A DNA stretch of 64,000 nt from NCBI RefSeq assembly GCF_027286325.1, contig NZ_CP114588.1:930001-994000 (forward strand), written 5' to 3'. The stretch comes from Salinivibrio kushneri. GTDB taxonomy: Bacteria; Pseudomonadota; Gammaproteobacteria; Enterobacterales; Vibrionaceae. Made by a program: the position numbers and the translations under genes. Within the stretch, counting starts at the first letter, position 1. Each line of letters starts with the position of its first letter. Shown here piece after piece: positions 1-64,000 of the stretch. Under the pieces are notes generated by a model that saw nothing but the letters and a program-made list of their open reading frames with translations, made no database searches and was not told the origin of the DNA.

Positions 1-336
1 AAAGCGATGCGAACGTTATTGATTTCAGATGAGTTTGCGGCCCAAGAACGAGCGATTGGCCGCTTTATGCTGATCCTCACCACCTTATACCGTGTTGACC
101 AACAAGGATTCGCAGATGGTATGGCGCTAAAAGGGCGAACCCGTCTGTATTTTGCCGATAATCCACAAACCTTATTAGAAAGCGGCAAAACCACCAAACC
201 CAAGCAGATTCCAGACACCCCTTTTTGGGTCATCACCAACACGAATACTGGCCGTAAGCGTCAGATGGTGGAGCAGCTTATGGAAAAAATGCAGTTCCCG
301 AGTGATTTGACTGAGAAGGTTGTGAACGCGATTTAA
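1..336 (+). CDS. seqA: Replication initiation negative regulator SeqA (C-terminal part; 5' end outside window)
   Basis: The frame is open from the first base and ends in TAA at 334-336, so the gene begins before the window. The visible 111 codons match the SeqA C-terminal DNA-binding domain, including [18 protein letters not shown] and the closing VNAI. In the family this domain binds hemimethylated GATC pairs, sequesters oriC after initiation and organises newly replicated DNA; the missing N-terminal part carries the multimerisation domain. The stop lies 28 nt before pgm on the same strand, the seqA-pgm arrangement known from enterobacteria, so the two are probably cotranscribed. The family assignment is clear; completeness cannot be judged here. 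Confidence 0.95.
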
Positions 337-364
337 TCTATGCCACTCATGGGAGAAGAGAATT

Positions 365-2011
365 ATGGCAGTGCATCCTCAAGCCGGACAGCGCGCGAAT
401 CCGCAAGATTTGTGTGATATCCCGGCGCTTGTGACGCGTTTTTTCCAGGCTCAACCACGTCCAGGTCATCCGTCGCAACGTGTTGCGTTTGGGACGTCAG
501 GACACCGTGGAAGCGCGTTGAACACCACGTTTAACCGCGATCATATTTTGGCGATTGCACAAGCAATTTGTGATGAGCGCAGCGCGCGCGGCATTTCTGG
601 CCCTGTCTTTGTGGGAAAAGACACTCATGCGCTTTCCGAACCCGCCTTCGGTGCCGTGGTTGAAGTATTGACGGCCAATCAGGTACAGGTTATTGCGCAA
701 GCCGATCAGGGCTATACGCCAACACCGGGCATTTCCCAACAAATTCTGGCTTATAACCGTGATCATGCAGAGCAAGCGGATGGGATTGTGATCACCCCTT
801 CACATAACCCGCCGCAAGATGGTGGCATCAAGTACAATCCACCTCATGGTGGTCCAGCAGAAGGGGCCATCACAAAATCGATTGAATCACGCGCCAACGA
901 CTATATTGATGCTGGCTTAGAAGGCGTTCAACGATGGACTATCGACGAAGCACGGGTAAGCGCTTACTACCAGGAGCAAGACTTAGTGACTCCTTATGTC
1001 GCAGGGCTGGAGCGTGTCGTTGATATCAAGACCATTCAAGCGGCAGGCTTAAAACTTGCCGTCGACCCTTTGGGGGGCGCAGGGATCCGCTATTGGCAGC
1101 AAATTGCCGCGCATTATCAACTCGATATAACCCTGATTAATGACCATATCGACCCAACGTTTGGCTTTATGCCTCGCGATGGTGACGGCGTAATTCGTAT
1201 GGATTGCTCGTCGGCATACGCAATGGCTGGACTACTGGCGTACAAAGATGATTATGATTTGGCATTTGGTAATGATCCAGATTTTGATCGTCACGGCATT
1301 GTGACCCCAGCTGGCTTGATGAACCCGAATCACTATTTAGCGGTGTGCATTGATTATTTATTCCGCCACCGTCCGCAATGGTCAGCCGATTTAGGCGTGG
1401 GTAAGACCCTCGTATCCAGTGCGATCATTGATAAGGTGGTTGGCGACCTCGCTCGCCCGCTGGTTGAAGTGCCTGTCGGTTTTAAATGGTTTGTGCCCGG
1501 CTTGAGTGAAGGAACGCTTGGCTTTGGCGGGGAAGAAAGTGCCGGTGCTTCATTCTTAACCTTTGATGGTAAACCTTGGTCAACGGATAAAGATGGCATT
1601 ATTCTCTGCTTATTGGCTGCTGAGATCTTGGCAGTAACGGGACTGACGCCTCAAGCCTATTACCAGAAACTTGCCGACAAGCACGGTGATCCGGCGTATA
1701 ACCGTTTACAAGCCATTGCTAACGCTGAGCAAAAACAGGTGCTCAGTGAGCTAAGCCCAGAGATGGTGACAGCGGAGACCTTGGCCGGTGATACCATTAC
1801 CGCCAAACTGACCCACGCACCGGGCAACGGCGCTGCCGTCGGTGGTTTGAAAGTCGTCACTGAATTTGGTTGGTTCGCGGCGCGCCCATCAGGGACAGAA
1901 GATATCTATAAAATCTACTGTGAAAGCTTTAAAGGCGATGAGCATTTGCGTTTGATTGAACAAGAAGCGCAACAAATAGTTGATCGTGTGTTCAATGAGC
2001 AAGGTGTTTAG
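365..2011 (+). CDS. pgm: Phosphoglucomutase (alpha-D-glucose phosphate-specific)
   Basis: This 548-residue protein interconverts glucose 1-phosphate and glucose 6-phosphate in the cytosol, linking glycolysis to UDP-glucose and glycogen or trehalose chemistry. The phosphoserine loop [11 protein letters not shown] places the catalytic serine at residue 146. The metal loop is DPDFDRHG near residue 305, the sugar-recognition loop GEESAGASF is near 385, and the phosphate-binding RPSGTE is near 505. Length matches the bacterial alpha-phosphoglucomutase family. The start follows a purine-rich GGGAGAAGAG ribosome site. It is the second gene after seqA and is closed by a strong terminator at 2036-2068. 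Confidence 0.97.
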
Positions 2012-2035
2012 CTAACCGCCTTTGTGTTTCGTGCT

Positions 2036-2068
2036 AAAAACGCGCACTGGTAAAGTGCGCGTTTTTTT
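2036..2068. terminator. Bidirectional rho-independent terminator between pgm and the DUF1853 gene
   Basis: An A tract, a GC-rich stem (CGCGCACT with AGTGCGCG, loop GGTAA) and a run of seven T follow pgm by 25 nt. Read on the other strand it also serves the convergent DUF1853 gene, whose stop codon overlaps its edge. Confidence 0.9.
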
Positions 2069-2873
2069 ATTGGCGAGAAGGCAAGGGCGGCACATTGGCG
2101 GGCCAATCGCTGGGTACCACGAACCAAGGGGTGAGTGAATCATCTAGCAAGTGACAGGTGCGAGACAGCCCCTGAAGTGAAGCGCGCTCTAGCTTGGGTA
2201 GATCCGCAAAGGCAGGCAGTGATAGCCATTGATCGCGCGCCAATACGGCAAATTCCCTGTCTGTTGGTAATGCATCTGGCCAACACCACCATCCCCCAAT
2301 GCTGTCATGATTGACGGGTGGCCAGTCTGGTAGGGGCTGCTCGCTGTGATAATGGCGGTACAACCTTCCTTGCACCATCAAACGCTTCTTACTCGGTTGC
2401 CAGTGTGGGTATTGCTGGCAAAAGCTTGGGTGGCTGGACAAGGCCAATTGGTGGTCAAGCATTCGCGCCACTTTAATATCCAACGCATCCTTGGCATTGG
2501 GGCCTAACCAACGGTTGTCATAGGCAAGGTAGAATTTTACCGCTACCTCCCAGTGCTCTAGTTGCCCCTGATATCTGACTAAAAAATCGATGGCACCTCG
2601 CGTCTTGCCGGCTTCATTAATCTGGATTTCCTCAGCTTCTAGTGCCAAATGAGGGTGACAATCAATGAGCTGATTGAGCAGCCACTGATAGTAAAAGCCG
2701 ATACGGCTTGGACCCGTATAGGCTGCGGGAGATGGCAGTAATGTGGGTTGCCAAAGGTGATGAGGCACAACTGGGAAGCGCTTATCGCTGAGCAGTGAAA
2801 ACTGATTTTGTAACCAACTAAAATCGGCGTTGATTTGGGACGGGTTACTAAATAGGGGATAGGCGTCATTCAT
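2067..2873 (-). CDS. DUF1853 family protein
   Basis: The 268-residue product matches the DUF1853 family of gammaproteobacteria. Signatures seen are GFYYQWLL near residue 60, IDFLVRY and HWEVAVKFYL near 95-115, and LGPNAKDALDIKVARM near 125. The E-V-K and D-F arrangement resembles the core of PD-(D/E)XK nuclease folds, which is my inference; no activity is established from the sequence. No signal peptide or membrane segment is visible. The ribosome site before the ATG at 2873 is weak. It is convergent with pgm and divergent from ybfA, probably monocistronic. Confidence 0.85.
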   Translation of the reverse strand: MNDAYPLFSNPSQINADFSWLQNQFSLLSDKRFPVVPHHLWQPTLLPSPAAYTGPSRIGFYYQWLLNQLIDCHPHLALEAEEIQINEAGKTRGAIDFLVRYQGQLEHWEVAVKFYLAYDNRWLGPNAKDALDIKVARMLDHQLALSSHPSFCQQYPHWQPSKKRLMVQGRLYRHYHSEQPLPDWPPVNHDSIGGWWCWPDALPTDREFAVLARDQWLSLPAFADLPKLERASLQGLSRTCHLLDDSLTPWFVVPSDWPANVPPLPSRQ

Positions 2874-2912
2874 GATGTAATTTTATTACCTTGTTAAGGG
2901 CATGTTAAATCT

Positions 2913-2949
2913 ATTATTGATGGTTTTTGATTAAAAAACCATCAATAAT
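2913..2949. repeat. Perfect 16-bp inverted repeat in the DUF1853/ybfA divergent promoter region
   Basis: ATTATTGATGGTTTTT at 2913-2928 is exactly repeated in reverse complement at 2934-2949, with a 5-nt centre. It is AT-rich, is not followed by a T run on either strand, and lies between two divergent genes, so it looks more like an operator than a terminator. The bound protein is unknown. Confidence 0.7.
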
Positions 2950-3020
2950 GTAGTAAAAAAACAAAACGGATGGTACACTACGCGCATGCTAGCAAACTGG
3001 TCAGATGAGTGAGGTTGATT

Positions 3021-3218
3021 ATGTATACTCCGTTCGATAAAACCCGTGTTGTATTGCGCCGCTGCGCGGTTGTGATCGCGGGCATCACTTGCCTGCCAAC
3101 GCTGATTGTGCCGCCCATGGCCTCGCGTATATATAGCCATTTACATCAAGTCTGGCTTAAAGACAGCACCAAGCCAGTCTGGTTAGCTGAGTCTGAAAAA
3201 GCCGGCGGGTTTTTCTAA
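3021..3218 (+). CDS. ybfA: YbfA-like small protein (DUF2517)
   Basis: This 65-residue protein resembles E. coli YbfA. The matching pattern runs through LRRCAVVIAG, a short hydrophobic stretch ending in a basic residue, then YSHLHQVWLK and KPVWLAESEKAGG. The function is unknown in the family. The hydrophobic segment at about residues 16-34 suggests membrane association. I prefer the ATG at 3021 over an upstream GTG at 3009, because GAGG at 3011-3014 lies six bases before it. The gene stands alone between a long palindrome upstream and a terminator downstream. Confidence 0.8.
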   Translation: MYTPFDKTRVVLRRCAVVIAGITCLPTLIVPPMASRIYSHLHQVWLKDSTKPVWLAESEKAGGFF

Positions 3219-3272
3219 TCCGCACCTGGTTAGTGGCCCACACATCCATAGAACAAATACGTGATATTCAGT

Positions 3273-3304
3273 AAGCGGTGAGACGCGGTCTCACCGCTTT
3301 TTTT
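3273..3304 (+). terminator. Rho-independent terminator after ybfA
   Basis: A perfect 12-bp stem (AAGCGGTGAGAC with GTCTCACCGCTT, loop GCG) runs into seven T. Confidence 0.92.
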
Positions 3305-3360
3305 ATGTTTGCTTGTCAGGTTACACTGTTGCCATTGTCTCGCAAGTGAATGTGAATGCT

Positions 3361-4119
3361 ATGAATAACTTTGAACTGGAAGCATTGCTCAACGCCGAAC
3401 TAAAACCTGATCGCATCAAAGACTACAGTCCGAATGGCTTACAGGTGCAAGGGCGTGATGAGATAAAAACGATCGTCACCGGGGTGACGGCCTGCCAAGA
3501 TTTGATTGAGGCTGCCATCGCGCAGCAAGCGGATGCTATTCTCGTGCATCATGGTTATTTTTGGCGAGGTGAGCCACAAACGATCCGCGGGATGAAATAT
3601 CAACGGATCAAGAAGTTGATTGAACACGGCATCAATCTATACGGTTATCACTTGCCGTTGGATATTCATCCGACGCTGGGTAACAATGCGCAGCTTGCCA
3701 AGCGTTTAGGCATTGAGCTGCTTGGGGGACTGGAGCCTGACAATCCGGTCTCTATTCCTGTTTACGGAAAGCTTTCAGCACCCATGACGTTGGCGCAGTT
3801 TGAGCAACAAGTGGCCACGGTGCTTAACCGGGCGCCCCTTGTGATTGACGGTGGGCAGCAAACGCGGATTGAGACCGTGGGGCTTTGTACCGGTGGCGCG
3901 CAAGATTTTATCGACTTGGCTGCCTCTCAAGGTATGGATGCGTATTTATCAGGTGAAGTGTCTGAGCGTACGACGTTCTCTGCTCGCGAGCAAGGCGTGC
4001 ATTACATCGCTGCAGGGCATCATGCAACTGAACGGTATGGTGTGAAAGCCTTGGGTGAGTGGCTGGCAGACCAGCATGGCTTCAATGTGCACTTTGTTGA
4101 TATAGACAACCCGGTTTAA
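3361..4119 (+). CDS. ybgI: NIF3 / YbgI family dinuclear metal protein (GTP cyclohydrolase I type 2 family)
   Basis: The 252-residue protein aligns along its length with E. coli YbgI. Conserved pieces are YSPNGLQVQG, the metal-ligand motif VHHGYFW near residue 65, HLPLD near 97, and the C-terminal GEVSERTTFSAREQG and AAGHHATERYG that supply the remaining metal ligands. The family forms hexameric rings with a two-metal site. Roles in nickel insertion or GTP hydrolysis have been proposed but are not settled. The start is set at ATG 3361 because the family begins there (MNNFELE); a longer reading from TTG 3313 is unlikely. The ribosome site is weak. Confidence 0.9.
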   Translation: MNNFELEALLNAELKPDRIKDYSPNGLQVQGRDEIKTIVTGVTACQDLIEAAIAQQADAILVHHGYFWRGEPQTIRGMKYQRIKKLIEHGINLYGYHLPLDIHPTLGNNAQLAKRLGIELLGGLEPDNPVSIPVYGKLSAPMTLAQFEQQVATVLNRAPLVIDGGQQTRIETVGLCTGGAQDFIDLAASQGMDAYLSGEVSERTTFSAREQGVHYIAAGHHATERYGVKALGEWLADQHGFNVHFVDIDNPV

Positions 4120-4159
4120 CTCTCTGGTTGAGCGCCTCCCCCCAGACTGTAATGATCAT

Positions 4160-4185
4160 AAAAAAGCCGCCTTATGGCGGCTTTA
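4160..4185. terminator. Bidirectional terminator between the NIF3-family gene and gltA
   Basis: AAAAAGCCGCC and GGCGGCTTT form a stem around TTAT in the gap between two convergent genes. It has an A run on one side and T residues on the other. Confidence 0.88.
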
Positions 4186-4203
4186 TTGTATGAAATTCGC
4201 GCT

Positions 4204-5493
4204 TTAGCTGCGCTCATCCATTGGGGTAAATTCGCGTTGCGTATACCCAGTGTAAAGTTGACGCGGGCGTCCGATTCGCTTGTGCGGATCGGTATGCATC
4301 TCATTCCAGTGGGCAATCCAGCCTATGGTACGAGACATTGCAAAGATGACAGTAAACATCGATGTAGGGATCCCGATTGCTTTCAGGATAATGCCTGAAT
4401 AGAAATCAACGTTCGGGTAAAGTTTCTTATCGATAAAGTAGTCATCTGACAGCGCGATACGCTCCAGCTCCATGGCCACATCCAGTAATGGGTCTTGGAT
4501 TTGTAACTCGTTAAGCACTTCATGGCAGGCTTCACGCATTACTGTCGCACGAGGGTCGTAGTTTTTGTAGACACGATGACCAAAGCCCATCAGACGGAAT
4601 GGATCGTCTTTATCTTTTGCGCGAGCAATATACTCAGGAATGTTATCAACATGCCCAATTTGCTCAAACATGCGCAAGCACGCTTCGTTCGCGCCACCAT
4701 GCGCAGGCCCCCATAGCGAGGCGATCCCAGCCGCAATACAAGCAAATGGGTTAGCACCTGAAGAGCCCGCCAGACGTACCGTCGATGTTGATGCGTTTTG
4801 TTCATGGTCTGCATGCAGGGTAAAGATCTTATCCATTGCACGCGCGACCACTGGGTTCACTTCATATTCTTCACACGGAGTGGCGAACATCATATGAAGG
4901 AAGTTTTCTGCGTAATCAAGGTCATTACGTGGGTAGATAAATGGCTGTCCGATTGAGTACTTGTAACACATTGCAGCCAGTGTCGGCATTTTCGACAACA
5001 GACGGAACGCCGTGATTTCGCGGTGCTGGTCGTTGTTGATGTCGAGAGAGTCGTGATAGAACGCGGCCAGTGCACCTACAACCCCGACCATAACGGCCAT
5101 TGGGTGCGCATCACGGCGGAAGCCGTGGAAGAAGCTCGCAATTTGCTCATGCACCATGGTGTGGCGCACGATCATTGAGCGAAACTCATCATATTGCTTT
5201 GTTGTAGGGACTTCACCGTAGAGCAGGATATAACAGACTTCTAAATAATCAGCGTTATTGGCAAGTTGATCTATCGGGTAACCGCGGTGCAGCAATACGC
5301 CGGCTGCGCCATCGATGTAGGTGATTTGCGAGTTGCATGAACCTGTTGCGACAAAACCAGGATCAAAGGTGAAATAGCCTTCGTTTACCAGCTGGCGCAC
5401 ATCAATGACTTCTGGACCGACGGTGCCCTCGATAATCGGCAGTTCGATTGGTGCTTTCCCTTCAATGTGTAGGGTAGCTTTCTTCTCTGCCAT
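4204..5493 (-). CDS. gltA: Citrate synthase (type II, hexameric)
   Basis: This 429-residue enzyme condenses acetyl-CoA and oxaloacetate, the entry step of the TCA cycle. The catalytic histidine in [10 protein letters not shown], the second histidine in [14 protein letters not shown] and the aspartate in NVDFYSG are all present, equivalent to E. coli His264, His305 and Asp362. The N-terminal beta domain of about 50 residues marks the NADH-inhibited Gram-negative form. A strong GGAG ribosome site precedes the ATG. The gene diverges from sdhC across a 399-nt control region, as in enterobacteria. Confidence 0.98.
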
Positions 5494-5892
5494 AACAATC
5501 TCCTTTGTTATTTTATAATCCCATCCAGGATACGGACTCGACCGTTGTACCGATCGACCCTAATGATGTCAATTTTTAACCTATCGATGTGTGCGTCAGT
5601 TAATAACTTATTTGCAATGCGAGTTAAATATCTGTTGTGAGATTCCGGTCAATTTTGTGCGTTTGTAATTGTCTGTTACGCCACGTATACTTTTTCGAGG
5701 TCTCTGGGCAAATCAGTATCCTAGGGCGTTTAGGGGCTCAAACACCTTTCCTAACTGACGTGATCCATTCGCCAAGAATTGCAGTTATAAGCAATAAGGT
5801 ACATGAAGCGCGTTACGCAGATGTTGCAGGTCTTACGCTTTGAGTACTGAGGTTCAGAGAGTGTAATAACTATAAATGCTCAATGGAGCTGA
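5494..5892. promoter_or_regulatory. Divergent gltA / sdhC control region
   Basis: This 399-nt spacer separates the gltA start from the sdhC start and must hold both promoters. Two GTTAA-type elements, GTTAATAACTTATTT near 5599 and GTTAAATATCTGTT near 5622, resemble direct repeats of ArcA sites. That would fit the known anaerobic repression of these genes, but it is only my reading of degenerate motifs. I found no convincing CRP half-site pair, and no ORF that looks coding. Confidence 0.5.
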
Positions 5893-6285
5893 GTGGGCAA
5901 TATCGTGAAAGAAAGAAAGTCAAGACCCGTAAACCTCGACCTCCAGACGATTCGTTTTCCGATAACAGCGATTGCGTCTATATTGCATCGAGTGGCAGGT
6001 GTCATCACCTTTGTCTCGATCGCCATCCTCCTATGGCTGCTTAGCCTCTCTCTCTCTTCTCCTGATGGATTCCAATCCGCTGCTGCGATTGTCGATAGCT
6101 TTTTCGTCAAACTGATCCTTTGGGGTATTTTGACCGCGCTTGCTTATCACATTGTCGGTGGCATCCGTCACTTAATCCAAGACATGGGTTATTTTGAAGA
6201 GCTTGAGTCAGGCGCGCAAAGTGCGCAGGTTGCATTTGTTATCACCGGCGTATTGTCTGTGTTGGCGGGGGTTTTAGTATGGTAA
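5893..6285 (+). CDS. sdhC: Succinate dehydrogenase cytochrome b556 subunit
   Basis: SdhC is one of the two membrane anchors of complex II and helps bind heme b and ubiquinone. The sequence has the diagnostic [19 protein letters not shown] start, then HRVAGVITF with the quinone-site serine/arginine region, and three hydrophobic helices. The heme-ligand histidine lies in [12 protein letters not shown] near residue 85-95. Length is 130 residues. The first codon is GTG at 5893, with GGAG four bases upstream; an in-frame GTG at 5905 is an alternative. The stop overlaps the sdhD start by 7 nt, indicating translational coupling. Confidence 0.96.
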
Positions 6286-6629
6286 CGAAAAACATCTCAT
6301 CGGTCGGGCGCAATGGCGTGCACGACTATGTGCTGATTCGCGCCACTGCGATTCTCATCACACTTTACACACTTTATATGGTCGGTTTTGCCGTTTTTGG
6401 CCCTGAGATTACGTATGCCTCATGGACAGCCTTTTTCGGCCAGACCAGTACCAAAGTCTTTACCATGTTAGCCCTGGTCTCCGTGCTGATTCACGGCTGG
6501 ATCGGAATGTGGCAAGTATTGACTGACTATATTAAGCCAGCCTTGCTGCGTGGCATGTTGCAACTTGGCGTTGTGGCGATGCTACTGATCTACGTTTTCG
6601 CCGGTTTCTTTGTATTGTGGGGTGTGTAA
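6279..6629 (+). CDS. sdhD: Succinate dehydrogenase membrane anchor subunit
   Basis: This 116-residue anchor pairs with SdhC in the inner membrane. [18 protein letters not shown] at the N terminus is typical, followed by three transmembrane helices. The second carries [13 protein letters not shown], with the histidine that contributes to heme binding and the tyrosine near the quinone site. It starts inside sdhC and ends directly against the GTG of sdhA, so all three reading frames are packed without spacer. Confidence 0.96.
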
Positions 6630-8396
6630 GTGAGTATTCCAGTTCGCGAATTTGACGCAATTGTTATTGGCGCAGGCGGTGCAGGTATGCGCGCCGCACT
6701 GCAAATATCTGAGCAGGGCCTAACTTGTGCACTGTTATCGAAAGTGTTTCCAACCCGCTCCCACACCGTGTCTGCGCAGGGCGGTATTACGGTAGCACTG
6801 GGTAACTCGCACAAAGATAACTGGCAGTGGCACATGTACGACACGGTGAAAGGGTCAGACTACATTGGTGACCAAGACGCCATTGAGTACATGTGTAAAA
6901 CGGGCCCGCAATCAGTGATTGAGCTAGAGAAGATGGGGTTACCTTTTTCTCGGTTTGAGAATGGGTCCATTTATCAGCGTCCGTTTGGCGGCCAGTCTAA
7001 AGAGTTTGGTGGCGAGCAAGCTGCACGCACCGCGGCGGCGGCTGACCGAACCGGGCACGCACTGCTGCACACCTTGTATCAGCAAAATATTAAAAACAAG
7101 ACCACCATCTTCTCTGAATGGTATGCGCTTGACTTGGTGAAAAACCAAGACGGTGTGATTGTTGGTGCGACCGCCATGTGTATGGAAACGGGCGAGATTT
7201 GCTACTTTAAGTCTAAGGCAACTGTGCTGGCGACAGGGGGAGCGGGTCGTATCTATCAGTCAACCACCAATGCTCACATCAATACCGGTGATGGCGTGGG
7301 TATGGCGCTGCGCGCCGGCGTGCCCATGCAAGACATGGAAATGTGGCAATTCCACCCCACAGGCATTGCTGGAGCGGGCGTATTGGTCACAGAAGGTTGC
7401 CGTGGCGAAGGCGGTTATCTGCTCAATAAAGATGGTGAGCGCTTTATGGAGCGTTACGCCCCCAATGTAAAAGATTTGGCAGGGCGTGACGTGGTGGCGC
7501 GTTCGATGATGATCGAGATTCGAGAAGGGCGTGGCTGTGACGGCCCATGGGGTCCACACCTCAAACTGAAGCTCGATCACCTTGGCAAAGATGTGCTCGA
7601 GTCTCGTCTACCCGGTATCCTTGACTTGTCGCGTACCTTTGCGCACGTCGATCCTATCAAAGAACCGATTCCGGTGATCCCAACCTGTCACTACATGATG
7701 GGGGGCATTCCAACACAAGTGTCTGGCCAAGCAATCAAGCAAGACCCGCTCGGCAATGACATTGAAGTACAAGGTTTGTTTGCCTGTGGCGAGATTGCGA
7801 GTGTTTCTGTTCACGGTGCCAACCGCTTGGGCGGCAACTCATTGCTCGACTTGGTTGTGTTTGGACGCGCGACCGGCCTGCATCTTGGCGAGACACTCGC
7901 TGCGCAGGTAGAAGCGCGCGATGCGAGCGAGTCAGATATTGAGGCGTCACTGGCGCGTGTTAATCGTTGGAATAGCACCCAGCAGGGTGAAGACCCGGTT
8001 GAGATCCGCAAAGATTTGCAGGCTTGTATGCAAGAAAACTTCTCTGTGTTCCGAGAAGGCGAGGCGATGGAAAAAGGACTGAAAGAGCTGAAGGAAATTC
8101 GTGAACGCCTTAAGTCGGCGCGTCTTGATGACACGTCAACCGAGTTCAACACCCAGCGTGTCGAATGTTTGGAGCTGGAGAATTTGATGGAAACCGCATA
8201 CTCAACAGCGGTATCAGCTCATTATCGTACTGAAAGTCGTGGCGCACATGCGCGTTTCGACTACCAAGATCGCGATGATGAGAACTGGCTATGCCACTCC
8301 ATCTATAACCCAGAAACCGAAGCTATGTCGAAGCGCGACGTCAACATGGCGCCAGTGCACCGTGAGGCTTTCCCACCGAAAGTCCGCAGTTACTAA
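6630..8396 (+). CDS. sdhA: Succinate dehydrogenase flavoprotein subunit
   Basis: The 588-residue catalytic subunit oxidises succinate to fumarate. The Rossmann FAD motif [11 protein letters not shown] sits at residues 13-23. The histidine of [10 protein letters not shown] near residue 45 is the site of covalent FAD attachment in this family. The substrate region [21 protein letters not shown] is near 240-265 and the active-site arginine region [12 protein letters not shown] is near 400. It starts with GTG immediately after the sdhD stop codon. The C terminus ends in PPKVRSY, the usual ending. Confidence 0.98.
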
Positions 8397-8410
8397 GGGG
8401 GTCGAGAACG

Positions 8411-9121
8411 ATGAATGTTAAGTTTTCTATCTATCGCTACAACCCAGATGTAGACAATGCGCCATACATGAAAGACTACACGCTGGATGTGCCTGAAGGG
8501 TCTGACATGATGCTGCTGGATGCACTCATTCAGCTTAAAGAGCAGGATCCAACACTGGCTTTTCGTCGCTCGTGCCGCGAAGGTGTCTGTGGCTCTGATG
8601 GCGTCAACATGAACGGGAAAAATGGTCTTGCGTGTATTACGCCACTATCCTCACTGATGGATAAGTCGGAAATCGTGATTCGTCCATTACCAGGCTTACC
8701 GGTTGTGCGTGACCTCATTATCGATATGGGGCAGTTCTATGAGAACTATGAGCGCGTCAAACCTTACCTGATGAACGATGAAACGCCACCTTCGCGCGAG
8801 AACCTACAAGCGCCGGAAGATCGCGCTGAACTAGACGGTTTGTATGAGTGCATCATGTGTGCATGTTGTAGTACCGCATGTCCTTCATTTTGGTGGAACC
8901 CTGACAAATTTGTCGGCCCAGCCGGTTTGCTTGCTGCATATCGCTGGTTGGCGGATAGCCGTGATACAGCGACCGAAGAGCGGTTATCTGATCTAGACGA
9001 CGCTTTTAGTGTCTTCCGTTGCCACGGGATCATGAACTGTGTCAGTGTATGTCCAAAGGGACTGAACCCAACTAAGGCAATTGGGCACATCAAGTCTATG
9101 CTGATTCAGCGCGGCGTTTAA
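8411..9121 (+). CDS. sdhB: Succinate dehydrogenase iron-sulfur subunit
   Basis: SdhB passes electrons from FAD to quinone through three clusters. The [2Fe-2S] ligands lie in SCREGVCGSDG and the following LAC near residues 55-75. The [4Fe-4S] and [3Fe-4S] ligands lie in CIMCACCSTACP near 150 and CHGIMNCVSVCPKGLNP near 205-220. The 236-residue length is standard. A GGGGGTCGAGA ribosome site precedes ATG 8411, 14 nt after sdhA. The next gene, sucA, follows after 114 nt that contains a hairpin. Confidence 0.98.
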   Translation: MNVKFSIYRYNPDVDNAPYMKDYTLDVPEGSDMMLLDALIQLKEQDPTLAFRRSCREGVCGSDGVNMNGKNGLACITPLSSLMDKSEIVIRPLPGLPVVRDLIIDMGQFYENYERVKPYLMNDETPPSRENLQAPEDRAELDGLYECIMCACCSTACPSFWWNPDKFVGPAGLLAAYRWLADSRDTATEERLSDLDDAFSVFRCHGIMNCVSVCPKGLNPTKAIGHIKSMLIQRGV

Positions 9122-9150
9122 AACGCACAACCAATAACGTAGATAAAAAT

Positions 9151-9170
9151 GCCCCGTCCTCGGACGGGGC
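9151..9170 (+). other. GC-rich hairpin between sdhB and sucA
   Basis: GCCCCGTCC and GGACGGGGC form a perfect 9-bp stem around a TC loop, followed only by TTAATAA. It lacks a proper T run, so it may act as a partial terminator or an mRNA-stability element that sets different levels for sdh and suc within one transcript. Confidence 0.6.
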
Positions 9171-9235
9171 TTAATAACAGGTAACCCGGCCTCAGACCGG
9201 TGTTTGGATAAATAACTAGTGGTTAAGGGATAACA

Positions 9236-12046
9236 ATGCAAAATGGCGTGATGAAGGCTTGGATAGAGTCTTCTCATTTGGCTGGCGCCAATGCAACGTA
9301 CGTAGAAGATCTCTACGAAATGTACCTCAGTGACCCGGAGTTAGTTGATCAAGAATGGAGAGCGGTCTTCGACCAGCTACCAGTGGTGAGTGACACCGCG
9401 GTAGAACAACCCCACTCTCGTGTTCGTGATTACTTTCGACGCTTAGCTACCGATACATCGCGTGCAAGTGCTTCAGTCAATGATCCAGACGTAGACGCGA
9501 AACAAGTTAAAGTTCTCCAACTTATCAATGCTTTCCGTTTCCGCGGCCACCAACAGGCCAGCCTAGATCCTCTCGGATTATGGAAACGTAAACCTGTACC
9601 TGATCTGTCGCCTGCTTTTCACTCTCTCAATGAGCAGGATTTCAACGAAACCTTCAATGTCGGCTCATTTGCGATTGGCAAAGACAGTATGCAATTGGGT
9701 GAGCTGTATGATGCACTGGAAAAGACCTACTGTGGGTCTATCGGTGCTGAATACATGCACATCACCGATACCGAAGAAAAACGTTGGATCCAAGGTCGTT
9801 TGGAGTCTGTGGTTGGTCAGCCGCAGTTTACCGAGCAAGAGAAACTGACCTTTTTGGAAGAGCTGACAGCGGCCGAGGGGCTTGAGCGCTATCTGGGCGC
9901 CAAGTTCCCAGGTGCCAAGCGATTCTCTCTTGAAGGTGGGGACTCTCTGATCCCGATGCTCAAAGAGCTGATTCGCCACGCAGGTAGCGAAGGCGCAAGA
10001 GAAGTAGTTGTGGGGATGGCTCACCGTGGCCGCCTCAACGTGCTGGTTAATGTGCTAGGTAAAAAACCTTCTGAGCTGTTCGATGAGTTTGCGGGTAAGC
10101 AAGACGAGAGTTGGGGCACTGGCGATGTGAAGTATCACCAGGGTTTTTCATCTGACTTCGCGACACCGGGCGGTGATGTGCATCTTGCCTTGGCGTTTAA
10201 CCCATCGCACCTTGAAATTGTCAATCCAGTGGTGATGGGGTCAGTACGTGCTCGTCAAGACCGTTTGGAAGATAATACAGGGTCAAGTGTGCTGCCGATC
10301 ACCATTCATGGTGATGCCTCTATTGCGGGCCAAGGGGTGGTTCAAGAGACCTTTAATATGTCTCAGGCGCGAGGCTTCCAAGTCGGCGGCACCGTGCGCA
10401 TCGTGGTCAATAACCAAATCGGTTTTACCACGTCAAACCCAGCTGACTCGCGCTCGACGCAATACTGTACTGACATCGCCAAGATGGTGCAGGCACCGAT
10501 TTTCCATGTGAATGCGGACGATCCTGAGGCGGTTGCCTTTGTATCGCGCTTGGCGCTCGATTTTCGCAATGAGTTTAAGCGTGATGTGGTCATTGACTTG
10601 GTTTGTTACCGTCGCCACGGCCACAACGAAGCGGATGAGCCCAACGCGACTCAGCCGATGATGTACCAAAAGATCAAAAAGCATCCTACTCCGCGTAAGC
10701 TTTATGCCGATGTACTGGATCAACAAGGCGTTGCGAACCTCGAAAAAGCCACTGAGATGATCAATGAGTATCGTGATCTTCTTGATAGTGGTGAGTGTGT
10801 GGTGAAAGAGTGGCGCCCAATGGTGTTACATTCTGTCGACTGGACGCCCTATCTAGGCCACGATTGGACGGTAGAGTGGGCGAATAAGTTCGATGCGAAG
10901 CGCCTGAAAGAGCTGGGCCATCGCATTTGCCAGTTGCCGGATAGCCATAAACTCCACAGCCGTGTTGCCAAGCTCTACAAAGATCGCAAAGCGATGGTAG
11001 AAGGCGAAAAGATGGTTGATTGGGGGATGGCAGAAACCTTGGCTTATGCCACCTTGGTTGATGATGGCAAACGTATCCGCATTACCGGTCAAGACTCAGG
11101 CCGCGGCACCTTCTTCCACCGTCATGCGGTGCTTCACAACCAAGAAGATGGCAGCACGTATTTGCCACTTGCGAATATCCATGACAAACAAGGACCATTC
11201 GAGATCTTCGATTCCGTATTATCGGAAGAAGCGGTACTGGCGTTTGAGTACGGCTACGCCACCGCTGAGCCAGGCGGTTTAACCGTGTGGGAAGCACAAT
11301 TTGGTGACTTCGGCAATGGTGCGCAAGTGGTGATTGATCAGTTCATCAGCTCTGGTGAACAAAAATGGCGCCGGATGTGCGGCCTGACCATGCTGTTGCC
11401 GCATGGCTATGAAGGGCAGGGCCCCGAGCACTCGTCAGCACGTTTAGAGCGATATCTGCAACTGTGTGCTGAGCAAAACATGCAAGTTGTGGTGCCTTCA
11501 AGCCCTGCGCAGGTTTATCACATGTTGCGCCGGCAAGTGGTGCGCCCCATGCGTCGTCCTTTGATCGTTATGTCACCAAAATCGCTGTTACGTCACCCGT
11601 TGTGTGTGTCTAACTTGGAAGATCTGACCGATGGTGACTTCATGCCTGCCATTGGCGAGATGGATGACCTTGAGCCAAGCAAAGTGAAACGCGTCGTGAT
11701 GTGCTCGGGCAAAGTCTATTATGATTTGCTACAAGCACGCCGAGAGCAAGAAATTGATGATGTTGCCATTATCCGTATTGAGCAGCTTTATCCATTCCCT
11801 CTGGATGCGGTTAAAGACGCGATTGCGCCTTATAGCAATGCGAAAGACTTTGTTTGGTGCCAAGAAGAGCCACAAAACCAAGGGGCTTGGTACAGCAGCC
11901 AGCACAACTTCCGTGCAGCCTTACCCAAAGATGCCACGTTAACCTATGCCGGACGCTCGGCATCGGCATCACCAGCGGTAGGTTATATGTCTGTACACCA
12001 GAAACAACAAAAAGCGTTAGTTCAAGACGCTCTGACCCTAAAGTAA
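9236..12046 (+). CDS. sucA: 2-oxoglutarate dehydrogenase E1 component
   Basis: This 936-residue thiamine-diphosphate enzyme decarboxylates 2-oxoglutarate and hands the succinyl group to the lipoyl arm of SucB. The N terminus MQNGVMKAW and the LSGAN-like LAGANATYVEDLYE segment match the family, whose N-terminal tail binds E2. GMAHRGRLNVLVN near residue 260 and the GD..Q.GFTTSNP magnesium/ThDP region near 390 are present. The transketolase-like pyrimidine domain begins near residue 590 with GQDSGRGTFFHRHAV. It starts 114 nt after sdhB and 28 nt precede sucB. Confidence 0.98.
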   Translation: MQNGVMKAWIESSHLAGANATYVEDLYEMYLSDPELVDQEWRAVFDQLPVVSDTAVEQPHSRVRDYFRRLATDTSRASASVNDPDVDAKQVKVLQLINAFRFRGHQQASLDPLGLWKRKPVPDLSPAFHSLNEQDFNETFNVGSFAIGKDSMQLGELYDALEKTYCGSIGAEYMHITDTEEKRWIQGRLESVVGQPQFTEQEKLTFLEELTAAEGLERYLGAKFPGAKRFSLEGGDSLIPMLKELIRHAGSEGAREVVVGMAHRGRLNVLVNVLGKKPSELFDEFAGKQDESWGTGDVKYHQGFSSDFATPGGDVHLALAFNPSHLEIVNPVVMGSVRARQDRLEDNTGSSVLPITIHGDASIAGQGVVQETFNMSQARGFQVGGTVRIVVNNQIGFTTSNPADSRSTQYCTDIAKMVQAPIFHVNADDPEAVAFVSRLALDFRNEFKRDVVIDLVCYRRHGHNEADEPNATQPMMYQKIKKHPTPRKLYADVLDQQGVANLEKATEMINEYRDLLDSGECVVKEWRPMVLHSVDWTPYLGHDWTVEWANKFDAKRLKELGHRICQLPDSHKLHSRVAKLYKDRKAMVEGEKMVDWGMAETLAYATLVDDGKRIRITGQDSGRGTFFHRHAVLHNQEDGSTYLPLANIHDKQGPFEIFDSVLSEEAVLAFEYGYATAEPGGLTVWEAQFGDFGNGAQVVIDQFISSGEQKWRRMCGLTMLLPHGYEGQGPEHSSARLERYLQLCAEQNMQVVVPSSPAQVYHMLRRQVVRPMRRPLIVMSPKSLLRHPLCVSNLEDLTDGDFMPAIGEMDDLEPSKVKRVVMCSGKVYYDLLQARREQEIDDVAIIRIEQLYPFPLDAVKDAIAPYSNAKDFVWCQEEPQNQGAWYSSQHNFRAALPKDATLTYAGRSASASPAVGYMSVHQKQQKALVQDALTLK

Positions 12047-12074
12047 GAACTAGAACATTAAGGATAAATACGAT

Positions 12075-13283
12075 ATGACAATCGAAATTCTGGTTCCCGA
12101 TTTACCCGAATCTGTGGCTGACGCAACCATTGCCACATGGCACAAACAGCCAGGTGACTCGGTAACCCGTGACGAAGTACTGGTTGATATTGAAACAGAT
12201 AAGGTCGTGCTGGAAGTGCCTGCCCCCGCTGATGGGGTGCTGGAATCCATCATTGAAGATGAAGGGTCAACCGTATTAGCGAAACAAGCTATTGCGAAAA
12301 TTAAAGAAGGTGCCGTCGCAGGCGAGCCAACCAAAGATGTCCCGGCGCAATCAGAGTCCTCACCGGACAAGCGTCATACGGCTTCTCTTGAGGAGGAGAC
12401 GAATGATGCATTAAGCCCAGCCGTGCGCCGTCTGCTTGCGGAGCATGACCTCTCTGCTGACGCAGTGAAAGGCACAGGTGTGGGTGGACGCATCACGCGA
12501 GAAGATGTTGAAGCACACCTTAAGAGTCAGCCTGAGCAGGGTGAGCAAAAAGCACAAAGCCAAGATGTGCCACCCGTGGCTGAACGCGGTGAGAAGCGTG
12601 TGCCGATGACGCGCTTGCGTAAACGTGTTGCTGAGCGCTTGTTAGAGGCGAAAAATAGCACTGCGATGCTCACTACGTTCAATGAAGTGAATATGAAGCC
12701 CATCATGGATCTGCGCAAGCAATATCGTGACAGCTTCGAAGAGCGTCATGACATCCGCCTCGGCTTTATGTCTTTCTATGTGAAAGCGGTCGTAGAGGCC
12801 TTGAAACGTTACCCAGAGGTTAATGCGTCCATCGACGGTGATGACATCGTTTATCATAACTATTTCGATGTCAGCATGGCCGTATCCACACCGCGTGGTC
12901 TGGTGACGCCTGTGCTTCGCGACTGCGACAAACTAGGCTTTGCGGACATTGAAAAGGGCATTCGCGAGCTGGCGATCAAAGGTCGTGATGGGAAGCTTAC
13001 CGTTGATGAACTGACAGGCGGTAACTTTACCCTAACTAATGGCGGTGTATTTGGCTCATTGATGTCAACACCGATCATTAACCCACCTCAAGCGGCCATT
13101 CTCGGCATGCACAAGATCCAAGACCGCCCGATGGCGGTGGATGGCAAGGTAGAAATCTTGCCGATGATGTACCTGGCGCTTTCTTATGATCACCGTTTGA
13201 TTGACGGTCGTGAGTCAGTAGGCTTCTTGGTGACCATCAAAGAACTTCTAGAAGACCCAACACGTCTGCTTCTGGACGTTTAA
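12075..13283 (+). CDS. sucB: Dihydrolipoyllysine succinyltransferase (2-oxoglutarate dehydrogenase E2)
   Basis: SucB forms the 24-mer core of the complex and moves the succinyl group to CoA. A single lipoyl domain has the lipoylated lysine in [13 protein letters not shown] near residue 43. An E3/E1-binding domain with [13 protein letters not shown] is near 113-150, and the catalytic domain ends in [16 protein letters not shown], with His and Asp of the transferase active site. Charged linkers separate the domains. It is 402 residues, of normal length. The gene belongs to the sdh-suc operon; the E3 gene (lpd) is not in this window. Confidence 0.98.
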
Positions 13284-13317
13284 TGGCTTTCCCTCGTGTT
13301 GGCGGGGGCGGTCATTT

Positions 13318-13343
13318 TGAGGGGACGGAGGTCCCCTCATTTG
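13318..13343 (+). other. Hairpin between sucB and sucC
   Basis: TGAGGGGAC and GTCCCCTCA pair perfectly around GGAG, followed by a short ATTT. The T tract is too short for a full terminator. It is probably a partial attenuator or 3'-end stabiliser separating sucAB from sucCD. Confidence 0.6.
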
Positions 13344-13389
13344 GAAAGCACAAATACACAATAATGGACACTAACACGGATAGAACATC

Positions 13390-14556
13390 ATGAATCTGCA
13401 CGAATATCAGTCAAAGCAGCTGTTCGCTGAATATGGTCTACCAGTTTCAGAGGGCTATGCTTGCGATACTCCACAAGAAGCTGCTGAAGCAGCCGATAAA
13501 ATTGGCGGAAACAAATGGGTAGTAAAATGCCAAGTCCACGCAGGTGGCCGTGGTAAAGCGGGTGGCGTAAAACTAGCCAACTCCAAAGAAGAAATCCGCG
13601 AGTTTGCGCAACAATGGCTAGGTAAAAACCTGGTTACCTTTCAAACCGACGAAAACGGTCAGCCAGTAAGCAAAATTTTGGTTGAATCATGCACGGATAT
13701 TGCCAAAGAGCTTTATCTGGGTGCCGTTGTCGATCGCGGTTCTCGTCGTGTTGTCTTCATGGCGTCGACGGAAGGCGGTGTTGAAATCGAGAAGGTGGCG
13801 GAAGAAACCCCTGAGCTTATCCATAAAGCATCGATTGATCCGCTCGTTGGGCCTCAGCCATACCAAGGCCGTCAACTGGCGTTTAAGCTGGGTCTAGAAG
13901 GCGAACAAATCAAGCAGTTCACCAAGATCTTCGTTGGCATCGGCCAGTTGTTTTTGGACAAAGATGTTGCTCTGGTCGAAGTTAATCCGTTAGTGATCAC
14001 TGACCAAGGCAACCTGCACTGTTTGGACGCTAAATTGGCGATTGATAGCAACGCTGTTTACCGCCAGCCAAAAGTTCGAGCAATGCATGACCCCAGCCAA
14101 GAAGACGAGCGTGAAGCGCACGCCGCACAGTGGGAACTCAACTATGTTGCGCTCGATGGCAATATTGGCTGCATGGTTAACGGTGCGGGCCTTGCAATGG
14201 GCACCATGGACATTGTTAATTTGCACGGTGGCAGTCCGGCCAACTTCCTCGATGTGGGTGGCGGCGCGACCAAAGAGCGTGTAACAGAAGCGTTTAAAAT
14301 CATTCTGTCTGACAGCAACGTAAAGGCTGTCTTGGTGAATATCTTCGGCGGTATCGTGCGCTGCGACTTGATCGCAGATGGCATTATTGGCGCAGTCGAA
14401 GAAGTTGGCGTTAAAGTTCCAGTGGTCGTCCGCCTCGAGGGAAATAATGCTGATGTAGGTGCCAAGAAACTGGCCGATAGTGGTTTGAATATCATTGCGG
14501 CAACATCGCTAACCGAAGCCGCTCAAAAAGTCGTTGCTGCCGCGGAGGGTAAATAA
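13390..14556 (+). CDS. sucC: Succinyl-CoA synthetase, ADP-forming, beta subunit
   Basis: The 388-residue beta subunit carries the nucleotide site and ATP-grasp fold and makes ATP (or GTP) as succinyl-CoA is split. [19 protein letters not shown] is the standard start; [17 protein letters not shown] near residues 45-62 is the nucleotide loop. VEVNPLVIT near 200 supplies metal ligands, and the CoA-ligase domain contains [13 protein letters not shown] and [11 protein letters not shown]. The spacing to sucD is 2 nt. Confidence 0.98.
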
Positions 14557-14558
14557 CA

Positions 14559-15431
14559 ATGTCAGTGCTGATTAATAAAGATACCAAAGTAATCTGCCAA
14601 GGGTTTACGGGTGGACAAGGTACCTTCCACTCAGAGCAAGCTATTGAGTATGGAACACAAATGGTCGGCGGTGTATCACCTGGTAAGGGCGGTACCACGC
14701 ATCTAGGTTTGCCTGTGTTCAACACGGTGGCTGAAGCGGTTGACGCAACTGGCGCGACGGCCTCGGTGATTTATGTGCCAGCGCCATTTTGTAAAGACGC
14801 TATCTTAGAAGCGATCGATGCGGGTATTGAGCTGATTGTATGTATTACGGAAGGTATCCCAACTCTGGATATGCTGGAAGTAAAAGTGAAGCTGGACCAA
14901 GCAGGCGTGCGTATGATTGGGCCTAACTGTCCAGGTGTTATCACGCCGGATGAGTCTAAAATCGGCATTATGCCGGGGCATATTCATCAGTCTGGCAAAG
15001 TGGGCATTGTGTCACGTTCAGGCACATTGACGTATGAAGCAGTCAAACAAACCACTGACGAAGGTTTTGGCCAATCTACTTGTGTTGGTATTGGTGGCGA
15101 TCCTATTCCAGGGTCTAACTTTATCGACATTTTGGAGATGTTCGAAAAGGATCCATCGACAGAAGCGATCGTGATGATTGGTGAGATTGGGGGCACCGCT
15201 GAAGAAGAGGCGGCGGCTTATATCAAAGCCAATGTCACAAAACCCGTTGTGGCTTATATTGCGGGTGTGACCGCGCCTCCAGGTAAACGCATGGGGCACG
15301 CGGGGGCGATTATCTCAGGTGGTAAAGGGACCGCTGACGATAAATTTGCTGCCCTTGAAGCAGCGGGTGTCACGACGGTTAAAAGCCTGGCTGATATTGG
15401 TAAAGCATTGCGCGAGAAAACAAGCTGGTAA
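14559..15431 (+). CDS. sucD: Succinyl-CoA synthetase, ADP-forming, alpha subunit
   Basis: The 290-residue alpha subunit binds CoA through its N-terminal Rossmann domain ([24 protein letters not shown]) and carries the phosphorylated histidine in [14 protein letters not shown] near residue 246. It closes the sdhCDAB-sucABCD cluster and is followed by a strong terminator 25 nt downstream. Confidence 0.98.
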
Positions 15432-15455
15432 GCCAGACAAGGTAATCGCATAAAC

Positions 15456-15483
15456 AAAAGCCGCTCATATGAGCGGCTTTTTG
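15456..15483. terminator. Bidirectional terminator between sucD and znuB
   Basis: AAAAGCCGCTCA and TGAGCGGCTTTTT form a near-symmetrical hairpin between two convergent genes. Confidence 0.92.
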
Positions 15484-15512
15484 ATATAAAAAACATATTA
15501 AGTGGTTAGGGC

Positions 15513-16301
15513 TTAGTGCGATCGATTCGGCAATAACTGCGCCAACATAAAGACACTGGCTGCCGCAACCACCACAGATGGGCCAGCGGGTGTATCATAA
15601 AACCAAGAGCCTGCCATGCCTAGCATCACCGCAGCCATCCCAATGAGGCTAGCAAACGAGGCCATTTGCTCTGGTGTTGAGGCGATGCGCCGTGCCGTTG
15701 CCGCGGGAATGATTAGCATAGAGGTAATAATTAATGCCCCGACAAATTTCATTGCCAGCGCAATGACCAAACCAATCAGTAGCATCAATAACAGCCGCAG
15801 TTTGTCTACTGCAATGCCTTCCACCTTGGCAAGCTCTTCGCTGACGGTCATCGATAGCAGTTGTTCCCAGTAGTACGCCAACAGGCCAAGTGTTAGGCAG
15901 GCACCGATCGCCAACCATGTAAGATCAGCAAACGAGACCGCCAACAGATCGCCAAACAAATAGGCCATCAGGTCGACGCGCATGTTATCTAAAAAGCTCA
16001 CCGACACTAGCCCCAAAGATAGGGCACTGTGAGCCAATATGCCTAACAGGGTATCGGTTGAGACCAAGTGCTGACGCTGTAGTCCCACCAATAAAACCGC
16101 CAAGAGTAAGCAGGTGATCACAAGGGCGAGGTTTAAATCGATTTGCAACAGAAACCCTAACGCTAAACCGAGTAGTGAGGCGTGAGCCAGTGTGTCGCCA
16201 AAGTAGGCCATACGTCGCCAGACCACAAATGAGCCCAAAGGGCCGGCAATGGCAGCGATCAACAAGCCGCCCATAATAGGGGCCAATAAGAACTCAATCA
16301 T
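15513..16301 (-). CDS. znuB: Zinc ABC transporter permease
   Basis: This 262-residue ABC-3 family membrane protein forms the inner-membrane channel of the high-affinity zinc importer. The sequence is almost entirely hydrophobic, with about seven to eight helices. [23 protein letters not shown] near residues 23-45 is the family signature at the ATPase-coupling side, and [16 protein letters not shown] lies near 190. Its start overlaps the end of znuC by 8 nt, so translation is probably coupled. Confidence 0.96.
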
Positions 16302-17058
16302 GATGGTGCTCTTGGTGTTCGCAGCTTACAGGTTGCCCTGCAAGATCATGTTTATGATGATGGTGGTGATGGTAGAGCGCCAGTTGCTCACTGGTTTGAC
16401 GACCAAACATCGCCACATAAGATGGGTGCTGCGAGATGGCATCGGGTTCACCCGAGCAGCAGACATGATGCTGCAAACAAATCACTTCATCAGTTTTGGC
16501 CATCACTAAATGCAAATCATGTGAGACCATGAGCACTGCGCAACCTAGGCTGTCACGTAGTTGACTAATCAGGCTATACATTTCTAGCTGACCACTGACA
16601 TCGACGCCTTGCACTGGCTCATCCAGTACCAGGACATCTGGGTGCTTTAAAATAGCCCTTGCGAGCAACACGCGTTGGGTTTCACCGCCGGACAGGGTAT
16701 GCATATTCGCATATTGTAAGGATTCGGCATTGACCGTTTGTAGGGCGTGGCTAATTTGTGCATTAGTATAGCGCGTTCCCAGACGAATAAAGCGATCAAC
16801 CGTTAGTGGCAGAGTTTGATTTAACTGCAACTTCTGAGGCACATAACCGATTTTTACGTCTCGGGCTATTTGTACTGTGCCGGCGCTCGGCTTAACTAAA
16901 CCGATCAGTGCTTTAACAAGCGTCGATTTCCCTGCGCCATTGGGGCCGATTAGCGTGGTGATTTGCCCACGCTTTAGTTGCATTGAAACCTTATCCAGCA
17001 CATGGCGGCCATTGAAGGTCACCGTCACCGCATCGAGCGAGACTAGCGAATCAGTCAT
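16294..17058 (-). CDS. znuC: Zinc ABC transporter ATP-binding protein
   Basis: The 254-residue ATPase has Walker [10 protein letters not shown] near residue 38, the signature [14 protein letters not shown] near 122 and Walker [13 protein letters not shown] near 145, with the switch histidine in MVSHDLH. The C-terminal 30 residues are exceptionally rich in histidine (a run of six, then more near HEHHHD-like sequence). Such tails are seen in ZnuC proteins and may buffer or sense zinc. It is transcribed away from znuA, with the Zur box between them. Confidence 0.97.
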
Positions 17059-17080
17059 AGTGAAAAAAGCATTGTGAATT

Positions 17081-17104
17081 GGAATTGTTATATTATAACA
17101 TTTA
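17081..17104. promoter_or_regulatory. Zur operator between znuC and znuA
   Basis: TGTTATA, one central T and TATAACA form a perfect 15-bp palindrome at 17086-17100, flanked by AAT and TTTAT. This is the known gammaproteobacterial Zur consensus core. It sits 28 nt from the znuC start and 39 nt from the chosen znuA start, so zinc-loaded Zur would be expected to repress both arms. Confidence 0.9.
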
Positions 17105-17138
17105 TCGCCAATGAGAAAACATAAGAATGAGAGGAAAG

Positions 17139-18032
17139 ATGACGGCGCGTATTATTGGGGTATTTATTGCACTACTATTGGCATTGCCCGCGCATGCCAC
17201 GTCGGTAATGACATCGGTTAAGCCATTACAGCTGATCGCGGCTGGGCTTGTGACTCAAGACGACAGCGTGGATGTATTGTTGCCGCCGGGGGCGTCACCG
17301 CATAGCTATGCCCTAAAGCCATCGGACATACGCGGTTTAAATCAAGCGGATGTGACGATTTGGGTGGGACCCGAACTAGAGTTGTTTCTCTCCAAGCTTT
17401 TGGCGGATAAACCGTCGGTATTGACCTTGACGCAAGTCGAGAATATGCCTTTGCGCCATTTTGATGGTGGTCACCATCATCATGGACACGATCATGGCGA
17501 GCATAATATTGACCCGCACCTTTGGCTGGGGCCAGAAACGACTCGAGTGGCGGCACAAGCCATTACAGAGGCACTGATTGAAGCCGCTCCCGGTAAAGCA
17601 GAGCTATACCAGGCCAACCTGGCTCGCTTTAATGACAAGCTCGATCAAACCGTTGCCGAGATTCAGCAAGACCTCGCCACCCGTATTCAATCAGGATATT
17701 TCGTCTTTCATGATGCCTATGGTTATTTTGAGGATGCGTTTGGCCTCGAAAAAACGGGACATTTTACGGTTGATCCAAGTCAAAAGCCTGGGGCGAAAAC
17801 CCTGGTGACGATTCGCCGAGGTTTGCTTAATCATGATGCGACCTGTATCTTCACTGAGCCGCAGTTTAATCCCGCACTGATTGATGCTGTGACACGACAT
17901 AATGACGTCAATGTGCTTGCTTTGGATCCATTGGCGACATCAATTCCGGTAGCACCTGATAGCTATCAGGTGTTTTTAAAAGATTTAGGAAATCGTTTCA
18001 CACGTTGTTTAAAGCATGAAACTACTGACTAA
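17139..18032 (+). CDS. znuA: Periplasmic zinc-binding protein of the Znu importer
   Basis: ZnuA captures zinc in the periplasm and delivers it to ZnuB. A signal peptide is evident (residues 1-21, ending ALPAHA before [11 protein letters not shown]). Metal ligands of cluster A-I proteins are visible: the histidine in [10 protein letters not shown] near residue 55, DPHLWLGP near 125, VFHDAYGYF near 190 and the acidic residue in the last third. A histidine-rich loop with [11 protein letters not shown] lies near 108-120. I choose ATG 17139 (297 residues) because GAGG lies just before it; an ATG at 17127 lacks one. Confidence 0.96.
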
Positions 18033-19350
18033 CTGGCTCGCTGTGACAGCCAGACTTCCTCGCCAGCACAAGCTGGCCCTTGCGTCATTATCTCTTTTGG
18101 TTGGCGCTGCCCTGATGTGGCAGCCCCATCCTTTTTCTCCCAAAGAGCGGCAATCGTTGCCGGCGGTCAATCAACGCCAAGCACCGGCGACAGTGGATCA
18201 CAGTGAACCGATTGAGCAAGGCATGGATGCAAACGATCCTGCCTTGAGTGTGCCTGAAGACGCGCTCGAGCAAGACATCACATCTGAGGCGCCGCGTGTC
18301 CATCACCACACCGTCGCGGCAGGGGATACACTCGGTGAGATCTTCTCACAGTATGGTCTCGCTATCGGCCAGCTCTACCAAATGCTGGATGTGAACGATA
18401 AAGCCGGCGATATTCGCCGCGGACAAAAAATGGAATGGCAAGTTGACGAAGAAGGTCGACTGCTGACGTTCACCGCTTATCAATCGATTAAATATCGCGA
18501 CTATTACCAGTTCGAACAAGGCACTGTTGACTATCAGCGTTTGGAAACCAAAGGCGAGTTTGAGAGTGTGACTTTGATTGGACGGGTGAACAGTAGCTTT
18601 TATCAGCAGGCGCGCCAAGCTGGACTCACCCCTAATCAGATTCAAAATCTGGTCTCAGCACTACAGTGGCGGTTTGACTTCGGGCGTCAATCTCGTCGCG
18701 GCGACCAATTTGCGGTACAAGTAAACAGAGAGTTTATTGACAATAAACCCGTGTCATCGGGTAAGGTCACGGCCATGCTCTACAAATCGGGAGGTCGAGA
18801 CATTTTTGTTTATCGCCATAATGATGGACGCTTTTATGATCAGAAAGGGCAAAGCCTTGACCGCGCGCTCCGTCGTTATCCTACCGCCAAGCGCTATCGT
18901 ATTAGCTCATCGTTTAACCCACATCGTAAACACCCGATCACAGGGCGTATTTCACCGCACAATGGTACTGACTTCGCGACGCCAATCGGCACCTCAGTAT
19001 TGGCTGCCGGTGATGGTGTTGTCGTCAAAGCGCGCAAACATCGGTTAGCGGGTAATTACGTGGTGATAAAGCATGGACGAGAGTATTCAACGCGATACTT
19101 ACATTTAAACCGGATTTTAGTGAAGCCGGGCGATCATGTGTCGATGGGACAGAGAATCGGATTAAGTGGTAATACCGGTCGTTCGACAGGGCCTCATCTT
19201 CATTTTGAATTGCTCAAATATGGTCACCCGGTCAATGCGATGAAGGTGCCGCTGCCTGAAGCGCACCCTGTGCCTAGTGGTGAGCGTAATGCGTTCCAGC
19301 GTCAAGCTAAACGTGCACATCAGGCGTTGGCGCAGCGATTAAATGGGTAA
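18016..19350 (+). CDS. mepM: M23 family murein DD-endopeptidase, MepM-like
   Basis: This 444-residue cell-wall hydrolase would cut D-Ala-mDAP crosslinks to allow peptidoglycan growth. An N-terminal transmembrane or uncleaved signal anchor lies at residues 22-37. A LysM/OapA-type domain follows with HTVAAGDTLGEIFSQYG near 98-145. The LytM (M23) domain carries zinc ligands HNGTD near 316 and the catalytic HLHFE near 396. The gene begins 17 nt inside znuA, so it is cotranscribed with it and falls under the Zur box. E. coli mepM has the same neighbour. The ribosome site is poor, consistent with coupling. Confidence 0.93.
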   Translation: MKLLTNWLAVTARLPRQHKLALASLSLLVGAALMWQPHPFSPKERQSLPAVNQRQAPATVDHSEPIEQGMDANDPALSVPEDALEQDITSEAPRVHHHTVAAGDTLGEIFSQYGLAIGQLYQMLDVNDKAGDIRRGQKMEWQVDEEGRLLTFTAYQSIKYRDYYQFEQGTVDYQRLETKGEFESVTLIGRVNSSFYQQARQAGLTPNQIQNLVSALQWRFDFGRQSRRGDQFAVQVNREFIDNKPVSSGKVTAMLYKSGGRDIFVYRHNDGRFYDQKGQSLDRALRRYPTAKRYRISSSFNPHRKHPITGRISPHNGTDFATPIGTSVLAAGDGVVVKARKHRLAGNYVVIKHGREYSTRYLHLNRILVKPGDHVSMGQRIGLSGNTGRSTGPHLHFELLKYGHPVNAMKVPLPEAHPVPSGERNAFQRQAKRAHQALAQRLNG

Positions 19351-19362
19351 TGGGTATCAATT

Positions 19363-19382
19363 ATGTGAGGCCTAGCTCACAT
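19363..19382. repeat. Inverted repeat ATGTGAG-N6-CTCACAT after mepM
   Basis: Seven-base arms are separated by GCCTAG. The half-sites look like CRP half-sites but are two bases too far apart (TGTGA-N8-TCACA). There is no T run. It could be a weak CRP-type operator for the downstream regulator or just a 3' hairpin of mepM. Confidence 0.45.
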
Positions 19383-19405
19383 TTAGGGTTGCAGGGTTTT
19401 ATTTA

Positions 19406-19452
19406 GAGGCAGGTCGCAGGACACTACGCAACTGAATCCTGCAACCTGTCTC
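19406..19452 (+). other. Long hairpin in the leader of the 904-residue regulator
   Basis: Positions 19406-19421 (GAGGCAGGTCGCAGGA) pair with 19437-19452 over 16 positions, with one G-U pair and one mismatch, around a 15-nt loop. The stem ends 11 nt before the ATG at 19464, and no Shine-Dalgarno sequence is visible between. It may control translation of the regulator, or end the mepM transcript (the following TCTTCTC is T-rich but interrupted). Confidence 0.6.
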
Positions 19453-19463
19453 TCTTCTCGTAC

Positions 19464-22178
19464 ATGAAACGCCGATGTCTCTGTTTGTTATGGCTGGCTC
19501 TCATCTTTCCTTGCCTACCTTTGCAGGCGCATGATCCCTTGCTCACATCGTTTCAATCATACGGCGGTCTTAATGGCCTAGGTGATGTTCGCGATGTGGC
19601 GGTGCAGTCATCTGGTGGTATGTGGCTGTTGGATAACCAAGGGCGCATTCACTTTTTTGATGGCCATCAGCGCCATCCACTCAACGATGCCCTGACGTTG
19701 CCTGATGAAAAGATCTTGACCATTGCTTATGCTCACCAAGCGCTTTGGATGGCAGGGAGGCAACATGTTTATCGTTTCCAACCTAGTACCAATACGCTTA
19801 CCGCTTTCCCATTGCCCGATGCCGTTGCACAGACACGCGCTGAGCATGCGCCTCGTTCCCCCCAATCGCCTCGGCTGGCGACGATCAATAATACGCTATG
19901 GCACATTCAAAGCGGTCAGATAAGCGTCTATCAACGGGAAGATAAGGCCTTTCATGTGTGGCGAACGGGTCCGTGGCGTGCTGATAACGTTTGGTTCACT
20001 GCGGGCCATCGACTGTTTGCGGTCGGGACAAGCTTATACCAACTCAGTGACGCGGGTGTGCGTCAACTGACACGCTTTTCTACGCCGATTACAGCGATCA
20101 CGGCGAAACAAGACAGAGCCTGGATCAGTACCGAAAAGCGTGTTTATCTACTGGCATTATCGGGCGATCAAGTAAAAGCACAACACGTGTTGAATACTCG
20201 TGGAGGCTACCAAAGAATGACGGTCGGCTCGGGCGGGTTGTGGGCCGCCAATCATGAGGGATTATTTCGACTTTCCCTAGACGGTGTCGCGACGCCCGTT
20301 TGGAAGCCAGGCTATCAGGGAATTGCAGGTCGAAACGTCACGTTTTTATGGGGAGATTTTGATGGGGGAATTTGGTTTTCAACCGATCAGGCTACACGTT
20401 ATCGTGCCCCGGGCCAGCGTTGGATCACGCATCAACACCGTGCGTTTCCCAGCGTGTTTACCCATGGTTTTATGGCGCAAAGTAACCCTTGGGGGCTAGA
20501 GGGAGACAGTTGGCGTGATTTAAGTGGGGATCGCACTGTACCGTCGACCCCGGACGCAAGTGGTAAATATCTCAGTGCCACCCGAGACGCTCAGCGCCTT
20601 TGGTGGTCAACACCGTCAGGTATAAAAGGGGTCAACACGCAAACAGGGGCAAGTATCACCGTGCCCGATCGGTTGGCAACGTTGCCCGCTGAGCATCTAT
20701 ATACTGATGCCGAGGGCACAATCTGGTTATCGGTTGACGACCAGGTGATGCGCTATTGGCCGGACACACAGACGTTAGTTAGTTATGGCACGAGATGGCA
20801 GACTCATCACGCGGGTAAGGTGTTAGGCTTTTACGATGATGGTCGCGGCAGTGTTTGGATCCGAGATCAGAATGGATTAACCCGTTACCGAGAGGGGCAT
20901 TTTACGTCGATACCTTTGGAAAAAGACCGACTGCCTGTGCAGGATATGTATACCGATGAACGAGGTCGTTTATGGCTCACCAGTGCGCGCGGTGTATATC
21001 AATACGATCCTAGCGCTGCAGAAGCCGCATCATTGGTTTATTTGTCGCTACCCGATGAGCGATTCCACTGTGTCACTGGTAACCGCGACGGCGTATGGGC
21101 GTACAGTAACCAAGCATTGGTACACATTGCCCCGCGAGGGTTTGTGCGCACATTTCGCCTTCCATCTGATGCAGACAAAGTGGCCTGCTACGCGACCCAA
21201 CCCCATCAGCTCACTCTGCTGGCAGGGGATTATACCTATCAGATAGATACTGACCAATTGGCGTTCTCTCTGCGTAAACCGCCCAGTGTCGTGGTTGGCG
21301 CTGTTTGGCAGCAACATAAGCGTTGGCGTATTGGCCCTCGACAACAAACAGCGGTGACCTTACTAGAACGAAGCCCCGCTCACTTAGCGTGGGGAAGTTG
21401 GCCACCAGAGCGACAAGTGACACGGGTCCATTACCAGCTCGTGCCCTATCAGCACGCTGGGCAGGCAATGGCTGACAAACTGGCTGCTTGGCAGCAAACC
21501 GGCAGCGATACGATTTCCTTGGCCAATATGGTGGGGGGGCACTATCAATTACGTATTGCCATTCCGCGTGATGGTGCGTCTCACACCGTGTTAGATATCT
21601 CTGTCTCTCTCCCTCTGTTGCCTCATATTATCAATGGCATAGTATTAGCCTGTTTTGTGAGCGTAGTCCTTTCTGCTGTTGTATTAGCCCTTAGACAACG
21701 TCATTTATCGGCTTCACACCTGGATACATCGAGCGTGCCTACATCCGACTCGCTGGATGAAATCTCGGATGTTACATATCCTATCGGATTTGAATCGCCC
21801 TCATCGGTGGCGCTGGCTTCAGACCACGCCAATCAGCGATGGACAGCCGAGTTTGAGAAAGTTATCGCGGCCAAGTATCAAGATCCTGACTTTTCAATGG
21901 CTCAGGTAGCAAGCGCGTTAGCGATGTCTGAGCGCAATTTGCAACGTAAGTGTCGACAGTATTTTGGTGTGACGGTCACAGCGTATGTAACACAAAAGCG
22001 ACTTAGCGATGCGGCTGCACTTTTACAACATGGTAACGCAGTTGCCGATGTGGCGGAGATATGTGGTTATCGTGACCCAGCGTATTTTAGTCAGCGCTTT
22101 AAAAGCTATTATGGTGTTAGCCCTTCGCATTATCGGCAAGCAATGACCGAAGTGACCATGGCCGATATGCTCGACTAG
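19464..22178 (+). CDS. Membrane-spanning one-component regulator: periplasmic beta-propeller sensor fused to AraC-type DNA-binding domain
   Basis: The 904-residue protein starts with a clear signal sequence (residues 1-22, LIFPCLPLQA). About a dozen repeats of the two-component-propeller type follow (GGMWLLDNQGRIHFF, GGLWAANHEGLFRLS, GTIWLSVDDQVMRYW, GRLWLTSARGVYQYD and others) to about residue 590. A Y_Y_Y-like beta domain runs to about 715. One transmembrane helix lies near 720-743 (IINGIVLACFVSVVLSAVVL). A cytoplasmic linker leads to an AraC/XylS HTH domain at about 793-895, with two helix-turn-helix units (SMAQVASALAMSERNLQRK and VADVAEICGYRDPAYFSQRF). No kinase or receiver domain lies between sensor and DNA-binding domain. 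Ligand and targets are unknown. Confidence 0.9.
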   Translation: MKRRCLCLLWLALIFPCLPLQAHDPLLTSFQSYGGLNGLGDVRDVAVQSSGGMWLLDNQGRIHFFDGHQRHPLNDALTLPDEKILTIAYAHQALWMAGRQHVYRFQPSTNTLTAFPLPDAVAQTRAEHAPRSPQSPRLATINNTLWHIQSGQISVYQREDKAFHVWRTGPWRADNVWFTAGHRLFAVGTSLYQLSDAGVRQLTRFSTPITAITAKQDRAWISTEKRVYLLALSGDQVKAQHVLNTRGGYQRMTVGSGGLWAANHEGLFRLSLDGVATPVWKPGYQGIAGRNVTFLWGDFDGGIWFSTDQATRYRAPGQRWITHQHRAFPSVFTHGFMAQSNPWGLEGDSWRDLSGDRTVPSTPDASGKYLSATRDAQRLWWSTPSGIKGVNTQTGASITVPDRLATLPAEHLYTDAEGTIWLSVDDQVMRYWPDTQTLVSYGTRWQTHHAGKVLGFYDDGRGSVWIRDQNGLTRYREGHFTSIPLEKDRLPVQDMYTDERGRLWLTSARGVYQYDPSAAEAASLVYLSLPDERFHCVTGNRDGVWAYSNQALVHIAPRGFVRTFRLPSDADKVACYATQPHQLTLLAGDYTYQIDTDQLAFSLRKPPSVVVGAVWQQHKRWRIGPRQQTAVTLLERSPAHLAWGSWPPERQVTRVHYQLVPYQHAGQAMADKLAAWQQTGSDTISLANMVGGHYQLRIAIPRDGASHTVLDISVSLPLLPHIINGIVLACFVSVVLSAVVLALRQRHLSASHLDTSSVPTSDSLDEISDVTYPIGFESPSSVALASDHANQRWTAEFEKVIAAKYQDPDFSMAQVASALAMSERNLQRKCRQYFGVTVTAYVTQKRLSDAAALLQHGNAVADVAEICGYRDPAYFSQRFKSYYGVSPSHYRQAMTEVTMADMLD

Positions 22179-22215
22179 TGTTCGTGGCCGGCGAAAATGG
22201 TGTGCTTGATGGAAA

Positions 22216-22259
22216 AGGAAAGAAAAGAAAACGTGGCATAGCCGGGGAGCCATGCCACG
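22216..22259 (-). terminator. Minus-strand rho-independent terminator
   Basis: Read on the minus strand, CGTGGCAT and ATGCCACG enclose a 12-nt loop and run into TTTTCTTTTCTTTCCTTTT. It would end transcripts from the HIT gene after a 3' stretch of about 230 nt, or end a separate small RNA. Confidence 0.75.
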
Positions 22260-22461
22260 GGTGTCAACGACACCTTCGCTTGCTGCCGAGGGCGGGGAAC
22301 CCGCCCTGGTAAAAAAATGGGCTGGTCAGGCGTGTATTGTCGTAACCAGTGGCGTCAATATACCGTGATTTGAGCTTGAGCCGTTATGACTAAACCGCCA
22401 ACCTCGTTTTGACAGACATGCAATTAAGGTGTTGATAATTAATGGCTTATTTCTGTCTGTC
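22260..22461. repeat. Cluster of inverted repeats in a convergent spacer
   Basis: Besides the terminator beside it, this spacer holds GGTGTC/GACACC with a 3-nt loop (22260-22274). It also holds a perfect AGGGCGGG/CCCGCCCT with loop GAA (22289-22307), CTGGT/ACCAG (22322-22349) and GACAGACA/TGTCTGTC (22411-22418 and 22454-22461). The last encloses an ATTAA/TTAAT pair and is followed by TTTTGATTTT on the plus strand. No coding frame is convincing. This may be a structured 3' region or a small RNA; no known RNA family was recognised. Confidence 0.5.
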
Positions 22462-22492
22462 TTTTGATTTTGACGAAAATAACGAAGTGCAT

Positions 22493-22921
22493 TTACTCTT
22501 TGACGACTAACCCACTGGCGGCGAGTGCCTCTCTCAGCTGGTGGATGAGGCGTAGTGCTTGTTCGTGAGGACGATGCCCCACTTGTAGGTGGCCCCAAAT
22601 CGGATTTGGCCAGACTGGATCTGTTTTAAACCGAGCAACATGGTGGACATGGAGCTGAGGAACCAGGTTACCAATCGCGGCGATATTGAGCTTGTCAGGG
22701 CAAAATAGATGTTCAAGACAGCGCGCTACTTTGGCCGACTCTTGCCACAGCGATTGCTGCTCAGTATCGTCAAGATGGTGAATTTCTTCGATGTCCCGCT
22801 TACGTGGGATCAGCAAGAGCCATGGACCAATATCGGCATGCGCAAGGCGCAACTGACAAAGTGAGAAGTCACCGACATAAGCGCTATCGGCGGCTAATCG
22901 AGAGTGGAGAACAAAGGACAT
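22493..22921 (-). CDS. HIT domain-containing protein
   Basis: This 142-residue protein belongs to the histidine-triad superfamily of nucleotide hydrolases and transferases. The phosphate-binding motif reads QLHVHHVAR near residue 88, with NLVPQ before it; the family pattern is H-x-H-x-H. The third position here is shifted (LHVHHVA), as in the short DUF-like HIT branch of gammaproteobacteria that continues with FKTDPVWPNPIWG. Substrate is unknown. AGGAG lies before the ATG. It is divergent from the DUF924 gene and convergent with the membrane regulator. Confidence 0.85.
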   Translation of the reverse strand: MSFVLHSRLAADSAYVGDFSLCQLRLAHADIGPWLLLIPRKRDIEEIHHLDDTEQQSLWQESAKVARCLEHLFCPDKLNIAAIGNLVPQLHVHHVARFKTDPVWPNPIWGHLQVGHRPHEQALRLIHQLREALAASGLVVKE

Positions 22922-23086
22922 ATAAACTCCTTATTGCAATGCGAGTGCTTAGCTTACATCACAACTTGCTTTTGGGTCACAAACTCCTCACCGAGTAGGA
23001 GGATTCGCCTCCAAATAAATAAAAAGCAAGTACCCTTAACACAATGTTGAAAGCGAAATGTGTCGACGAATGCGAGAGGAGGTGGC

Positions 23087-23692
23087 ATGCACTATCAAGA
23101 CGTCCTAGCTTTTTGGTTTGGCGGCGAGCGTAGTGAGTGGGTTCCTTCATCCGCCTTGCAGGCGCGGTGGTTTGGCGGTAGTCCAGACGTTGATGAGGCG
23201 ATTCGCGAGCGGTTCCAATCTTGGGTTAGTGCAGCTGGCGCGGGCGCGTTAAATGACTGGGCCCAGACCGCAGAGGGGCGTTTGGCATTGATTATTTTGC
23301 TCGACCAATTCCCCCGAAACTTATACCGCGGTTTGGCAGCAGCATACCGATATGATGCCTTAGCATTAGCGCTGTGTAAGGCAGGACTTGCGAAAGGTGA
23401 CGACCAAGCCTTAACCCCGCTTCAACGGGTGTTTTTCTATCTCCCCTTAGAGCATGCTGAAGAAGAAGCAGAACAAGAGGAAGCATTGTTTCGGTTTGAT
23501 CAACTGCGTCAGAAAGTGAGTGGGGAGGCAACAGCTTGGTACGAGCAATGCTTTGATTACGCACGCCAACACTACGACATTATTACCACCTTTGGTCGAT
23601 TTCCTCATCGTAATGCGGTGATGGGACGGTTATCGACTCCCGAGGAACGGTTATGGCTTAGCGAAACGGATCAGCGTTTTGGTCAGGGATAA
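23087..23692 (+). CDS. DUF924 family protein
   Basis: The 201-residue protein matches DUF924: a start with VLAFWFGG, then RWFGG, the core LIILLDQFPRNLYRG near residue 75, and LPLEHAE(E) plus GRFPHRNAVMGR in the second half. The family has an all-helical TPR-like fold with no assigned activity. ATG 23087 is chosen because a strong GAGAGGAGGT ribosome site precedes it by four bases; the longer frame from 23060 is unlikely. It ends at a bidirectional terminator shared with argS. Confidence 0.9.
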   Translation: MHYQDVLAFWFGGERSEWVPSSALQARWFGGSPDVDEAIRERFQSWVSAAGAGALNDWAQTAEGRLALIILLDQFPRNLYRGLAAAYRYDALALALCKAGLAKGDDQALTPLQRVFFYLPLEHAEEEAEQEEALFRFDQLRQKVSGEATAWYEQCFDYARQHYDIITTFGRFPHRNAVMGRLSTPEERLWLSETDQRFGQG

Positions 23693-23725
23693 AAAAGCGC
23701 CCACTTGCAAAAAGTGAGCGCTTTT
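23693..23725. terminator. Bidirectional terminator between the DUF924 gene and argS
   Basis: AAAAGCGC and ACTT on the left pair with AAGT and GCGCTTTT on the right, with a small internal mismatch, between two convergent genes. Confidence 0.88.
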
Positions 23726-23765
23726 CTTCTGTACTTATCGGCACAACAAGGAGCATCTAACCTTG

Positions 23766-25496
23766 TTACATGCGTTCTAGCGTGTTGATACCTAACAGAT
23801 CTAGGCCTTGCTTGATGGTTTTGGCAGTCAATGCCGCCATTCTCAGTCGGCTTTGGCGTGTGTTTCCTTCAGAAAGCAGGATAGGGCACGCTTCGTAGAA
23901 GCTTGAGAACAAACCAGCCAGTTCAAACAGATAGCTACACATCAGGTGAGGCTGACCCTCGCGAGCCACAGACTTAACCGCTTCTTCAAACTGAAGCAGC
24001 TTGGCGACCAGCGCTTTTTCTTTCTCATGCTCAATCAGCATTTCACCGTCGAGTGCATCGCGGTCAACCCCAGACTTGGCAAAGACTGACGCCACACGGG
24101 TGTAGGCATACTGCATGTAAGGGGCGGTGTTGCCCTCGAAGGCCAGCATGTGATCCCAGTCGAAGATATAGTCCGTGGTACGATGCTTTGACAGATCGGC
24201 ATATTTGACGGCTGCCATCGCCACCGTGGTTGAGATATCTCGCTGCGTCTCAGCATCCATCTCAGGGTTTTTCTCAGCGATAAGCGCCTTAGCACGTGTT
24301 TCTGCTTCATCAAGCAAGTCAGCAAGACGAACAGTTCCGCCTGAACGTGTCTTAAAGGGTTTACCATCTTTGCCGAGCATCATGCCAAAAGCGTGGTGCT
24401 CAAGGCTGACCGAATCGGGTACATAGCCCGCTTTACGCACAATGGTCCACGCTTGCATCAGGTGCTGATGCTGACGGGAATCAATGAAGTAGAGCACACG
24501 GTCGGCATTGAACTGCTCGTAACGATATTTAGCGCAAGCAATATCCGTGGTGGTGTACAAATAGCCACCATCACGTTTTTGGATGATCACACCCATTGGC
24601 TCGCCGTCTTTGTTTTTGTACTCGTCGAGGAAGACAACTTGCGCGCCATCATCTTCTACGGCAATCCCTTTGGCTTTTAAGTCTTCAACAATACCGGGCA
24701 ACATATCGTTATACAGACTTTCACCCATCACATCTTTATTGCTCAATGAAACATTAAGACGATCATAGTTACGTTGGTTTTGCTCCAACGTCACTTTTAC
24801 CAATTTTTCCCATTTTTCTTTGCAATAGGCATCGCCTCGCTGCAGGCGGACCACGTAGTCGCGCGCTGTCGCAGCAAAGGCTTCATCTTCATCGTAACGC
24901 GCCTTTGACTCACGATAGAAGTTCTCGATATCCCCCAGTTCCATGGAGACATCGTCACCGCGTGATTCATGTAACTCGAGGTTGGCAATGAGCATACCGA
25001 ACTGTGTCCCCCAATCACCTAGGTGATTGGCACGGGTCACGTTGTGGCCTAAAAATTCGAGGGTGCGTACAACGGCGTCACCAATGATAGTGGAACGAAG
25101 GTGGCCAACGTGCATTTCTTTCGCCACGTTGGGGGCGGAGTAATCCACCACAATGTTTTGTGTGTCTTGCTTTTCGACACCGAGGCGCGCGTCTGATAGC
25201 GCGGCATCCGCCTGCTTCGCCAGCCACTGGTCATTCAAAAAGATATTGATAAAGCCAGGGCCCGCAATTTCTGTTTTACTCGCCACATCACCTAAATCGA
25301 GGGCGTCCAACACTTTCTGGGCAAATTCACGGGGGTTAGTGCCGAGCTTTTTGGCTGCGCCCATCACACCATTGGCTTGATAGTCACCAAATTGTGGCTT
25401 CGCAGACTGACGCACTGCCGCTGGTGTGCCCTCAGGCGCACCCGCCGCAACCATCGCGGCAGACACTTTTTCGTTAAGAAGACTTTGAATATTCAC
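23766..25496 (-). CDS. argS: Arginine--tRNA ligase
   Basis: The 576-residue class I synthetase charges tRNA-Arg. An N-terminal Add-1 domain that reads the tRNA D-loop runs to about residue 100. The HIGH motif is present as HVGHLRST near residue 130, after APNVAKEM. The anticodon-binding DALR domain occupies the last 120 residues and ends [10 protein letters not shown]. As usual for ArgRS, the KMSKS motif is degenerate. The gene diverges from yecM, as in E. coli, across a spacer with a 52-nt palindrome. Confidence 0.97.
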
Positions 25497-25572
25497 TTGC
25501 TTACCTTTACTACTAGCCGGGCTGATTATGAACGACCCGTTATGTGGGCTTCCAGCTTATTAATACAAGAAT

Positions 25573-25624
25573 CCGCCAACACTGCACTGCCACGTAACCA
25601 AGCGTGCAAACACAGTGTTGGCGG
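25573..25624. repeat. 52-nt hairpin in the argS/yecM divergent region
   Basis: CCGCCAACACTG at 25573-25584 and CAGTGTTGGCGG at 25613-25624 are perfect 12-bp arms. The 28-nt centre contains a further partial pairing (CACG with CGTG). There is no flanking T run. It could be an operator, an argS leader structure or a remnant of a small mobile repeat. Confidence 0.65.
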
Positions 25625-25780
25625 GATGCTGTATTGTTGCGAACCATGACGTCAATCGACGCGGATTATCCCTAATGATACCCATAAAACAGCAGGCATT
25701 GGCAATAGTTATTCAACCTCATCCTTGATATCTTTCGCGACTGGAAGACAACGAGTACCTTAAAACCTTGAGAGGTCACT

Positions 25781-26356
25781 ATGCATGATGCCAGCAATTG
25801 GACATCCCTGATGCGAGATCAAGCAGCTTTTACAGATAAAATCAATCAGTTGCTGGAAGTGTTGGCGATCGACTGTCGTGAACTCGAGCTTGATCACGTC
25901 GCGATTCGTACCAATGATAGCGCGCTCACTGATTCGCTGGCCGAACATTTGGGTGAACGGGGGCAACGACTCTCGCAAGCCGTCGTGAATGCCCGTCCTA
26001 TTCATATTTACCAGCTAGAGACGCCATTGCAGATCGGGCACTGGCAAACCAATGTGGTCGAGTTGCCTTTTCCCAATCACAAAACCTATCCATTTCAAAG
26101 CTGGGAACATGTTGAGTTTGTGGTGCCGTGCCAAACGGCAACTATGGAGGCGCTTGAAGCCGCGCTAACATCACGCTTCCCGGGCTTGTTGACGCGCGCG
26201 GCTAGCATGGAGGCGGTAACGATCAAACGTAGTGAGCCGCAGGGAGTGGGAGAGCGCCTAGCTAACCCAACCATTGCGTTTAAACACCGCGGTGTTAGCG
26301 TGAAGTTTCACCCGTATTCACTGGCGGAAATCATTGCCAGTGAAGCCCATTTTTAA
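25781..26356 (+). CDS. yecM: YecM family protein (VOC fold)
   Basis: This 191-residue protein resembles E. coli YecM, also next to argS. Conserved pieces are ELDHVAIRTND near residue 35, IYQLETPL near 75, VVELPFPNHKTYPFQSWEHVEFV near 95-115 and a final VSVKFHPYSLAEII. The histidine and glutamate pattern fits the metal site of the isomerase/glyoxalase-type VOC fold, but no reaction is known. A GAGAGGTCACT ribosome site precedes the ATG. Confidence 0.88.
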   Translation: MHDASNWTSLMRDQAAFTDKINQLLEVLAIDCRELELDHVAIRTNDSALTDSLAEHLGERGQRLSQAVVNARPIHIYQLETPLQIGHWQTNVVELPFPNHKTYPFQSWEHVEFVVPCQTATMEALEAALTSRFPGLLTRAASMEAVTIKRSEPQGVGERLANPTIAFKHRGVSVKFHPYSLAEIIASEAHF

Positions 26357-26399
26357 TCATAGGCTTCACGGTCAGCGTATTTTGTCACAAGGTCACGTG

Positions 26400-27233
26400 C
26401 TATAGGATCACGGTTTTGTTGCCATGGACAAACACACGGTCCTCGGTGACAGACTCGATGGCCTGACTCAGTACGCTCTTTTCTACATCTCGACCTGCTT
26501 TGGCCATATCTTGTGCGCTAAAGCTGTGATCAACATGAATTACGTCTTGGCCAATAATCGGTCCCTCATCTAAATCATTAGTGACAAAGTGCGCCGTCGC
26601 GCCAATGATTTTAACGCCACGCTCGAAGGCTTGGTGGTATGGACGGGCCCCGATAAAGGCAGGCAAAAAGCTGTGATGGATATTGATGATGCGATGCGGA
26701 TACTGGGCGACAAAGTCAGGTGTCAGTACTCGCATGTATTTTGCCAACACAATGTAATCAGGTTGATGGCCTTGAATGGCTTTCAGCATCGCCTGTTCAT
26801 GATCTTCTCGGCTTAGGCCTTCATGACTCACGTAATGAAAAGGAATATCAAAGCGCTCGGTCAGGGGCTGGAGCTTATCGTAGTTACCGACCACCGCTGC
26901 AATATCAATCTCGAGCGAGCCGTCGTAGGCTTTCATCAAAATATCACCGAGGCAGTGGGATTCTTTGGTGACCATGATGACGACGCGTTTGCGGCGCGAG
27001 CTAATCAGTTGGCGCTGGCTGCCAGGTGGTAGCGCATGATCAAGGTCGAGAAGCAGGGTGTGATCATTAAAAATCCCCTCCAGCTCAGTACGCATATAAA
27101 ACTGCCCAGTGACATTATCGACATACTCACGATTGTGAATAATGTTGAGTTGATGTTTGTAGCAAATATTGGTGATGGTCGCGATAAGCCCTTGGGCGTC
27201 AGGACAGTCCGTGAGAAGTGTTTTTCGTTCCAT
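26400..27233 (-). CDS. purU: Formyltetrahydrofolate deformylase
   Basis: PurU hydrolyses 10-formyl-THF to THF and formate, which balances one-carbon pools and feeds PurT. The 277 residues comprise an N-terminal ACT domain (about 1-80, the site of methionine/glycine control in the family). A formyltransferase-type domain follows, with the active-site NIHHSFLPAFIGARPY near 205-220 and the catalytic aspartate in TNDLDEGPIIGQ near 240. It is convergent with yecM and divergent from yoaA. Confidence 0.95.
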   Translation of the reverse strand: MERKTLLTDCPDAQGLIATITNICYKHQLNIIHNREYVDNVTGQFYMRTELEGIFNDHTLLLDLDHALPPGSQRQLISSRRKRVVIMVTKESHCLGDILMKAYDGSLEIDIAAVVGNYDKLQPLTERFDIPFHYVSHEGLSREDHEQAMLKAIQGHQPDYIVLAKYMRVLTPDFVAQYPHRIINIHHSFLPAFIGARPYHQAFERGVKIIGATAHFVTNDLDEGPIIGQDVIHVDHSFSAQDMAKAGRDVEKSVLSQAIESVTEDRVFVHGNKTVIL

Positions 27234-27392
27234 GTTGGTTGTGTACTGCTGATGACTAAACCCTCGGTTGTACCCTGTCTCAGCCGTAAGGTCAAAGTGA
27301 TTTTACGATGCGCCATCGGTTTCTCAGGGGAGTGGTTTCATCCCGTAGAGGGGTTTGGCATAATGGCGGCTTTCCCCCTGTGTATTTATACA

Positions 27393-29357
27393 ATGATCCG
27401 TAAGGTTTTCTCAGACACTGGCGCGCTGGCTAAAGCGATTGATGGTTTTGTGCCTCGTCAGCCGCAAACAGATATGGCGATTGCTGTTGATGCAACAATT
27501 CGTGACCAAGGCCAGCTTGTGGTAGAAGCGGGCACAGGGACAGGGAAAACCTATGCCTATCTCGCCCCGGTTTTATTAAGTGGCAAAAAGGCGATCATCA
27601 GCACCGGCTCGAAAAATCTGCAAGAGCAGCTTTACCACCGTGATTTACCGCTGATGAAGTCAGCCTTGGGCTACACAGGAACCACCGCTTTATTGAAAGG
27701 TCGCGTGAATTACCTGTGTCCAGAGCGACTCGAGCGACAAATTAGTGAGTGCCATCGTCCCGATAGCGAGCCTGGGCAATTGAGTCAGCTGGTGAAGATT
27801 CGCGAGTGGTCGTCGTATACTGAGTCGGGGGATCTGAGTGAATGTGACGCACTGGCTGAAGACAGCCCCCTGATACCTGTGGTGACGTCCACTAATGACA
27901 ATTGCCTTGGTAAAGACTGTCCAAGCTATGAAGACTGTTATGTGGTCAAAGCCCGACGTCGTGCGATGGATGCCGATGTGGTGGTGGTTAACCATCACCT
28001 ATTTTTGGCTGATGTTGCTATCAAAGAAACGGGGTTTGGCGAGCTGATCCCAGAAGCAGATGTGATGGTGTTTGATGAAGCGCATCAGCTGCCCGATATC
28101 GCCAGTCAGTATTTTGGTCAATCGCTATCCAGTCGGCAATTGCAAGATGTTGCCAAAGATATTCATATTGCCTATCGCACGGAGTTACGGGATACACGTC
28201 AACTGGAAAAGGTCGCTGATCGCCTCTCGCAAGCCGCGATGGATATGCGCTTGGTGATGGGCGAGCCCGGATACCGAGGTAATTGGCGTGAACTTCAGGC
28301 TTCGCCCACAGTAGAGAAAGAGTTGGTGCGATTAGCCGACGCCCTCGATCTTGCCCATGACGTGGTAAAACTATCACTAGGCCGAAGTCAATTGCTTGAC
28401 GCTGCGTTTGATCGGATTACCTCATTCAAAGCGCGGCTGGCACGCTTAAAAGACACCTCAATTACTGGGTACTCCTATTGGTACGAATGTACGCGGCATC
28501 ACTTTAGCCTCAACATTACGCCCTTGTCGGTTGCCGATCGCTTTCGTGAGCAAATGGCCGAACAGGGTGGCGCTTGGATTTTCACTTCCGCAACCTTGGC
28601 CGTTGAAGGGGACTTTGCGCACTTTAACCACCGCCTAGGAATTGACGCTAAGCAGCAAATGACACTGGAAAGCCCCTTTGACTATCCCAATCAGGCGAGG
28701 CTTTGCGTGCCTCGTCATGTACCGGAAACCAATAGTTTTCGTCGTGCCAACAAACTTGCCGCATTATTGGGGCCAGTGATTGAGCGTAACCAAGGCCGTT
28801 GCTTTTTCCTGTGTACGTCACATCAAATGGTACGCGAGCTGTCAGCCTTGTTTCGTGAACAGCTGTCATTGCCGGTGCTCATGCAAGGTGAGATGCCCAA
28901 GCAGCGCCTATTGGCAGAATATTTGTCGTTGGGCAATGCGTTGCTGGTGGCGACGGGCGCTTTTTGGGAAGGCATTGATGTGCGTGGGCAAGCGCTCAGT
29001 TGTGTGATCATCGATAAACTCCCGTTTGCCTCCCCCGATGATCCTTTATTAAAAGCACGAATAGAAGATTGTAAACTGCAAGGGGGGGATCCCTTTGCTC
29101 AGGTACAGATCCCCGAGGCGGTGATCACCCTAAAGCAAGGGGTGGGACGTCTCATTCGGGATCAACAAGATTTTGGTGCACTGGTTATTTGTGACAACCG
29201 ATTGGTAACTCGCGCATACGGCGCAACCTTTTTGCGCAGCTTGCCGGCGATCCCTCGCACGCGGGATTTACACCACATTGACGATTTTTTGTCGGGCAGT
29301 GACACCAACAGCAACACGATGCACTCGCATTTATTAGATCAACCGATAGAGGGTTAA
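27393..29357 (+). CDS. yoaA: XPD/DinG-type ATP-dependent helicase YoaA
   Basis: This iron-sulfur superfamily 2 helicase acts in DNA repair and, in E. coli, works with the DNA polymerase chi subunit. Walker A is EAGTGTGKTYAY near residue 48. The iron-sulfur cysteines lie in YLCPERLE, NCLGKDCPSYEDC and nearby (about 110-185). The DEAH box follows LIPEADVMVF near 225, and the C-terminal motif GVGRLIRD lies near 590. I place the start at ATG 27393 (654 residues), where similarity to E. coli YoaA begins; ATG 27363 is possible, and the longer frame overlaps purU and is not credible. It abuts tsaB directly. Confidence 0.94.
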   Translation: MIRKVFSDTGALAKAIDGFVPRQPQTDMAIAVDATIRDQGQLVVEAGTGTGKTYAYLAPVLLSGKKAIISTGSKNLQEQLYHRDLPLMKSALGYTGTTALLKGRVNYLCPERLERQISECHRPDSEPGQLSQLVKIREWSSYTESGDLSECDALAEDSPLIPVVTSTNDNCLGKDCPSYEDCYVVKARRRAMDADVVVVNHHLFLADVAIKETGFGELIPEADVMVFDEAHQLPDIASQYFGQSLSSRQLQDVAKDIHIAYRTELRDTRQLEKVADRLSQAAMDMRLVMGEPGYRGNWRELQASPTVEKELVRLADALDLAHDVVKLSLGRSQLLDAAFDRITSFKARLARLKDTSITGYSYWYECTRHHFSLNITPLSVADRFREQMAEQGGAWIFTSATLAVEGDFAHFNHRLGIDAKQQMTLESPFDYPNQARLCVPRHVPETNSFRRANKLAALLGPVIERNQGRCFFLCTSHQMVRELSALFREQLSLPVLMQGEMPKQRLLAEYLSLGNALLVATGAFWEGIDVRGQALSCVIIDKLPFASPDDPLLKARIEDCKLQGGDPFAQVQIPEAVITLKQGVGRLIRDQQDFGALVICDNRLVTRAYGATFLRSLPAIPRTRDLHHIDDFLSGSDTNSNTMHSHLLDQPIEG

Positions 29358-30053
29358 ATGACGCTACGAATATTGGCCGTAGATACGGCGACCGAAAACT
29401 GCTCTGTCGCACTGTGTTGTGATGATCAGGTTATCACGCGCAGCGAAATTGCACCGCGTGAGCATACCAACAAGATCCTACCCATGGTGGATGAGGTGTT
29501 GGCAGAAGCGGGTATTGGGCTGGGGCAGTTAGATGCTCTGGCGTTTGGCCGCGGGCCAGGAAGTTTCACCGGTGTGCGTATTGGCATCGGTATTGCACAA
29601 GGTTTAGCGTTTGGGGCGGGTGTGCCCATGATTGGTGTCTCAACATTGGAAGCGATGGCAGCACAAAGCTATCGGCTACACAACGCGACCCAAGTATTGG
29701 CGGCGATTGATGCGCGTATGAGTGAACTCTATGTCGGCCAATATCGGCGGACTGACACTGGCGCATGGCAGGGTGTCGGTGAAGAGAGGGTCGTCGCTCC
29801 GGAAGCACTCACCCCTGAGTGTACTGAGGGAGTATGGACATTGGCAGGAACCGGATGGGCAGCCTATCCTGATCTGGCGGCACATTTGGCACTGCAGACG
29901 GCATCGTCAGAAGTGTTATATCCTCAGGCACAAGATATGTTGGATATTGCTAAGCACGCATATCGTGCGGGAGACACGGTTGCTGCAGAGCTCGCAAGCC
30001 CGACGTATCTGCGGGATAAAGTGACTTGGAAAAAACTACCTGGTCGCGAATAA
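29358..30053 (+). CDS. tsaB: tRNA threonylcarbamoyladenosine biosynthesis protein TsaB
   Basis: TsaB is the ASKHA-fold partner that stabilises TsaD and TsaE during t6A37 synthesis on ANN-decoding tRNAs. The 231 residues begin [16 protein letters not shown] and contain [14 protein letters not shown] near residue 70, both diagnostic. The catalytic histidine pair of TsaD is absent, as expected for TsaB. Its ATG follows the yoaA stop with no spacer, the same pairing as in E. coli, and implies translational coupling. Confidence 0.96.
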
Positions 30054-30085
30054 CCACAATAAGGCCGGCAGCATAGGACGTGAAT

Positions 30086-30388
30086 ATGGTATCGATTAAC
30101 GGTGTATCCTCCCCACAGACAAACCGGCCTAACCACCCCCAACGCACGGGAAAAAAGCCTCAAACCACGCGCAAACAAACGCCCAAGACAACGCAAGTGG
30201 CAAAGGCGGTTCGCCAGCGTGTTGACCCCGCTGCTATTGCGCAAGCAGAACAGGCGAAACAAGAATACGTGCAATACGATTTGCCGGATGGTCGCGGCCG
30301 TCAAGCGATGGCCTCCTACTTCGCGGTGTTAAATCAAGCCAGGCGAGAGGAACTGATCAACTTAGTGGGCGTCGATATCTATGTGTGA
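30086..30388 (+). CDS. Conserved hypothetical protein (about 100 residues)
   Basis: I do not recognise a named family. The first half is low-complexity and strongly basic (KPQTTRKQTPKTTQVAKAVR), so it is likely disordered and possibly nucleic-acid binding. The second half is a compact helical region with YDLPDGRGRQAMASYFAVLNQARREEL and a final LVGVDIYV. Similar small genes sit between tsaB and the Slp lipoprotein in other Vibrionaceae as far as I recall. ATG 30086 is preferred, with AGGA seven bases upstream; GTG 30080 is an alternative. Confidence 0.75.
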   Translation: MVSINGVSSPQTNRPNHPQRTGKKPQTTRKQTPKTTQVAKAVRQRVDPAAIAQAEQAKQEYVQYDLPDGRGRQAMASYFAVLNQARREELINLVGVDIYV

Positions 30389-30410
30389 TGTGGCGTGAAA
30401 GGAGCCTGAT

Positions 30411-30956
30411 ATGAAGTCTTACCTGTTTGTTTTATGCGGCGTGTTGCTACTGAGTGGCTGTACAAGTTTGCCCGAGTCACTAAAAGGCCGGATGGATCAG
30501 CCCGTGACCGAATATCCGGTGGTCGCGAAAATGACCCAAGCAAATCAAGGAGAAGAGGTACGCCTTGGGGGCCTGATCGTCGGGGTGAATAACCGTGAGC
30601 AGGACTCTGTGGTTGAAATAGTGGCCTTGCCAACGTCGACAGCGGGTCGGCCTGATATCGATGCATCGTCACTTGGGCGTTTCAAAGCGATTTTTACTGG
30701 CTTTATTGAACCGGCTGATTATGCCAAAGGCCGGCCGATAACGGTGTTGGGCGACTTTCAGGGCCGTCAGGCGGGAAAGGTGGGGGATTATTCCTATGAC
30801 TATCCTGTGCTTAAGGTAAAAGGGCATCAGCTTTGGGATATTCAACAGCATGTGGTTGATGATGACAGACCTTATTGCTACGGCTTGTACTGCTCCCGAG
30901 TGCGCATTGGCGTTGGCACGGGACGGGTGCAAAGCGTGATTAGCTTACCTTATTAG
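30411..30956 (+). CDS. Slp family outer-membrane lipoprotein (YeaY-like)
   Basis: A lipoprotein signal peptide is clear: MKSYLFVLCGVLLLSGC, with the lipidated cysteine at residue 17 (LLSG-C). Residue 18 is Thr, so sorting to the outer membrane is expected. The rest matches the Slp family: RLGGLIVGVNN near residue 60, RFKAIFTGFIEPADYAKGR near 100 and GQ-type VLGDFQGRQAGKVGDYSYDYPVL near 125. The role in the family is a stress-linked outer-membrane protein of unknown mechanism. Its last codons and stop lie inside a 13-bp tandem repeat. Confidence 0.92.
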   Translation: MKSYLFVLCGVLLLSGCTSLPESLKGRMDQPVTEYPVVAKMTQANQGEEVRLGGLIVGVNNREQDSVVEIVALPTSTAGRPDIDASSLGRFKAIFTGFIEPADYAKGRPITVLGDFQGRQAGKVGDYSYDYPVLKVKGHQLWDIQQHVVDDDRPYCYGLYCSRVRIGVGTGRVQSVISLPY

Positions 30957-30983
30957 CTTACCTTATTAGCTTACCTTATTAGC
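30939..30983 (+). repeat. 13-bp tandem repeat, three full copies plus six bases
   Basis: ATTAGCTTACCTT occurs at 30939, 30952 and 30965, followed by a partial ATTAGC at 30978. The first copy encodes the last residues of the Slp protein and the stop codon lies in the second. Copy number can change without altering the protein, but it sets the distance to the next gene. Confidence 0.95.
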
Positions 30984-30997
30984 CCTTAAATGTGACG

Positions 30998-31957
30998 ATG
31001 ATGACACCGCAATTGACGGAGACACTCGAGGCATTATTGGCGTCTGATCCGGCAGCACTCGGGTTATCGTCTGGCTTAACGCCTACCTCGATTCGACTTA
31101 ATGATGTGACAGTGGCAGCGGCAATACGCTCAGCAAGCGGCGCAGCGCCAACATTGGTTTTTTTACATGGTTGGCAAGACAACCTAGCGAGTTTCTATTC
31201 GCTGATCCCCATGTTGCCTCAAGACTACGGGTTACTCATGTTTGATTGGCCCGGGCATGGTTTATCTGAGCATAAAGCCGGGGATTATCATTACCCGTTT
31301 TTTGATTATCTAGACAGCTTGCATCAAGTCCTTCACCAAACACCTTGCTCGCAACCTGAGAAAAGGGGGCCCTTCATATTGGTGGGACACTCGCTAGGAG
31401 GGTTAGTGGCCAGCTGTTATGCAGCCAGTTTTCCTGAATCGATCGCGGGTGTTGTCTCGATAGAAGCACTAGGGCCCATTGTTGAACCTGAACACAAAAT
31501 CACCGAACGCATCGCGAAAAGTCTCAATCAGCGCTTAAATTCAGCGCAAAAAGCACCACGTCTCTTTGATTCTGCGATTAAAGCGCTACAATTGCGCGCG
31601 TCCATTAATAAAGTCGCCTGTCAGTCATTGATGCCACTGGTTGCACGAGGGATCGAGCGATGCAGCCATGGTGTACGTTGGCGTCATGATCCCAAGCTTC
31701 GTGGTGAGCCTCTGTATCGAATGGCGCCCGGCCATGGAGAGTCGATTATTCGAGCGATTGAATGCCCTGTGCTGGCGATTCGCGCGACAGACGGGTATCC
31801 TGCGCTGCGCTCTGCCGATGCCGCGCAACGAGCCACATGGTTTAAGCAACTGACACTCATTGAGATCCCCGGGACACATCATTGTCACCTTCAGCAACCG
31901 CAACAAACTGTGTCGTTAATAACGGATTTTGTGACCAAAATTCAAACGCGCACTTAA
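30998..31957 (+). CDS. Alpha/beta hydrolase
   Basis: The 319-residue protein has the alpha/beta-hydrolase fold: FLHGWQDNLASF (oxyanion region) near residue 55, DWPGHGLSE near 83 and the nucleophile elbow VGHSLGGLVAS near 125. A probable acid lies in AIRATDGYP near 265 and the catalytic histidine in IPGTHHCHLQQP near 295. Substrate is unknown; placement before fadD hints at an ester or thioester linked to fatty acids, which is inference. Possible starts are GTG 30992, ATG 30998 and ATG 31001. None has a ribosome site, because the 13-bp repeat occupies the position where one would be. Confidence 0.88.
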   Translation: MMTPQLTETLEALLASDPAALGLSSGLTPTSIRLNDVTVAAAIRSASGAAPTLVFLHGWQDNLASFYSLIPMLPQDYGLLMFDWPGHGLSEHKAGDYHYPFFDYLDSLHQVLHQTPCSQPEKRGPFILVGHSLGGLVASCYAASFPESIAGVVSIEALGPIVEPEHKITERIAKSLNQRLNSAQKAPRLFDSAIKALQLRASINKVACQSLMPLVARGIERCSHGVRWRHDPKLRGEPLYRMAPGHGESIIRAIECPVLAIRATDGYPALRSADAAQRATWFKQLTLIEIPGTHHCHLQQPQQTVSLITDFVTKIQTRT

Positions 31958-31999
31958 AATGCTCGTGTAAAAATAATGTTAACGCTATGGTGGGCAGGT

Positions 32000-32013
32000 T
32001 AAACACCTGTTTG
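32000..32013. promoter_or_regulatory. Possible PsrA-type operator upstream of fadD
   Basis: AAAC-ACCT-GTTT matches the AAAC-N4-GTTT pattern of PsrA, a TetR-family fatty-acid regulator in several gammaproteobacteria. It lies 66 nt before the fadD start. The same bases are part of CAGGT/ACCTG arms at 31995-32009. Confidence 0.4.
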
Positions 32014-32078
32014 AATTATGCCTCGCGTCGATCGAAGCAGGCAATATAGCCTGCAAGTTAACACATAGGAGAAAGCCA

Positions 32079-33770
32079 GTGGAAAAGGTATGGCTTAATC
32101 GTTACCCGTCGGATGTGCCGGCGGAAATAGATCCAGATGCCCATCGCTCTCTGGTCGAGATGTTTGAACACTCTGTCCAGCAGTACGCGGATCAAACTGC
32201 CTTTATCAATATGGGGCAGGTCATGACATTTCGTAAACTGGAAGAGCGTAGCCGTGCGTTTGCTGCCTATCTACAAAATGAGCTGAAACTGAAAAAAGGC
32301 GATCGCGTTGCCATTATGATGCCGAACTTGCTGCAATATCCGATTGCCCTGTTTGGTATTTTACGAGCCGGTTGTGTGGCCGTGAATGTTAACCCGTTAT
32401 ACACCCCTCGCGAGCTCGAGCACCAATTAACAGACGCCGGAGCAAAGGCGATTGTGATTGTGAGTAACTTTGCTCACACGTTGGAGAAGGTGGTCGACAA
32501 TACGCCGGTTAAACACGTGGTATTGACCAGTTTGGGCGAACAGTTGCCACGTGCCAAAGGGACCCTGGTTAACTTCGTGGTCAAATACGTCAAAAAAATG
32601 GTGCCTAAGTATCATTTGCCACACGCCACCTCGATGCGCCAAGCGCTGCGCCGTGGTCGACGTATGCAATATGTGAAGCCTTTTTTGAAAGGCGAAGACA
32701 TTGCGTTTTTACAATATACCGGTGGCACCACGGGGTTAGCGAAAGGTGCGGTACTGACTCACAGAAATATGCTGGCTAACGTGTATCAAGCGAAGGGCAC
32801 GTATCAGCCGGTACTCAATGCGGGTGAGGAGTTAGTTGTCACCGCATTGCCGCTGTATCACGTATTTGCGCTCACGGTGAACTGCCTATTGTTTATTGAA
32901 ATGGGTGGACAAAACCTACTGATCACTAATCCACGCGATATTCCAGGTTTTGTCAAAGAGCTGCAAAAGTATCCGTTTACGGCCATTACAGGTGTGAACA
33001 CTCTGTTTAACGCGCTGCTCCATAACGAAGATTTCCATGAATTGGACTTTTCTAACCTGCGCTTGACCGTCGGTGGTGGCATGGCCGTGCAAAGGGCTGT
33101 TGCGGAAAACTGGAAAAAGCTGACGGGCAAGCATCTGCTTGAAGGCTATGGATTAACAGAGTGCTCGCCACTGGTCGCGGCTTATCCTTATGATTTACGC
33201 GACTATAACGGCTCCATTGGTCTGCCCGTACCATCAACGGAGGTGCGCATTGTCGACGATCAAGGTGATGATGTGGCGGACAACCAGCCGGGTGAGTTGT
33301 TAGTGCGCGGCCCGCAAGTGATGCAAGGGTATTGGAATCGCCCAGAGGCGACACGAGAAAGCATCGACGAGCATGGTTGGTTAGCCACTGGCGATGTGGT
33401 GCAGTTCGATGATGACGGCTTCTTGCATATTGTGGATCGTAAAAAAGACATGATCCTTGTCTCTGGCTTTAACGTGTATCCTAATGAAGTGGAAGATGTC
33501 GTTGCTTTGCATGACAAGGTGCTAGAAGTTGCCGCCATTGGCCAGCCAGATGAGAACTCTGGGGAAGTGGTTAAGATCTGTGTGGTCAAAAAAGATCCTT
33601 CGCTGACGCGAGATGATCTGGTGGCGCACTGTCGCAAACACCTCACTGGCTACAAGGTGCCACGTGTCGTGGAATTTAGAGATGAACTGCCTAAAACCAA
33701 TGTGGGTAAAATTCTGCGTCGAGAGTTACGTGATGAGCCGCAAGCCACCGAGCAAAAAGCGTCAGCTTAA
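32079..33770 (+). CDS. fadD: Long-chain fatty acid--CoA ligase
   Basis: FadD activates long-chain fatty acids to acyl-CoA at the inner membrane as they enter the cell. The 563 residues contain the P-loop [18 protein letters not shown] near residue 212, the A8-type YGLTECSP near 360 and GWLATGDVV near 435. The acyl-CoA synthetase signature [20 protein letters not shown] lies near 455, and the catalytic lysine in [12 protein letters not shown] near 545. It starts with GTG after a strong AGGAGA site. A terminator follows the stop. Confidence 0.97.
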
Positions 33771-33815
33771 TGCGAACCGACCCAGAAAAGGGTAAACTGT
33801 CGATAACGAATCACG

Positions 33816-33843
33816 AAATGCCGGCCTCGCCGGCATTTTCTTT
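33816..33843 (+). terminator. Terminator between fadD and rnd
   Basis: AAATGCCGG and CCGGCATTT form a perfect 9-bp stem with loop CCTCG, followed by TTTCTTT. It ends within 15 nt of the rnd start, so rnd needs read-through or a promoter at or before this element. Confidence 0.88.
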
Positions 33844-33855
33844 ATGGGCTTTTTT

Positions 33856-34989
33856 GTGAACTATCAACAAATCACCACCGATCAACAACTGGTCGATATC
33901 TGCGCACATTTCCGTGACCAAGCCGTTGTGATGCTTGATACCGAGTTTGTCCGTACGCGTACCTTTTATGCACAACTGGGGCTTATCCAGATTTATGATG
34001 GCGAGCAACTGGCGCTGGTTGATCCGCTAGCGATTGATGATCTCTCCCCGTTATGGGCGCTGTTGAGTGACACCCAGGTCACCAAGGTGTTACATGCGAG
34101 TAGTGAAGACTTAGAGGTTTTTCAGCACTATGCGGGCGTATTGCCAACTCCCATGATAGACACGCAAATCGTCGCCGCCTTTTTAGGTCATGGCGTCTCC
34201 GAGGGCTTCGCAAGCTTGGTTGAGCGTTATGTCGGCGTAAGCTTAGATAAAGGGGAGTCACGCACTGATTGGTGTGCGCGCCCCTTAACGGAAAAGCAGA
34301 AACAGTACGCCGCCGCAGATGTGTATTACTTGCTGCCGCTTTATCAAGCGCTGACTCAAGCCCTATCCGAAACGCAGTGGCACGACGCTATGGTGGAAGA
34401 GTGTGCATTGCTGAGCCGTAAAAAACAGCTGGCAAAATCAGATGAGGCCGCTTACCTCGATATCAAATATGCGTGGCAGCTTAATCGTCAACAACTGGCC
34501 GTTTTGCAGGCCCTTGCCAAATGGCGTGCAAAGGAAGCACGACGCCGAAATATGGCACTCAACTTCATTGTTAAAGAGCAGCACCTTTTTAAAATGGCAC
34601 GCTACGGTATCCGTACCGTTGAGCAAATGAATGAACATGGGTTCGACAAATTTGAAGTGCGTTATCATGCACAAACCTTGATAAAGCTGGCCACGCAAGC
34701 GGATAAAACCCCCTTAGCGAAATGCCCACCGGTCATCACACGCTTAGTTGATGAACCAGGGTATAAGTCGGTGATTAAAGCGATTAAGGAGCAGGTACAA
34801 ACTCAGGCAGATAAATCAGGCCTAGCCCCTGAGTTTATTGGCTCCAAAAAGCAGCTTAATCAATTGATTACCTGGGTATGGCGAGAGGAATGTCAAGAAG
34901 ATAAACGCCCTGATTTAGCCTCGGGATGGCGCTTTCGGTTAGTGGGAGAGACATTGCTGACGATGATCCCTAACGCCCCAGGGGCATAG
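33856..34989 (+). CDS. rnd: Ribonuclease D
   Basis: RNase D trims 3' ends of tRNA precursors and other stable RNAs. DEDD exonuclease motifs are visible: DTEFVRTRTFYAQLGLIQ near residue 25, VLHASSEDLEVF near 75 and the tyrosine-type motif in QKQYAAADVYYLLPLY near 150. Two HRDC-type helical domains follow to the end. GTG 33856 gives a product starting VNYQQITTD, which aligns with E. coli Rnd; ATG 33844 would add four residues and lies against the fadD terminator. The 377-residue length is typical. Confidence 0.94.
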   Translation: MNYQQITTDQQLVDICAHFRDQAVVMLDTEFVRTRTFYAQLGLIQIYDGEQLALVDPLAIDDLSPLWALLSDTQVTKVLHASSEDLEVFQHYAGVLPTPMIDTQIVAAFLGHGVSEGFASLVERYVGVSLDKGESRTDWCARPLTEKQKQYAAADVYYLLPLYQALTQALSETQWHDAMVEECALLSRKKQLAKSDEAAYLDIKYAWQLNRQQLAVLQALAKWRAKEARRRNMALNFIVKEQHLFKMARYGIRTVEQMNEHGFDKFEVRYHAQTLIKLATQADKTPLAKCPPVITRLVDEPGYKSVIKAIKEQVQTQADKSGLAPEFIGSKKQLNQLITWVWREECQEDKRPDLASGWRFRLVGETLLTMIPNAPGA

Positions 34990-35009
34990 CCATCATCTCG
35001 CGGATAAAC

Positions 35010-35040
35010 AAAAAGCGGTGACCTAAAACCACCGCTTTTT
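35010..35040. terminator. Bidirectional terminator between rnd and minE
   Basis: AAAAAGCGGTG and CACCGCTTTTT pair around a 9-nt loop between two convergent genes. Confidence 0.9.
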
Positions 35041-35064
35041 GTCGTAGCCCGTCGTGATTGAGAT

Positions 35065-35334
35065 CTAGCTCTCTTTCCCCTCTTCGGGCAAGGTCACATT
35101 CAGCTCCAAGACGGATAGATCATCATCGCCTTGTTCTAGGCTAACAGACACCTGGTCCGGTGCGATATCCACGTATTTGCGGATCACGTCTAAAATATCT
35201 TGCTTGAGCTGGGGCAAATAAGTCGGCGCAGGGCTATCGGCACTGCGACGCTCGGCAACAATGATTTGTAAACGCTCTTTGGCAATATTGGCCGACTTTT
35301 TCTTTGATGGACGGAAGAATTCAAGCAGTGCCAC
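35065..35334 (-). CDS. minE: Cell division topological specificity factor MinE
   Basis: MinE stimulates MinD ATPase at the membrane and drives pole-to-pole oscillation. The 89 residues begin MALLEFFRP, the amphipathic membrane-targeting sequence. Next come [13 protein letters not shown], the MinD-contact helix near 20-32, and a dimerisation domain with [13 protein letters not shown]. It is the last gene of the minCDE operon, one base after minD. Confidence 0.98.
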
Positions 35335-35335
35335 A

Positions 35336-36148
35336 TTAGCCTCCGAATAAGCGTTTTAGGAAACCTTTGCGCTCTTCCTCAATAAAGCGGAAGGGACGCT
35401 CTTCACCCAGCAGACGCGCAATGGCATCTTCATAGGCTTGGCCCGCATCTGACTCTTGGTCAAGCACCACAGGCTCACCTTTGTTTGAGGCGTGCAATAC
35501 AGACTGACTTTCAGGGATGACCCCTAACAGTGGAATACGCAGAATATCTTCTACATCTTCAACACTGAGCATTTCACCGTTGGTCACTCGCGTGGGGTTA
35601 TAGCGAGTAAGCAACAAGTGATGTTTTACCGGATCCTCGCCGTTTTCTGCGCGGCGTGATTTAGAGTCGAGAATACCAAGAATACGATCAGAGTCGCGTA
35701 CGGATGAGACCTCTGGGTTAGTGGTCACGATGGCTTCGTCTGCAAAATACAATGCCATCAACGCGCCAGCTTCAATCCCGGCGGGTGAGTCACAAATAAT
35801 GTATTCAAAGCCAAGTTCATCCATGTCTTTTAAAACACGCTCTACACCGTCTTTGGTTAGCGCATCTTTATCGCGCGTTTGTGAGGCTGGCAGAATAAAC
35901 AAATTTTCTACGCGTTTATCTTTAATTAATGCTTGATGCAGATTGGCTTCGCCGTTAATGACATTGACAAAGTCATAGACCACGCGACGCTCACAGCCCA
36001 TCACCAAATCCAGGTTACGTAGGCCAATATCAAAATCGACCACGGCGGTTTTTTTGCCTGTCATGGCCAACCCGGTCGCTAATGCTGCACTCGATGTTGT
36101 TTTACCAACACCGCCTTTACCGGAAGTAATTACAATAATTCGTGCCAT
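35336..36148 (-). CDS. minD: Septum site-determining protein MinD
   Basis: MinD is the ATPase that recruits MinC to the membrane. The deviant Walker [13 protein letters not shown] is at residues 10-21, with both signature lysines. The switch region [14 protein letters not shown] is near 38 and Walker [12 protein letters not shown] near 115. The C-terminal amphipathic membrane-targeting helix [13 protein letters not shown] closes the 270 residues. It sits 17 nt behind minC and one base before minE. Confidence 0.98.
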
Positions 36149-36165
36149 TCCTCTTCCTTATTCTC

Positions 36166-36828
36166 TTATAGCGTGAGGGGGTCAATGTGTAAGCTTTCTT
36201 GATTAAGTGAGACCATGGAAGGCCGCTCTAAATGTTCTGATGGAATTTTATCGCTGAGCCAATAGCTTCCTGCTACAGACAATAATTCTGACTGAAGGTT
36301 CTGACAATAAATACGCGCTTGCTTTTGTCCACTTGCACCGGCAATGGCTCGACCACGCAAGACGCCGTAGATATGGATACTGCCATCGGCTATCACTTCC
36401 GCACCGGCACTGACATGGTTGAGGATCACCAGGTCGGCGTTTTTTGCATAGATTTGCTGACCTGAACGCACGGGGGTGGTGACCACTTTTGCAGGCGGCT
36501 GAATCGGATCGGCAACCCGGGATTGCTTGCTCGACTTTAACACGGCTAATTGCGCATCCAGCGCAAGCTCACGCGTATCATTGTGGGTGACACCGGTCAG
36601 CCCAACGAGAATCATGCCTGTGGCCTGTAAGCATTGCTTTAAGGCGCCGATATCTGGGCATTGTGATAGGCGGCTAATGTCAGCGACAACAGGGGCGCCT
36701 TGGAAAAAAGCCGGTGCTTGAGTGACTTTCTCTGTCAAAACAGTGGCAGCGGCAGCAAAATTATCGTCAACGAGGTGGAGGACGGAAAGGGTAAAGGTTG
36801 AGCCTTTCAACTCCGGTTGTTTGAGCAT
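36166..36828 (-). CDS. minC: Septum site-determining protein MinC
   Basis: MinC blocks FtsZ assembly away from midcell. Residues 1-110 form the FtsZ-inhibiting N domain and residues about 120-220 the beta-helical MinD-binding domain, with the conserved PVRSGQQIYAKNADLVILNHVSAGAEVIADGSIHIYG segment. Also present is the RGRAIAG(A)SG turn near 160. It is 220 residues, of normal length. It diverges from ycgL across 269 nt. Confidence 0.96.
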   Translation of the reverse strand: MLKQPELKGSTFTLSVLHLVDDNFAAAATVLTEKVTQAPAFFQGAPVVADISRLSQCPDIGALKQCLQATGMILVGLTGVTHNDTRELALDAQLAVLKSSKQSRVADPIQPPAKVVTTPVRSGQQIYAKNADLVILNHVSAGAEVIADGSIHIYGVLRGRAIAGASGQKQARIYCQNLQSELLSVAGSYWLSDKIPSEHLERPSMVSLNQESLHIDPLTL

Positions 36829-37097
36829 GTTATTCGATCCCGGTTTTGTCGTTTAAACACGAGTCAGACGCGCATTATCAGACGTTGGATAGCATGGTAT
36901 ATTCACAGCGCCAATGCGGCAAGCAGGGTTTGCCGCTGATGCGTTATTTCTCCTCTTATTAGTGTTTTTTTAATCTTTGAGCGAGAAATGGCAGCAGATA
37001 CGTGTTTTGACACACTTTGCTGCAAAGCTTAACAAACCTTTACCCGAAGATGACAATGTATCGCCTGTAATATGGCATGCTCATGAGGACTTTTGAG

Positions 37098-37373
37098 ATG
37101 TATTGCGCAATTTATCGTAGCAAAAAGAAAGAAGGTACCTATCTTTATCTTGCAGAGAAAGATAAATTCGATGATGTGCCTGAGGCATTAATGAATAGCT
37201 TTGGGCAGCCCGAGTTTGCCATGATGATCAACTTAGACAAGCGCGATAAACTGGCTGCTGTCGACATCAATAAGGTAAAACAAAGCCTGCAAAGTGATGG
37301 TTTTTTTGTGCAATTGCCCCCGCCACCTGATGCGGCATTGCAGGCTATTCGTAATAAAAACGAAAAACTGTAA
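37098..37373 (+). CDS. ycgL: YcgL domain-containing protein
   Basis: This 91-residue protein matches the YcgL family of gammaproteobacteria: MYCAIYRSKKKEGTYLYL at the start, VPEALMNSFGQPEFAM near 30-45 and GFFVQLPPPPD near 68. The family has a small alpha/beta fold of unknown role. The start at ATG 37098 is set by the conserved MYCAIYRS, with GAGG nine bases upstream; ATG 37083 is possible. It is followed after 10 nt by a lytic transglycosylase and is probably cotranscribed. Confidence 0.9.
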   Translation: MYCAIYRSKKKEGTYLYLAEKDKFDDVPEALMNSFGQPEFAMMINLDKRDKLAAVDINKVKQSLQSDGFFVQLPPPPDAALQAIRNKNEKL

Positions 37374-37383
37374 AAGGAAGACT

Positions 37384-38355
37384 ATGCGCAAAGGTATGAT
37401 TTCAGCCTCTATCGCGGCGGCACTTTTAGTGAGCCCTGTGATGGCCAAGCCCGGATTCGAGCAGTATGTGACCACCTTAAAAGCCGAAGCACGAGAGGCG
37501 GGCATCAGTGATGCTTTACTTGAGCGTGCCTTTAAGGACGTTGAGTACCACGAGCGCGCGGTCAGCTCCGATAGAAATCAACCTGAGCGACGTCTCACGT
37601 TGGATGAGTATATTCCGCGTGCTGTGCCTGATTGGAAAGTCGCCCAAGCGAAAAAACTCTACCGCCAGCATTACGACGCACTAAAAATCATCGGTGAACA
37701 CTATCAGGTTCAGCCGCGTTTTATTGTGGCTTTATGGGGTGTGGAAAGTAACTTCGGCAAACTTCAGGGCAGTTATAACGTGATTGAAGCGTTATCAACG
37801 TTAGCTTTTGATGGTCGACGTGAAGCCTTTTTTCGTAAAGAGACCATGGCCGCACTGAAAATATTGCAGCAAGGGCATATCGCTCCCGAAGAGATGAAAG
37901 GATCTTGGGCCGGCGCAATGGGTCAATGCCAGTTCATGCCGAGTTCGTTTATTAACTATGCGGTCGACGGAAACCAAGATGGCAAAAAAGATATTTGGCA
38001 AACAGAAGCCGATGTATTTGCCTCCGCGGCCAATTACTTAAAAAAAGCGGGCTGGGATGATACCTATACATGGGGGCGGCAGGTTCAGTTGCCTAAAGCG
38101 ATTGATCGTACTTTGCTTGGTACCAACAGTGATAAAGCACAATCATTAAGTGAGTGGCAAGCTCTTGGAGTACGGCGTATGAATGGCCAAGCGTTACCAA
38201 CAGTCGATATTGATGCGTGGCTCATTCAGCCTGATGATGAAAAAGGCAGAGCGTACCTTGTCTATAATAACTATCAGAGTCTATTGAAGTGGAACCGTTC
38301 GCACTACTTTGCGTTAGCAGTGAGCCATTTAGCGGATAGAATTAAATTTGATTAA
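37384..38355 (+). CDS. Lytic murein transglycosylase (MltB family)
   Basis: The 323-residue protein cleaves glycan strands of murein to give anhydro-muropeptides. A signal peptide ends at VMA before KPGFEQYV (about residue 21), with no lipobox, so it is a soluble periplasmic form. The catalytic glutamate is in WGVESNFGKLQG (Glu121). GAMGQCQFMPSSFINYAVDGNQDGKKD near 180-200 is the SLT family 3 signature, and NNYQSLLKWNRSHYFALAV marks the end. ATG 37384 has AAGGAAG before it; longer readings run into ycgL in another frame and are rejected. Confidence 0.94.
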   Translation: MRKGMISASIAAALLVSPVMAKPGFEQYVTTLKAEAREAGISDALLERAFKDVEYHERAVSSDRNQPERRLTLDEYIPRAVPDWKVAQAKKLYRQHYDALKIIGEHYQVQPRFIVALWGVESNFGKLQGSYNVIEALSTLAFDGRREAFFRKETMAALKILQQGHIAPEEMKGSWAGAMGQCQFMPSSFINYAVDGNQDGKKDIWQTEADVFASAANYLKKAGWDDTYTWGRQVQLPKAIDRTLLGTNSDKAQSLSEWQALGVRRMNGQALPTVDIDAWLIQPDDEKGRAYLVYNNYQSLLKWNRSHYFALAVSHLADRIKFD

Positions 38356-38360
38356 GCGAT

Positions 38361-38391
38361 AAAAAAAGAGGCGTTGAGCCTCTTTTTTTAT
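38361..38391. terminator. Bidirectional terminator between the transglycosylase gene and hns
   Basis: AAAAAAAGAGGC and GCCTCTTTTTTT pair around GTTGA. Confidence 0.92.
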
Positions 38392-38405
38392 GTTGGAATA
38401 AGTCG

Positions 38406-38831
38406 TTAGGCTTCTTGGCCTGGGATGAGAAAATCTTCAAGCTTTGCTTGGCCGCTTTCAGTGGCTTCGCGAATAACCTTAGGCATACGGCCTTGGCCTG
38501 TCCACGTCTTTTGTGAGCCGTCTTCGCCCGTATATTGATATTTTGCTGGACGAGTCGCGCGTTTACCCGATGCTTTGCTCTTTGAAGCACCACCTAACAA
38601 CGCCACGATTTCTTCTGGGCCAATACCGTCTGCTTCTAACATAGCACGGTATTTTTCTAACTTCTCTAAACGCTCTTTTTCTTGCGCTTCCGCTTGGCGA
38701 TCGATTTCTTTGCGCTCTTCAACAACTGTTTGTAGTTTTTCTAAGGCTTCGTTCAGTTGCTCAGTAGACATTTCTTTTGCAACCGCGCGCAGGCTGCGCA
38801 AATTGAGTAGAGCTTTCATTGCATCAGACAT
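38406..38831 (-). CDS. hns: H-NS family histone-like nucleoid-structuring protein
   Basis: The 141-residue protein has the H-NS layout: an N-terminal oligomerisation helix and coiled coil (about 20-75, rich in Glu/Lys), a flexible linker with SKSKASGKRATRP, and the C-terminal DNA-binding domain. That domain carries the AT-hook-like loop TWTGQGRMP near residue 112. It binds curved AT-rich DNA and silences acquired genes. It may be the main H-NS (VicH-like) or a paralogue. The region upstream is AT-rich, as expected for autoregulation. Confidence 0.94.
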   Translation of the reverse strand: MSDAMKALLNLRSLRAVAKEMSTEQLNEALEKLQTVVEERKEIDRQAEAQEKERLEKLEKYRAMLEADGIGPEEIVALLGGASKSKASGKRATRPAKYQYTGEDGSQKTWTGQGRMPKVIREATESGQAKLEDFLIPGQEA

Positions 38832-39094
38832 TATTGGTTCCTATTTGATTTATATGTTAATTGAAAGAATGATAACAGTATAATTGAAATATACAATATG
38901 ACCTATATTAATACGCCATATTATTCATTAATTGCAAGTTAACCGCAAATTTGACTTTAATTCCATTGTCTTTTTGAATCAGATGTCTAAAAAAATAGAG
39001 GGTGAGACATGTTTTATTGGCATTGAGTGAGATGGTGTTTAGTCGACGGTTTTTCAACCATAAATAGTTGCGATAGTAAGCACGTTGTGTAGAA
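38832..39094. other. Non-coding spacer between hns and the lysine riboswitch
   Basis: This AT-rich 263-nt spacer must carry the hns promoter (minus strand) and the promoter of the riboswitch transcript (plus strand). I see no convincing ORF and no named RNA in it. Confidence 0.5.
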
Positions 39095-39107
39095 TGCACC
39101 ACGCTTA

Positions 39108-39280
39108 ACGTAGAGGTGCGTTGTTTATAAGTCGTGCGCAAGAGGGTGATACCGATGAAAGCGCATAAAAGGAAACAACGCCGAAGCCAATCAGGTCATC
39201 ACACCGATTGAGCTGGGGCTGTTACCGAATAGGGACAGCACTGCCATAGTACTTGGAAATACACTATGGAGCGCTACTGT
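39108..39280 (+). promoter_or_regulatory. Lysine riboswitch aptamer (L box)
   Basis: The five-helix lysine aptamer is readable. Conserved GTAGAGGTGCG opens it. P2 pairs GCGTTGTTT with AAACAACGC, with an inner TGCGC/GCGCA and a kink-turn-like segment. CGCCGAAG follows. P3 is CAATC/GATTG, P4 is GCTGT/ACAGC and P5 is CCATAGT/ACTATGG. GGAGCGCTACT closes the core. The match to the L-box core is strong. P1 is short (GTAG with CTAC). It lies directly upstream of an NhaC-type carrier. Confidence 0.93.
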
Positions 39281-39372
39281 ATGTAGGAGGCAAGCTGTTT
39301 GCCGTGTGATACCACGCCTTACCGTCTTCATTTCTGCAGTAGATCTCCAACCACCTGGTTGACACTGAGATC
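39268..39372 (+). promoter_or_regulatory. Expression platform of the lysine riboswitch (translational switch)
   Basis: GGAG-CG-CTACTG at 39268-39279, the 3' strand of P1 and its flank, can pair with CAGTAG-AT-CTCC at 39337-39348. The overlapping GATCTC at 39342-39347 can instead pair perfectly with GAGATC at 39367-39372, just before the ATG at 39373, around a CAACC/GGTTG hairpin. The two pairings exclude each other. There is no T run, so control is at translation: lysine binding keeps P1, freeing GATCTC to mask the ribosome site. Confidence 0.75.
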
Positions 39373-40956
39373 ATGAACTTAACAGATTTTTCTTCATCCG
39401 CTTTATCACTACTTCCCCCTTTATTGGCACTCGGCCTCGCGATCGCCACACGACGGGTTTTATTGTCGTTGGGTATGGGGATTGTACTGGGTACCGTATT
39501 ACTGACTGACTTTTCGTTTGTCTCGGCAGGGCAGTACTTGCTTGATGTGGTGACCGGTCTATTCTTTGCAGACGGTGGCTTAAATAGTTGGAATCTGAGT
39601 ATTCTCGGCTTCCTTATTTTGCTGGGGATGATCACTGCACTGTTATCCTTGTCTGGTGGCACACGTGCTTTTGCTAATTGGGCGCAAAGTCGAATTAAAA
39701 GTAAGCGTGGCGCGAAACTACTGGCTGCTTTTCTTGGCGTATTTATTTTTGTCGATGATTATTTCAATAGTTTGGCGGTAGGGGCCGTTTCTCGTCCTGT
39801 GACGGATCGCTTCCACGTTTCTCGAGCGAAACTGGCTTACATTCTTGATTCCACGGCAGCCCCTATGTGTGTTATCACGCCGGCATCAAGCTGGGGGGCT
39901 TATATCATTACCGTGATTGGCTCGATTTTGGTGGCACATGGCGTGACGGATTACACGGCGCTAGGAGCATTTGTCACCATGATCCCAATGAACTTCTACG
40001 CTATTTTTGCCTTGTTGTTAGTGTTTGCGGTGGTTTGGTTTCAACTGGATATTGGCCCGATGCGTCAGTTTGAATATCAGGCGAAAAAAGGCAGCCGATT
40101 GGGCGATGAAAGTGAAAACTGCGCTGACATTTGCGACGACCTAGGGATTGAAGAAAGTGATAAAGGCAGTGTGGCTGATTTGGTCGCCCCCATTATTATG
40201 CTGGTAGTGGCGACGGTAGGTGCGATGCTATATACCGGCGGGCTGGCATTGGCAGCCGATGCTCAGGCCTTTTCTCTCCTTGGGGCCTTTGAAAATACCG
40301 ATGTCGGCATGTCATTACTGTGGGGTGGACTGGCGGGTTTGGCTGTGTCCTTGGTGATGACAGGTAAACAAGGCATTGCCGTATCAGATATTGCGAAAAC
40401 CCTTTGGGTAGGTGCAAAGTCTATGTTTGGCGCGATCCTCATTCTGTTATTTGCTTGGTCGATTGGTCATATTATTGGTGACTTACAAACTGGCAAATAT
40501 TTGTCGTCCTTAGTTGAGGGGAACTTGCCGGCGCAACTCTTGCCTGTGGTGCTCTTCTTGTTGGCGGCAGTGATGGCCTTCGCAACCGGTACGTCGTGGG
40601 GGACGTTCGGTATTATGCTACCGATTGCGGGCGACCTAGCTGCTGCGACCGATATCGCACTGATGTTGCCGATGTTGTCGGCCGTATTAGCCGGCGCCGT
40701 ATTCGGTGATCATTGCTCACCTATCTCGGATACCACTATCTTGTCTTCAACAGGTGCAAGGTGTGGGCATATTGACCACGTCGCTACTCAGCTCCCTTAT
40801 GCAATTGGTGGGGCTGTTGTCTCAACCGTAGGCTTCATGGTGTTAGGCTTTACCGCGTCACTTCTTTGGTCACTGATGGCGGCCGTGTTTGCGTTCGTTG
40901 CACTATGTGCTGGGCTAATGTGGCTTAAAAAACGACCATGCAAATTGGTAGGTTAA
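39373..40956 (+). CDS. lysW: NhaC-family Na+/H+ antiporter-type carrier, predicted lysine transporter
   Basis: The 527-residue inner-membrane protein has about 11-13 hydrophobic helices and NhaC-superfamily motifs: FIFVDDYFNSLAVGAVSRPVTDRF near residue 120, STAAPMCVITPASSWGAY near 158, ATGTSWGTFGIMLP near 400 and GAVFGDHCSPISDTTILSSTGA near 440. A charged cytoplasmic loop lies near 235-265. NhaC-type genes behind lysine riboswitches have been predicted to be lysine carriers (LysW) by comparative genomics. The riboswitch here supports that role over sodium/proton exchange alone. A terminator follows. Confidence 0.88.
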   Translation: MNLTDFSSSALSLLPPLLALGLAIATRRVLLSLGMGIVLGTVLLTDFSFVSAGQYLLDVVTGLFFADGGLNSWNLSILGFLILLGMITALLSLSGGTRAFANWAQSRIKSKRGAKLLAAFLGVFIFVDDYFNSLAVGAVSRPVTDRFHVSRAKLAYILDSTAAPMCVITPASSWGAYIITVIGSILVAHGVTDYTALGAFVTMIPMNFYAIFALLLVFAVVWFQLDIGPMRQFEYQAKKGSRLGDESENCADICDDLGIEESDKGSVADLVAPIIMLVVATVGAMLYTGGLALAADAQAFSLLGAFENTDVGMSLLWGGLAGLAVSLVMTGKQGIAVSDIAKTLWVGAKSMFGAILILLFAWSIGHIIGDLQTGKYLSSLVEGNLPAQLLPVVLFLLAAVMAFATGTSWGTFGIMLPIAGDLAAATDIALMLPMLSAVLAGAVFGDHCSPISDTTILSSTGARCGHIDHVATQLPYAIGGAVVSTVGFMVLGFTASLLWSLMAAVFAFVALCAGLMWLKKRPCKLVG

Positions 40957-40962
40957 CCATCT

Positions 40963-40990
40963 AGCCCCGCTTATGCGGGGCTTTTCTTTT
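40963..40990 (+). terminator. Rho-independent terminator after the lysine carrier gene
   Basis: AGCCCCGC and GCGGGGCT pair around TTAT, then TTTCTTTTT. Confidence 0.92.
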
Positions 40991-41069
40991 TCTGCTAGTG
41001 CGGTAGCATGCCTGTTTATTCAATCCAGCTCGCCCACAATGGGAATGGGCATTACGTGTAGAGACAGTT

Positions 41070-41651
41070 ATGGCTCAGTTATACTTTTATTATTCGGCAA
41101 TGAACGCGGGTAAGTCGACCACCTTGTTACAATCGGCCTTTAACTACCAAGAACGCGGTATGCAGCCTCTATTATTCACTGCTGCGATTGATAACCGCTA
41201 TGGGGTCGGAAAAATCAGTTCGCGAATTGGATTAGAAGCTGAGGCCCACCTGTATGACAATCAAACGCCACTGTTCGAGCACGTTGCGACCATCTTAGCG
41301 CAAGAGAAAGTTGACTGTTTATTGATTGATGAGAGCCAGTTTTTGACCAAACAGCAGGTGCTCGAGCTCACTGATGTGGTGGATAAGCTGCGGATCCCAG
41401 TGTTGTGCTATGGATTAAGAACAGATTTTCGTGGTGAGCTTTTTGAAGGATCACAGTACTTGCTAGCGTGGGCCGATAAGCTCGTTGAACTTAAAACCGT
41501 GTGTCACTGTGGGCGTAAAGCGAGTCGAGTCATTCGCCAAGATAGTGAAGGCAATGCCATTGCAGATGGTGATCAAGTGGTGATTGGGGGCAATGAACGT
41601 TACGTTTCTGTGTGTCGCCGGCATTACAAACAGATGCTCGGGTTACTCTAG
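41070..41651 (+). CDS. tdk: Thymidine kinase
   Basis: This 193-residue type II thymidine kinase salvages thymidine to dTMP. The P-loop [11 protein letters not shown] is at residues 11-21 and Walker B LLIDESQF near 88. The lasso-region tyrosine/glycine segment [14 protein letters not shown] near 115 and the zinc ligands [10 protein letters not shown] (about 147-149) and VCRRHY near the end are present. It stands alone between two terminators. Confidence 0.97.
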
Positions 41652-41678
41652 ACGACATTCCGTGCGGTCAGAAACAAC

Positions 41679-41705
41679 AAAGGCGAGCGGTAAGCTCGCC
41701 TTTTC
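41679..41705. terminator. Bidirectional terminator between tdk and cspD
   Basis: AAAGGCGAGC and GCTCGCCTTTT pair around GGTAA between two convergent genes. Confidence 0.9.
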
Positions 41706-41728
41706 CATCTGGCCGACCGGATTCAGCG

Positions 41729-41950
41729 CTATTTAGCCGCTTCTTGATCGACTGGCACAATTTCACTGGCATGGTAGCCTTTCGGTCCTTCCTGAACCTC
41801 ATAATTGACGGTTTGTCCCGCCTTTAGTGTCTTATATCCGTCCATCTGGATGGTAGAGTAGTGGGCAAACACATCGCCTTCTCCTTCTACCGGACAAATA
41901 AAGCCAAATCCTTTTGCATTGTTAAACCATTTTACTGTACCAGTTTCCAT
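41729..41950 (-). CDS. cspD: Cold-shock-domain protein CspD
   Basis: The 73-residue protein is a single cold-shock domain with RNP1 KGFGFICP and RNP2 DVFAHYSTI, preceded by [12 protein letters not shown]. CspD in E. coli is induced in stationary phase and inhibits replication by binding single-stranded DNA; it is also a protease substrate. ATG at 41950 is chosen because the domain begins there and AAGGA lies upstream on the minus strand. The frame open to 42160 has no family support. It is divergent from clpS, as in E. coli. Confidence 0.95.
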
Positions 41951-42754
41951 GCGACACATCCTTCTTGCATCAAACTTTGCATACCTGCGATAAACGCGTT
42001 CATTCCACCTCATCAATCTCGGCAGCGTGGCGCTGTTGCCTTCACTGATATGATTGAATAGAAGTGACATGGTTAGTTTACCTACCACATGTTTCACTTT
42101 AGTAGATACTTTTAGGCAGTCAAGTGTGGGGTATAACTTATAACAGGAATGTAATATCAAATCGAAAAAGTGTGAGGAGGTGGCAATTATTCACTCAACA
42201 ATAGACATCTTAATTGCATAGTTTTCTAGGATTTACACCGGATGTTTTCGCTATAAAAAAGTGCAAACACAGTGATAGATACGCAATTACAAGGCTGAAC
42301 TATTACTTTTTATTCTAATAACTTGCTCTTTATCCCTAAAGTGTTTGGATCGCAGTGATCGCAACTGGCATAAGTCATGCGGTCTACCTGCTTAAAAATG
42401 ACAATTGAGTGAATATTGTCGAAACGAGATCCGAGTGTGCCTATTCTCACCCGTCGCGTTTGACGCGATCTGACAATAATTTGTTTGCCCGTTAACATGC
42501 CTTGTTTTTTATGCATTCTGATGCAGGGAGAGGTGAGACGTTTGTGTGATTCGCAGTGAACGAAATGCGGTGTGAGACACTATTACACAGTACAGTGATT
42601 AACAATTGCTCAGGCAAACGGTGTTCGCAATGAAAAGGTTGCTGGAATACAATCTGTGGCTTAACTTTAAGTATAGGTGGACGGGAATCGTGGATGGCAG
42701 TAGTGCCCCGCCACATCACTTACCGAGACACCCTAACAATGCATTGAATGAGCT
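41951..42754. other. Long spacer between cspD and clpS
   Basis: This 804-nt gap is much longer than the usual cspD/clpS spacer. It must contain both promoters. It is AT-rich near 42080-42300, has an AGGAGG ribosome-like site at 42175-42180 with no start codon behind it, and includes one possible small minus-strand ORF (42310-42516). I see no tRNA, insertion sequence or terminator in it. Confidence 0.55.
42310..42516 (-). CDS. Possible small protein of up to 68 residues (uncertain)
   Basis: This is the only frame in the cspD/clpS gap with protein-like character. It has a basic start (KQIIVRSRQTRRVRIG), an alternating hydrophobic strand pattern IHSIVIFKQVDR, then YASCDHCDPNTLGI with a Cys-x2-Cys pair. 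I know no family for it. There are two candidate starts, the ATG at 42516 and one seven codons inside, and neither has a strong ribosome site. It could be chance. Confidence 0.3.
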   Translation of the reverse strand: MHKKQGMLTGKQIIVRSRQTRRVRIGTLGSRFDNIHSIVIFKQVDRMTYASCDHCDPNTLGIKSKLLE

Positions 42755-43075
42755 ATGAGTAATTGGAACCAGTGGGGTTTGCCTGACGCAGAGGTCGAAT
42801 CGTCAGAAAAAACAAAGTTGCAGCCACCATCAATGTACAAGGTGGTGCTAAACAATGATGACTACACTCCGATGGAGTTTGTTATCGACGTGCTCCAGAC
42901 GTTTTTTGCCATGGATGTGGACAAAGCGACGCAAGTCATGCTGACGGTGCACTACGAAGGAAAAGCGGTCTGTGGCGTATTTACCGCCGAGGTTGCTGAA
43001 ACGAAAGTGGCACAGGTGATGATGTATGCCAAAGAGCATGGCCATCCGCTACTGTGCACGATGGAGAAAGCTTAG
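42755..43075 (+). CDS. clpS: ATP-dependent Clp protease adaptor ClpS
   Basis: ClpS delivers proteins with N-degrons (Leu, Phe, Tyr, Trp) to ClpA. The 106-residue protein has a flexible N-terminal tail and the core with [21 protein letters not shown] near residues 28-48. That stretch includes the acidic residues that bind the free alpha-amino group. [20 protein letters not shown] near 65-85 contributes the histidine and hydrophobic pocket. It lies 45 nt before clpA. Confidence 0.98.
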
Positions 43076-43120
43076 CCGGCTCCATCACGCTTTAGCGCGG
43101 TTTTTGAGGGAGGTGCCTTT

Positions 43121-45376
43121 ATGCTTAACAAAGAACTTGAAGCCAGTTTGAATGGCGCGTTTGCACGTGCGCGTGAAAAACGCCACGAATTCATGACGGT
43201 GGAGCACCTGCTTCTCGCGTTAATCGAAAATGCGGCCGCGCACGATGCGCTGGTCGCGTGTCGCGCAGATTTGGAGGCGCTGGGCAAAGAACTTGATGCG
43301 TTCATTGAGCAAACCACACCGTTGATCCCTGCGGACGATGAATCGCGAGAGACGCAGCCAACGCTGAGCTTTCAGCGAGTACTCCAACGCGCTGTTTTTC
43401 ATGTGCAGTCATCCGGTCGTAGCGAAGTAAGCGGTGCGAATGTGTTGGTGGCCATCTTTAGCGAACAAGAATCCCACGCCGCGTATCTGCTGAAAAAGAA
43501 TGATGTCAGTCGCCTCGACGTGGTGAATTACATCTCCCACGGTACCACCAAAGACGAGGGTGATGATCTACCAAGCAGCGACATGAGCGCGGATGAATCC
43601 GGAGCAGAAGCGGGAGAGGACCGGTTAGAAAACTTCGCAACCAACCTTAATCAGCTCGCGCGTGTTGGCGGTATTGATCCGTTAATCGGCCGTGATAAAG
43701 AGCTTGAGCGCACCATCCAGGTATTGTGTCGCCGTCGCAAAAATAACCCTCTGTTGGTTGGCGAAGCAGGGGTTGGTAAAACGGCGATTGCGGAAGGCTT
43801 GGCATGGCGAATTGTGGAAGGCCAAGTGCCTGACGTGATTAAAGACTGTGTGATTTACTCGTTAGACATTGGCTCGTTGCTCGCGGGCACTAAATACCGT
43901 GGCGATTTCGAGAAGCGATTTAAGTCCATCTTAAAGCAACTTGAAAAAGAGGATCACGCGGTACTGTTTATCGATGAGATCCATACCATCATTGGCGCTG
44001 GTGCCGCGAGTGGCGGTCAGGTCGATGCCGCGAATCTCATCAAGCCACTCCTCAGTAGCGGAAAGTTACGTTGTATTGGCTCGACGACCTATCAAGAGTA
44101 CGGCTCTATTTTCGAAAAAGAGCGAGCCTTGGCGCGTCGATTCCAAAAAATTGATGTGATTGAGCCATCAATTGACGATACCACCAAGATTTTGATGGGT
44201 TTGAAGCCGAAATATGAGGCTCACCACGAAGTGCGTTATACCAATAAGGCGATTCGTGCCGCGGTCGAGCTGTCGGCGAAATACATCAACGAACGTCATC
44301 TGCCAGATAAAGCGATCGATGTAATTGATGAGGCGGGTGCGCGGTGTCGTATGGCGCCAGCCAGCAAGCGCAAGAAAACGGTCAATGTCCCTGATGTTGA
44401 GAGTATGATTGCGAAAATGGCCCGTATTCCTGAGAAGTCGATTTCGTCGTCTGATAAAGACGTGCTGCAATCGCTGGATGACAAGCTCAAAATGCTGGTA
44501 TTCGGTCAAGATACCGCCATCACGGCGCTGTCTGAAGCCATCAAGCTGAGCCGAGCAGGCTTAGGCGATGAGAATAAACCGGTCGGCTCCTTCTTGTTCG
44601 CGGGGCCTACCGGGGTCGGTAAAACCGAGGTCACGGTGCAGTTGGCGCGAGCCATGGGCATCGAACTGCAGCGCTTTGATATGTCAGAGTATATGGAGCG
44701 TCACACAGTGAGCCGCTTGATTGGTGCGCCCCCAGGTTATGTGGGGTATGACCAAGGCGGGTTGCTCACCGATGCGGTGATCAAACACCCATACAGCGTG
44801 GTGTTGTTGGATGAAATCGAGAAGGCACACCCAGACGTGTTCAACCTGCTGCTGCAGGTGATGGATAATGGCACCTTGACGGATAATAACGGACGTAAAG
44901 CGGACTTTCGTAACGTTATCTTGGTGATGACCACCAACGCGGGTGTCGCCGAGACGGTGCGCAAGTCGATTGGCTTGATTCAGCAAGATCACAGTCATGA
45001 CGCGATGTCTGAAATTAAGAAGGTGTTTTCGCCAGAGTTCCGTAACCGCTTGGACAACATCATTTGGTTTAACCACTTGGATGAGCAGGTTATTTTGCAA
45101 GTGGTGGATAAGTTCATTGTTGAGCTACAAGCCCAACTGGACGCCAAAGGGGTGTCGCTTGAGGTGACGTCGGAGGCCAAGCGTTGGCTGGCAGAAGAAG
45201 GTTATGACAAGGCAATGGGAGCACGGCCAATGGGGCGTGTTATCCAAGATAACCTCAAAAAGCCACTCGCCAACGAGCTACTCTTTGGCTGTTTGGTCAA
45301 TGGGGGAACCGTTCGTGTGGTATTGAAAGATAACCGATTGGACTTCCAATTTAGCGATCAAATGGAGCCTGCATAG
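43121..45376 (+). CDS. clpA: ATP-dependent Clp protease ATP-binding subunit ClpA
   Basis: The 751-residue AAA+ unfoldase feeds ClpP. An N domain (about 1-140) binds ClpS. D1 has Walker [14 protein letters not shown] near residue 214 and Walker [15 protein letters not shown] near 283. D2 has Walker [13 protein letters not shown] near 494 and [21 protein letters not shown] near 565. The IGL-type ClpP-docking loop is visible as SIGLIQQ near 620. It forms an operon with clpS and ends at a strong terminator. Confidence 0.98.
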
Positions 45377-45417
45377 CGGCCTATCAGTCACTAAAAGATG
45401 TCGTGCTCATAAAAAGC

Positions 45418-45446
45418 AAAACCCGGCAGAAATGCCGGGTTTTTTG
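45418..45446. terminator. Bidirectional terminator between clpA and infA
   Basis: AAAACCCGGCA and TGCCGGGTTTTTT pair around GAAA. In E. coli a tRNA-Ser gene lies in this interval; none is present here. Confidence 0.92.
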
Positions 45447-45461
45447 ATCGCGTCCGGAGGA

Positions 45462-45689
<228 letters not shown>

Positions 45690-45809
45690 TTAGGCCTCTT
45701 CTGGTAGCCAATTTTTTGACCGACAGATAATGCCTCTATTCTGAAAGTCTGTAAAGTTCGGGTGCGAATTTTACCCTGTTGGGGCGCTCCTTGCTAGAAA
45801 AAATAGCCA

Positions 45810-46535
45810 CTATTGTGGAATAACCGGCCAGGAAAACGCCCGCCACTGCTGGTTGATAAAGCGTTGATGTGGATAATAGTCCGCTTTGTAGCGCATTGCA
45901 GGGCAGGCATCGATTTGATAGCCCAAGTAGAGCCAAGGTAATCCGAGTGAGTTCGCTAGCTGAAGCTGTGCTTGAATACTGACGCGTCCAAGCGAGAAGC
46001 GGTGATCGGGGTCGAAAAACGTATAGAGTGCACTCAAGCCATCGTCGACAACATCGGTCACGGCGATAGCCACCAAGGTCAGCTGGTCGTGATCGCGCTG
46101 ATACAGGTGAATAAAGCGAGGTGATAGCCAGTCACTGCTAACAAAATCGAGAAAGTCTTGACGCTTAGCCGGGTACATATTGCCATCAGCATGACGGGCG
46201 GCGATGTACTTTTGATAGAGACTAAACCAGTTTTCATCGAGCTGTTCACTCACCTTGATGTCGAGGCGTTGAAGCTGACTACGGTGGCGTTTTTGACTCT
46301 TAGACGGTTGGTACTTAGTCACATCAACCCGGAGTGCTTGGCAAGCCTGGCATTGTGGGCAATGTGGCCGATAAATGAGGTTGCCGCTACGACGGAAACC
46401 TGCCGCTAGGAGCGCGCCATACCTTGCAGGGGTATGATAATCGGCAGACATCACCACCGCCAGTTGCTCTTGCTGACGGGGTAAATATTGGCAAGATGCT
46501 GTTGGTGTAACGCCAACCTGGATCCCCACACTCAT
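45810..46535 (-). CDS. bpt: Aspartate/glutamate leucyltransferase
   Basis: Bpt transfers leucine from Leu-tRNA to proteins with N-terminal Asp or Glu, making primary N-degrons for ClpS. The 241-residue protein carries the N-terminal cysteine motif CPQCQACQALRVDV near residue 60 and the C-terminal GNAT-like domain, with ALYTFFDPDHRFSLGR near 165 and WLYLGYQI near 205. The ATG at 46535 overlaps the aat stop codon (ATGA), so the two transferases are translationally coupled; four more codons upstream are unlikely. E. coli lacks this gene, whereas vibrios have it. Confidence 0.96.
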   Translation of the reverse strand: MSVGIQVGVTPTASCQYLPRQQEQLAVVMSADYHTPARYGALLAAGFRRSGNLIYRPHCPQCQACQALRVDVTKYQPSKSQKRHRSQLQRLDIKVSEQLDENWFSLYQKYIAARHADGNMYPAKRQDFLDFVSSDWLSPRFIHLYQRDHDQLTLVAIAVTDVVDDGLSALYTFFDPDHRFSLGRVSIQAQLQLANSLGLPWLYLGYQIDACPAMRYKADYYPHQRFINQQWRAFSWPVIPQ

Positions 46536-47245
46536 CGTGGTCTCCAATCTGCTATCTGCGTCGGTTGGCAGCCCTGGATAATGGGCAGGTCGCGATGAGC
46601 TTGCAGCGCGGCGATAAACGCGTCACGCGTCCAGGTTTTGGCGCCCAAAGAGGCTAAATGTGGTGTCATCATTTGGCAATCAATATAACGGCCACCCTGT
46701 TGTGCAAAGTATTGGCTGAATTGCCAAAGCGCAAACTTAGAGGCATTGGTAGCCTTGGAAAACATGGACTCGCCACAGAACACCTGACCAACGGCAACGC
46801 CATAGAGTCCACCGACCAGGTGATTGTTCTGCCAGACTTCGACACTGTGTGCATCGCCTTGAGTATGAAGCTGGCAGTAAGCGGCTTGCATCTCATCGGT
46901 AATCCAGGTCTGTTCAGATCCGCGAATGGCCGCACAGGTAGCAATCACCGACTCGAACGCGTGATTAAGCGTGATGGTATACGCGGACTTTTTGGCGGCT
47001 TTACGCAAACTGCGACTGGCATGGAAATCAGAGGGTTGAATCACGGCCCTTTCACTTGGCGACCACCACAGCAAAGGGTCATCTTCGCCAAACCAAGGGA
47101 AAATGCCACTGCGATAAGCAGACATCAATCTCGCGGGTGATAGGTCTCCCCCAATGGCAAGCAAGCCATCGGGGTGAGAGAGTGCCTCGTCAACGGGCGG
47201 AAAGCGAAAATCATCTTGCGCTAAAGGCGGTAAAAAGAGGGTCAT
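46532..47245 (-). CDS. aat: Leucyl/phenylalanyl-tRNA--protein transferase
   Basis: Aat adds Leu or Phe to proteins with N-terminal Arg or Lys. The 237-residue protein has FPPVDEAL near 15, GLLAIGGDLSPARLMSAYRSGIFPW near 27-50, the LWWSPSERAV(I) region near 58 and GGLYGVAVGQVFCGESMFS near 145-163. All are conserved in the family. It lies between cydC and bpt on the same strand. Confidence 0.98.
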   Translation of the reverse strand: MTLFLPPLAQDDFRFPPVDEALSHPDGLLAIGGDLSPARLMSAYRSGIFPWFGEDDPLLWWSPSERAVIQPSDFHASRSLRKAAKKSAYTITLNHAFESVIATCAAIRGSEQTWITDEMQAAYCQLHTQGDAHSVEVWQNNHLVGGLYGVAVGQVFCGESMFSKATNASKFALWQFSQYFAQQGGRYIDCQMMTPHLASLGAKTWTRDAFIAALQAHRDLPIIQGCQPTQIADWRPR

Positions 47246-47259
47246 ATTACACGCTCTCG

Positions 47260-48978
47260 TTACAAGCGGTTCATGAGTTGCGCATAGCGGCCATTCTGGG
47301 CGAGCAACGACGAGTGTGTACCTTGCTCAATAATTTGGCCTGCATCCATTAGGCATATTTTGTCCATGTGTGCTAATCCGACTAAGCGATGGGTGATGAT
47401 CACCACGGTTTTATCCTGACAATGTGTGTGTAGTAAGGATAGGATCTCCGCCTCGGTTTGCACATCAAGCCCTTCGGTGGGTTCATCGAGTAGCATGATA
47501 GGGGCGGGATGCAGTAACCCGCGACCAATCCCCAAGCGGCGGCGCTCGCCACCGGAAAGCTGTCGTCCGCCATCGCCCAACCAAGCATCTAGCCCTTGAC
47601 CCTCTAGCAGCCCACCCAAGCCAACACGTTCTAGGGTTGATGTTAAAACATCGTCTGACGCATGAGGGTTGGCAAGTGCAAGGTTATCGCGCAATGTGCC
47701 ATTAAACAGGTCGACTTTTTGCGTTACCACGGACATTGCGTCACGCAGCGCTGGCTCTTGCCATTGTGTTAGCGGCACATCATCAAGGGTAATTTGACCT
47801 TGGGTGGGATCCCACGCTCGGGTGACCAAGCTCAATAAGGTTGATTTGCCACACCCCGTCCTACCCAGCAGTGCCAGTGTTTGTCCCGATGTCACGTGGA
47901 GCGAGATATTTGAAACCGCGTCTTGTGCTGCGCCAGGGTATTGGTAACTGACGTTATCAAAGCTAATGGTGCCGATGGCGGGGCCAGAATGTCCTTGTGA
48001 GGGGAAGGGGACACTCGGTGTGCGCTCGGTGATCGCATTGAGCCGTTTCGCGGCGGTAAGCGTTTTGCCCAGGTATTGGAACGCAGCGGTGATCGGCATC
48101 ATCAGCTCAAAGCTTGCCATGGTAGTGAAAGCCACCATGGCGATCATTGGACCGGGTAGGCGACCACCAACCCCGTCAGCCGCAAGCCATATCATACCGA
48201 CCAGTGTTAAACCTGTTGCTGCAACGAGCACGGCATTGGCCAGCCCAGTGATACGCGCCATATTGGCTTGCGCGTGAAGCATGGCTTGCTCACTGCTATC
48301 GATGCGAGCGCGATAACGGTCACGTGCGCCAAATAAAGCCAGCTCGGCGTGTCCTTGCAACCAATCGAGCAGTGCAATGCGCGTAGCTGCGTTTTGCTCC
48401 AATTGAGCACGGCCTTGATCATTACCCAAGCGATAAAAAAGGATGGGCAGCCCAATCAATAACACCAGTAGTGTCAGCCCAAGCGCCATGCCAAGCATTG
48501 GGTCAAACCAACCTAAAAACAGACTCACAGCCACAATGCCGAGGGTGCCGACAACCATAGGGCTAATGAGTCGCAGATAAACATGGTCCATGGCATCGAC
48601 GTCGGCAACCATGCGATTGAGTAAATCGCCATCACGCATGTTCAGGCTTTGGTCTGGCACTAAAGGGGCGAGCTTGCGAAAAAAGGATACCCGCAAATCC
48701 GCCAACAGCTTGAAGGTGGCATTGTGGCTGACCACACGTTCAGCCCAACGCCCGAATGTACGCCCAATAGAAAAGCCACGCACACCAGCGGCGGGCAGCA
48801 TGTAATTAAAGGTGGCGATGCCAGCTAGGCCAGCGACTGCGGCGGCGGCAATAAACCAGCCGGAGAGCGTTAACAGCCCAATGGCGGCAAACAAGGTGGC
48901 AAACGCCAACACCATACCCAGACTTAATCCAAACCAGTGGCGTTTATAGAGGCGAAGATAGGGCAGTAGTTCACGCAT
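47260..48978 (-). CDS. cydC: Heterodimeric thiol exporter CydDC, subunit CydC
   Basis: CydC pairs with CydD to export cysteine and glutathione to the periplasm, a condition for cytochrome bd and c assembly. The 572 residues comprise six transmembrane helices (about 15-310) and an ATPase domain. That domain has Walker A LGRTGCGKSTLLS near 372, signature LSGGERRRLGIGRG near 480 and Walker B IMLLDEPTEGLD near 500. Its start overlaps cydD by 8 nt. Confidence 0.96.
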   Translation of the reverse strand: MRELLPYLRLYKRHWFGLSLGMVLAFATLFAAIGLLTLSGWFIAAAAVAGLAGIATFNYMLPAAGVRGFSIGRTFGRWAERVVSHNATFKLLADLRVSFFRKLAPLVPDQSLNMRDGDLLNRMVADVDAMDHVYLRLISPMVVGTLGIVAVSLFLGWFDPMLGMALGLTLLVLLIGLPILFYRLGNDQGRAQLEQNAATRIALLDWLQGHAELALFGARDRYRARIDSSEQAMLHAQANMARITGLANAVLVAATGLTLVGMIWLAADGVGGRLPGPMIAMVAFTTMASFELMMPITAAFQYLGKTLTAAKRLNAITERTPSVPFPSQGHSGPAIGTISFDNVSYQYPGAAQDAVSNISLHVTSGQTLALLGRTGCGKSTLLSLVTRAWDPTQGQITLDDVPLTQWQEPALRDAMSVVTQKVDLFNGTLRDNLALANPHASDDVLTSTLERVGLGGLLEGQGLDAWLGDGGRQLSGGERRRLGIGRGLLHPAPIMLLDEPTEGLDVQTEAEILSLLHTHCQDKTVVIITHRLVGLAHMDKICLMDAGQIIEQGTHSSLLAQNGRYAQLMNRL

Positions 48979-50740
48979 CGAGATTTCTCCTATCGGCGGA
49001 AGCCAGCATCTCTGCCAGCGGGCCGGTTTCTGCCAGTGTATGATAGGGGCCTTGTTGTACTAACTTGCCGTTCATCATGACCCAAACTTGGTCACTGGTT
49101 GCCAGCGTATCTAAACGGTGGGAAACCTGAATACAGGTTCTAACTTGGGTGGCGGCTTGCAAGGTGTCGAGCACGCGTTGTTCACTGTGCGCATCCAAAC
49201 TTGCGGTCGGTTCATCCAGCACCCACAGTGCGCCATTTTGTAGCAACGCCCGTGCGACAGCGATACGTTGCGCTTGGCCCACCGATAAACCACCATTTCG
49301 ATCGCCGACAAAGTGCGCTAAACCGTCGGTCAGTCGCATCACAAACTCATCCACGTACGCTTGGGTCATCACCTGATTGATTGTCTCAGGGCTCGCTTCA
49401 GGGTTGGCGAGGGCAATATTGTCGCGAATACTGCCATGGAAAAGCTGTGGGTTTTGCCCAACCCAGCTTATCGACTGACGCCAATGCGTTAAATCAAGTT
49501 CACTGCGTTCACAGCCATTGATGCTAAGGCGGCCACGGTAGGGTAAAAAGCCGAGTAGCGCATTAAGCAGGCTTGATTTCCCTGCACCACTAACGCCAAC
49601 AAGCGCAACGTGTTCACCGGGCTGGATAGAAAAGCTCATAGGCCCTGCCAATACGTGTCCGTCTGGACTCAGCACCTCTAAATCTTGCGCGCTAATAGAG
49701 ACAGCGGATAAGTCAGGTGTGATTGTGCCTTGGGTGCCGGTGTCTGGCTGGGCATCGAGAAATTCCACGATAGACTCGGCCGCCCCGATTGCTTGTGCTT
49801 TGGCGTGGTAAAAGGTCCCTAAATCCCGCAGTGGTTGATAAAACTCGGGGGCGAGAACCAGTACAAATAGGCCGGTAAATAACGATATGGGGGCCCCATA
49901 ATGGCCAAAATCAAGCTCACCAATAAAGCTGAAACCAAAATAGACTGCGACAACGGCAATAGATATCGCGGTGAAAAACTCCAGCACGGCCGATGACAAA
50001 AAGGCTAAGCGCAGCACCTCCATGGTACGCTGACGAAACGTGTGTGAGGCGAGATGAAGTTGGTCGGCTTCTGCGTCGACGCGGTTAAACAGCTTGAGGG
50101 TCGGAAGGCCTCGCAAACGATCGTAAAAATAGCCTGACAGGCGCTGTAGTGCCTTGAAATTCTTGCGGTTGGCATCTGCGGCCTTGATGCCGACTAAAGC
50201 CATAAAAAGAGGCACGAGCGGGGCAGTAACTAAAAAGATCACGCCCGATGCCCAATTGATTGGGAATACGGCGACCAAGATCACCAAGGGGATCAGTACG
50301 GCAATAGCCATCTGTGGGAGATAACGAGCGAAAAAATCTTGTAACTCTTCCACTTGTTCTAAAATAAGGCTCGCCCAGCTTCCCGCTGGGCGTCCTTGAA
50401 TCGTTACCGGCCCTAGCGCGTCGAGTCGGTTCAGTATCAGGTGACGGATATGTTGGCGAATGGCTTCACCACAGCGGTAGCCCGTTTGCTCTTTTGCCCA
50501 ACTGCATACCGCACGTGCTAACACGACGCCCGCTAACGCCAAAAAGCTTGGGAGCAGCGCGAATTTATCCGTTTGTTCAATGATCAATTGGTGCAGCAGG
50601 TGGGCGAGAAGTGCTGCTTGGGCAATCAAAAGCACACCGGAGAGGAGTGCAATACTAATCGTCGCAACTAACCAGGGTTTGGCTAACGTGCTCTGCGACT
50701 TGAGCCATTGGGTTAGCGCCCGCTGTTTAGATTTATCCAT
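48971..50740 (-). CDS. cydD: Heterodimeric thiol exporter CydDC, subunit CydD
   Basis: The 589-residue partner of CydC has six transmembrane helices in the first 320 residues. Its ATPase domain has Walker A VGVSGAGKSSLLNALL near 380, signature LSVGQAQRIAVARALL near 490 and Walker B LWVLDEPTASLD near 510. The signature has Val in place of the first Gly (LSVGQ), a common feature of CydD. It is encoded directly upstream of cydC, after trxB on the same strand. Confidence 0.96.
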   Translation of the reverse strand: MDKSKQRALTQWLKSQSTLAKPWLVATISIALLSGVLLIAQAALLAHLLHQLIIEQTDKFALLPSFLALAGVVLARAVCSWAKEQTGYRCGEAIRQHIRHLILNRLDALGPVTIQGRPAGSWASLILEQVEELQDFFARYLPQMAIAVLIPLVILVAVFPINWASGVIFLVTAPLVPLFMALVGIKAADANRKNFKALQRLSGYFYDRLRGLPTLKLFNRVDAEADQLHLASHTFRQRTMEVLRLAFLSSAVLEFFTAISIAVVAVYFGFSFIGELDFGHYGAPISLFTGLFVLVLAPEFYQPLRDLGTFYHAKAQAIGAAESIVEFLDAQPDTGTQGTITPDLSAVSISAQDLEVLSPDGHVLAGPMSFSIQPGEHVALVGVSGAGKSSLLNALLGFLPYRGRLSINGCERSELDLTHWRQSISWVGQNPQLFHGSIRDNIALANPEASPETINQVMTQAYVDEFVMRLTDGLAHFVGDRNGGLSVGQAQRIAVARALLQNGALWVLDEPTASLDAHSEQRVLDTLQAATQVRTCIQVSHRLDTLATSDQVWVMMNGKLVQQGPYHTLAETGPLAEMLASADRRNLDA

Positions 50741-50817
50741 ATCGTCTTATTATTTTATGAGAGCCTACAAATAGGCTGGGCAGGCCACCGAATGGCAGCC
50801 TGCATGAGAGCATAGGC

Positions 50818-51780
<963 letters not shown>

Positions 51781-51842
51781 TCACGTCTCCGAGCAGGAAA
51801 GAGGTTCGTTTTTTTGAATGGACTGATTGTAGGTAAATTAGA

Positions 51843-51873
51843 AAGGTAAAGAAAGGGCACCGTGATGGTGCCC
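51843..51873 (-). terminator. Terminator of ald (minus strand)
   Basis: On the minus strand GGGCACC and GGTGCCC pair around ATCAC and run into TTTCTTTACCTTTC, 27 nt after the ald stop. Confidence 0.8.
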
Positions 51874-51899
51874 TCGATTTCTATGATTGGCGCAGCCGA

Positions 51900-53024
51900 T
51901 TAATGCGCAGACTTCAGTGCGTCCATGGCATCAACATACGGCAAATCAAAGCCTTCAGCGACTTCTTTAATCGTGACTTGACCACCGATAACATTCAGGC
52001 CATTGCGCAGGTGCTGGTCTTCCACCAAGGCATCGCGATAGCCCTTATTAGCCAGTTTGACGATATATGGCAGCGTGGCGTTGTTCAGTGCGACAGTAGA
52101 GGTACGTGCCACCGCGCCTGGCATGTTAGCGACACAGTAGTGCACCACGTCGTCGACGATATAGGTTGGATCGGCATGAGTGGTCGCGTGTGAAGTTGCG
52201 AAACAGCCGCCTTGATCAATAGCCACATCCACAACCGCTGCGCCAGGCTTCATACGTTTGATATGATCTTCGTTCACCAGCTTAGGTGCAGCTGCGCCTG
52301 GGATGAGTACTGCGCCCACGACCAGGTCTGCGTTCAGCACGTGCTGCTCCAGGGTCTCCTCGGTGGAGTACACCACTTTGGCGCGCCCTTGGAACTCTTC
52401 ATCGAGGCGACGTAGGGTGTCGACATTTTTGTCGAGAATAGTCACGTCCGCGCGTAGGCCAACCGCCATACGTGCAGCGTTAGAGCCAACTACGCCACCG
52501 CCTAATACCACGATTTTCGCAGGCTCAACACCGGGCACACCGCTGAGCAGCATGCCTGAACCACCATGTGATTTCTCAAGCGCTTGTGCACCTGCTTGAA
52601 TAGACATACGACCGGCAACCTCAGACATAGGCGCAAGTAGTGGCAATCGACCTTTAGAATCTGTTACCGTTTCGTAGGCAATACAGATGGCTTTACTTTT
52701 AATTAAGTCTTCTGTTTGCGGAAAATCTGGTGCAAGATGCAAATAGGTGAACAAAATCTGTCCTTCACGGAGCATCGCACGCTCAACGGCTTGTGGCTCT
52801 TTTACCTTGACGATCATTTCTGCTTTAGCAAAGACGTCAGCAGCAGTGGGAAGGATAGACGCGCCGGCGGCTTTATAGTCGTCGTCAGAGAAACCAATAC
52901 CATTACCTGCGTTGGTCTCGATGTAGACAGAGTGGCCGTGAGAAATGAGCTCGCGAACACTCGCGGGTACCATACCAACGCGGTACTCATGGTTTTTGAT
53001 TTCTTTTGGAACGCCAATGATCAT
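51900..53024 (-). CDS. ald: Alanine dehydrogenase
   Basis: Ald interconverts L-alanine and pyruvate plus ammonia with NAD. The 374-residue protein starts [18 protein letters not shown], the pyruvate-binding signature with Arg15. It has the lysine near 75 in KVKEPQAVE, the NAD motif [15 protein letters not shown] near 172, and the catalytic His/Asp region [22 protein letters not shown] near 265. In E. coli this position between trxB and lrp is empty. The divergent partner here is lrp, with an Lrp-like box between. Confidence 0.97.
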
Positions 53025-53108
53025 GCTGTCACCTCTTGTTTATTCAGTGTTATCGGCTGGCTTGTTATTGATATTGTCAATTTTCAGGCTAGTATAAAGG
53101 CAATAAAC

Positions 53109-53123
53109 CAGCATTTGATGCTG
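53109..53123. promoter_or_regulatory. Lrp-like operator between ald and lrp
   Basis: CAGCATTTGATGCTG is a 15-bp palindrome (arms CAGCAT/ATGCTG). It agrees with the Lrp consensus YAGHAWATTWTDCTR at 13 of 15 positions by my count. It lies 85 nt before the ald start and 67 nt before lrp, well placed to control both. Confidence 0.65.
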
Positions 53124-53190
53124 AAAATCATTTAGATGTTATTTAATTTGGTATATCTTTTTGCAAGGAAGTAACAAGGTGGAATAAAAA

Positions 53191-53685
53191 ATGGTAGATA
53201 CCAAAAAAAAGCCCTCCAAGGAATTGGACCGCATTGACCGCAACATCCTGAACGAGCTCCAAAAGGATGGGCGAGTCTCTAACGTTGAGTTATCAAAACG
53301 TGTTGGTCTTTCTCCTACCCCCTGTCTAGAACGTGTACGACGTCTTGAGCGTCAAGGTTATATCCTTGGCTATACAGCACTGCTTAACCCCCAGTATTTG
53401 GATGCATCACTGCTAGTGTTTGTCGAAATCACACTCAACCGCGGTGCGCCTGATGTGTTCGAGCAATTTAACAAAGCCGTGCAAACGCTTGAGGACATTC
53501 AAGAGTGCTCGTTAGTGTCAGGGGATTTTGATTACCTGCTTAAAACACGAGTAGCGGATATGTCGGCATATCGCAAGTTATTGGGTGAAACTTTGCTGCG
53601 TTTGCCTGGTGTGAATGACACTCGCACCTACGTGGTAATGGAAGAGGTCAAGCAGAGCAATCATCTGGTTATTCATACGCGATAG
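53191..53685 (+). CDS. lrp: Leucine-responsive regulatory protein
   Basis: The 164-residue global regulator is close to identical with E. coli Lrp along its length. The N-terminal HTH contains RVSNVELSKRVGLSPTPCLERVRRL near 28-52 and the C-terminal RAM/AsnC ligand domain carries GDFDYLLKTRVADMSAYRKLL near 110-130. It controls amino-acid metabolism and nucleoid-level regulation. GAATAAAA precedes the ATG, with AAGGTGG further up. A terminator follows, separating it from ftsK. Confidence 0.98.
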   Translation: MVDTKKKPSKELDRIDRNILNELQKDGRVSNVELSKRVGLSPTPCLERVRRLERQGYILGYTALLNPQYLDASLLVFVEITLNRGAPDVFEQFNKAVQTLEDIQECSLVSGDFDYLLKTRVADMSAYRKLLGETLLRLPGVNDTRTYVVMEEVKQSNHLVIHTR

Positions 53686-53730
53686 TCAGTGAGTTAAATG
53701 GGTGGTGCGGGGCAACTCCTATCAGAACGC

Positions 53731-53760
53731 AAGCCGAGCATTGTGCTCGGCTTATTTTTT
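53731..53760 (+). terminator. Terminator after lrp
   Basis: AAGCCGAGCA and TGCTCGGCTT pair around TTG, then ATTTTTT. Confidence 0.9.
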
Positions 53761-53888
53761 GCTCGGATCACTGAGGATTGTGTGATATCTCGGTAAAGAT
53801 TTATCGTAAACAGGCATCATGCCTGCTCTCATGGCATGAATGTGGTAAAGTCAGGACAATATGAGCAAGCCTCAAGATAGGATGAGGA

Positions 53889-56687
53889 ATGCGGTTCAAG
53901 AACGGTATTAAACAGGTGATGATGGAGTTTTCTTTACGTCGGGAGCCCAAAGCAGCTCGTTCCAAAGTGCGTTTAGATGGTGTTCAGCGATTAAAAGAGT
54001 GTGGGTTTATCTTGGTGCTCGCGGCTGCCGTGTTTGCTATGGTGGCTTTATTGTCTTTTAATCCAGCCGACCCGTCTTGGTCGCAAACTGCTTGGCATGG
54101 TGATGTGCACAATGCCGCAGGCGCCATGGGCGCTTGGCTCGCCGATAGTCTTTTCTTCTCGTTTGGCATCTTAGCGTATCCGCTGCCGCCAGCGGTGATC
54201 CTCGGTGGTTGGGTATTTTTACGTCGCCGTGGTGACGACGAACCCATTAATTACACCATTATCGGTGCGCGCATATTAGGACTGTTCATCCTGTTTTTAA
54301 CCAGCTGCTCGTTGGCCGATTTGAATTTTGACGATTTTTGGCATTTTTCCTCTGGTGGCGTGATGGGGGATGTCACCAACAGTTTGGCGCTGCCGCTATT
54401 TAATGTATTAGGCACGACCTTGATGATGCTGTTTGGCTGGGCGGCCGGTTTTACTCTCTTTACAGGGATCTCTTGGTTGACCATTGTTGATAACCTCGGC
54501 GCCATGACACTAAAAGGCGTCACCTGGACGGTGAATCGGATTCGCGGTGACGCACCCACCGAGCTAGGCATGCCAGACTCCGACACACACACCGCAGCCA
54601 ATACATCTGAGCCGATGGAGCTCAGTGATTTACGTCGCTTGACACCGTCAGCGCCGGAGAAGGCGGAGAGTTCCGCCAACGATGAGCAGGCACAGAACAA
54701 GGCCGCGTCGCCTATTATCTTTGGTGGACAAGCGCGTTCGGCAACAGACTCGGATGTTGCCGACGATCAGGGCGCTACCGATAGCGATGATGCGCACCCC
54801 GAGGAACCGTCATTGGGGCAGTGGCACCTTGCTATCGAGCAGGAGGAGGAGCATGAAGAAGCTGCGCCTGTATCGTCTTCGCGCGTTGAGGTGGATACGC
54901 CACATCTTGATACTGGAACTGCTCCCTCCATTGAAACGGGCGAAGAGCCACCATCTGATGATCTGCACAGTGCACCAATCGCACCGAGCCAGCATCACGT
55001 CGACACAACCTATGGCAATCAAGATGGGCTGTCCGAGCTTGAGCGTGCAGAACAAGCGAGCAGTGGCGCGGATGAGGATGACGACCCCTTCCAAGAAACC
55101 ATTCGCCAAGCGCAAAAAAATCAGCAGCAGGCAGCTGGACTGGATCACCCGTTCTTAGTCAAAGATGAGCCGGATTTACCCACACCGAAAGAACCTTTCC
55201 CGACCCTCGATCTGCTTGACCCCGCTCGCCACACCGCAGAGCAGGCGACGCGTGAAGAGCTCGAGAAGATTGCTCGCCTGGTCGAAGCACGACTGGAAGA
55301 CTTTAAAGTCCAGGCGCGCGTGGTTGGCGTGTATCCAGGCCCAGTGATCACCCGTTTTGAGCTCGACTTGGCCCCTGGGGTCAAAGTCTCGCGCATTTCT
55401 GGCTTATCCAAAGACTTGGCGCGTGCTTTGTCGACCACGGCAGTGCGTGTGGTCGAAGTGATCCCAGGTAAACCCTATATTGGTCTTGAGCTCCCCAATG
55501 AGCACCGAGAAACGGTGTTTATGTCCGAAGTGATCGGTAGCGAGCGGTTTAAGAACAGCCACTCGCCTATTTCGGTGGTGCTGGGGAATGATATCGCGGG
55601 TGAAGCGATTATTACCGATTTGGGTAAGGCGCCACACATGCTGGTGGCGGGTACCACAGGCTCGGGTAAATCGGTGGGTGTGAACGTCATGTTGGTGAGC
55701 ATGCTGTATAAAGCTTCACCGGAAGATGTGCGCTTTATTATGATAGATCCGAAAATGCTCGAGCTCTCGGTGTATGAGGGGATCCCACACCTGTTAACCG
55801 AGGTGGTGACTGACATGAAAGATGCGGGCAATGCCCTGCGTTGGTGTGTTGGCGAGATGGAACGTCGTTACAAGTTGATGTCGGCGCTAGGGGTGCGAAA
55901 TTTAAAAGGCTTTAACGAGAAAGTAAAAGCCGCAGAAGCGGCGAATAATCCCATTCCCGATCCGCTTTGGAAGCCAGGTGACTCGATGGATGAGTCAGCG
56001 CCTAAGCTGGAAAAGCTGCCTTATATTGTGGTGGTCGTGGATGAATTCTCCGATCTGATGATGGTGGTGGGCAAAAAAGTGGAAGAGTTGATTGCGCGTC
56101 TGGCGCAAAAGGCTCGAGCCGCAGGTATTCATCTAGTGCTTGCCACCCAGCGTCCATCAGTGGATGTGATCACAGGCTTAATCAAAGCCAACATTCCAAC
56201 GCGGATGGCGTTTACGGTGTCTACCAAGACAGATTCACGCACTATCCTCGACCAAGGTGGCGCAGAGTCGTTATTGGGGATGGGTGATATGCTCTTTATG
56301 CCTAATGGCTCCAACCATCCGATTCGTGTTCATGGTGCTTTTGTCAGTGATGAAGAGGTGCATCGCGTGGTAAACAATTGGAAAGCGCGTGGTAAGCCTC
56401 AGTACCTAGACGAAATAACCAAAGGGGATCAAGGCTCCGATAGCTTGTTGCCGGGTGAAGCGCCCTCAGGCGGAGATGGGGAAGAGCTGGACCAGCTTTT
56501 TGACCAAGTGGTTGAATTTGTCACCGAAAGCCGTCGAGGGTCTGTTTCTGGCGTACAGCGCCGATTCAAAATTGGCTACAACCGAGCGGCGCGGATCGTG
56601 GAACAACTGGAAGCACACGGTGTCGTAAGCTCACCAGGCCATAACGGTAATCGCGAAGTCATCGCGCCACCGCCACCCAAAGATTGA
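53889..56687 (+). CDS. ftsK: DNA translocase FtsK
   Basis: FtsK couples division to chromosome dimer resolution. The 932 residues contain four N-terminal transmembrane helices (about 35-190), a long acidic Pro/Glu/Asp/Ser-rich linker (about 225-420) and the motor domain. The motor has Walker [13 protein letters not shown] near 590 and Walker [14 protein letters not shown] near 715. The C-terminal gamma winged helix ([31 protein letters not shown] region) reads KOPS and activates XerCD. AGGA lies six bases before ATG 53889. The linker is shorter than in E. coli. Confidence 0.97.
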
Positions 56688-56703
56688 TCGAATGGAAGGT
56701 TTC

Positions 56704-57333
56704 ATGACTCGATTCTCTGCTATCCGCCACCTAATGGTGGTGCTGTCTCTACTTTTTGCATTGTCGGTGCAGGCGAAAACGCAGGCGCAACAACACCTGA
56801 TGGAACGGTTGAGTCAGGTTGACGCGTTCAGTGCGCAGTTTTCCCAAACAGTGCAAAGCCCGGAAGGAGAGGTGATTCATCAAGCAAAAGGGCGGTTGGC
56901 GATTCAGCGGCCAAACTTGTTTAACTGGACCACGACCTCTCCCGACGAAACCATCATGATTTCTGATGGCGATACGCTTTGGTACTACAGCCCATTTGTT
57001 GAGCAAGTGACCGCGATGTGGTTGGAGGATGCGACGGCACAAACGCCGTTTGTATTGCTGACACGCAATCAGCCCAGTGATTGGCAGGCGTATCGAATCA
57101 CCCAAGAGGCTGATACCTTTACCTTAACGCCAAAAACCACAGGCACGATTGGCGAATTTGAAGTCACGGTGAAACCGGATGGTACCTTGACCGGCTTTAC
57201 CGTGGTTGAGCAAGATGGGCAACAGAGCCAGTTCTCGCTGAGTCAATTTAGCCGACAAGCACCGGCGTCAGACCTGTTTTCGTTTACGCCACCAGACTCA
57301 GTGATGGTCGACGATCAGCGCCAACCAAGATAA
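56704..57333 (+). CDS. lolA: Outer-membrane lipoprotein carrier protein LolA
   Basis: LolA carries lipoproteins through the periplasm from LolCDE to LolB. The 209-residue precursor has a signal peptide (about residues 1-24, ending SVQA before KTQAQQ). The LolA core follows with [24 protein letters not shown] near 75, [15 protein letters not shown] near 95 and a final [18 protein letters not shown] 56704 is chosen because GGAAGG lies four bases upstream; ATG 56692 would add four residues. It follows ftsK closely and leads into rarA. Confidence 0.95.
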
Positions 57334-57350
57334 TTGCCTCGGAGGTGACT

Positions 57351-58667
57351 GTGTCGACCTTACCGCTTGACTTTGCAGATGATTTTCGCCCATTGGCCGC
57401 ACGCATGCGGCCTATTACGCTTGATCAGTACATCGGTCAGCGTCACCTTCTCGCTGAGGGTAAACCGCTTCGCCGGGCAATTGAGTCTGGCTCCCTCCAC
57501 TCGATGATTTTTTGGGGTCCACCTGGGACCGGTAAAACCACCCTTGCGGATATTGCCGCGCGCCAAGCCAACGCAGAGCTGGAACAAATCTCAGCCGTGA
57601 CGTCTGGCGTCAAGGAGATCCGAGAGGCGATTGGACGCGCAGAGCAAAACAAGCAAGCTGGTATTCGTACTGTTCTGTTTGTCGATGAAGTGCACCGCTT
57701 TAATAAAAGCCAGCAGGATGCGTTTTTGCCCCATGTGGAAGCGGGCACTGTCACGTTTATTGGTGCCACCACGGAAAACCCCTCGTTCGAGCTTAATAAC
57801 GCCTTGCTATCGCGTGCCCGTGTGTACCGTTTAACCAGTCTTGACGAGAGCGATTTGGAAGCGGTGATTGATCAAGCGCTCGCCGACGCACAGCGTGGGC
57901 TTGGTGAGCAGCCCTTGACGTTTGAGGAAGGGGTTAAATCGGCATTGACGGCAGCGTGCAGTGGTGATGCACGTATGGCGTTAAACCTGTTGGAAATGTT
58001 GGCAGACATGGCCGATGGCCAAATCACGATGCCGATGCTTAAAGATGTGGCCGGTGAAAAAGTGGCGCAGTTCGATAAGCAGGGGGATGCGTGGTACGAC
58101 TTGATTTCTGCGTTTCACAAATCGGTACGCGGCTCGAGCCCCGATGGGGCATTGTATTGGTATGCACGGATTGTCAGTGCAGGAGGCGACCCACTCTATG
58201 TCGCAAGGCGGCTACTTGCGATCGCTTCAGAGGATGTCGGTAATGCCGATCCGCGCGCGATGCAGGTCGCGCTGAACGCCTGGGACTGCTTTACCCGCGT
58301 GGGGCCAGCAGAAGGAGAGCGCGCCATTGCCCAAGCGGCGGTGTATTTGGCCAGCGCCCCGAAAAGCAACGCGGTGTATACCGCATGGAAACAAGCGTTA
58401 CGCGATGCGAAAGACACCGCCAATGCGCCCGTGCCTATGCACCTTCGTAATGCACCAACCGCATTGATGGAGCAACTCGGACACGGTGATGGCTATCGCT
58501 ATGCCCACGATGAACCCAATGCCTACGCCGCCGGTGAGCGCTATTTGCCCCCAGAACTTGGCGAGGTGCGTTACTACCAGCCCGTTAATCGCGGGCTAGA
58601 AATTAAAATCGCTGAAAAGCTCGCCTTTCTGGACGAGCTGGACGCAAAAAGCCCGCAAAAGCGCTAG
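57351..58667 (+). CDS. rarA: Replication-associated recombination protein A (AAA+ ATPase)
   Basis: RarA (MgsA) acts at stalled replication forks. The 438-residue protein is highly similar to the E. coli one: [17 protein letters not shown] near 14-30, Walker [14 protein letters not shown] near 56, [19 protein letters not shown] near 108 and sensor 1 [14 protein letters not shown] near 140. The tetramerisation domain contains [27 protein letters not shown] near 278-304. GTG 57351 has GGAGG five bases upstream and matches the family start MSTLPLDF; the GTG at 57345 lies inside that ribosome site. Confidence 0.96.
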
Positions 58668-58822
58668 GCAACTTCACCCTTTTTGGGTAAGGTTTAGAGT
58701 GCGGCGGTACCATGAAGGCGCAGTCGCCTAGTAGTGGTGACATCCACGGTCACCCTCGGCCAATCGCGTTATACAATACGCACGATCGCAGCTTGTCTTC
58801 AAATCGTGATGACAAGAGATAA

Positions 58823-60142
<1,320 letters not shown>

Positions 60143-60161
60143 GTGTCATCATATTGCTATC

Positions 60162-60187
60162 AAGCCGGCCTCGCGCCGGCTTTTTTT
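60162..60187. terminator. Terminator after serS
   Basis: AGCCGGC and GCCGGCT pair around CTCGC, followed by seven T on the plus strand. The stop codon of the convergent gene overlaps its end. Confidence 0.9.
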
Positions 60188-60986
60188 ATTGCTGTGTATG
60201 GTTGAATCCTTGATGGTGTGGATCGTTGATAGGTGACAACGTATTGAAGATATCATCCTCCAATGCAGGAAAGCGCGCGAGCAGCGCGGCGAGAAAGGTA
60301 TCGAGTGCATCCAGCATCACGGCGTTAACTTGCTGTGCTAGCGCAATGCGGCGAGTAAAAGACAAGGTATGTACACCATCAAGCTGTGAGATAACCTGGT
60401 CAATGTTATCGGTGAATGCGTCACCCAGTTCAAGGTCACGCAGTTGTACTAAGCGCTTGGTGAGTATTTGTTGTTGTAAGCTTAGGGACTGGTGCGCATT
60501 GGGCGTTGTGTTCTCTAGCTGTATTGACGCGTAGGAAAAGCGTTGGCGAGCCTGAAGTAGCTCTAGCACGGCGTACCAAATTTGTTGGTAAGACGCGAGG
60601 GTGTGGTCATCACCACAGGCAATTAACACCGGTGGGATAGCTTCATCCACCAAGTACGCCAAGTGTTGCAGTGCGCGGTTTTTCATTTTGGCCTGGGTCA
60701 CATCATCATATTGTGGCAAGGCGTGAAGGTGATGGAAAAAAAGCCGATACATTGGCTTTTGCCCATGGGGCGCCAAGTGGTGTAACTGACGCGTTTGATC
60801 TAGCAATCGTTGATAGTCACGCGGATCGACGCGCGGTTGGGTGGCGAGGTAACGTGCATGCTGGAGCAAAGCACGTAACTCATGCAGTTGATGTAACCGC
60901 CAGTCAGGACGTTGGCGATATACGATAACAGCGACAACGCTAGCAATCCCGAGTGCTAAAATCCCTATCATGACTAACCACCCCAT
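60186..60986 (-). CDS. Hypothetical protein with one N-terminal membrane anchor
   Basis: I do not recognise a family. The 266 residues begin with a single transmembrane helix (about 3-22, LVMIGILALGIASVVAVIVY). The following 240 residues are almost wholly helical, rich in Leu, Gln and His, with heptad-like stretches (LHQLHELRALLQHARYLA, LSLQQQILTKRLVQLRDLE). With no signal cleavage site, the bulk is probably cytoplasmic or periplasmic on a fixed anchor. Codon usage looks like its neighbours. It is flanked by the serS and metG terminators, so is probably transcribed alone. Confidence 0.75.
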   Translation of the reverse strand: MGWLVMIGILALGIASVVAVIVYRQRPDWRLHQLHELRALLQHARYLATQPRVDPRDYQRLLDQTRQLHHLAPHGQKPMYRLFFHHLHALPQYDDVTQAKMKNRALQHLAYLVDEAIPPVLIACGDDHTLASYQQIWYAVLELLQARQRFSYASIQLENTTPNAHQSLSLQQQILTKRLVQLRDLELGDAFTDNIDQVISQLDGVHTLSFTRRIALAQQVNAVMLDALDTFLAALLARFPALEDDIFNTLSPINDPHHQGFNHTQQ

Positions 60987-61171
60987 ATGCTCTCCTTGCT
61001 ATGGCTCGCGTGTATATCGTGAAGGAGCATGAAGCATGCCAAAATTGAGAGGTTAGTCACGCCTTGTATGGCCGAGAACGCTGCCTGATGATGGGCGCTT
61101 TACGCACCGTGTTAGGGAGTGGCTGCACCTTGTCAGTGCAAATAATAGGGCTGAGGTGGCGTACAGGTAAA

Positions 61172-61196
61172 AAAAGAGCCCAGTTGGGCTCTTTTG
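61172..61196 (-). terminator. Terminator of metG (minus strand)
   Basis: AAAAGAGCCC and GGGCTCTTTT pair around AACT and run into further T on the minus strand, 35 nt after the metG stop. Confidence 0.88.
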
Positions 61197-61230
61197 ATTT
61201 TCTGAGGTGTTTCCGTCACGACGCGTGTGG

Positions 61231-63267
61231 TTACATGACGCGCATGCCAGGTTGTGCACCTTCATGAGGCTCTAAAATCCAAATATCTTTACCACCTGGA
61301 CCGGCTGCTAAAATCATGCCTTCTGACATGCCAAACTTCATCTTTCTTGGTTTTAAGTTGGCGACCATCACGGTGTGCTTGCCCACCAGATCTTCCGGTT
61401 TGTAGGCCGACTTGATCCCAGAGAATACCTGGCGTGTTTCACCGCCAATATCAAGCTTGAATTTGAGCAGTTTATCTGCTTTTGGCACGGATTCGCACTC
61501 AAGGATCTTGGCAACACGGAGATCCACTTTCGCAAAGTCACCGAACTCAATTTCATCAGCTAGTGGTTCATCAGCTAGAGGGCCTTGCGCTTTGGCTTTT
61601 TCTGCCTCTTCGGTCGCAACATCTTCTTTGCTGTCAGCAATCATGGCATCGACCGCTTTCGGATCAATTCGGTTAAATAGCGCTTTGAACTTGGTGATCT
61701 GATGGCCTGTCAGTGGAGTGGCGATGCTTTCCCACGTGAGAGTGTCGTTTAAAAAGCCTTCCGCACGTTCGGCCAATTTTGGCATCACAGGTTTGAGGTA
61801 GGTCATCAGCACTCGGAACAAGTTAATACCCACCGAGCAAATCGCTTGCAGCTCGGCCTCTTTACCTTCCTCTTTAGCGATGACCCAAGGGGCTTTCTCA
61901 TCGACGTACTGGTTGGCTTTATCGGCAAGCGCAATGATCTCACGGATCGCTCGGTTAAACTCGCGCGCTTCGTAGAGTTCGCCGATATGCTCGGCTTTAT
62001 CAATAAACGATTGATATAGCTCAGGCTCAGAGCAAACGGTTGATAGCTGACCGTCAAAGCGTTTGCTGATGAAACCCGCGTTGCGAGAGGCTAAGTTGAC
62101 CACTTTATTGACAATGTCGGTATTCACGCGCTGGATGAAGTCATCCAAGCTTAAATCGAGATCATCAATACGGCTGTTGAGCTTGGCGGCGTAGTAATAG
62201 CGCAAGCATTCGGGGTCAAGGTGCTTTAAGTAAGTGCTTGCTTTAATGAATGTCCCTTTCGACTTGGACATTTTCGCGCCATTGACGGTGACATAACCGT
62301 GCACGAACACATTGTTTGGTTTACGGAAGCCGGCACCGTCGAGCATGGCGGGCCAGAACAAGCTATGGAAATAAACAATGTCTTTGCCAATGAAATGATA
62401 TAGCTCGGTGTCGCTATTGGCTTTCCAGTATTCGTTAAAGTCGATGTCGCCGCGCTTGTCACAGTAGTTTTTAAATGACCCCATGTAACCAATAGGCGCA
62501 TCCAGCCAAACGTAGAAAAACTTGCCGGGCTGATCGGGGATTTCAAAACCAAAATAGGGTGCATCGCGGGAAATGTCCCACTGCTGAAGACCGGTTTCGA
62601 ACCACTCATTCATTTTGTTGGCAATTTCACTTTGCAGTGAGCCGGATTTTGTCCACTCATTCAGCATTTGCTCAAATTGTGGCAAATCGAAGAAGAAGTG
62701 TTCAGAGTCACGCATCACGGGCGTGGCACCGCTCACCGCTGAACGTGGGTTAATCAGTTCGGCTGGGGTATAGGTTTCCCCACAGTTATCGCAGTTATCA
62801 CCGTACTGATCGTCGGCGTGACATTTTGGACACTCACCTTTGACAAAACGATCCGGCAGGAACATTTCTTTTTCCGGATCAAACAGTTGAGAGATTGTAC
62901 GGCTAGTGATGTAACCTTTATCGCGTAGCTGAGTATAAATAAACGAGGCGAGCTCGCGGTTTTCATCACTGTGTGTGCTGTGATAGTTATCGAAACTGAT
63001 ATCAAAGCCATCAAAATCGGTTTTGTGCTCTTTTTGCACGCCAGCGATCATGGCTTCTGGCTCCACACCCATTTGCTGCGCTTTTAACATAATGGGGGTG
63101 CCGTGGGCATCATCGGCACAAATAAAGTGAGTGGTGTTGCCACGCAGGCGCTGATAGCGAACCCATACGTCTGCCTGAATATGCTCGAGCATGTGGCCCA
63201 AATGAATCGAGCCGTTCGCATAAGGTAGCGCACAGGTCACCAGAATTTTCCGTGGGTTTGCAGCCAT
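61231..63267 (-). CDS. metG: Methionine--tRNA ligase
   Basis: The 678-residue class I enzyme charges initiator and elongator tRNA-Met. The HIGH motif is HLGHMLEH near residue 22 after LPYANGSI. The zinc knuckle has two Cys pairs in ECPKCHADD and NCDNCGE near 143-162. [10 protein letters not shown] lies near 335, and a C-terminal tRNA-binding (Trbp111-like) domain with [15 protein letters not shown] near 575 gives the dimeric long form. It is divergent from apbC, the same arrangement as metG/mrp in E. coli. Confidence 0.98.
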
Positions 63268-63424
63268 AATCTTGTTTGTTCGCTCTTATGATATGAATGG
63301 AATGATTGCGGAAATCTTACCTGATACGATATGCCTTGCCTAGTGCAGGCCGTGAGTGAGGCCGTTTATCCGTTAAACGTCGCCAATCTGGCCTACTATA
63401 TTTTAATCAATGGGATGGTGATGC

Positions 63425-64000
63425 ATGTTGTTTGGTTCTAAAAAGAAAAAAGCACAAAAACAAAAAGAAGACACGGCCGCCCCGCTGACCAATGTGGACG
63501 ATGCAGTAAGTCTATTGAATCAGTTTTCACATCCACGTCTGGTGGAGCAGTGGGCAAGCCAACCACATTGGGTGAGCGCGAGTGAAGATGGTTTTAAGGT
63601 GACGTTTCCATTTGCAGCGGCGTCAGTGAGGCAAGCGCTTGATGAGTGGCTGAGTGCCCAGTCGACGTCATTGGCGCAGCAGTTTCAACTGACACAGAGA
63701 GTGGCGCCGCTAAAAAGTGGTGATAAGGCGCCCGTCAAAGGGGTGAAAAACCTGTTAGTGGTGAGCTCGGCCAAAGGCGGCGTGGGTAAATCGACGACGG
63801 CGGTCAATTTGGCACTGGCACTGCAGGCGGAAGGGGCGTCAGTGGGCATTGTCGATGCCGATGTGTATGGCCCATCGCTGCCGATTATGCTCGGCGCTAA
63901 AGACAGCGAACCGCAAACCCATGATGGCAAACTGATGGAGCCTGTGATGCGTCATGGTATTGCCTCTAATTCAATTGGTTACCTGGTGCCCGCTGATAAT
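63425..64000 (+). CDS. apbC: Iron-sulfur cluster carrier protein ApbC/Mrp (5' part; runs off window)
   Basis: The frame from ATG 63425 stays open to the last base (192 codons). After a very basic start ([16 protein letters not shown]) comes a MIP18-like N-terminal domain. The ParA/MRP ATPase follows, with deviant Walker [21 protein letters not shown] near residues 112-131 and [16 protein letters not shown] near 143-158. The family loads or transfers [4Fe-4S] clusters. An in-frame TGA lies just upstream, so the start cannot be earlier. The C-terminal CxxC of the family lies beyond the window. Confidence 0.94.

Follow-up and report, generated by a model that had tools for sequence, protein, structure and literature searches.

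The window analyzed here, a stretch of 64,000 nucleotides from Salinivibrio kushneri (contig NZ_CP114588.1), carries on its forward strand a leader (39103-39372) that precedes an open reading frame of 527 amino acids (39373-40956), coding for a lysW-like carrier of the NhaC superfamily. A preliminary description of this DNA, made from the letters alone, had placed a lysine riboswitch in the leader, and the covariance search bears this out: the Rfam model RF00168 matches positions 39103-39284 of the forward strand with 123.5 bits (E 1.4e-32), against a gathering score of 30, and does so from end to end (model positions 1-182 of 182), so that the whole aptamer is spanned. Under the Rfam structure, helix P1 of the S. 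kushneri leader consists of four pairs only, formed by GTAG (39110-39113) and CTAC (39274-39277). Lysine riboswitches are common in the Vibrionaceae, being present in 326 of the 329 genomes of the family. Upstream of the aptamer, a possible promoter on the same strand (TTGCGA-16-TAGAAT, 39068-39095) is a weak pattern match (9 of 12), as two promoter-like sites were found against 2.1 expected by chance; both of its hexamers are kept in all eight aligned Salinivibrio leaders. In the same genome, a second lysine riboswitch (L002, G000:C1:279742-279929, 85 bits) stands ahead of a frame that starts like what we take to be an aspartokinase. Moreover, the minus strand of the window holds a match to tfoR (RF02100) at 22222-22314, scoring 75.5 bits where 70 are required; tfoR is a small RNA regulating tfoX in Vibrio.

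We then focused on the stretch that joins the aptamer to the start codon, where two mutually exclusive helices can be drawn, all on the forward strand. In the anti-sequestor, GGAGCGCTACTG (39268-39279), which contains the 3' strand of P1, pairs with CAGTAGATCTCC (39337-39348) through four plus six pairs separated by a two-base internal loop. In the sequestor, bases 39342-39347 of that same middle strand, GATCTC, pair with GAGATC (39367-39372), the final six bases ahead of the ATG at 39373, and the helix continues via AACC/GGTT into a hairpin covering 39342-39372. The computed energy of this hairpin is -10.8 kcal/mol, a value equaled by none of 200 shuffles, and the fold of 39268-39348 reaches -26.7 kcal/mol, equaled by four of 200, both stretches having been chosen post hoc. 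The letters and coordinates given in the preliminary description for these strands and for the ATG are all exact, and its claim of two exclusive pairings, the first of which uses the P1 3' strand, is upheld, as both are in place and far exceed slid controls in 96 related leaders. The observation of an aptamer followed by two exclusive helices is thereby confirmed as real.

The comparison drew on 171 upstream stretches, collected as 87 (the window included) plus 84. Removal of 31 without the P1 strand by pattern, 6 without a usable ATG and 10 duplicates left 124 usable leaders. The P1-strand pattern is stricter than Rfam, which finds the riboswitch in the pattern-rejected stretches L234, L235 and L236; in a set of 20 stretches that includes these three, the Rfam scan detected it in 15. 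The 96 leaders considered in detail comprise 73 from Vibrionaceae, 11 from Moritella and its kin, 10 from family f25, one from f11 and one of the three from f10, the families having been picked after the table had been seen. In each leader, fit to the P1 strand was the sole criterion for choosing the middle strand, which was then tested against the six bases before the ATG. Accordingly, the anti-sequestor count (941 of 960 cells pair; slides of as many as 6 bases give no more than 557) reflects a strand chosen for that fit, whereas the sequestor count (522 of 576; sliding the start strand by as many as 8 bases gives no more than 359) does not. Among the Vibrionaceae, the middle strand reads CAGTAGATCTCC or CAGTAGATCTCT in 71 of 73 leaders, and AGATC forms the five bases right before the ATG in all 73. 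The linker of the aligned leaders varies freely, unlike the platform strands. Within the sequestor, the outermost pair fails in 41 of the 96 leaders and the second pair in 12. Two Photobacterium leaders (L117 and L125) show ATA at the conserved start position, after GAGATC or GAGATT.

Compensatory changes in both helices, which the preliminary description had proposed as a check, were indeed found. Base 39346 has 39270 as its partner in the anti-sequestor and 39368 as its partner in the sequestor. Positions 39270, 39346 and 39368 read A, T and A in 85 of the 96 leaders; in all 11 leaders of Moritella and its kin, and in none of the other 85, they read G, C and G. This triple change probably represents one evolutionary event, yet it satisfies both helices together, and the joint change of a base and its two alternative partners speaks, on sequence grounds alone, for an RNA with two states. 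In addition, C-G replaces T-A at 39278/39338 in 9 of the 10 f25 leaders, and T-A replaces C-G at 39347/39367 in the single f11 leader.

Conservation with compensatory change thus holds for the 96 leaders, but the expectation that relatives keep both helices does not extend to every riboswitch-bearing family. Exclusive helices running from P1 to the start codon, with the compensatory change that marks a translational riboswitch, occur in the 96 leaders of the picked families but are for the most part lacking from the remaining 28 of 124 (15 from f6, 6 from f9, 4 from f13, 2 from f10 and 1 from f6b), where the GAGATC partner is mostly missing. Mean sequestor fit in f6, f13, f6b and f9 ranges from 1.4 to 3.2 of six pairs, and the two f10 leaders outside the 96 have four of six pairs each. 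Most f6 leaders (L178-L195) retain the anti-sequestor strand, e.g., CAGTCGCCCTCC, together with a different start region that lacks GAGATC. As these 28 leaders are largely without sequestor fit, not all lysW leaders share the platform. In family f12, all 19 stretches upstream of carrier homologs fail the P1-strand pattern, and Rfam detects the riboswitch in two only (L206 and L212).

The behavior of the platform was also computed. With the P1 strand free, the platform alone gives a mean anti-sequestor probability of 0.90 (75 leaders of the f1 set, Moritella contributing two); with the P1 strand held, mimicking the lysine-bound aptamer, the mean sequestor probability of the platform alone is 0.87. 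In 94 of the 96 leaders, holding the strand lifts the sequestor probability by over 0.05; in the window leader it goes from 0.03 to 0.98. The six bases before the ATG are more open with P1 free in 92 of 96 leaders when 3 coding bases are included and in 94 of 96 when 9 are, and less open in none. With longer coding stretches, accessibility follows the model only partly, because early codons can pair with the bases before the ATG: when 24 coding bases are added, these six bases are more open with P1 free in 39 leaders and less open in 19, and with 36-41 coding bases the counts are 56 and 8 of 96. For the window, openness in the free state falls to 0.08 with 24 coding bases (against 0.01 with the strand held) and to 0.04 with 36-41, so that with at least 24 coding bases the six bases are computed to be mostly paired in either state. 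When the aptamer helices of the window are held, both states have the same ensemble energy, -81.8 kcal/mol, and the unconstrained leader adopts a non-aptamer fold at -93.8 kcal/mol with a sequestor probability of 0.95; these are equilibrium, ligand-free folds, which indicate two close states and not which one the cell uses. A start-codon hairpin with the early codons was considered as a third state and rejected, as it reaches only -1.8 kcal/mol in the window and 124 of 200 shuffles are as good, though each of the 96 leaders allows such a pairing, with 4 to 6 of 6 pairs.

Altogether, these results make a lysine-OFF translational switch, as first read, well supported. In the proposed mechanism, when lysine is absent the P1 3' strand would pair with CAGTAGATCTCC, the sequestor could not form, and ribosomes would start on the carrier. 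When lysine is present, the aptamer would hold P1 and free CAGTAGATCTCC, whose GATCTC would then pair with GAGATC, and translation of the carrier would be lowered. Lysine binding, the sign of the control, translation as the controlled step and lysine as the substrate of the carrier are what we infer, and it seems to us quite probable that the choice made by the P1 strand sets the helix over the bases before the ATG, such that lysine turns down translation of a likely lysine carrier. The ribosome site under that helix is weak, consisting of GAG at 39367-39369, which ends three bases ahead of the ATG and has a predicted strength of -2.7 kcal/mol.

Two other ways of controlling the carrier through this leader were weighed. 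The aptamer could function as described and yet act mainly on transcription or on mRNA decay, lysine exposing a Rho or RNase E site and translation being affected second. In E. coli, according to PMC5584792, the lysC switch affects ribosome access and RNase E alike, and the linker of 89 bases between aptamer and ATG offers room for such sites; what is conserved in the platform, on the other hand, is its complementarity to the start region, with the linker left free. Moreover, 38832-39500 contains no terminator-like site, in agreement with the earlier remark that a T run is absent, although shuffles give just 0.3 such sites, which makes this weak evidence. Transcription termination was rejected on this ground and, given the absence of a terminator-like site together with a conserved platform on the start codon, translation is taken as the controlled step; control exerted mainly on transcription or decay is considered improbable, although RNase E or Rho may take some part, as in E. 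coli lysC.

The Salinivibrio switch might also operate via a translated leader, in which ribosomes on a TTG frame would open the sequestor and then reinitiate at the carrier. The window does contain an AGGAGG (39286-39291) followed by a TTG frame of 25 codons (39299-39376); the stop codon of this frame and the carrier ATG overlap (ATGA), and the predicted strength of AGGAGG, -10.2 kcal/mol, far exceeds that of the carrier's own site. This AGGAGG is found in all seven distinct Salinivibrio leaders, in six of which the TTG frame also terminates on the start codon, but in none of the remaining 117 leaders, from outside Salinivibrio. Furthermore, the variable columns of the TTG frame fall 4, 6 and 3 times on codon positions 1, 2 and 3, the opposite of a coding pattern, and an inserted base breaks the frame in one Salinivibrio leader (L008). 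Being confined to Salinivibrio and devoid of a coding pattern, coupling through this frame was set aside as a candidate and is retained only as a rival that we regard as very improbable.

As for the product of the regulated gene, the description of the carrier as NhaC-type stands at the level of the superfamily, given 301.7 bits to Pfam PF03553 (Na+/H+ antiporter family) against a cut-off of 23, but not at the level of function, as the NhaC Na+/H+ antiporter equivalog (TIGR00931) is matched with 48 bits against a cut-off of 370 and was rejected. The carrier is found at E 1e-100 or better in 139 of 141 sampled Vibrionaceae genomes, and a sequence search with it returned no PDB structure of a relative. 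As the PF03553 and RF00168 matches jointly reveal, the carrier is an NhaC-superfamily member behind a lysine riboswitch, as expected of LysW, and it is likely a lysine carrier. Whether NhaC genes linked to riboswitches transport lysine or protons is nevertheless debated in the accessible part of PMC11477304. The switch could work as described here while the carrier serves as a Na+/H+ antiporter for pH control at low lysine, an alternative that PMC11477304 and PMC5584792 raise for NhaC-type genes preceded by such riboswitches, and one that agrees with the family name of PF03553. The weak equivalog match speaks against it, and so, indirectly, do the prediction of lysW as a lysine transporter, which PMC545781 credits to Rodionov 2003, and the site for the lysine regulator LysX that lysW has in Desulfovibrio desulfuricans according to PMC545781. 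We consider an antiporter role unlikely, if less so than the two alternatives that concern the mode of control, and favor a lysine carrier.

The kind of switch proposed here is already known. In 2003, Rodionov is said to have described, for Vibrionales as well as other Gammaproteobacteria, an L box ahead of lysW/NhaC genes, with lysW predicted to be a lysine transporter. Lysine riboswitches ahead of lysW (NhaC superfamily) in Vibrionales are likewise covered in the accessible part of PMC5584792, and the present case shares with the published ones the aptamer family (RF00168), the gene family (PF03553) and the bacterial order. As far as that part of the source goes, the published descriptions give neither a letter-level platform nor compensatory changes, and otherwise there is no difference. 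In the same source, again as far as its available text goes, the E. coli lysC switch is alike in having a lysine aptamer and control at the ribosome site; it precedes a different gene, and the present comparison covers its ribosome-site part. The letter-level platform is, in this respect, an ordinary detail on a lysine-OFF switch of known kind, and the finding reads, as far as sequence can tell, as a clean example of a gene whose translation is predicted to be controlled by lysine.

Finally, the carrier leads to a gene family known under another name. Its best NCBIfam family is Tet(35) (NF000013), with 535.7 bits, under the cut-off of 750. The ortholog from V. harveyi NBRC 15634 (L097, 901-2472) passes that cut-off with 816.4 bits, and it lies behind the same riboswitch (131.1 bits) and platform as the Salinivibrio carrier; the orthologs L104, L116 and L127 fall below, so that one of the four singly scanned passes. 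In a larger set, 4 of 26 Vibrio orthologs match the Tet(35) model at E 1e-226 or better, which corresponds to about the cut-off. The model, of 369 positions, covers residues 165-524 only of the 524-residue V. harveyi carrier, and its match begins at residue 165, an invariant methionine, so residues 1-164 of the carrier seem to be absent from the named Tet(35) protein. Judged by these matches, the carrier behind this lysine riboswitch and the gene family filed as tetracycline efflux Tet(35) are one and the same. Downstream of the carrier in five Vibrio loci (L088, L097, L120, L130 and L132), a histidine operon leader (RF00514) was observed, which the scan of the window did not find.

We lean slightly towards the view that Tet(35), listed among tetracycline-resistance genes by surveys of Vibrio genomes, represents the C-terminal part (360 residues) of a housekeeping carrier for lysine, switched off by a conserved lysine riboswitch at the ribosome, and that its presence would be uninformative on tetracycline resistance; our confidence in this reading was lowered a little because so few orthologs, singly scanned or in the larger set, reach the Tet(35) level. 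The open-access literature yielded no link of tet35 to a riboswitch or to a lysine transporter among the matches listed, at title and abstract level, bracketed spellings of the name being unsearchable. According to the accessible part of a 2025 survey (PMC11921324), tet35 is ubiquitous in the surveyed Vibrio genomes, with 71.7-99.4% identity, and the 62 southern sea otter isolates tested were susceptible to tetracycline. A housekeeping carrier regulated by lysine, if true, would explain the ubiquity of tet35 alongside tetracycline susceptibility, and this link to Tet(35) represents a practical gain that may outweigh the switch itself.
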